Source: a virus. From it: 24,908 bases of DNA. Both the position numbers and the translations under genes were made by a program. The stretch lies in the IMG/VR virus record IMGVR_UViG_3300032086_000382, positions 1 through 24,908 of that record, one strand, 5' to 3'. Of the stretch, positions 1 to 24,908 are shown piece by piece. Position 1 is the first letter of the stretch. Each line of letters opens with the position of its first letter. Below the pieces are notes generated by a model that searched no databases, was not told the origin of the DNA, and saw nothing but the letters and a program-made list of their open reading frames with translations.

Positions 1-248
1 AAGTCCAAGAACAGGATGACGGAAACTCGCGGCTAGGCGATGTCGTCAAGATCGTTTTGCTTGGCTGGTCGATGGCAATCCTGACCGCCAACTACCTTGG
101 CGTCTTTAAGCAATCGCTCGATCCAACCTACCCAGCCTCAATCCTTTCTGGCACGGCAGCATCCTTTGGCTTAGCAGTCGGGAACAATAGAAAGAAAAAA
201 GAGGAGCCTACAATTAAGGAAGAACCATCTACCGCCAAACCAAAATGA
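1..248 (+). CDS. Membrane protein, C-terminal part (5' end outside window)
   Basis: The reading frame is open from base 3 to the TGA at 246-248, so this is the C-terminal ~82 residues of a longer protein. It can also start internally (TTG at 57 or ATG at 72), but the upstream frame encodes plausible sequence (GNSRLGDVVKIV), so I read it as cut by the window edge. Two hydrophobic stretches are visible, around IVLLGWSMAILTANYL and ASILSGTAASFGLAV, followed by a charged Lys/Glu/Pro tail. That gives a small two-pass membrane topology. Holins have such a topology, but no lysis enzyme is in view, so a holin role is only a possibility. Its stop overlaps the next start by ATGA (245-248), suggesting translational coupling to the secreted-protein block. 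Similar small membrane proteins occur in cyanophages as I remember; function unknown. Confidence 0.65.
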   Translation, partial: VQEQDDGNSRLGDVVKIVLLGWSMAILTANYLGVFKQSLDPTYPASILSGTAASFGLAVGNNRKKKEEPTIKEEPSTAKPK

Positions 249-736
249 AACGCACACTTTTGGTATTGGGCATCACCCTTACAGCCGCTTTACCAGCTCA
301 GGCTGACATCACCCATAGAATCCAATCCAGCGTTTCACTGTCTGTCGATGGAGCCGGATCAGTCGCGACGCGGATTCCGTCAACGTATTCAATATCTGGT
401 AATAACATCAATCTGGACACTGCTGGTGGTCTTGGCACCCTTACTGCCGGTTCCGCTGTTGGTTACACTCCTGCCGATTACAGCGTCACTACTGCTGGGG
501 ACGCTTTTAGCCTTACAGAATCATTTATTGAAGGAGACGCAACACCAACAGCAACCTCCGTCACCTCCGGAATAGTTGGTTCACTCCCAATGCTTGGTCA
601 AACCACCACAACTTCAGGCGGTGTGGCTGGCAGCCTTGCAGGCACAATCGCCACAGACGGCGCACTCACCATCACAGCTGGTGGCGCTGGCACTCAGGCA
701 ATCGGACAAGTCATCCAAGAGTTGACCATCAAGTGA
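245..736 (+). CDS. Secreted protein with Sec signal peptide, cyanophage-type, unknown function
   Basis: A 163-aa protein with a clear Sec signal: positive MKR, a hydrophobic core (TLLVLGITLTAALP) and an A-Q-A cleavage motif giving a mature start near Asp21. The mature part is rich in Thr, Ser, Gly and Ala with alternating small and hydrophobic residues, suggesting beta structure, and has almost no Cys or charged clusters. It is the first of three consecutive plus-strand genes for exported proteins (245-1913), each starting on the stop of the one before. The ATG lies in the ATGA overlap with the upstream gene and no Shine-Dalgarno is visible. I associate this family with cyanomyovirus accessory genes, from memory. 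It could be a virion surface protein or an exported host-envelope factor; the sequence does not decide. Confidence 0.75.
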   Translation: MKRTLLVLGITLTAALPAQADITHRIQSSVSLSVDGAGSVATRIPSTYSISGNNINLDTAGGLGTLTAGSAVGYTPADYSVTTAGDAFSLTESFIEGDATPTATSVTSGIVGSLPMLGQTTTTSGGVAGSLAGTIATDGALTITAGGAGTQAIGQVIQELTIK

Positions 737-1185
737 TGTGGACAGGAATTTGGATCACTTGGGGCGTTCTTTGCGTCATAGCTCTTGCCGCTCCAGAAGC
801 TAAAGCCGTCCCTGTTGTCCCAAATTTTCAACAAGGTGTCTTGAACAGCAAGACAACAACCAAGACCAAGGTAAACGAGGTCATCAATTCGTATGAATAC
901 CGCACAGGCTATGAACTCAGTGTTTCTGGAACGAACATCGCTCCAGTGAACGGGGAGATCGCACCTCGTGCTTTGACCACTACAACCAACACACTCAACG
1001 GTATCTCAAGTCGCTGGGTTGGCCTTGACCCTGCTGATAAGCCAGCCTGGAGCATCGTGAATCAAGGCGCTAGCTTTCAATTTGTCGAGACCCTCCAAGG
1101 CCCTGGCCTTGTTAATCACACCCTCATTAACAGGGAAACTGACATTGAATCCTTAACGGAGACGACAAGCACCTTCACCCAATGA
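736..1185 (+). CDS. Secreted protein with Sec signal peptide, unknown function
   Basis: I choose the ATG at 736 (149 aa) over the GTG three bases earlier because it forms a TGATG junction with the previous stop. The N-terminus has a hydrophobic stretch (TGIWITWGVLCVIALAA) and an A-K-A motif at about residue 24, a plausible signal peptidase I site, although the positive charge before the core is missing. The mature domain is polar and Thr/Asn-rich and ends TSTFTQ. No known catalytic motif is recognised. It sits in the middle of the three-gene block and its stop overlaps the next ATG by four bases (1182-1185). The shared layout suggests co-translation and perhaps one complex, but that is inference. 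Confidence 0.72.
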   Translation: MWTGIWITWGVLCVIALAAPEAKAVPVVPNFQQGVLNSKTTTKTKVNEVINSYEYRTGYELSVSGTNIAPVNGEIAPRALTTTTNTLNGISSRWVGLDPADKPAWSIVNQGASFQFVETLQGPGLVNHTLINRETDIESLTETTSTFTQ

Positions 1186-1913
1186 AGCGAGTCATTGCAA
1201 CGCTTTTGCTGCTTTCCGCTCCAGCACAAGCACAGGTTTCAAGTACCGCTGCACCAGTCGCTAATAGCTCCGGAAGTGTGACAAATCAGGCTGTGCAAGT
1301 CGTGCCAAGCCGCCAATTTACAAATACATATGGCGGGGGAATTAGTTGCCAAGGTGCAACGCTCAACATCAATCCCTTCCTTAGCTCAACTACCAGCTGG
1401 GCGACTCCGTATGAATCGCACTATGGCGAGCCGGTTTATGACACTCTCGATCTCGTTGGCGCGTTTGATCCGGAAGGTAATCCCGTCCCAGATGGCAGGC
1501 CCGATAATCCGGGCAATGTCCTTTTCTATAAACCTGTTCGCACAGGTCAAAAAACCAACTTCTCAATCAATGGCGGAATCACCGCCACAATCTCGATCCC
1601 GCTAGATCGTCAGCATGTCAGAAGCTGCCAAAAGGCTGCTGAAAAACAAGTGGCATTGCTAGACGCTGCATTGGCAGACAAGCGCCTCAACTATGAACTA
1701 GCCAGGCTTAAGAACTGTGCCGAGCTGATGCAAAAAGGCATCATGTTTCATCCTGACTCGCCTTACGCCAAAATTTGTGCTGATGTTGTCCTAACCAATC
1801 CGCCCGGCGTAACCCCGCCCCACATCCATTCCATCACTTACGCAAAGCCCGCTGAATCTTCCGGCGCTGCCAAGCAGACTCAACAGGAACTTTCCGCCCC
1901 AACTTCTCCTTGA
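1182..1913 (+). CDS. Secreted protein with Sec signal peptide, cyanophage-type
   Basis: A 243-aa protein. The first 17 residues (MKRVIATLLLLSAPAQA) form a textbook Sec signal with an A-Q-A site. The mature part contains a short conserved-looking block (VVPSRQFTNTYGGGISCQGA), a central polar region, and a helical segment around residues 145-185 (AAEKQVALLDAALADKRLNY) that could form a coiled coil. It has four Cys, at about residues 56, 149, 178 and 199, which in the periplasm could form disulphides. The last ~27 codons overlap the 3' end of the minus-strand 252-aa gene (1834-1913). I recall this family in T4-like cyanophages without a known function. Its position at the end of the exported-protein block suggests a shared envelope or virion role. 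Confidence 0.75.
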   Translation: MKRVIATLLLLSAPAQAQVSSTAAPVANSSGSVTNQAVQVVPSRQFTNTYGGGISCQGATLNINPFLSSTTSWATPYESHYGEPVYDTLDLVGAFDPEGNPVPDGRPDNPGNVLFYKPVRTGQKTNFSINGGITATISIPLDRQHVRSCQKAAEKQVALLDAALADKRLNYELARLKNCAELMQKGIMFHPDSPYAKICADVVLTNPPGVTPPHIHSITYAKPAESSGAAKQTQQELSAPTSP

Positions 1914-2592
1914 TCTTCTTAATTGCTTTTTTGACCGTTGGCTTGACGGCTTTAAGCAGAAAGTCACCTAATGGTTTTGCGAAGATGGCTGCCGTGGTCG
2001 CTACTGCGGCAATCGTGGCCGTCGTTGCCACAACAGGTGCACCAGGCAGATAATTGCCGATGATCGTTGGTACGTCCAGCGGCTCATAGATCACCTCACA
2101 TTTGCCGTTGACCCTTTCGTAACCAATGATGACGGCAGTTTGCGATTTGTTCTTCGCACCTAAAGGAATTGCGTCAGGTGGAGGACATGGAAGCTCTGTG
2201 GCTACGTTTGAAATGTCGAGAACAGGACTCGGCGTGGGAGAGACACCGCCCGGCTGACTTGAGACATCAGCCGGTTTTTCTATGTCTGGATCAATCGCTG
2301 GCGGCTTTGGCCTTTCGTACCTCAGAGCACCGGGCGTAAAATCCAGCGGCTTGTATGAAGGCATCGTGCCATCACAGACAACCACGTTCCCACGCGGATC
2401 ATCGGTGTAAGCGTCTTCATTTCCGGCTTGCGCATTTCGAGTCTCCACGCAGCCAGGAATATCCGCGACTGGAAAACCAAGCTGGAGCGTGATGGGTGGG
2501 GCATTTGGAATACTCTGTGGGGGCATTGAACGCCATGCAGGAATCTCTGGAACGGATACAGACTGCACCCCAATCTCAGGAATCTCTGGCAT
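1834..2592 (-). CDS. Proline-rich phage protein with C-terminal membrane segment and Lys-rich tail
   Basis: A 252-aa protein starting at the ATG 2592-2590. Residues 1-60 are Pro-rich (PEIPEIGVQSVSVPEIPAWR). A middle block carries the D-D-P-R-G and V-V-C-D-G-T-M-P-S-Y motifs that I associate with cyanophage proteins of unknown function. Residues ~95-140 are a second Pro-rich linker. Residues ~186-205 (PVVATTATIAAVATTAAIF) form one possible membrane helix, followed by a highly basic amphipathic tail (VKKAIKKIKEKLGRK). The start codon shares the CATG at 2590-2593 with the divergent 105-aa gene, so its leader lies inside that gene; no Shine-Dalgarno is seen. The 3' end overlaps the convergent secreted-protein gene by 80 bases. 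It could be a virion or membrane-anchored protein. Confidence 0.72.
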   Translation of the reverse strand: MPEIPEIGVQSVSVPEIPAWRSMPPQSIPNAPPITLQLGFPVADIPGCVETRNAQAGNEDAYTDDPRGNVVVCDGTMPSYKPLDFTPGALRYERPKPPAIDPDIEKPADVSSQPGGVSPTPSPVLDISNVATELPCPPPDAIPLGAKNKSQTAVIIGYERVNGKCEVIYEPLDVPTIIGNYLPGAPVVATTATIAAVATTAAIFAKPLGDFLLKAVKPTVKKAIKKIKEKLGRKVPVESAWQRRKIQRALRK

Positions 2593-2908
2593 GAAATCAG
2601 AACGGTTTACAGCGGGTCAGCTCTGGATTGAGCGCAACCGCAGACGAGAGGGCCCGCCCATTGTTTACACCGTAATGTCTGGCAAGACAGCAAGGCTGTT
2701 CACCGACCACAAGGCTATTCTCAAATTCGTGAAATGGCCGAAAGGCACACCAACTGGTGACAATCTGCGCGAATGGCTAGCGTCGTTTGACCAGAAACCA
2801 GAAGCACCCGCGCCAGAAACGAACTTTGCTGAACGGATCAAGGCGGAAGGTTTCGGGCCGGAAGCTCATGACGACGATCCAACCGCCAACGTCAAAATGG
2901 TGATTTGA
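2591..2908 (+). CDS. Small cytosolic phage protein, unknown function
   Basis: A longer frame opens at 2489, but I choose the ATG at 2591: it has AGGA about ten bases upstream, and upstream of it the frame is antisense to the start of the 252-aa gene. The product has 105 aa, is soluble and charged, with a basic N-terminal block (QLWIERNRRREG), a V-Y-T-V-M-S-G segment and an acidic tail (EAHDDDPTANVK). No catalytic motif or known domain is recognised. It is the only plus-strand gene between minus-strand neighbours. It starts on the same CATG as the divergent gene to its left and overlaps the 3' end of the 76-aa minus gene by 17 bases (2892-2908). Confidence 0.65.
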   Translation: MKSERFTAGQLWIERNRRREGPPIVYTVMSGKTARLFTDHKAILKFVKWPKGTPTGDNLREWLASFDQKPEAPAPETNFAERIKAEGFGPEAHDDDPTANVKMVI

Positions 2909-3122
2909 TCGGCAGGCCAGTCTTTGTCGGCATTTCCGGCATCGCTTGATCAAGCTGAGCTGGCATCATGTTCGTGACCAGCTTGGTCATTTCTAGCGTT
3001 AGCTCGCTCATGTAATACTTCGTCAGCGATGGGATCCGGGTGTAAAGCATCACCGACCCGGCAACCAATGCCCCGCTCATAAAGAAAGCGGAAACAGACA
3101 TCACGTTAAAGAGTTTCTGCAT
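2892..3122 (-). CDS. Small single-pass membrane protein, cyanophage-type
   Basis: A 76-aa protein beginning MQKLFNVMSVSAFFMSGA. Residues ~8-27 form one membrane helix. The rest is an amphipathic region (TKYYMSELTLEMTKLV) and a Pro/Met-rich tail. The same pattern, with the motif M-L-Y-T-R-I-P-S-L-T-K, occurs in small proteins I recall from cyanophages. The ATG lies only a few bases beyond the U-tract of a strong terminator hairpin and has no Shine-Dalgarno, so read-through transcription or an internal promoter would be needed. An alternative start is Met8 (3101). Function unknown; the topology fits a small inner-membrane peptide. Confidence 0.72.
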   Translation of the reverse strand: MQKLFNVMSVSAFFMSGALVAGSVMLYTRIPSLTKYYMSELTLEMTKLVTNMMPAQLDQAMPEMPTKTGLPIKSPF

Positions 3123-3125
3123 GGC

Positions 3126-3164
3126 AAGAAAAACCCCTTCTGCTGTGTGAGGACCAGAAGGGGT
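3126..3164 (-). terminator. Rho-independent terminator after the barrel-like secreted protein gene
   Basis: Read on the minus strand, a perfect 10-bp stem (ACCCCTTCTG at 3164-3155 and CAGAAGGGGT at 3142-3133) encloses a 12-base loop. It is followed by TTTTTCTT at about 3133-3126. It lies 28 bases after the stop of the gene at 3192-3554 and ends 4 bases before the ATG of the next minus-strand gene. It should end, or attenuate, transcripts from the structural operon. Confidence 0.88.
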
Positions 3165-3191
3165 GGAAGCGTCTCTGCAGACTCAGACTAG

Positions 3192-3554
3192 TCAGAAGCT
3201 GTACTTCATGCCAAGTTTTGAACCAATAGACAGCTCATCGCCAGTCATTCCGCTCAGCTCTGCATAAACAGAAGCGTTATCGGTGACAGAAACAGAGCCG
3301 CCGAACTTGCCAGCAAACTCAATTTCGCTGTCTGCACCGTCAGGCATCACAATGGCAGGACCACCCTGGATGTAGAAGGAATACGGACCCGAAGAGGTCT
3401 CGTAACCCACATCAAGGTTGAGCGTTCCACCAAGATAGTCATCGCCATAAACGCCGCCGTTGAACTCAGGGTTCACGTAAACGTCTGCGAGCGCAGGAGA
3501 TGCCAGCGCAGCTGCTGAAACGGCGACACCACTCGCAATGAGAAATTTGATCAT
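3192..3554 (-). CDS. Secreted outer-membrane beta-barrel-like protein
   Basis: A 120-aa protein with a 23-residue Sec signal peptide (MIKFLIASGVAVSAAALASP then ALA, cleaved before Asp24). The ~97-residue mature part shows alternating polar/hydrophobic strands (GTLNLDVGYE, YSFYIQGGPAIV, FAGKFGGSVSV, ASVYAELSGM, SKLGMKYSF) and ends in Phe. A C-terminal aromatic residue is a hallmark of outer-membrane barrel proteins recognised by the BAM complex. The length is small for an eight-stranded barrel, so it may be a minimal barrel, an oligomer subunit or a soluble periplasmic protein. I recall relatives in cyanophages, usually unnamed. It follows the 41-aa peptide gene by 11 bases and is closed by a terminator, so it is the last gene of the long minus-strand unit. 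Confidence 0.78.
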   Translation of the reverse strand: MIKFLIASGVAVSAAALASPALADVYVNPEFNGGVYGDDYLGGTLNLDVGYETSSGPYSFYIQGGPAIVMPDGADSEIEFAGKFGGSVSVTDNASVYAELSGMTGDELSIGSKLGMKYSF

Positions 3555-3565
3555 TGGAAAGAGAA

Positions 3566-3691
3566 TTAACGTTTTCCCTGACCACGATACTTCTTTCGTC
3601 CATGTGACGGTTTTGAATGTGATCCATTACCTTGTCTAGTCTTTTTTGGCTTGCTAGGAACGAAATTTTGACCGTTAAGTGATTTCGCCAT
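3566..3691 (-). CDS. Small basic peptide, cyanophage-type
   Basis: A 41-aa gene starting at ATG 3691-3689, which overlaps the previous stop by one base (TGATG), and ending at TAA 3568-3566. The product begins MAKSLNGQNFVPSKPKKTRQ, continues with a GNGSHSKPSHGRKK segment and ends in a RGQGKR tail. It is strongly basic, rich in Gly, Ser, Lys and Arg, and probably disordered. Peptides with this MAKS…NG…F-P…KPKKTRQG…HSKPSHGRK signature are, from memory, widespread in marine cyanophages and have no known function. RNA or DNA binding would suit the charge. The close match to that family is my main reason for calling so short a gene. Confidence 0.78.
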   Translation of the reverse strand: MAKSLNGQNFVPSKPKKTRQGNGSHSKPSHGRKKYRGQGKR

Positions 3692-3870
3692 CAGCCTGCA
3701 AATTGCTGATACTTCTGAGCCAAGCCAGTAAACAGCCCGTGCATGGGATGGTCACGCTTGTCGCGGCCGTCGTATAGATACAACTCGTTCATCCATGCCT
3801 GGCGATTACTCATCGCTTCCACGTCTTCCGCTCCAGGCTTGCTGGGAATCATTGGGTCAGGACGGTTCAT
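3691..3870 (-). CDS. Small acidic/polar phage protein, unknown function
   Basis: I choose ATG 3870-3868 (59 aa, MNRPDPMIPSKPGAEDVEAM) over the TTG at 3903, because the extra residues are just the antisense-free overlap with the upstream gene and the ATG is a better codon. The C-terminal half carries W-M-N-E-L-Y-L-Y-D-G-R-D…D-H-P-M-H-G-L-F-T-G-L, a pattern I associate with small cyanophage tail-region proteins. It overlaps the preceding gene by 14 bases and the following 41-aa gene by one base. No domain or catalytic site is recognised. Its position after the fibre chaperone suggests a late, tail-linked role. Confidence 0.68.
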   Translation of the reverse strand: MNRPDPMIPSKPGAEDVEAMSNRQAWMNELYLYDGRDKRDHPMHGLFTGLAQKYQQFAG

Positions 3871-4501
3871 CAGGCCAAGCAGTAGCAATGTTTGGGTTGG
3901 CAACAGTCTCCATCACTGGATTGCCTGCAAGTGGGTTTGCCACTTCATTGCCGTCATCGTCCGTGATCATCTCAGGTTCGACAACGCCATTGCCATCAGC
4001 GTCAGTCTGCTGCTGCGTGATCGTTGCCGCACCAAAAAGCAACTCTTTTAAAGCTGCAACATCAGCACAGGCGTCGATTTCGGTCTGGCGCGTGTTGCAG
4101 GCTGTGCGCACTGCAGCGCGGTAAGTCTTCCAGACAGACGGAATGTTGGTGCTGGTTTCCTTGGCCCTAATGATCCGCCAATCAGATGGAGCCAAAAGAC
4201 TGGCGGCAATCTCGTTTTGCGTGTTCTTCCACTGCGTCTTCAGGCCGGTCTGAACTTCGCCGGTATCGTTACCATCCTCATCAAGGATCGCCTCATCGTT
4301 GAGCTGCTTAGGGTTGTCAACGCCCCAGTAAAAGCGTTGGTCATAAACCTCAGCGGCTGGTGCGGTGACTTCGACAAGGCCGACAGCTTCCTTTTCAGCC
4401 AGGCTCGTTAGCCGCAGCCAATTCGCCGGGAACTGGACACCTGTGTCAGGGTGAGTCCAGGCCACATCGTATTTAATTGTCTTGCCGCTGACAGTGAACA
4501 T
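3857..4501 (-). CDS. Tail-fibre assembly chaperone-like protein
   Basis: A 214-aa protein. Residues 1-70 resemble a short beta domain common beside phage fibres (VAWTHPDTGVQFPANWLRL…Y-D-Q-R-F-Y-W-G-V). The middle has the W…R…AS-LL-A-P-S-D-W-R-I-I-R-A-K-E and W-K-T-Y-R-A-A-V-R-T segments typical of phage tail assembly chaperones that accompany fibres. These proteins help fold or attach fibres and are often absent from the virion. The C-terminus is acidic and Asn/Pro-rich (PEMITDDDGNEVANP). The gene lies 24 bases after the giant fibre gene, which supports the assignment. Alternatively it is itself a minor fibre component. Confidence 0.65.
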   Translation of the reverse strand: MFTVSGKTIKYDVAWTHPDTGVQFPANWLRLTSLAEKEAVGLVEVTAPAAEVYDQRFYWGVDNPKQLNDEAILDEDGNDTGEVQTGLKTQWKNTQNEIAASLLAPSDWRIIRAKETSTNIPSVWKTYRAAVRTACNTRQTEIDACADVAALKELLFGAATITQQQTDADGNGVVEPEMITDDDGNEVANPLAGNPVMETVANPNIATAWPDEPS

Positions 4502-4525
4502 GACCGTGGTGGCGATGGTTAAAGA

Positions 4526-5584
4526 TTACCGCGCACGGGCGGTTTTGAAGGGATGCTCAGCAAATGCGGCGTAGATAAAAGTGCCGCTGGAGGCGTTTAT
4601 TCGGGTTGTACTAGCACGGATCTTAAAACCATTACTTGTAAAATCAAGAGCAACTACATTGTTTTCAGCTGTACTGCTGTTTGGATACAAAGTTGCATCA
4701 ACAACATTATATGTATCTCGCTCTGAATCATACATTAACCAATCAGTACCTGAAGCACTTGAGTATTTGATGATTACAAATTTTGGCCTAAATCCGGTGA
4801 ACACAAACGGACCATCAGCTGAACCGTTGCCGGTGTACGAACCAAACGCGCTATAGCCTTCGACAGGTGCAAAGCAGTAGGCGACGTAAGTAGAGGTACT
4901 ATTATTGTTGTGCGCGTTAAAACTGCTTACATCGCTAACAGTAAAAACACTAGAAGTGAACCCGCCATAATCACCCCAACCTTCCGTATCAGCTTGAGCT
5001 GCTGTTTCGTTTAGATACAAAGTCCAGGGTCTATCGCCTGAAACATTGCCATTTAGGTCTTTATGGTACACAAGCCAGTTTGATGTAGACGATCCGCCAC
5101 TATTTTGTGCACGCATCTTTGTAACAACCATTGCTGGCGCTACGCCCAGCCCGTGACCAACACTTGAACCAGCTCCTGAAGTTCCGTCTCCCGTATAAGT
5201 AACAATCGAGAACCCAGCAGACGCATTGGCGCGGACACTTGAAGTAATGCTGCCGTCAGTGTTGCTGACCGTTGATGATCCGGCGTCCCAGGCCCATCCG
5301 ACGTAAGTGGTATTTAATTCGTTGCCATTCTTTGAGCTAGTAGTGCCTGATGACATTGTGTATCCATCTGAATTAAACGCTGACAAATAACCATGCTCAT
5401 GATTGGTTGCTTCAGCATCTGTAAGATCGCTGCGCAATACTTTGCCTGCGGTCCTAACAATGTCATACCAGTTTTGACCGTAAGCCTGGTTACGCGCTTT
5501 TGTCCAAACCAAATCAGGACTAAACCCAATGTTGCTAATTGTGCGTGTTGAGTTTCCATCCCCTGTATAGGTAACAACATCAAA
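4526..5584 (-). repeat. Second three-unit block (A'-B'-C') of the fibre repeat array
   Basis: Residues 937-1288 of the fibre repeat the order of the first block. A' starts FDVVTYTGDGNSTRTISN, B' starts FSIVTYTGDGTSGAGSSVGH and keeps GHGLGVAPAMVVTK against GHGLGAAPSMVITK in B, and C' has F-V-F-T-G-F-R-P-K-F-V-I-I-K and ends FIYAAFAEHP. The block-to-block match (A with A', B with B', C with C') is closer than between units of one block. Confidence 0.75.
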
Positions 5585-8392
5585 ATAATCCGAACCATCG
5601 GCAATCGTTGGGTCGTCAAAATTCGTTGTGCAGAGTGCTTTGAAGCCGCTTGGTGCGGTGTAGGCAAATGCGCGTTGGCCGAAGTTTGTGCTATTAACTG
5701 TTCCGGTAGTGCTTGACCAATAACCAATCGAAGGACTCCATCCGATTCCAGTGGTCAACGAGCTAAAGGCTGCATTGGTCCCGGCGGCAGGATCACCAGA
5801 GTTTTGCCACGTTCCATTTAATAGAAACCAGAGCTTGCCGTTGTCAGCGTCAAATGCAATGCCAACAATGTCGCCGTTAGAAAATGCTGATCCGTAGCTG
5901 CTATAGGACAGGTTGTTGACTTTACGCCCATCAGGAACATAGCCGTATGAGTAGCTAGTTGTGCCAGGCCATTGATAAACAGCATAAGAAGTTTGCTGAA
6001 TACCTACGGCAGCATTGCCGCCGACTGTCACTTCCCAATACCATTTGCCGCTAGTCAATGCGAAGGTTGATTTAACAGCGTGACCGGCGTTGCTGGTGAA
6101 ACTTACATCTAGGTTTCCGTTTGCAAGAGTGGCTTGACTTTGCTGTTCCAAGGGGTTCCAAATTGCATAGTTGCCCACTACCTCACCACCAGCACCAGTG
6201 TCTGTCTGCGTGCCATTAGTGGGGGAGTCTACGAGGCTGTCAATAATCTCGCCAGGCGGCGTTCCAGCAAATGCTGCGTAGATGTAAGTATCGCCACTCT
6301 TGTTCGTGTCTTCATTGGTGGTGCCAGTTGGCTCGAAACTAGTGTTAGTAAAGTTAAGAGGATCACCTGTTGTAAATTCAGCACCGCTGGTATTTGGGTT
6401 CACAACTTTATCGTTTCCTCTTGCGGTGTCATATATCCGCCAATTAGCAGTACTACTTGTATTCTTGATTAATACAAACCTTGGCTTGAAGCCAACCGTG
6501 ATTACATTGCCAGAAGACACTCCAGTGCCAACATAGCTGCCAAACTTACTGAAGCCGCTAACCTCGCTCCAGCAGTAGGCGATCATGTTGTGAGTTCCAC
6601 CGTTACTTCCAGTCTGGTTATTTACCGAAAAAACGGTTGAGGCTGGCTTTGGCAATGATCCATTTCCACTTACATCTTGAGTGGCATCGTTGCCATTCAA
6701 GTAAAGAACATTGTCTGTCGCCAAGCTTATGTGTTGAGTAATAAAGGCTGATACAACATTGCGACCTTTGGTGATAACCATTGAAGGTGCAGCGCCCAAC
6801 CCATGACCAACAGTGGCGCTACCTCCTGTGGATGTATAGCTAACAATCGAGAACCCGTAAGTCGTATTAGCACTTACAGAACTTGTAATCGTGCCATCGG
6901 TGTTAGATACTGCCGTTCCACCGGCTTTCCAGCACCAGGCGACGTAGGTGTCGTTGTTATTATTCCACCCGCCATTTGCACCTAAAGTAAACCCATCGCT
7001 GTTAAACGCTGTAAGTCCAGCAGTGACTGGTGTTGTTTCAGCAAGCGTGTCATTTGAATATAGTTCTTTGTTTGCTCCACGAACACTATCCACGAGATTG
7101 TGATAAGTGGTTCCATTGCGCTTTTTTGCCCAAACAAAATCAGGCTGAAATGCCAAGCCGCTAATTGTTTGCGTGCTGCCATTGCCCGTGTAGGTAACAA
7201 CATCAAAACCTTGATTAGCCGTCTCTAGGCCAGGCGCAGTTGCTACAAGGTTATTAACCGTCCAAGTATTGTTATTCCCGCTGCTATCCGTTCCAAGCGC
7301 AGCGTTGCTGCTGTTGTCGGAGAAGGGGAGGTGGAAACCGTTTACACCTATGTTAGAGGTGTCGCCATCAATAAGCGTGACACCATCAATTTCCCAAGCA
7401 TAATGAGAGGATCCGTGTCCATTTGAGTTTCTTTGGGCACCAATTCTTTTTATTGTTTTACCTGCGACACCAGTAATCTCTACCCATTTTTTAGCGTATG
7501 GAGCAGCAGTCAAGTATTCGTATTTAACATCATCAGTATCGATAACATAAAAAGATACATTCGTCTCAGAATGCTGCGCGATATGCACTCGGACTGTACT
7601 ATTAACCGTTAAGTTAGGTATATCGAAATATAATTCAGAGTTTGCGCCACCAGAGGTGTACGCAGTTGTGTCTAAATTACCATCGAAGGCATTTGCGGGC
7701 GCACTTGTCCCATCATTAGCAACTCCTGTGCTATTAGAACTCCAAGTTGTCCCATCATTAGGAGTTGCCGGAGGTGTAAACTCTTTTGGCTGCCAAACAT
7801 TGTTGTCGTCAAATTCACCGAAGTCAGTCGGATCAAGTGCTTGACCGTCGATAAAGTGTACGTCGGCTAGGTAAAAATTGCTGGGGTTTGATCCATTAAA
7901 TTTACGTCCAATATCATGCTCTACGCTGTTGTTAATTCCATAATCAGTATTACTACTTGGCCAAGTAACCGATGCCCATTGCGTAATTTGCTGGTTGTTA
8001 ATCCAAACCTTAAATCGGTCCGTATCTGTTCCCTGTGTTGTATCAAGGGAGCAAACAATATGATACCAGGCGCTTAGATCTCTAAAGACTGCAGTTGATA
8101 GGCTGTTTCCACCAAAAAAGAAATAAAGAGAGTCATCGTCAGCCCACCAAATGCCGTTAGCGCTTGTGCCGCTACTGGCATCGGCAGTAAAAATTGCTTG
8201 GTAAGAACCAAGTTCGCTCCGCTTTACCCACCCACTCCAAGTCCACGTCTTGCGATTACCTGCAGACGAAGGAGTTCTATTTAGATATGCACTGTCAGCA
8301 CTATTAAACCGCAAGCTGCGTGTAATCTCGTAGCCAGCAGCCGCACCACCGCCAGACGCGCCAGCAAGAACGTTAGAACCAATGACGCTCAT
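4526..8392 (-). CDS. Large tail fibre / receptor-binding protein: LamG-like, discoidin-like, six repeat units and SPRY-like domain
   Basis: A 1288-aa protein starting on the ATGA overlap with the previous gene. Residues ~20-208 look like a LamG/concanavalin A-like domain (SLRFNSADSAYLNRTP, W-T-W-S-G-W-V-K-R, F-Y-L-A-D-V-H-F-I-D-G). Residues ~209-345 resemble a carbohydrate-binding discoidin-type sandwich. From 396 to ~710 there are three related units, then a SPRY-like domain (~755-915, GKWYWEVTVGG, DIVGIAFDADNGKLWFLLNG), then three more units from 937 to the end. The units share V-V/S-Y-T-G-G starts, P-D/M/R-F-V-W/V/L-K cores and Y-V-A-W/Y-C-W/F ends, like the DUF7483 family found in phage fibres. 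Such folds bind glycans or proteins, so this is the best candidate for receptor binding. Base composition is visibly more A+T-rich than in the head genes. Confidence 0.88.
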   Translation of the reverse strand: MSVIGSNVLAGASGGGAAAGYEITRSLRFNSADSAYLNRTPSSAGNRKTWTWSGWVKRSELGSYQAIFTADASSGTSANGIWWADDDSLYFFFGGNSLSTAVFRDLSAWYHIVCSLDTTQGTDTDRFKVWINNQQITQWASVTWPSSNTDYGINNSVEHDIGRKFNGSNPSNFYLADVHFIDGQALDPTDFGEFDDNNVWQPKEFTPPATPNDGTTWSSNSTGVANDGTSAPANAFDGNLDTTAYTSGGANSELYFDIPNLTVNSTVRVHIAQHSETNVSFYVIDTDDVKYEYLTAAPYAKKWVEITGVAGKTIKRIGAQRNSNGHGSSHYAWEIDGVTLIDGDTSNIGVNGFHLPFSDNSSNAALGTDSSGNNNTWTVNNLVATAPGLETANQGFDVVTYTGNGSTQTISGLAFQPDFVWAKKRNGTTYHNLVDSVRGANKELYSNDTLAETTPVTAGLTAFNSDGFTLGANGGWNNNNDTYVAWCWKAGGTAVSNTDGTITSSVSANTTYGFSIVSYTSTGGSATVGHGLGAAPSMVITKGRNVVSAFITQHISLATDNVLYLNGNDATQDVSGNGSLPKPASTVFSVNNQTGSNGGTHNMIAYCWSEVSGFSKFGSYVGTGVSSGNVITVGFKPRFVLIKNTSSTANWRIYDTARGNDKVVNPNTSGAEFTTGDPLNFTNTSFEPTGTTNEDTNKSGDTYIYAAFAGTPPGEIIDSLVDSPTNGTQTDTGAGGEVVGNYAIWNPLEQQSQATLANGNLDVSFTSNAGHAVKSTFALTSGKWYWEVTVGGNAAVGIQQTSYAVYQWPGTTSYSYGYVPDGRKVNNLSYSSYGSAFSNGDIVGIAFDADNGKLWFLLNGTWQNSGDPAAGTNAAFSSLTTGIGWSPSIGYWSSTTGTVNSTNFGQRAFAYTAPSGFKALCTTNFDDPTIADGSDYFDVVTYTGDGNSTRTISNIGFSPDLVWTKARNQAYGQNWYDIVRTAGKVLRSDLTDAEATNHEHGYLSAFNSDGYTMSSGTTSSKNGNELNTTYVGWAWDAGSSTVSNTDGSITSSVRANASAGFSIVTYTGDGTSGAGSSVGHGLGVAPAMVVTKMRAQNSGGSSTSNWLVYHKDLNGNVSGDRPWTLYLNETAAQADTEGWGDYGGFTSSVFTVSDVSSFNAHNNNSTSTYVAYCFAPVEGYSAFGSYTGNGSADGPFVFTGFRPKFVIIKYSSASGTDWLMYDSERDTYNVVDATLYPNSSTAENNVVALDFTSNGFKIRASTTRINASSGTFIYAAFAEHPFKTARAR
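6263..7207 (-). repeat. First three-unit block (A-B-C) of the fibre repeat array
   Basis: Residues 396-~710 of the 1288-aa fibre. Unit A begins FDVVTYTGNGSTQTISG (Phe396), unit B begins FSIVSYTSTGGSATVGHGLG (~513), and unit C begins near V-I-T-V-G-F-K-P-R-F-V-L-I-K (~625) and ends YIYAAFAG. Each unit is about 85-120 residues. This is a protein-level repeat; the DNA copies have diverged. Confidence 0.75.
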
Positions 8393-8970
8393 GAGTATGC
8401 AGCGGTGAAAACAGCGTGAATAGAAGTACCAGACCGCACGATGTAGTCAATACGATCTACAGCGTCTCCAGCAATTGAAAGCGTCGGCGCACTTCCGCCG
8501 GCAAAATCCCATTGTGACCCGTAAGTCAATAAATGTGAGCCAGCACTGCTTTGAACAATAAATATCGATCCGCTTTGCCCTGCCGTCAGATTAGATGGAT
8601 TTTGCAGTTCACAAGATGCAGTATTTGCAAGCGTTAAGGTGAAGTTATTAGCCGTCGCAAAATCAAGCTGCTTTGTAGTATCACCTGCAGCAACGCTAAT
8701 AGCTGAAATCGTACCACGCTGTGCAGCAGTGAAAGACTGAGCTACATCAGTTTTGGCAGTGTCAGCGTCAAAAGCTTGGATAGTCGAGCCAATCTCAGAC
8801 GACAAGTCAACCTGCGTAGAAACCAGCGAGCTGCCTTCCTTCACATATAGCTTATCTTGATCTGTTGCGTAACAAATCTCGCCTTCCTGTATGTCGGCTA
8901 GGCTGCTGTTGAGATTGCTATAAGTGCCGCGAGCAATTCTTACGGCTGTCCTGTTGGTGGGTGTTGGCAT
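8389..8970 (-). CDS. Short tail fibre / fibre adaptor protein
   Basis: A 193-aa protein. The N-terminus (MPTPTNRTAVRIARGTYSNL…IQEGEICYATDQDKLYVKEG) matches the 'G-E-I-x-Y-A-T-D-x-D-K-L-Y-V-K' pattern of phage fibre N-terminal attachment domains. A Thr/Ala/Ser-rich stalk-like middle follows, then a C-terminal beta domain (ISVAAGDTTKQLDF through YIVRSGTSIHAVF). It starts by TAATG on the previous gene and overlaps the large fibre start by ATGA. Both the domain type and the position suggest an adaptor or side fibre between the tail tip and the large fibre. Confidence 0.75.
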   Translation of the reverse strand: MPTPTNRTAVRIARGTYSNLNSSLADIQEGEICYATDQDKLYVKEGSSLVSTQVDLSSEIGSTIQAFDADTAKTDVAQSFTAAQRGTISAISVAAGDTTKQLDFATANNFTLTLANTASCELQNPSNLTAGQSGSIFIVQSSAGSHLLTYGSQWDFAGGSAPTLSIAGDAVDRIDYIVRSGTSIHAVFTAAYS

Positions 8971-9437
8971 TAGTCGAACGAGCCTCCATCAATCGTACTG
9001 GAAGTTGTGACAGCTGACCCGCCTGTCTCGAAGTTACCGCCATCGATGACGGTGATGCCACCATCGACCCAAGACACTGCGCCAGACGGACCACCGCTAG
9101 TCAACACTTGGCCGCTTGTTCCGTAATTCGCTCCGGCAATGCCGATCTGCCCGGCAGGGCCAACTCTGATTCGCTCAGTGCCCTCAGTTGTGACCTTGAA
9201 ATGCCCGTCAGAACCGGTATCTACAACCTCTGCTTCGGTATTGCCCTCGATTAACTTGTCTGGAGATGAAGCGTAAGCAAGAGAGTTCCAGGCAGTTGAG
9301 CCATCGCCCAGCTTGTATTTATAGGTATCTGTCTCGAAACCCAGCTCCCCGTTAAGCAGCACTGAGTTTGCAGATACCCATCCTGCGGCTGTATCACGCC
9401 GCTGCTGCATCCGTACTTTGATCTCAGTAGCGGCCAT
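8970..9437 (-). CDS. Short tail fibre with Mtd-like N-terminal attachment domain
   Basis: A 155-aa protein. Residues 1-55 carry R-R-D-T-A-A-G-W…N-S-V-L-L-N-G-E-L-G-F-E-T-D-T-Y-K-Y-K-L-G-D-G-S-T-A-W-N-S-L. This is the motif set of the N-terminal pseudo-knob shared by phage fibre proteins such as the Bordetella phage major tropism determinant. The remainder is Gly/Ser/Thr-rich with two D-G-G-x-F repeats near the C-terminus (IDGGNF and IDGGSF). No reverse transcriptase or template repeat is present in the window, so retro-element diversification is not indicated. The gene begins 2 bases after the previous stop. Confidence 0.78.
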   Translation of the reverse strand: MAATEIKVRMQQRRDTAAGWVSANSVLLNGELGFETDTYKYKLGDGSTAWNSLAYASSPDKLIEGNTEAEVVDTGSDGHFKVTTEGTERIRVGPAGQIGIAGANYGTSGQVLTSGGPSGAVSWVDGGITVIDGGNFETGGSAVTTSSTIDGGSFD

Positions 9438-9439
9438 GA

Positions 9440-9946
9440 TCAGTTACCGTCAACAATAAGTGTAGCTTGGCTCGCTGGAGAACCATTCAAAATAAAAGGC
9501 CCCGTTCCAGAGAACACAAATTCATCAACATCCTCCTCAGCTGGAACAGTTGTTCCGCCCGCGTCCAAAGCGAACTCAAGTAATATCCCTTCAATAGCTC
9601 TAATGGAAATAGTTATGTTGTATCGCTGAAGGCCAATATGTTCCTCAGTCGGTGTTTGCGTATATCTGTACTTACTGGAAGAGTCTGTGGTGTTGACAAG
9701 AGCAAGAACAGAAATCGGAACATCAAACTGTCCTGACGTTCCACCGTTGTCTTGGTAGTGGCTTCGTATTAACTCAATAGAGTCTTGATCTAAAGCCTGA
9801 TATACCAGTTGGAACTCCTGGCCGTTTACATAGTTGTTATGCCTAAAACGTATAGGTCCAATGCCAAAGGCTTGGTACTCACTAACCTGCGGCACCCCGT
9901 GGTTTAACGAAATTGCATTAGGGACCAAAGAAGGGAAAGTGGTCAT
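9440..9946 (-). CDS. Tail tip protein, second of two tandem paralogues
   Basis: I choose the ATG at 9946 (168 aa, MTTFPSLVPNAISLNHGVPQ), one base after the previous stop (TGACATG), over the in-frame start at 9970. The first ~120 residues align by eye with the preceding protein: F-P-S-L near the start, R-x-N-N at the first strand, F-D-V-P-I-S-V-L against F-D-L-P-T-S-V-L, and a closing Y-x-I-T-I-S-I strand. Unlike its partner it has a C-terminal extension of ~40 residues (acidic E-E-D-V-D-E-F-V-F-S-G-T-G-P-F, then ILNGSPASQATLIVDGN). It lies between the J-like tip gene and the fibres and is probably a minor tip component. Confidence 0.72.
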   Translation of the reverse strand: MTTFPSLVPNAISLNHGVPQVSEYQAFGIGPIRFRHNNYVNGQEFQLVYQALDQDSIELIRSHYQDNGGTSGQFDVPISVLALVNTTDSSSKYRYTQTPTEEHIGLQRYNITISIRAIEGILLEFALDAGGTTVPAEEDVDEFVFSGTGPFILNGSPASQATLIVDGN

Positions 9947-9947
9947 G

Positions 9948-10316
9948 TCAAACTTCGTAAGGGGCCACAAGCTGCAGCTCTACCGATACCGTAACGACTC
10001 CTGGGTCGTATGAAACCTCGGGAGGTCCGGCGTAAATCCACTGGTAATTGGCCGGAAAAGTCAGCTCCGAACCAGACAGCACTGAAGTCGGTAGGTCGAA
10101 GGGCTGGAAGCGGTTGTGAACTGCATAATGCGAAAAAACTGTATTTTGATCCGTGACCGACCCACTTATGAAGGTGAGGCGCAAGCGATGATCAAAAGCA
10201 GCGTTGTTTCGACGAACTGATACTTCATCGCCTGAAAACGTGTTAGTGCGCAAAACTGCATACGAGCCAGGGGTATAAGCTCTCGTTTGCGGAGTTAGCG
10301 AAGGAAAATCAGCCAT
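9948..10316 (-). CDS. Tail tip protein, first of two tandem paralogues
   Basis: A 122-aa protein starting at ATG 10316-10314, in a TAATG overlap with the stop of the tip gene. The start 21 bases earlier gives an out-of-family extension and is less likely. It begins MADFPSLTPQTRAYTPGSYA and has F-D-L-P-T-S-V-L in the middle and W-I-Y-A-G-P-P-E-V-S-Y-D-P-G near the end. It is compact and beta-rich. The fold and the neighbours (J-like protein before, fibres after) suggest a tail-tip or fibre-hub subunit, but I do not recognise a named family with confidence. Confidence 0.72.
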   Translation of the reverse strand: MADFPSLTPQTRAYTPGSYAVLRTNTFSGDEVSVRRNNAAFDHRLRLTFISGSVTDQNTVFSHYAVHNRFQPFDLPTSVLSGSELTFPANYQWIYAGPPEVSYDPGVVTVSVELQLVAPYEV

Positions 10317-12913
10317 TACGAGCAAGTAAGAGTGCAAGCACCAGGCACTGCGCCACCGGGCGGATCACTTTCTTTGTATCCGTCCCAGCGTTGTTCAGCA
10401 ACTATTTCGCCGTCCACAAAATTGCCAAACTCCCATACGCCATTAAGCCTATACGTGGCATTTGAAGTGGTTTGGCCTTGGAATTGCATTGCCGCACCAC
10501 CTCCTGGAATCTGCGATCCGCCACACCCTCCAGAGACTATGCCTCCAAAACCTAAGTTGCCGCTTCCGCCAGATGTGACTCCAATAACAGCCCAAACAGA
10601 ACTTCTCCAGTTCACAAAATAATCACAAGGGCCAACAAACGCACCAGTGCCACTACACCCTTCAATCGGTGTTGTGCCCAGAGAGCAACCAGCTAAGCCT
10701 CTAATTCCTACGCTTGAGAAAAGTGTCTGCCATGGAGTTGTCTCCTCAACTTCAAAGTCCTCCGAAGGAGTGCCAGGATTTTCTTTCGACTTTGTTCCTA
10801 TCCAGCGAACATATCCATAAATGCTCGTGTCAGGCTCTGCTGGGCCGATCTGACCAAAGTTGATCTCAGGGCCATAGCCTGATGGGTCGCTTGGATCTTG
10901 GCATTGACCCACCGCAATAATGTAGTGATCAATATCATCGGTTGTAATGCTTGAATAATAATTTCCGGATATTTGCTGAGTGACGCACTGCTTCAGCACT
11001 CTCTCACCGCCATTTTTGTCCTGGCGATAGAAGCAAACTCGACCGACACAAGGCAAAGCACTTCCAGGAACAAAAGCATTGCCTCCGGCAATCGGGAAAT
11101 CTCCAGTGCCGTCATGATCAAGCTGAGAATCATCGTCTACTGATTCATCGATTGGATCTGCTGGACTGTTTGGTCCGTCTGGATAAGGACTATCTACATC
11201 ATCCGGCTGCGGAAGCGGAACTTCAGTATCAGCAGGAAGAGGCTGGTTGCTGCCTCCACCTCCGGTACTTCCGCCAATCGGCGTATTATCCGTAGGGCTA
11301 TTCTCGTCGCAATCGAACGTGGTCCTGCCAACGTCAATGGTGTTACCCGCTCCAACAGCATCGGCGACTTCACGCGCAATAATGCTGCGACCTTGTGAGT
11401 CAATAGGAAAATGCGTTAGGTCGTAAACAATCGTACTAGAAAAACTTTTTTCAATCCGATTGATCTCGTAAAGCTTGTCGTGGTATTCAACTTCGCCTTC
11501 GTCTGTCTCGCGGCGTAAACGCACACGCACCAAATCACCGACAACAAGAGTGCTGTTGTAATTTTGCTCGCGCACAGTTAAACGCAGATGGTGCGTAATA
11601 AACTTGCGTTGCGCTAACCGAAACGCTCCAACCTTCACTGCATGGTTTTCATTCGTGCAGTAGTTACTCATATCAATATCTATAAATGGGCCGCTTGTGG
11701 CCTCGCCTGTATATCTGACCTCAACGGTGCGTACCAAACCAAAATTAGCCTCGGGCTGCTGACGCCACTGAATAACAAAACAAACTGGCTGACGATCCTC
11801 CAGGCTGATGTATTCGATCTCAAAGCCGCCGTCAACAACATGCTCTTCTGTAAACGTAAACTCGGGCGTCACCTGAGTTGTTTTAATCGTGTGGTCCGTG
11901 TTGTAAGGCAGTCGTGGCTGCAGCCCGAACTTGCCGCCTGTATTGGTAATTCGCAGCAAAAAGTTGACAGATGTTTGCTGTATCCAATCCAGCAGGTTCT
12001 GGCTTTCTGTTATCGCTCCATTGAACAAGAAGCTGTTAGTGTCGGTAAACCTTGCGGCAGTAGTTAGTGCGGTGGTGTCGATCAAGTCGTCAGCCAGACG
12101 ATTGTTTGTTTGAAACAAATACTTGACTAGGTCAACGTAATTGTCGGACTCGGCTGTTACGCTGTCTACTAAACGAGTGACTTGCAGACCATTTCTAATA
12201 AATACGTTTAAAGTCTTTGATACGTTTTCAGAGTCAGGATCATCCAAGTTATACTCAAAACTTAAAGTTGTTAAGCCGCTATATGAACCAGAATTGCCGC
12301 AGAAAACAGGAAATCCGTACTCTTTCTTTTCTAGTTGGTAAATAATGTTATCAGAGCTGCGATAATAATACAAATTGCCTGTAGGATAATCTACTGATTC
12401 ACCTTGACTTAAAGTGGTAATGTTGAAAGCCTCGGTACCGCTTGGTGCAAGAGTAGCGGTATAAGTAAAAAAGTCATAAGTCTCATTTCCTGGATCCCAC
12501 GTACCAGCCCTGGCGCTGTAAGCCTGGTTGTACGTGCCGCGCCTGCAAGTCCCGTGAAACAAGTCTCTTACTTGTAACTGCGGCATATCTCCTTCACTTA
12601 AAACCGCAAGATACTTAAGCTCAAGTCTTTCGATAGCTTTACTTGCAACAACCGTACCACCGTCTGTTGATATATCTTTTTCAACGATTGAATTAGAAAA
12701 ATAAGCTTCTGTTATTTTTGGCTGCACCATCACGCCGCCACTACCGTTCCTGAAGCGGCCAAAAAGAATGGGGATTGGTTCGCCAGTCTTTAACGCTTCC
12801 TGCTTTTTCTCTAAATCTGGATTGCCAGCAGCAGCTTTCGCTTTAAGCTCCCCAGCACTTAGGCCGGTCTGCGCCGACAGCAAAAACAGAGGATCTGAAA
12901 CGCGAATGCTCAT
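10316..12913 (-). CDS. Central tail tip protein, phage lambda J-like
   Basis: An 865-aa protein. Residues 1-~60 contain a helix and G-E-P-I-P-I-L-F-G-R-F-R-N-G-S-G-G, the typical 'PILYG-R…G' entry strand of J-like tip proteins. The middle (~250-480) has N-L-L-D-W-I-Q-Q-T, F-L-L-R-I-T-N-T-G-G-K-F-G-L-Q-P and V-V-G-D-L-V-R-V-R-L-R-R, which fit the hub domains of lambda J and related baseplate hub proteins. Residues ~545-600 are a Pro/Asp-rich linker (VPLPQPDDVDSPYPDGPNSP). The C-terminal ~270 residues hold many Cys and Gly and may be a host-contact domain. It starts in an ATGA overlap with the previous gene. It forms the tail tip and probably helps receptor binding and DNA release. Confidence 0.85.
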   Translation of the reverse strand: MSIRVSDPLFLLSAQTGLSAGELKAKAAAGNPDLEKKQEALKTGEPIPILFGRFRNGSGGVMVQPKITEAYFSNSIVEKDISTDGGTVVASKAIERLELKYLAVLSEGDMPQLQVRDLFHGTCRRGTYNQAYSARAGTWDPGNETYDFFTYTATLAPSGTEAFNITTLSQGESVDYPTGNLYYYRSSDNIIYQLEKKEYGFPVFCGNSGSYSGLTTLSFEYNLDDPDSENVSKTLNVFIRNGLQVTRLVDSVTAESDNYVDLVKYLFQTNNRLADDLIDTTALTTAARFTDTNSFLFNGAITESQNLLDWIQQTSVNFLLRITNTGGKFGLQPRLPYNTDHTIKTTQVTPEFTFTEEHVVDGGFEIEYISLEDRQPVCFVIQWRQQPEANFGLVRTVEVRYTGEATSGPFIDIDMSNYCTNENHAVKVGAFRLAQRKFITHHLRLTVREQNYNSTLVVGDLVRVRLRRETDEGEVEYHDKLYEINRIEKSFSSTIVYDLTHFPIDSQGRSIIAREVADAVGAGNTIDVGRTTFDCDENSPTDNTPIGGSTGGGGSNQPLPADTEVPLPQPDDVDSPYPDGPNSPADPIDESVDDDSQLDHDGTGDFPIAGGNAFVPGSALPCVGRVCFYRQDKNGGERVLKQCVTQQISGNYYSSITTDDIDHYIIAVGQCQDPSDPSGYGPEINFGQIGPAEPDTSIYGYVRWIGTKSKENPGTPSEDFEVEETTPWQTLFSSVGIRGLAGCSLGTTPIEGCSGTGAFVGPCDYFVNWRSSVWAVIGVTSGGSGNLGFGGIVSGGCGGSQIPGGGAAMQFQGQTTSNATYRLNGVWEFGNFVDGEIVAEQRWDGYKESDPPGGAVPGACTLTCS

Positions 12914-13377
12914 AGCTGTATCGGGACTCCTACTAACGCATTTGTAGCCGTCCTAGACGGGATTTGCGCTCCAATCGGGGCCAAGGTTGATCCTAGCTCA
13001 ACTGTAAGCTCTGTAAACGATCCATTCATCGAAGCGACATAACCTAAAAATTCAGCGATTAAAGTCTGGCCAGATTGCGGAAGGTCAATGCCGAGTCGCG
13101 TATCAAACTCATAAGTGCTGACCAAACACAGCTGCTGCTGCTTAAAGGCAGTCTCAAAGCAGTTAATCGCTAATGATGTGGCAGGCAGCTTTAATGAAAC
13201 CGTCTGGCCGCTCAAAGCCGAGCTTTCGCTAACCCCGCTCCACTCAAACGGAAAGTAGTTGTAGGTCTTAGATGAGAGTGTTACGTCAGTGTTGACATAG
13301 AAGTTCTGCCATAGCTTTTGATCCGCTCCACCCGAAATATAGACCCGTAGATATTGAGCCTGGCCTCTGTTGCTCAT
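12910..13377 (-). CDS. Distal tail / minor tail protein
   Basis: A 155-aa beta-rich protein with Y-F-P-F-E-W-S-G in the first third and a C-terminal G-A-Q-I-P-S-R-T-A-T-N-A-L-V-G-V-P-I-Q-L. That ending matches the 'P-x-R…L-V-G' closing motif of small minor tail proteins (DUF1833-like) placed between tape measure and tip. Position is the strongest evidence: it lies directly between the tape measure gene (TGATG overlap) and the J-like gene (ATGA overlap), where lambda has M and L. It probably forms the ring joining the tail tube to the tip. Confidence 0.75.
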   Translation of the reverse strand: MSNRGQAQYLRVYISGGADQKLWQNFYVNTDVTLSSKTYNYFPFEWSGVSESSALSGQTVSLKLPATSLAINCFETAFKQQQLCLVSTYEFDTRLGIDLPQSGQTLIAEFLGYVASMNGSFTELTVELGSTLAPIGAQIPSRTATNALVGVPIQL

Positions 13378-15254
13378 CAGCTGATGCCTCCATAACGACG
13401 CGCTCCATAACTTCTTGACCCTGCGACATAGTCCCTTAGATCGAGCATACCTTGCGTGAATTGCTCTACCGTCACATAATTCCGGCCATCTTGCTGCATA
13501 ACAGGCCCTGTGTGAATGTTAATTGGGCCAGCCACACCACCTTCCGCAAAACCTGGGATGGCGCTGGCTCCACGCTGGCCTTGCAGATAATTAGACGCAA
13601 ACCCAGCGGCTTTGCTTTCTGGGACAACGTACTCACGCTCGCCACCCTCTCCGATCAGTCCAAGAGTCGGACCATCAACGACTCCGCCATCAGCAAAGCG
13701 ACCGAAACTAACGTTGGGGATCGTTGGAATCTGAGGCCCGCCTACTGCGCTTGAAATCCGATTGGCTCCGCTAACTAAGCGGTTGATTGCATTGACCATG
13801 CCGTTGATAACGTTTTCAACCCCGCCGATTATGTTGTTGAGAACCGACCTAATCACACTCGCTGCCGCCTTAAAAGGCGCAGACAAAATCTCCCCAAGCC
13901 TTGCCCATCCTGATTGAATGTTTTGAATCGTTTGGGTGACTGCATCGCCAATCGGATTTAAGAAATTGTTGGAGACAAAATCCCAAGCCTTCTGGAATGG
14001 CTCGCTCAGAACGTCAAAAACCTTGTCGAATATGCCTTTCAACGTATCAAAAACTTTTTTGCCTAAAGAGATAACAGGATCAATCCAAACTGTTTTGTAG
14101 AGATTGGCAGCTTTTTTGATTAAGCCGCCGATAGCATTAAAAGCCTGTCCAATTTGATCCCTGAAATTGTAAATCGCGACACCAGCAGCCACCGCTAATG
14201 CAACCCAGCCAACCGGACCACTGAAAACGCCGATAAGAATTTTCGCCAAGCCCCCTAGAGAAGCGCCAAGCTGCACGACGGCTGGCAGCCAACCCGCAAT
14301 AGTCGCGCCAATCTTAAGGCCAGCGAATAACTTGAACGTTGTGACGAGTCCACCAATGACAGGGGCCAACACGGCCACTGCCGCAACCAAACCAGTGAGA
14401 CCAACGATGAAAGTCTGAACAGGGGCGGGAAGACTCGTGAAGGCATTGATCAGAGTCGTTAATGCATTCAACAAAGGCGGCAACGCTGTGTTGACAACTC
14501 CTCCAACGGCTTTTTGCAGGTCATACATTGCTTCTCCAAATGTATCCCGAACACCTGCCGCGCCTCCTGCTGCGGCAACAGCCGTGCCCCCATATTGCTT
14601 TTCAAGCTCTTTCAGAATCATTGACTGAGCTTTTGCTGCCTGGCCGGTTTCGACCAAACTTTTAATTGTCGCTTTCTGCTCTTCGGTAAACTGAATACCA
14701 GATCTGCTAAGAGCCGACAAGTTCGTAATGGGATCATTCAACGCCTTTGCTAATTGCATAAAGGCGCTAGACACATCAGTGCCGCTCACTTGCGCAACGT
14801 TTGCTGCCGCCATAGCAACACTGTCATAAGTGCTAACGCCGATGTTTCCAAAAGAAGTCAGCAGGCCGAATCCTTGCCGAAACTCGTCTTCATTAAACAA
14901 GGTTTGCTTGCCAAGCCTGTCGGCTGACTGCTGCAACTTGTCCAATTCACCAGCCCCTGCGCCAACATTTTTAAGACCTCTTTCCAGCAACAACGTTTCC
15001 GCCTCAAAGTCAGACGCTGCGCCTGCTGCGCTTTTGAAAAAGCTAAGAATCGCGATTCCCGCCACGCCCCTCAGAACTGTTCCGAGCTGCGAAGCTGCCC
15101 CTTTAAGCGAAGCTAATTTTGTCTGAGCGCCGCCAGCTGACTTACCAAGGTTGTCGAGCTTTTGTTTGCCAGTCGTCGCGGCCTTGCTTACGTCATTTAA
15201 AGGCTTGACTGCTTGGCTAGCGTCAACCCTAACGACAACAGAAGCCTCAGCCAC
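13377..15254 (-). CDS. Tape measure protein
   Basis: A 625-aa protein starting at GTG 15254-15252, with AGGT about ten bases upstream. Residues ~1-90 are Ala/Lys-rich helix. Residues ~90-250 hold the conserved tape-measure segment (TLFNEDEFRQGFGLLTSFGN, D-P-I-T-N-L-S-A-L-S-R-S-G-I-Q-F-T-E-E-Q). Hydrophobic helices follow at ~255-365 (FIVGLTGLVAAVAVLAPVIG, GWVALAVAAGVAIYNF), then a long amphipathic helix. The C-terminus has F-A-D-G-G-V-V-D-G-P-T…G-E-G-G-E-R-E-Y-V-V-P-E, a usual tape-measure ending. Tape-measure length sets tail length. At ~1.5 Å per residue this would predict a tail near 90-95 nm, an estimate from the general rule. Confidence 0.93.
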   Translation of the reverse strand: MAEASVVVRVDASQAVKPLNDVSKAATTGKQKLDNLGKSAGGAQTKLASLKGAASQLGTVLRGVAGIAILSFFKSAAGAASDFEAETLLLERGLKNVGAGAGELDKLQQSADRLGKQTLFNEDEFRQGFGLLTSFGNIGVSTYDSVAMAAANVAQVSGTDVSSAFMQLAKALNDPITNLSALSRSGIQFTEEQKATIKSLVETGQAAKAQSMILKELEKQYGGTAVAAAGGAAGVRDTFGEAMYDLQKAVGGVVNTALPPLLNALTTLINAFTSLPAPVQTFIVGLTGLVAAVAVLAPVIGGLVTTFKLFAGLKIGATIAGWLPAVVQLGASLGGLAKILIGVFSGPVGWVALAVAAGVAIYNFRDQIGQAFNAIGGLIKKAANLYKTVWIDPVISLGKKVFDTLKGIFDKVFDVLSEPFQKAWDFVSNNFLNPIGDAVTQTIQNIQSGWARLGEILSAPFKAAASVIRSVLNNIIGGVENVINGMVNAINRLVSGANRISSAVGGPQIPTIPNVSFGRFADGGVVDGPTLGLIGEGGEREYVVPESKAAGFASNYLQGQRGASAIPGFAEGGVAGPINIHTGPVMQQDGRNYVTVEQFTQGMLDLRDYVAGSRSYGARRYGGIS

Positions 15255-15279
15255 GGGATCGACCTACAGTGCCTCAAGT

Positions 15280-15465
15280 CTAACGCCGCTTGGCTTTACG
15301 CCTAAGTTCTTCTTCCTCTCTGTACTCAACCTCGTAAAGCACGCTCCAAAGCTGCAGCTCTTCGCGAGACATACGCTGTGTGAGTTCTGAAAGCGTATAG
15401 CCCAGATCGCGAGCTATACGCATCAAGAGTCTTAAGGGATAGTCATTCTTGAGACACTGAGCTAG
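15280..15465 (-). CDS. -1 frameshift extension of the tail assembly chaperone (gpGT-like)
   Basis: This frame has no start of its own. After a -1 shift on A AAA AAC it continues from codon CTA (15465) to TAG (15282-15280), adding 61 residues to the 116-aa protein (177 aa in all). The extension has L-L-M-R-I-A-R-D-L-G-Y-T-L-S-E-L and SREELQLWSVLYEVEYREEE. The 'ELxxWxxxYxxE' core is the usual signature of the T-part of gpG/gpGT-type chaperones. As in lambda, the long form would link the tape measure to the tail tube subunits during assembly. It ends 25 bases before the tape measure start, the expected place. Confidence 0.85.
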   Translation of the reverse strand, partial: LAQCLKNDYPLRLLMRIARDLGYTLSELTQRMSREELQLWSVLYEVEYREEEELRRKAKRR

Positions 15466-15812
15466 TTTTTTGCTTCAGCCTCGGTCACGTTGCCCTCTCC
15501 AGTAAGAAGAGCAAGCATCATCGCCTGAAGATCTTCGTCTCTCACCTCATTCTTCAGCTCAGAAATTTCCCCAGCCGTGAACATGCGCTGGCCGTTTTCA
15601 TCCAGAGCTTTAGCCACCAAAAGCTGCAACGCCATCAGGTTTACGTCGTCGCTCTTCGCTGCCTTTTGAGCCTTTTCCCGCTCAGCCATCGTCAGCGGGG
15701 TGCTCCAAAATTCAAACTCCTCACCACTGCACAAGGTGACAATGCGCTTGATAGGAACAAGATTCGCGGCTTTTTTAAGACGCTCAAGCGCACGCAATGA
15801 AGACGAAGGCAT
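15462..15812 (-). CDS. Tail assembly chaperone, short form (gpG-like)
   Basis: A 116-aa protein starting at ATG 15812-15810 (MPSSSLRALERLKKAANL). It has the alpha/beta pattern of siphophage tail assembly chaperones: G-E-E-F-E-F-W-S-T-P-L-T-M-A-E-R near residues 30-45, then helices with V-A-K-A-L-D-E-N-G-Q-R-M-F and an acidic C-terminal helix (EISELKNEVRDEDLQAMMLA). It lies between the major tail protein and the tape measure. Its 3' end carries a slippery heptamer directly before the TAG stop, so most ribosomes should make this short form and a minority the extended form. A terminator precedes the gene and no Shine-Dalgarno is visible. Confidence 0.88.
   Translation of the reverse strand: MPSSSLRALERLKKAANLVPIKRIVTLCSGEEFEFWSTPLTMAEREKAQKAAKSDDVNLMALQLLVAKALDENGQRMFTAGEISELKNEVRDEDLQAMMLALLTGEGNVTEAEAKN
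15465..15471 (-). promoter_or_regulatory. Slippery site A AAA AAC for programmed -1 frameshift
   Basis: On the minus strand the last codons of the short chaperone are GCA AAA AAC TAG. The heptamer A AAA AAC (15471-15465) fits X XXY YYZ in the zero frame, ends one codon before the stop, and the -1 frame opens into a recognisable chaperone extension. It is a known efficient -1 slippery sequence class. Confidence 0.87.
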
Positions 15813-15844
15813 ACAGATTTTCTATCCGATGGAATTGTAAGCAT

Positions 15845-15872
15845 AAAAAATCCCCCAGCACAAGCCGGGGGA
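15845..15872 (-). terminator. Rho-independent terminator after the major tail protein gene
   Basis: On the minus strand TCCCCC (15872-15867) and GGGGGA (15855-15851 plus the flanking base) form a G+C-rich stem extended by GGC/GCU around a short loop, followed by six T (15850-15845). It lies 20 bases after the major tail protein stop. It would lower transcription of the tail assembly genes relative to the capsid and tail tube genes, as in other phages; partial read-through is needed for the downstream genes. Confidence 0.85.
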
Positions 15873-15891
15873 AACCTTACCAACATTGTGA

Positions 15892-16635
15892 TTATGTCTT
15901 AGCAAGATCAAAAGTGGGCACAGCGGAAGGACGGAATCCAACTTCAATCGATTGCGCGTCGTCCGGGTTCACAGAATAGCTGGCAGAAGTCAGCACAGCT
16001 TCCATAGTGATTGAACGGCTGAGCGTCTCATCCACAGAACCGGAAGAAACGACACGGTCGATATACAGCTTGAACTGCACGCCGGTTTGAATCCGCTGGA
16101 TTACGTCTTCCACCAAGCGGGATGCAATGGTGGTGTCGTCGTCAGTGGTATAAATCGTCGCAGAGCCTTCACCATCAGCAAAGCCGGTGATGTAGGTCTT
16201 GAACGGTGCGTTTTGGCCGAGAGTCTGACCAATCGTGGTCACGTCGATCTCGTCTCTTGTGATGGAAAAGCTCCATTCACGAACGTCTCCAACCGCTTGG
16301 AACTCGCTGTATTTAATGGTGAATGGCGTGGTGCCATCAGTGCCATCGTCAGTCAAAGCAAGCTCAGAGCCGCCTGCAGTCGCCGAGAACGTGGCTACAC
16401 CGGTTGAAGCGGTGTAGGTCAAGATGAATACATCAGTGCCCGCAGTGAGACCGGCAGGCAGGGTGCCGCCAGTGCCAGCACCGAAGACAACCTTGTCGTT
16501 GACTTTGAAGTTGAGGAAAGTACCGACATTGATTTCATTGTCAGCATTGGTCACGTTCGATGAGGTGAACGTGCTGTCAGTGCCAGCGGGCTTGTAATAC
16601 AGGGCGCCGGACGTACCGGACAGAGTGGTTGCCAT
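15892..16635 (-). CDS. Major tail protein (tail tube subunit)
   Basis: A 247-aa protein. Its place between the tail terminator and the chaperone pair, and its own terminator, identify the tube subunit. The C-terminal ~140 residues are the tube fold: F-Q-A-V-G-D-V-R-E-W-S-F-S-I-T-R-D-E-I-D-V-T-T-I, then G-E-G-S-A-T-I-Y-T-T, and a last strand with S-I-E-V-G-F-R-P-S. Residues ~33-97 hold an inserted segment with T-L-P-A-G-L-T-A-G-T-D-V-F-I and a T-A-G-G-S-E-L-A-L-T-D-D-G-T-D-G-T strand, a motif seen as a separate module in other phage virion proteins. It may project from the tube surface. The start is an ATG 26 bases after the previous stop, without a clear Shine-Dalgarno. Confidence 0.9.
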   Translation of the reverse strand: MATTLSGTSGALYYKPAGTDSTFTSSNVTNADNEINVGTFLNFKVNDKVVFGAGTGGTLPAGLTAGTDVFILTYTASTGVATFSATAGGSELALTDDGTDGTTPFTIKYSEFQAVGDVREWSFSITRDEIDVTTIGQTLGQNAPFKTYITGFADGEGSATIYTTDDDTTIASRLVEDVIQRIQTGVQFKLYIDRVVSSGSVDETLSRSITMEAVLTSASYSVNPDDAQSIEVGFRPSAVPTFDLAKT

Positions 16636-16661
16636 GACGTTTGTACGGTAGTTGGCTCAGC

Positions 16662-17081
16662 TCATTGTACGAACGCATTGAATGTTATGGCTAGCTCCGT
16701 TTGAAAAAAGGATTCAGGCGAGGCGCTTTCAATGATTTCCGGCCCGTCAGCTGCATCGAAGATAATTTGACTGACGATCTTGCGATCAAACAAATCTTTG
16801 AGGCGTTCTGCGACAGTCAAATTGTCGCCAGTACCGACGCCTATAGGCGTGAAAATGCCGATGACAACAATCCCTGACTGCCGATTGCTGCCAGTTGATG
16901 GACCCAAAAGAGTTGCGTAGCTGTTGGCTCCAAACCGCACTTGAACCTTGATCCAGGTGCTGTTGTTTGGCGGAGTGAATGGAACATTCTCATAGCTGAC
17001 CTGATAAGCCGGAGACTCCGCCATCTCCGTTGCGATCCGAGCCTCAATGGCTTGCCTGATGTCGTTGTAAGAACTAGTCAT
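16662..17081 (-). CDS. Tail terminator protein
   Basis: A 139-aa protein beginning MTSSYNDIRQAIEARIATEM. An N-terminal helix is followed by I-K-V-Q-V-R-F-G, a G-I-V-V-I-G-I-F-T-P-I-G-V-G-T-G strand pair and a helix A-E-R-L-K-D-L-F-D-R-K. This is the fold pattern of the lambda U / DUF4128 tail terminators, which cap the tube and join it to the neck. It overlaps the gp10-like gene (ATG at 17081 on the stop at 17078) and precedes the major tail protein, the normal place. Confidence 0.83.
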   Translation of the reverse strand: MTSSYNDIRQAIEARIATEMAESPAYQVSYENVPFTPPNNSTWIKVQVRFGANSYATLLGPSTGSNRQSGIVVIGIFTPIGVGTGDNLTVAERLKDLFDRKIVSQIIFDAADGPEIIESASPESFFQTELAITFNAFVQ

Positions 17082-17446
17082 CCCCGCCTCACGATGCTGG
17101 CCCAGATCCCTGGGATTGCTTCCTTCGTCTCCTTAATAGCCAATTTTTCAGGCCAGCGTTCAGGCAGTCCATACCGTGACCGGAATCTGCCGCCCCAAGA
17201 ACGAGGCTTGGCCGCACCACCAAACGTAATGGCGACCCCGTAATTTTGCGTATTATTCACAACCCGCGAGACCAGCCCGGAATGGACGGGCGGCTGCCAG
17301 TTCGACTTAAACGTGCCCCCGTTCACCTCTCCCACAGGGCTAAGACTGACAACGCGATTCCTCAAGTCCGTGCCAGCTTCTTTGACCAGCGTTTCAACCT
17401 GGCCCTTGATGTACTCATCAATTTGGCTGAACTGAATCTTTGCCAT
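17078..17446 (-). CDS. Neck / minor tail protein, HK97 gp10-like
   Basis: A 122-aa protein with a long N-terminal helix (IDEYIKGQVETLVKEAGTDL), then R-N-R-V-V-S-L-S-P-V-G…G-G-T-F-K-S-N-W-Q and N-Y-G-V-A-I-T-F-G-G. The 'S-P-V-x-T/G…G-x-F/L-R/K-x-S/N-W' motif is that of HK97 gp10-type neck proteins. The C-terminal helix is basic (RWPEKLAIKETKEAIPG). It lies between the head closure protein (4 bases apart) and the tail terminator. Confidence 0.82.
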   Translation of the reverse strand: MAKIQFSQIDEYIKGQVETLVKEAGTDLRNRVVSLSPVGEVNGGTFKSNWQPPVHSGLVSRVVNNTQNYGVAITFGGAAKPRSWGGRFRSRYGLPERWPEKLAIKETKEAIPGIWASIVRRG

Positions 17447-17450
17447 AGCT

Positions 17451-17807
17451 CTAACCCCTCAAGATCAGTTCGTAAGTGATCGCCGTGTTGTCTTGCTCAA
17501 CCGTGTTAACAGAAATGATCTGATAGACAACAGAGAGGATCACAACTCGGTCTTTAGTCCCAGGTGCTGTTCCTACCTCTTCAGCCGAAACAATCAAACG
17601 CTTATCTTGCGCTTGAATCAGCCCATTCACCTCAGATTTTGAAACCCCTTCAACAACGCCTTTGACGTTGACATCGCTTACGGTTTCACCGCTTAGCCCA
17701 GTCGTCGTGTTGTAAGCCCCGCTGGTGACATAACGGATCGTCACGTCAGCACCCAACGCCTTAAGCACGTTGGTTGCAACCTTGCCCAGCGAGTCAGCAA
17801 GTGCCAT
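17451..17807 (-). CDS. Head closure / head-tail connector protein
   Basis: A 118-aa protein starting in a TGATG overlap. It begins with a helix (MALADSLGKVATNVLKALG) followed by beta strands T-I-R-Y-V-T-S-G-A-Y-N-T-T-T-G, G-V-V-E-G-V, L-I-Q-A-Q-D-K-R-L-I-V-S-A and D-R-V-V-I-L-S-V-V-Y-Q-I-I-S-V. The order 'Y-N-P-x-T-G … G-V-V-x … D-x-K-V-I-V … Y-x-I' is common to small head closure proteins (SPP1 gp16/HK97 gp9 type). The position after the adaptor gene and before the gp10-like gene agrees. Confidence 0.75.
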   Translation of the reverse strand: MALADSLGKVATNVLKALGADVTIRYVTSGAYNTTTGLSGETVSDVNVKGVVEGVSKSEVNGLIQAQDKRLIVSAEEVGTAPGTKDRVVILSVVYQIISVNTVEQDNTAITYELILRG

Positions 17808-18037
17808 CAGACGCGATAAGCAAGGCAGGCCCCGCTGGTCAGCGTGATGCTTGTGACAATGCCTGAAATCTTAGTGTCAGCAACAAAAGTCTCACCGGCC
17901 AAACTGTTGCCGGTTGCGTTCTGCACAGTGATTGCACTGATCACCGTGTCTTCTTTGAAGTAAACCAAGCAAAACCGGCCAGTGTGCTCAGCGGTGTCTG
18001 AGATGAACTCGAAGCCGCCTTTCAAGTCTCCGTACAT
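17807..18037 (-). CDS. Small structural protein of the neck/head region, unknown function
   Basis: A 76-aa beta-rich protein (MYGDLKGGFEFISDTAEHTG), with T-V-I-S-A-I-T-V-Q-N-A-T-G-N-S-L and a closing strand I-T-L-T-S-G-A-C-L-A-Y-R. Proteins with G-G-F-E-F…D-T…H-T-G and 'T-L-T-S-G-x-x-x-A-Y' are, from memory, common in marine phage structural clusters and not functionally assigned. It could be a head or neck decoration subunit. It begins 2 bases after the adaptor stop and its own stop overlaps the next start (TGATG). Confidence 0.75.
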   Translation of the reverse strand: MYGDLKGGFEFISDTAEHTGRFCLVYFKEDTVISAITVQNATGNSLAGETFVADTKISGIVTSITLTSGACLAYRV

Positions 18038-18039
18038 GA

Positions 18040-18600
18040 TCAGCTCCGTTTGATAGCGATGTTGCCTGGTCCACTGATTCTAAGACCTGTCAAGTACCTT
18101 TCAAACATCGGCGGCACGTGGTCAGCGCCAACAGCACCAGCCTTGTCAGGCGTGACGCTAATGCTGCCAATGCTCACACTCTTGTAATCGTTTAAGCCGC
18201 TGAGGCTGATGCCGTCCGTGTTGTTATGCAGGTAGACAGCAAGCTCAATCTGCGCCCGCTTGATTTGATCTGGGATCTCCTCGTCGGTGAAGTAATCCTC
18301 AGAGATGCGGAAAGGAAAGCCAGTGGCGTACGTATTGACGTAAGTATCGGGCTTTCGCACGCCAGTACGCGGCCATTGCAATGCTTGCGTATCCGTAGCG
18401 CGTGCGCCTAAAAACCTTTCACGATCCAAGCGTTGCGCTGCTGCGGCTAACGCTCGGTTACGGCTGTCAGTGTTGCCGGTGTCCCACTTGCCGACATCCG
18501 TGCTGCTGATCATCGCGTCAACGTACGCGTCAGCTTGGGCCAGAGTTATGTAGCTGTTGGCGTTTGCGCCGCCCGCTGTTGCGTCGATTGTTACTGCCAT
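18040..18600 (-). CDS. Head-tail adaptor protein (often annotated DnaT-like)
   Basis: A 186-aa protein. It opens V-T-I-D-A-T-A-G-G-A-N-A-N-S-Y-I-T-L-A-Q-A-D-A-Y, the usual beginning of phage proteins labelled 'putative DnaT-like'. A helical core follows: R-N-R-A-L-A-A-A-A-Q-R-L-D, W-P-R-T-G, and I-P-D-Q-I-K-R-A-Q-I-E-L-A-V. Helical adaptors of the HK97 gp6/SPP1 gp15 group have this size, motif order ('L-x-W-P-R…I-P-x-x-I-x-x-A-x-x-x-L-A') and place, so the adaptor role is more likely than DNA replication. The N-terminal coding sequence overlaps the 58-aa gene by 71 bases. Confidence 0.8.
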   Translation of the reverse strand: MAVTIDATAGGANANSYITLAQADAYVDAMISSTDVGKWDTGNTDSRNRALAAAAQRLDRERFLGARATDTQALQWPRTGVRKPDTYVNTYATGFPFRISEDYFTDEEIPDQIKRAQIELAVYLHNNTDGISLSGLNDYKSVSIGSISVTPDKAGAVGADHVPPMFERYLTGLRISGPGNIAIKRS

Positions 18601-18706
18601 CGGGCGTCACAGTAGAAGTCTGTTTGGTCGGCTTATCAGGGACGGAGACCGCCGCTTGTGCAGCGGCCTCACGTTCCTTCATCCGCCTGAAGGCGAAAAG
18701 ACCCAT
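18530..18706 (-). CDS. Small basic head-region protein overlapping the adaptor gene
   Basis: A 58-aa gene from ATG 18706-18704 (TAATG overlap with the decoration gene stop) to TGA 18532-18530. It begins MGLFAFRRMKEREAAAQAAV, has a Pro/Lys middle and a basic C-terminus (NNRRNSGRRKRQQ). Short proteins starting M-G-L-F-x-x-R-R with an Ala/Glu helix occur in this position in many siphophages. The tight start overlap and that resemblance support it. It runs 71 bases into the next gene in another frame, so its last ~23 residues are constrained by, or a by-product of, the adaptor sequence. Function unknown. Confidence 0.68.
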   Translation of the reverse strand: MGLFAFRRMKEREAAAQAAVSVPDKPTKQTSTVTPDGSNNRRNSGRRKRQQLHNSGPS

Positions 18707-19071
18707 TAGGAGCTAGCGCCCTTCAGAGCCACGAAGTTGACAACGATTGCCTCACCAAGTGAGCCAGTCGAAAGGTTTGCCACAGTGATCGCGAAAGATC
18801 CGGCGGCAATCGAGTTGGCCTGTACAAGGTAAGAACCAGCGGTTCCAGCGGAACCGTGGTTGCACACCACCACATCAGTGGCAGCGATCTTGTCGTTGTT
18901 GACAGTGAAAGAAACCTCAGCGCCTGCTGCAAGTGCAGCATCGTCAAGGGTGATCTGGCCGGACTCTGCATTGAGAGTCACAGCGGTGGCTTTGCTGGTG
19001 GCCTGGGTGACAGTACCGCCAGTAGCGGGGCCGACAAGGTTGCCAGCTGTTGCCTCAAAAATGGATGCCAT
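18706..19071 (-). CDS. Head decoration-type protein
   Basis: A 121-aa beta-rich protein with low charge: T-S-K-A-T-A-V-T-L-N-A-E-S-G-Q-I-T-L-D-D-A-A-L, E-V-S-F-T-V-N-N-D-K-I-A-A-T-D-V-V-V, then G-S-L-G-E-A-I-V-V-N-F-V. This pattern is common in phage structural clusters right after the capsid gene. It lies 14 bases after the major capsid gene and has the best Shine-Dalgarno in the window, so strong expression is likely. A capsid decoration (head-stabilising) subunit fits both facts, but a cement role is inferred from position and expression, not from a recognised fold. Confidence 0.75.
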   Translation of the reverse strand: MASIFEATAGNLVGPATGGTVTQATSKATAVTLNAESGQITLDDAALAAGAEVSFTVNNDKIAATDVVVCNHGSAGTAGSYLVQANSIAAGSFAITVANLSTGSLGEAIVVNFVALKGASS

Positions 19072-19079
19072 GGTTAGTT

Positions 19080-19086
19080 ACCTCCT
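19080..19086 (-). promoter_or_regulatory. Strong Shine-Dalgarno (AGGAGGT) for the decoration gene
   Basis: On the minus strand AGGAGGT lies at 19086-19080, eight bases before the ATG at 19071, and touches the stop codon of the capsid gene. Most other starts in the window have no or weak Shine-Dalgarno and rely on start/stop overlap, so this site marks a highly expressed gene. Confidence 0.85.
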
Positions 19087-20108
19087 CAGTCGAGTGCGCT
19101 GGTGGTGGTAATCCGCACGATGCCAATGTTGTTGGTTTCGTACACCTTGGTCCAGTTGCCCACGGTTTCCAGTTGTGCCCGAGTGGGGTTGGAAACTGAA
19201 GTGGAGAACGATGAACCGATTGGGTGGTACACGTAGTGCAGATCAATCGACATGGCATCGCTCTTGGCGAGGATGTCACGATCGGTTTCTGTCTGGAGCC
19301 CCAGCTGCTCACCGGAGCCAACGGCACCTTGGGTGAACATGTAGCTGGCGTATTCGGTGGTGGCACCGGATCCAGCGGTCTGCACATCAGCAGACACGAT
19401 CACGCGCATTCCCATGAAGGTGGGAACAGCAACAGGACCAAAGGCACCAGCCAGTGAGCCTTGAGTTGCGCCAGTATCAGGCTGACCTGCGTCGTCGTAG
19501 ATCATGTCCAGAGCACGACGCTCTTTCAGGTCGTAGTACACCTTGGGGTGAACAACGATTGCAGCCAGCTTGTCGCCTTGGTCGCCCAGCAGTGACTGAC
19601 CTTCAACAATCTGACGGGCAGTCAGTTGGGTGGGGGTGTCGCCAGACGCGCCATCAACAGCCAGAGCTGCGAAAGATGCGGAGCTGGTGTCACCAACAGC
19701 GCCGAAAATACCGGCCAGGCAGGACAGAAGATCCTTTTGGCGTTGGTTGGCGATGTAGTCAGCAATCTTGTTGCCGATGGCAGCCATCGGGTCAGAACCG
19801 GCAGCCAGGGCAGCCAGATCACGAGACTCAAAGGCGCGACCACGGTGCAGAACAGCAGCAACCTGCTTGTCTGCGGTGATCTTGCCAGGGGTCAGGGATG
19901 AGCTATCCGTCAGACGCTCAAAATCGCCTGACAGGTTGGCCTTATAGAAAGGCACTTGAACGAAGTCACCACCATCCTCGGCAGCATTTAGCTCAGCCAT
20001 TGGCTGCACCACACCGCTAGCCAGGAAGGCATCACGCTGAGTGGTTTGCTCAATGACGTAAGGCGTAAATACCTCGGGGATGATGATGTCAGAGCGAAGA
20101 GTCGCCAT
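19086..20108 (-). CDS. Major capsid protein
   Basis: A 340-aa protein (MATLRSDIIIPEVFTPYVIE) between the scaffold-like and decoration genes. Motifs usual for HK97-fold coat proteins of this type are visible: N-terminal I-I-P-E-V-F, then E-D-G-G-D-F-V-Q-V-P-F-Y, R-G-R-A-F-E-S-R-D-L-A-A-L-A, I-A-D-Y-I-A-N-Q-R-Q-K-D-L-L, A-I-V-V-H-P-K-V-Y-Y-D-L-K and P-T-F-M-G-M-R-V-I-V-S. These correspond to the spine helix and P-domain strands. No cleavage delta domain is obvious, which fits a separate scaffold. GAGG (20119-20116) lies seven bases before the ATG. Confidence 0.92.
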   Translation of the reverse strand: MATLRSDIIIPEVFTPYVIEQTTQRDAFLASGVVQPMAELNAAEDGGDFVQVPFYKANLSGDFERLTDSSSLTPGKITADKQVAAVLHRGRAFESRDLAALAAGSDPMAAIGNKIADYIANQRQKDLLSCLAGIFGAVGDTSSASFAALAVDGASGDTPTQLTARQIVEGQSLLGDQGDKLAAIVVHPKVYYDLKERRALDMIYDDAGQPDTGATQGSLAGAFGPVAVPTFMGMRVIVSADVQTAGSGATTEYASYMFTQGAVGSGEQLGLQTETDRDILAKSDAMSIDLHYVYHPIGSSFSTSVSNPTRAQLETVGNWTKVYETNNIGIVRITTTSALD

Positions 20109-20115
20109 GACAGAT

Positions 20116-20119
20116 CCTC
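20116..20119 (-). promoter_or_regulatory. Shine-Dalgarno (GAGG) for the major capsid gene
   Basis: On the minus strand TTTTTTGAGG precedes the ATG (20108) by seven bases. The 77-base gap before it (20109-20185) is the longest space in the head cluster and also holds a weak TTACG/CGTAA hairpin followed by a T-run, possibly a processing or attenuation element. Confidence 0.6.
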
Positions 20120-20185
20120 AAAAAAGATGTTTACGGTGTGGGCGTAACCCGAACGGCTCTGCGTAGCTTTGCCTTGTTGATCATA

Positions 20186-20866
20186 TTAACGGTTAGCAGC
20201 AGCTTTCAACCTTTCATACATATCCCGATCCGTGCGATAAAGACGGGACTGTTCTGTGAGGTTGTAAGACTCTTTGGCGAAGGGATTCTTTGTGCCTGGG
20301 GGGATGTCACCGCCTGCGCTGCGTCCTGAAGGCGCACCACTGCCAACGGGCTTAGGTGCTTTCTGCATGTAACTCGGCAAGGTCTTAGCCCATTCACCGA
20401 TCGGCTTGCGCTCGTAGCCATTGACCACGACAACCGTGCCATCAGCTTCGCGCTCAATCTGATTTGGATTAAGCAGCTGAGCCTTAAACACAATGCTGGG
20501 ATCATGCACAACATCAGCCAATGCTGTGTTCGCAGGTGCAATCAGCTCAAGTTCCCGGACTCGCGCCTCAAGCTCTTTAATGCGCTTGTCCTTCTCCTCC
20601 GCCGCCTCACGGAACTGCTGCTCCAGAGCCTGTCTGGCTTCTGTGTACTTGCCTTCTGATTCGAGCTTGTTCTGTTCGACACTGCGTTTGAAGTCAAGCA
20701 ACTCTTGAACGTCAACGCCGTCGGGAATTGTTTTTGCGCTTTTGAGCTTTCCAATTAGCTCAAAGTTCTTTTTCTCTAACGCCTGGATGCTGCTCTTCAG
20801 TGCATCAAGCTCAGAATTGTTTGGAGCTGCGGGAGACGTAATCTCCTGGTTTTGCTCTTCAGACAT
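20186..20866 (-). CDS. Scaffold-like head assembly protein
   Basis: A 226-aa hydrophilic protein directly before the capsid gene, the standard scaffold position. Residues ~20-43 and ~76-111 are strong coiled-coil helices (ALEKKNFELIGKLKS, ARQALEQQFREAAEEKDKRI), and the N-terminus is acidic and disordered. Residues ~115-170 form a separate segment (ALADVVHDPSIVFKAQL, V-V-V-V-N-G-Y-E-R-K-P-I-G-E-W). A Gly/Pro/Ser-rich linker leads to a basic C-terminal helix, the part that binds coat protein in many scaffolds. A protease is not visible, so it probably leaves uncleaved. The assignment is by position and composition. Confidence 0.8.
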   Translation of the reverse strand: MSEEQNQEITSPAAPNNSELDALKSSIQALEKKNFELIGKLKSAKTIPDGVDVQELLDFKRSVEQNKLESEGKYTEARQALEQQFREAAEEKDKRIKELEARVRELELIAPANTALADVVHDPSIVFKAQLLNPNQIEREADGTVVVVNGYERKPIGEWAKTLPSYMQKAPKPVGSGAPSGRSAGGDIPPGTKNPFAKESYNLTEQSRLYRTDRDMYERLKAAANR

Positions 20867-20887
20867 GAATAACCCGTAAGGTTGTTT

Positions 20888-21169
20888 TCACGACCACTTT
20901 ACTTTGTCTGCCCAAAATGCGGCAGATGTCTTCCCCTTCGCGATATTTTTTGCGTGGCGTGCCTTGAATGACGCACGTTTAGCCTTGTCAGCAGCACTCT
21001 CACCTTTGCGCGGACGTTTCGTCTTAGCGCCCTGCTGCCCGAACCGAATGAGCTTCGGTTTATCGCCGTCTTTAACGACAACAGCGTGAGATTTGCCGCT
21101 CGGATGGTCTGGCGTGCGGATGGGCCTATTAAAGCCCGCAAACGTATGGCCACCGCGTTTGATCGTCAC
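20888..21169 (-). CDS. Small basic head-region protein, conserved phage family
   Basis: A 93-aa protein starting at GTG 21169-21167, within the stop of the previous gene (GTGA). It begins with R-G-G-H-T-F-A-G-F-N-R-P-I-R-T-P and has S-H-A-V-V-V-K-D-G-D-K-P-K-L-I-R-F-G-Q-Q-G followed by F-K-A-R-H-A-K-N-I-A-K-G-K-T-S-A-A-F-W-A-D-K-V-K-W. The last segment is a well conserved signature in phage proteins of unknown function that lie near head genes. High Lys/Arg content suggests nucleic acid or capsid-interior contact. It is not a nuclease: no metal-binding triad is seen. Confidence 0.8.
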   Translation of the reverse strand: MTIKRGGHTFAGFNRPIRTPDHPSGKSHAVVVKDGDKPKLIRFGQQGAKTKRPRKGESAADKAKRASFKARHAKNIAKGKTSAAFWADKVKWS

Positions 21170-21393
21170 TTGGCTTTGGGTGCTGGCTTTAGGTCAGAGA
21201 GTGTTTTGAGAACTGAGCTGCCTGTGCTTTCTGATTTGATCAGATAAACGGGGTTGGCTTCAGTCCCACGACGCTTGACGGTGCCGCCAGAAGGGCCTTT
21301 GACCGAAAACAGGCCAGCGCCTTTCTTGCTAACGATCTTGCCGTAAGTGATCGTGCCACCGTAGGCCCATTTAACTCGCTGTCCAGTCCTCAT
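21166..21393 (-). CDS. Small TUDOR-like (DUF2945-type) protein
   Basis: A 75-aa protein starting on the ATGA overlap at 21393. The pattern R-T-G-Q-R-V-K-W-A-Y-G-G-T…Y-G-K-I-V…V-K-R-R-G-T-E-A-N-P-V-Y-L-I-K-S follows DUF2945 / 'hypervirulence associated TUDOR' proteins: an SH3-like barrel with 'G-x-x-V-x-W…G-x-V…A-S/N-P-x-Y-L-I-K-S'. The family has no settled function; protein or nucleic acid contact is plausible. The C-terminus adds a Lys/Pro tail. It lies in the chain of tiny head-region genes, so a capsid role is possible. Confidence 0.75.
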   Translation of the reverse strand: MRTGQRVKWAYGGTITYGKIVSKKGAGLFSVKGPSGGTVKRRGTEANPVYLIKSESTGSSVLKTLSDLKPAPKAK

Positions 21394-21452
21394 TTTTTCT
21401 TGCCGCCCTTCTTTTTTTTCTTGGGCTTACCCATTCCGTAATGACCAGGCAT
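21390..21452 (-). CDS. 20-residue lysine-rich peptide
   Basis: ATG 21452-21450 lies in an ATGA overlap with the previous stop, and TGA 21392-21390 overlaps the next ATG, so a four-base overlap links it on both sides. The product begins MPGHYGMG and then has a K-P-K-K-K-K-K-G-G-K-K-K tail. Half of its residues are Lys. MPG-Y/H-G starts followed by poly-Lys are, from memory, seen in other phage head clusters. Coupled start/stop codons make translation likely, though a simple spacer cannot be excluded. Confidence 0.6.
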   Translation of the reverse strand: MPGHYGMGKPKKKKKGGKKK

Positions 21453-21562
21453 CACTCAGCCTCCGAAGGTGCTTCCTTTTTAGCGGGCTTTTTCTTGGCG
21501 GTCGCCTTGGGCTTCGCCTCTTCGCCCTGGGCCTTGAGCTTGAACTTGCTGTGAAGTGCCAT
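21452..21562 (-). CDS. 36-residue histone-tail-like basic peptide
   Basis: A longer frame reaches 21661, but ATG 21562-21560 has AGGTG about six bases upstream and gives a reasonable protein, whereas the longer start only reads antisense-free through the 43-aa gene. The product starts MALHSKFKLKAQGEE and continues with a KPKATAKKKPAKK segment, similar in composition to histone H1-like tails, and ends acidic (EAPSEAE). It may bind packaged DNA or the capsid interior. Its stop overlaps the next start by ATGA. Confidence 0.62.
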   Translation of the reverse strand: MALHSKFKLKAQGEEAKPKATAKKKPAKKEAPSEAE

Positions 21563-21590
21563 CGAGTCACCTGGCAGGTACAACAAAAGA

Positions 21591-21722
21591 TTAACGCTTC
21601 CGCCGTTTTCTAGCTTCCTTAAATGCAATCGCTGCCGCCTGCGTGCGGCTCTTGCCTTCACGCATCAGCCTGCGGATGTTCTCCGAGATGATTTGCTTGC
21701 TGCTGCCGCGCTTAAGAGGCAC
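21591..21722 (-). CDS. 43-residue basic helical peptide
   Basis: A GTG start at 21722-21720 overlaps the end of the head morphogenesis gene by 11 bases; stop TAA at 21593-21591. The product contains SSKQIISENIRRLMREGKSR followed by T-Q-A-A-A-I-A-F-K-E-A-R-K-R-R-K-R. The pattern 'I-S-x-N-I-R-x-L-x-x-E-G-x-x-x-x-Q-A-x-A-I-A-x-x-x-A-R' is a recurrent small phage protein motif (two helices, basic), usually near head genes and of unknown function. Sequence resemblance, not length, supports the call; GTG is the only suitable start in this frame. Confidence 0.78.
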   Translation of the reverse strand: MPLKRGSSKQIISENIRRLMREGKSRTQAAAIAFKEARKRRKR

Positions 21723-22899
21723 CGTACTTCGCTTGCAGCTGTTTCAAAGTTACTTCCGATCCATCCTTGCTGACGAATTTGGCCAAGGCTTTCTGCGGTG
21801 ATTCTTCCTTCAGCAAGCTGCGGAACAGTTTGGCCTTACCTTCGCCGCCCAAGGCTTTCGCTTGGTCTGCGGCTGATTGCTTGGCGATCCATTGCGGATA
21901 GGTCATATCAGACGGGACAAGGCCGCCAAGTGCCGCACGCTGCGTTCGCTCCCTGAAATCACCTTCGGCTTCAGTCTTTGTGATGAATACGATGGTTGAC
22001 CGACAACCAAAGTGCTGAGGCGGCTGCGGACCCTTGCCAAACTTGAACACTTTGCCATCAAGAGATTGGCAGATTGGTGTCGTCTGCAGATCCAAAACCG
22101 CCCGATAGCGGTATGAATCAATCACATCCTGATTAGCTATGTACGTCTGTTGGTTGACCGTATTTACCATTTGCGTCACAGACGTGCGGATCAATGCCCT
22201 GATCTGTGAATCAGCAAGCGTCGTTAACTCGCCACCTTTTGCAATGGTCTGGCCGATGCCTGCTGCGTCAGCAAGCTGCAGGTTTCCGCGCAGCCTTTTG
22301 ACCATGTCGCGCAGATTTTCACCCGTAAGCATCCCGTTTTGAACGGTGACGCGGAACTTAGCGGCAGAAGATTCGGCCAACTGCCTGAATCCTGCGCCTA
22401 GCGTTTTGCCGTTCGGGAGCACCAAAGAGGCACCTTTTCCAGCATCAAGACTCACAAGACCAGGAAACTGCCCACGCACCTGCTGCTCAAGGCTTGGCTG
22501 CAACACAGCGGCGCTGATGTCTGTTGGATCAGCCAAAACAACAGACCGCGCAAAATCTGGTGTGATCTCAACAGTGCGAATAGTGCTAGCCAAACTTGGC
22601 TTCACCACATCTTTGATCTGCCCTGAGATGAAGTCAGCTTGCAGCCGTGCCAAGCCATTAAACTCCTGCACTGCATAAACAGAGCTATCCCCAGCCCAGG
22701 TGTCAAGGCTCTCGCGCACCTGAGCCAAAAGAGCGTTCAGCCGTGCCGCTTCCCTTGGGTTCAACGAGCCAACATCATCAAGCTTCTGCAACGCATCAAT
22801 CACGATGTCGTTGTACGCCCGCATCACATTCAGCGCGACGTGATTGCTATATCGGTTCAGGTCAATCGCCTGTCGGTAAAACGCCTCTGGCTCGCTCAT
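21712..22899 (-). CDS. Head morphogenesis protein (SPP1 gp7 / Mu F-like)
   Basis: A 395-aa protein starting on an ATGA overlap. The N-terminal two thirds are helical (AYNDIVIDALQKLDDVGSLN). The C-terminal domain (~235-310) carries the family signature R-A-L-I-R-T-S-V-T-Q-M-V-N, then R-A-V-L-D-L-Q-T-T-P-I-C-Q-S-L-D-G-K-V-F and P-P-Q-H-F-G-C-R-S-T-I-V-F. Cys and His in the C…H-F-G-C pattern are typical. Gp7-like proteins bind the portal and join the procapsid, where they help DNA packaging or ejection. The place after the portal agrees. Confidence 0.9.
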   Translation of the reverse strand: MSEPEAFYRQAIDLNRYSNHVALNVMRAYNDIVIDALQKLDDVGSLNPREAARLNALLAQVRESLDTWAGDSSVYAVQEFNGLARLQADFISGQIKDVVKPSLASTIRTVEITPDFARSVVLADPTDISAAVLQPSLEQQVRGQFPGLVSLDAGKGASLVLPNGKTLGAGFRQLAESSAAKFRVTVQNGMLTGENLRDMVKRLRGNLQLADAAGIGQTIAKGGELTTLADSQIRALIRTSVTQMVNTVNQQTYIANQDVIDSYRYRAVLDLQTTPICQSLDGKVFKFGKGPQPPQHFGCRSTIVFITKTEAEGDFRERTQRAALGGLVPSDMTYPQWIAKQSAADQAKALGGEGKAKLFRSLLKEESPQKALAKFVSKDGSEVTLKQLQAKYGAS

Positions 22900-23180
22900 G
22901 GATCACAAAGGCCAAGGTTTTGCGGATCGTCAATGCAAGCCACAGAAACATCACAGCCAGCGCGCAAAGCATTCCCGACAAAATCAGAAAACTCAGCGAT
23001 CACATCTTGCTCATACAAACCGATCGCCGTTTCTGACACGCCACAGATTTTGCCCTGCAGATACCAAGTAATCCTTATCACTGCATAGGTCTGCTCTGTC
23101 AGCTCCTGCCTTGAAAAAAACAAAAGCCGATTGATGGGATCCTCCGGCTTGCGTTTCCGCAGATTATCCAGCCAACTCAT
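22896..23180 (-). CDS. Small phage protein between portal and head morphogenesis genes
   Basis: I choose ATG 23180 (94 aa, MSWLDNLRKRKPEDPINRLL) over ATG 23186, because it has GAGG just upstream and gives an M-S-W-L start; both are possible. It overlaps the portal 3' end. The sequence includes F-S-R-Q-E-L-T-E-Q-T-Y-A-V-I-R-I-T-W-Y-L-Q-G-K-I-C-G-V-S and A-G-C-D-V-S-V-A-C-I-D-D-P-Q, with three Cys in the second half. No family is recognised. The operon position suggests a portal- or head-related role. Confidence 0.72.
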   Translation of the reverse strand: MSWLDNLRKRKPEDPINRLLFFSRQELTEQTYAVIRITWYLQGKICGVSETAIGLYEQDVIAEFSDFVGNALRAGCDVSVACIDDPQNLGLCDP

Positions 23181-24609
23181 CCTCAACCTCCGGCTCCGCT
23201 TCTGGCATTGTGGCCTCTTCTGCGGCAGGTGGCGTGGGTTCAGGCTGTTGCATTTCGATCAAGCCGCCGGACTGAGTCGCGTCCAGCTCTTGCTCAACAT
23301 CAAAGTCATCGCCAAGGACTTCGCCTGTTGAAAGCTGCTTAAGCAGGGTTTCCTGTGTGATCGTGCCTGCGGTGTAAAGCTGCAGCAGGGATTGAATCTC
23401 TTGTGGCTCCAAACGGTCGCCCAAGAAATCGCGATTGACAAAGCTGCTGCCAACTTGCGCCTGCTGCATATACTGCGCGTGAAAGCCGAGGCAGTTGTCA
23501 ATCAGGTCTTGCATCTGCTGAGCAATGACCATCATCGTGCTGTCGCCTTGGCTGCGGTCGATGCGCTTGGCTTCTGCAGTTTCTGCGCTGAGCTTTTGAC
23601 CTAGTACAGCAGCAAGACCCAGCTCATTGATCTGATTAGCGATCTGCTCCAGTCGCTGGAACTGTGCGCTGTAGCTGTTGCCGGATGGCTCGATGTATTG
23701 AGCTGAGGCACCTTCAGGCAGCGCCATCGCTTCGCCTGGGCCTGCACTGATCTCTTCTGCTGACTGCGGGAATCCAAAGATTGCCAGCATCGGCACGGCG
23801 CTGATGTGCAGCTGATTGTCGAGGTCAGATTGAACCTGATACGCCTTTAGGTTCAGCTCAGCAATGTCTGCCAGCGGTGGCCGCGACTCAAGAACACCAA
23901 CGCGGTTGGAATAAGCAACAGCAAACGGAATCTCGCTAAGGCTTGTGCTGCCCTCATCAATCAGCACAAAGTCGCCTTTCTTGTCCTTCTGGTGAATCTC
24001 GAAAGCGCCAGGGGTGAGCACGCGTACCTGCTGCACTTGCTTTTCGCCGTACAGGCCATCAGGCACGGTGATTTGTTCCATCAGTCGGAGCTGGGTCAGC
24101 TGCTGCTTGCCATCCTTGACTTCAGACCGCCAGCCCAAGATGTCTCGCGGCGTGTACTGCGTCCAATACGGCCTGCCGCTATCGCCTGCCTTTGGCGCAT
24201 CAACAAGAACGCCGACGTGCCCATAGCGAATGCACTTGCGAGCGGTCTCAAAAGTCCAAATATTTAAATCGTTGCCCTGAAGGTCAACGTCAAAAAGCTG
24301 CTCAGTGACAACATCGCTGACATCCTCAAGACGCACAGGCTTGCGGGTCAACATCCCCGCCAGCATCCGCTCAAGCCTCACGTAAAAAGGCGCAAGCGTT
24401 GAACGCATCAGCCTGTTGTCATAAGCCTCGTCAAGTTCTCTTGGCTCTTGAGGTAGATATTTTCGGTGCCCTTTTCTAATGCCGTAAGTGCCTTGCAAAA
24501 GTGCTTCAATCAGCAGCCAATGCGGCTCCATGTTGACGTAAGCCGTATTCGGGCTTTCAACCGTCGTGACGTTGCCTACACGTTGCCGACCAGAAAAGCC
24601 TGAATACAC
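23164..24609 (-). CDS. Portal protein (DUF4055 type)
   Basis: A 481-aa protein starting at GTG 24609-24607, 27 bases after the terminase stop. The N-terminal block (V-N-M-E-P-H-W-L-L-I-E-A-L-L-Q-G-T-Y-G-I-R-K-G, Y-L-P-Q-E-P-R-E-L-D-E-A-Y-D-N-R, L-A-G-M-L-T-R-K-P) is characteristic of DUF4055 portals. Later parts have W-T-Q-Y-T-P-R-D-I-L-G-W and A-L-P-E-G-A-S-A-Q-Y-I-E-P-S-G, then a helix G-L-A-A-V-L-G-Q-K-L-S-A-E-T-A. The C-terminus is acidic and Pro-rich. It forms the dodecameric ring through which DNA is packaged and ejected. Confidence 0.92.
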   Translation of the reverse strand: MYSGFSGRQRVGNVTTVESPNTAYVNMEPHWLLIEALLQGTYGIRKGHRKYLPQEPRELDEAYDNRLMRSTLAPFYVRLERMLAGMLTRKPVRLEDVSDVVTEQLFDVDLQGNDLNIWTFETARKCIRYGHVGVLVDAPKAGDSGRPYWTQYTPRDILGWRSEVKDGKQQLTQLRLMEQITVPDGLYGEKQVQQVRVLTPGAFEIHQKDKKGDFVLIDEGSTSLSEIPFAVAYSNRVGVLESRPPLADIAELNLKAYQVQSDLDNQLHISAVPMLAIFGFPQSAEEISAGPGEAMALPEGASAQYIEPSGNSYSAQFQRLEQIANQINELGLAAVLGQKLSAETAEAKRIDRSQGDSTMMVIAQQMQDLIDNCLGFHAQYMQQAQVGSSFVNRDFLGDRLEPQEIQSLLQLYTAGTITQETLLKQLSTGEVLGDDFDVEQELDATQSGGLIEMQQPEPTPPAAEEATMPEAEPEVEDELAG

Positions 24610-24636
24610 AGCTAAATCCCGCCCAATGCTCGCAGT

Positions 24637-24908
24637 TTAGTAAAGCCTGATTCCAGTACCACGACCAGCGCGGGCATGGAGCATTGAGAAATCCCGGTAG
24701 ACGAGATAGCCCAACGCATCATTCATGTGATCGTAGCCCGCATCTTTGTCAGGATCGCCCGCTTCGGTATAACTCTGCAGCTCTAAACATTCGATTGTCC
24801 GCTTGCAGTTGGCGGCAATCTGCAGCCTTACCTGACCTTTCCCGTTCTCCAGCAAAGCTTGAACAGAAGCCACCCGATCACGGATGGGAGGGTTGGCCTT
24901 GGGTGATT
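24637..24908 (-). CDS. Terminase large subunit, C-terminal part (5' end outside window)
   Basis: The frame is open to the window edge and codes for the last ~90 residues, ending at TAA 24639-24637. It contains N-P-P-I-R-D-R-V-A-S-V-Q-A-L-L-E-N-G-K-G-Q-V-R-L and then K-D-A-G-Y-D-H-M-N-D-A-L-G-Y-L-V-Y. The 'NPP.RDR…A..L.N..G' and 'H-x-x-D-A-L-G-Y' patterns are usual for the nuclease end of phage large terminases, whose RNase H-like domain cuts concatemeric DNA; the Asp of the last motif is a likely metal ligand. The ATPase part lies outside. An internal GTG at 24873 is not the true start. Confidence 0.9.
   Translation of the reverse strand, partial: SPKANPPIRDRVASVQALLENGKGQVRLQIAANCKRTIECLELQSYTEAGDPDKDAGYDHMNDALGYLVYRDFSMLHARAGRGTGIRLY

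Follow-up and report, generated by a model that had tools for sequence, protein, structure and literature searches.

The window, by which is meant the whole stretch of 24,908 nucleotides that was analysed, is a 24.9 kb record representing a cyanophage fragment. The genes for head and tail are on the minus strand, in the order terminase fragment (24873), portal, tape measure, tail-tip protein and fibre (8392-4526; the fibre protein has SPRY and DUF7483 domains), and over 1.9 kb these genes match siphovirus KBS-S-2A with 74% identity. At the left end, opposite in direction to these genes, lies a plus-strand operon, p1-p2-p3-p4. Gene p1 (3..248; DUF6450, PHROG 721/21865) specifies a small membrane protein whose N-terminus is cut by the window edge: the frame is open from base 3, and the start falls ~20 nt further upstream in the near-identical locus L002. 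It is followed by genes for an exported beta-rich protein, p2 (245..736; PHROG 564), a relative of which in S-RSM2 has been deposited under the name "OMP1", and for two more exported proteins, p3 (733 or 736..1185; DUF6322, PHROG 650) and p4 (1182..1913; PHROG 848/1755). Three minus-strand genes come next. The first, p5 (1834..2592; PHROG 570), is convergent with p4, the two 3' ends overlapping by 80 nt; its product is rich in proline and has, near the C-terminus, a single TM segment (187-205) followed by a basic tail. The second, p7 (2892..3122), encodes a 76-aa protein with an N-terminal TM segment, a member of PHROG 568, which carries the label "plasmid stability". The third, p8 (3192..3554; PF24653 Phage_OMP), encodes an exported outer-membrane beta-barrel-like protein, and its place near the fibre genes is reminiscent of lambda lom.

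(Some smaller features of the region: opposite p5, and overlapping it, runs an ORF, p6 (2489-2908; PHROG 37139), whose likely ATG (2591) shares the palindrome CATG with the p5 start; of the first 83 loci examined, 69 have a p6 match. The same short motif occurs at the beginning of p5 and near the end of p7 (PEIPEI / MPEMPTKTG; MPEIPEVP in T4-like relatives), and is possibly a shared docking peptide.)

Public classifications say little about what these proteins do. Pfam, NCBIfam and PADLOC assign no function to p2-p5, Pfam and NCBIfam gave nothing for p2-p4 except DUF6322, the block matches none of the PADLOC models of anti-phage defence, and no mention of DUF6450 or DUF6322 was found in the literature searched.

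The initial annotation had picked out p2, p3 and p4 as a chain of coupled genes for exported proteins, and the gene boundaries that it gave are correct. Each product has an N-terminal hydrophobic segment followed by A-Q-A (p2), A-K-A (p3) or A-Q-A (p4), with predicted cleavage at MKRTLLVLGITLTAALPAQA/D in p2, ...APEAKA/V in p3 and MKRVIATLLLLSAPAQA/Q in p4. The proposed Sec-type signals are borne out by a simple rule (a hydrophobic 8-mer, then a small-x-small site; this is not SignalP): among the 34 genes of the window it selects p2, p3, p4, p8 and one unlikely start choice, and across relatives it selects 215/216 p2, 301/302 p3 and 313/314 p4 proteins. The coupling is likewise confirmed, together with that of the upstream membrane protein gene: the junctions are ATGA (p1/p2), GTGA/TGATG (p2/p3) and ATGA (p3/p4). 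The p1/p2 junction is ATGA in all 75 of the closest loci that have p1, and the p1/p3 junction of T7-like loci is ATGA in 71 of 72. The exported proteins are sparing in cysteine: p2 has none, p3 has only Cys 13, within its signal, and p4 has only residues 56, 149, 179 and 199. No lipobox or lipoprotein cysteine was found in p2, p3 or p4.

The 81 residues of p1 that fall within the window comprise a hydrophobic segment (17-35), a second, weaker one, and a charged C-terminus rich in Lys and Glu; the relative in P-SSP7, PSSP7_043, is annotated with two TM regions. Small size, TM segment(s) and a charged C-terminus make up the anatomy of a holin, and p1 is a candidate holin-like protein on those features, although the family searches returned no known holin family, nothing but DUF6450 and PHROGs to which no function is assigned. 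p2 is probably a distant paralogue of p3 (hhalign probability 94%, E 9e-8); the aligned part includes the signal peptide, so the paralogy is likely but short of proof. In the AlphaFold2 model of p3 (61 sequences; pLDDT 82, with a low pTM of 0.42) two strands (33-56 and 124-148, each 24-25 residues long) form a hairpin that is polar on both faces. The p4 model (79-sequence alignment; pLDDT 68.6, with a low pTM of 0.37) has beta strands and then a 42-residue helix (143-184); its four cysteines, C56, C149, C179 and C199, are invariant. Neither p3 nor p4 matches any PDB sequence, and profile search returned only noise. Foldseek found no PDB match to p4 below 0.001, and in BFVD only p4's own family; by fold, the T7-like cyanophage S-TIP37 has a p4 relative. 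For p3 it gave weak matches to collar or tail proteins of phages (8egr, E 2e-3, prob 0.75; 6iac, prob 0.54) and to the beta-pore proteins lysenin (E 0.03) and PA pore (E 0.07), the pore matches resting on geometry alone with TM-score <= 0.25. The basic C-terminal tail of p5 should, by the positive-inside rule, lie in the cytoplasm; this topology is judged on charge alone, and would need ~185 residues to be translocated without a signal.

A tblastn search of 50,697 phage records matched p4 in 461, p3 in 412, p5 in 406 and p2 in 390, all of them, to judge by their names, from cyanophages or uncultured marine phages. Loci were then compared in four IMG/VR sets of 80, seeded with the window, Syn9, P-SSP2 and MED4-184 and picked by p4, so that the presence of p4 in them is trivial and only the other genes are informative. 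The 80 loci closest to the window retain p4 and p3 in every case, p2 in 79, p5 in 77 and p1 in 75, and the missing genes fall at contig ends; p1-p2-p3-p4, convergent p5, and p7 keep the same order in ~80 close relatives. That the genes travel together in other cyanophages is thus upheld. The three-gene extent is not: the genes are coupled, but the limits were drawn too narrowly, with p1, p5, p7 and p8 belonging to the conserved neighbourhood. Gene arrangement is constant inside each of the four sets. In the window type p1, p2, p3 and p4 run forward and p5, p7 and p8 follow in reverse; the MED4-184 (M) type is the same through p7; the T4-like type has p2, p3 and p4 forward, then p5, (gp163), p7 and p1 in reverse; the T7-like type has p5, p1, p3 and p4 all forward, and p2 is absent. 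(The bracketed gene, Syn9 gp163 (PHROG 605, 211 aa; 10433-11068 in L085), lies inside the T4-like block in 52/80 loci; the other lineages do not have it.) The core common to T4-like, T7-like and siphovirus-like cyanophages accordingly consists of p1, p3, p4 and p5; p7 is a conserved companion except in the T7-like lineage, p8 is a neighbour in the window lineage and optional elsewhere, and strand and place of p1 and p7 differ between lineages. The co-travel and coupling of the block genes are far beyond chance.

The distribution also has its gaps. p3, p4 and p5 are absent from all GH19-endolysin carriers tested, and from Syn5, S-PM2, PSS2 and S-CBS2. Since Syn5, P60, KBS-S-2A, S-CREM2 and S-PM2, which infect the same hosts, are without p3, p4 and p5 and yet lyse cells, the block is not indispensable. 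Three T4-like phages of cluster C have kept a p1 relative but not the block. A host origin of the block was considered and rejected: the 17 matches in genome contigs, which come from Prochlorococcus and Synechococcus single-cell assemblies and from contigs binned under unrelated taxa, were judged to be phage DNA. (Block contigs have been binned into Bacteroidetes, Euryarchaeota, Chloroflexota and other MAGs or genomes (L358-L362, L364-L367, L369, L370, L372, L373), and one of 188 kb sits within a Nonlabens isolate assembly; these are most likely cyanophage contamination of unrelated reference genomes.)

How p3 and p4 adjoin depends on the lineage. Window-type p4 begins at the stop of p3 (ATGA). 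In the other three types the p4 frame has its first usable start within p3, giving an overlap of 163 nt in T4-like, 136 nt in MED4-184-like and 109 nt in many T7-like loci. The p4 frame is open to the end of p3 in 71/71 T4-type, 66/66 M-type and 94% of 70 T7-type distinct p3 genes. When synonymous codons are shuffled within each p3 gene as a control, it stays open in 8% (T4), 4% (M) and 20% (T7) of cases; the p3 sequences are related and cannot be counted as independent, yet the difference is wide in three lineages. Among window-type p3 genes, where no inner start is needed, not one keeps the overlapping p4 frame open (0.6% expected). The inner p4 start has an SD-like 4-mer ahead of it in 67/71 T4-type and 48/74 M-type genes and in none of the T7 type, the inner start of which is therefore less certain. 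In the overlapping lineages p4 would gain 36-54 residues ahead of its hydrophobic segment. This conserved out-of-frame overlap, which apparently resembles that of overlapped spanin genes by convergence, has been missed or misplaced by current annotations. (Misannotated p4 loci are L086, 984-1472; L330, 38783-39238; and L083, 8001-8744. The start called for p4 in the public annotation of P-SSP2 and P-SSP7 drops the export signal, and in S-WAM2 p4 is without annotation although the frame is open.)

In the window lineage the block has a constant neighbour. Just outside the window, upstream of p1 and divergent from it, a C39-type endolysin gene is found in 61/61 window-type loci (the close loci having at least 1.3 kb of DNA upstream of p1); L002, whose p4 is 98% identical to that of the window, also has it. 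The protein belongs to the PHROG 10051 endolysin family (category lysis; E 1.6e-57), with a Peptidase_C39_2 domain and an N-terminal hydrophobic segment. Between its gene and p1 lie a Syn5 gp48-like small protein (PHROG 2738) and, in 51 window-type loci, a TM-plus-coiled-coil protein (PHROG 26178). PHROG 2738 adjoins the block in three lineages: in 66/80 siphovirus-like (S) loci, directly 3' of p4 in 72/80 T7-like loci, and before p1 in ~60/80 loci of the MED4-184 type. In KBS-S-2A the GH19 endolysin is directly preceded by two proteins, one of PHROG 26178 and one of PHROG 22542. The T7-like order (P-SSP7, genes 042-045) is tail fibre - p5 p1 p3 p4 - terminase, and in P60 and S-CBP42 an endolysin lies between tail fibre and terminase, in the place of the block in T7-like phages. 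T7 itself has its holin gene 17.5 and spanin gene 18.5 in that interval. In the T4-like lineage the block lies among replication genes, with no recognised endolysin beside it. The endolysin profiles used detected neither GH19 nor C39 endolysins in T4, T7 and M types.

(The block might have been taken as a plain replacement of the GH19 endolysin, p4 being absent from every GH19 carrier tested; that idea is weakened because window-type phages have a C39-type endolysin beside the block. Cyanophage wall hydrolases in L346 (S-PM2), L347-L349, L336 and L341 form a modular series: a common N-terminal segment of ~50 residues is joined to a varying catalytic domain, GH19, C39 or a C39-GH19 fusion.)

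Information on timing comes from the T4-like loci. The sequence NATAAATA, the late-promoter motif of T4-like phages, occurs within the 150 bp upstream of p2 in 27/66 loci and of p1 in 35/57, the distance to the gene start being 20-40 bp in most cases; ~3.4 would be expected for each gene, and the background frequency in ORFs is 11%. This suggests that the T4-like block genes are expressed late, which fits lysis and virion roles equally well. A Sigma-70 promoter scan of the region yielded fewer sites than shuffles did, and its terminator-like sites (8 vs 4.4) are uninformative.

What, then, might the block do? Its neighbourhood, the p3/p4 overlap and its composition favour, with about an even chance of being right, a late module for disrupting the host envelope in lysis, spanin-like in action and outside the spanin family. 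p1 would be a small holin-like protein of the inner membrane. p3 and p4, with p2 as a likely relative of p3, would be exported by Sec to the periplasm and form an envelope complex there, to which p4 would bring a long helix and cysteines capable of forming disulphides; the very long beta-hairpin contributed by p3 might form oligomers in or at the outer membrane. p5 would be the inner-membrane partner, anchored by its C-terminal TM segment with the basic tail in the cytoplasm. Once the wall had been cut, in the window lineage by the neighbouring C39-type endolysin, the complex would breach the outer membrane and so fill the role of Rz/Rz1 spanins. The endolysin neighbour, the shared small companions, the T7-like position, the overlap, the presence of block carriers among phages listed as spanin-less, NATAAATA and the p4 cysteines count for lysis. 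Against it count the lack of any catalytic domain, lipoprotein or known lysis family among p1-p5, lysis by phages of the same hosts that have no p3, p4 or p5, the place of the T4-like block among replication genes and not next to a recognised endolysin, the occurrence of p1 without the block, the signal-less translocation that the p5 topology would need, the low pTM of the models and their want of a confident PDB match, and late promoters that would suit virion proteins just as well. The narrower statement, that a non-lipoprotein exported complex of p3 and p4, anchored via the C-terminal TM segment of p5, replaces spanins in several marine cyanophage lineages, is tentative.

Lysis was not among the roles that the initial annotation had named, which were envelope change, a block to superinfection, and display on the virion. 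Late masking or alteration of the host surface by the exported proteins and p8, so as to keep other phages or released progeny from adsorbing to infected cells or debris, is a minority possibility. In its favour are export signals on all of p2, p3, p4 and p8, a Phage_OMP beta-barrel among them, the limitation of the block to cyanophages, and a window block that ends beside tail-fibre genes, where envelope-conversion genes such as lambda lom also lie; but it leaves the constant endolysin neighbour, the T7-like lysis-locus position and the p3/p4 overlap unexplained, p8 is not a constant companion, and strain-specific exclusion offers no reason for unrelated phage types to have p3 and p4 in common. 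That the proteins are virion or entry components, carried in the particle or waiting in the periplasm to act on the next host's envelope, is rather improbable: cleavable Sec signals are unusual in virion proteins, p3 and p4 match no PDB sequence, and Sullivan et al. (PMC3037559) describe the cluster only as hypothetical genes in a cassette, against which can be set nearness to tail-fibre genes, the late-promoter-like motifs and the weak resemblance of the p3 hairpin to collar/tail proteins 8egr and 6iac.

Two other readings carry still less weight. An outer-membrane pore passing nutrients or solutes during infection, as proposed for phage CsgGF and with no part in lysis, would draw on the lysenin and PA pore matches of p3, the OMP1 label of one p2 relative, and the precedent of pelagiphage and Melnitz pore proteins of no known role (PMC9004378). 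It is hardly likely, given that those matches are geometric only, that the strands are polar on both faces, that Pfam detects no CsgG/CsgF domain, and that the Melnitz authors themselves favour a lysis role (PMC9004378). Least probable is a mobile cassette whose genes have no function in common and owe their movement to the "plasmid stability" protein: mobility was suggested by Sullivan et al. 2010 (PMC3037559), and p1 and p7 do change strand and place between lineages, but constant p3-p4 order, start/stop coupling and conserved out-of-frame overlap point to joint function, and p7 is a 76-aa TM protein in which a Pfam search detects no nuclease or partition domain.

Several known systems bear comparison with the block. 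Marine cyanophages lyse Earth's most abundant photosynthetic cells. The lysis neighbourhood of Syn5, P60 and KBS-S-2A is like the block in genomic place and small companions (PHROG 2738, 26178), but has no p3, p4 or p5, and a GH19 endolysin where window-type phages have the C39 type. The CsgG/CsgF pores of pelagiphages and Melnitz (PMC9004378) are, like the block, marine-phage envelope proteins without host counterpart for which a lysis role (in timing) has been proposed; they differ in genes and hosts, and a curli-type pore was rejected for the block on finding no CsgG or CsgF homology.

The claim that the multi-gene system is undescribed needs qualifying: it is unassigned, but the cluster had already been noticed, and a p2 relative bore a name. 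Sullivan et al. 2010 (PMC3037559) reported a cluster of five hypothetical genes in every T4-like cyanophage except S-PM2, in many cases together with a plasmid stability protein; they gave it no function and suggested mobility. Their T4-GC 218, 219, 234, 235 and 237 with the plasmid stability protein (PMC3037559) are very probably the same block, compared as a cluster and not one to one: it too is found in T4-like cyanophages (Syn9 gp161-gp167), lies beside PHROG 568, and leaves S-PM2 without p3, p4 and p5. Their cluster was of T4-like phages only. New here are the export signals, the overlap, the endolysin neighbour, the proposed function and the range extending to T7-like and siphovirus-like phages; core hypothetical genes of T4-like cyanophages known since 2010 acquire a plausible role.

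(One identification that did not survive: Syn5 gp58, an annotated structural protein, was considered as p4 and rejected, Syn5 having no p4 match.)

The closest likeness is to spanins. Of the 677 phages counted by Kongari et al. (PMC6139136), 410 have spanin genes that are embedded or overlapped; 20 phages infecting Prochlorococcus and Synechococcus yielded no spanins, and the authors raised the question of an alternative route (PMC6139136). Members of that spanin-less list with block genes include P-SSP7, P-HM1, P-HM2, P-SSM2, P-SSM4, P-SSM7, Syn1, Syn9, Syn19, Syn33, S-SM1, S-SM2 and S-ShM2; Syn5, P60, S-PM2 and PSS2 are without p3, p4 and p5, and the block is thus not the whole answer. The block proteins have no detected sequence similarity to known spanin families, p2, p3 and p4 have AxA-type signals and no lipobox, p3 has a predicted long beta-hairpin, and p2 and p5 are extra partners; because the lipoprotein feature was looked for and not found, the block is not filed as a spanin. 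In other respects it is like the two-component spanins (Rz/Rz1; T4 PseT.3/PseT.2): 1) the gene pair is coupled or overlaps out of frame (ATGA in the window type, 109-163 nt in the T4, T7 and M types), and its products are exported. 2) The place is that of a lysis locus, beside a C39-type endolysin in all 61 window-type loci and in the position of the P60 endolysin in T7-like phages. 3) One product, p4, has a long helix (42 residues) and conserved cysteines that would be periplasmic. 4) The hosts are Gram-negative. An i-spanin is a type II inner-membrane protein with an N-terminal TMD and a periplasmic coiled coil; the N-terminal hydrophobic segment of p4, which is followed by an AxA-type site and in three lineages preceded by the 36-54 aa extension, may either be cleaved off or serve as an anchor. 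p1, p3, p4 and p5 are thereby named as widely conserved candidates, common to unrelated phage types, for breaching the envelope without spanins, and the question of an alternative route becomes directly testable.
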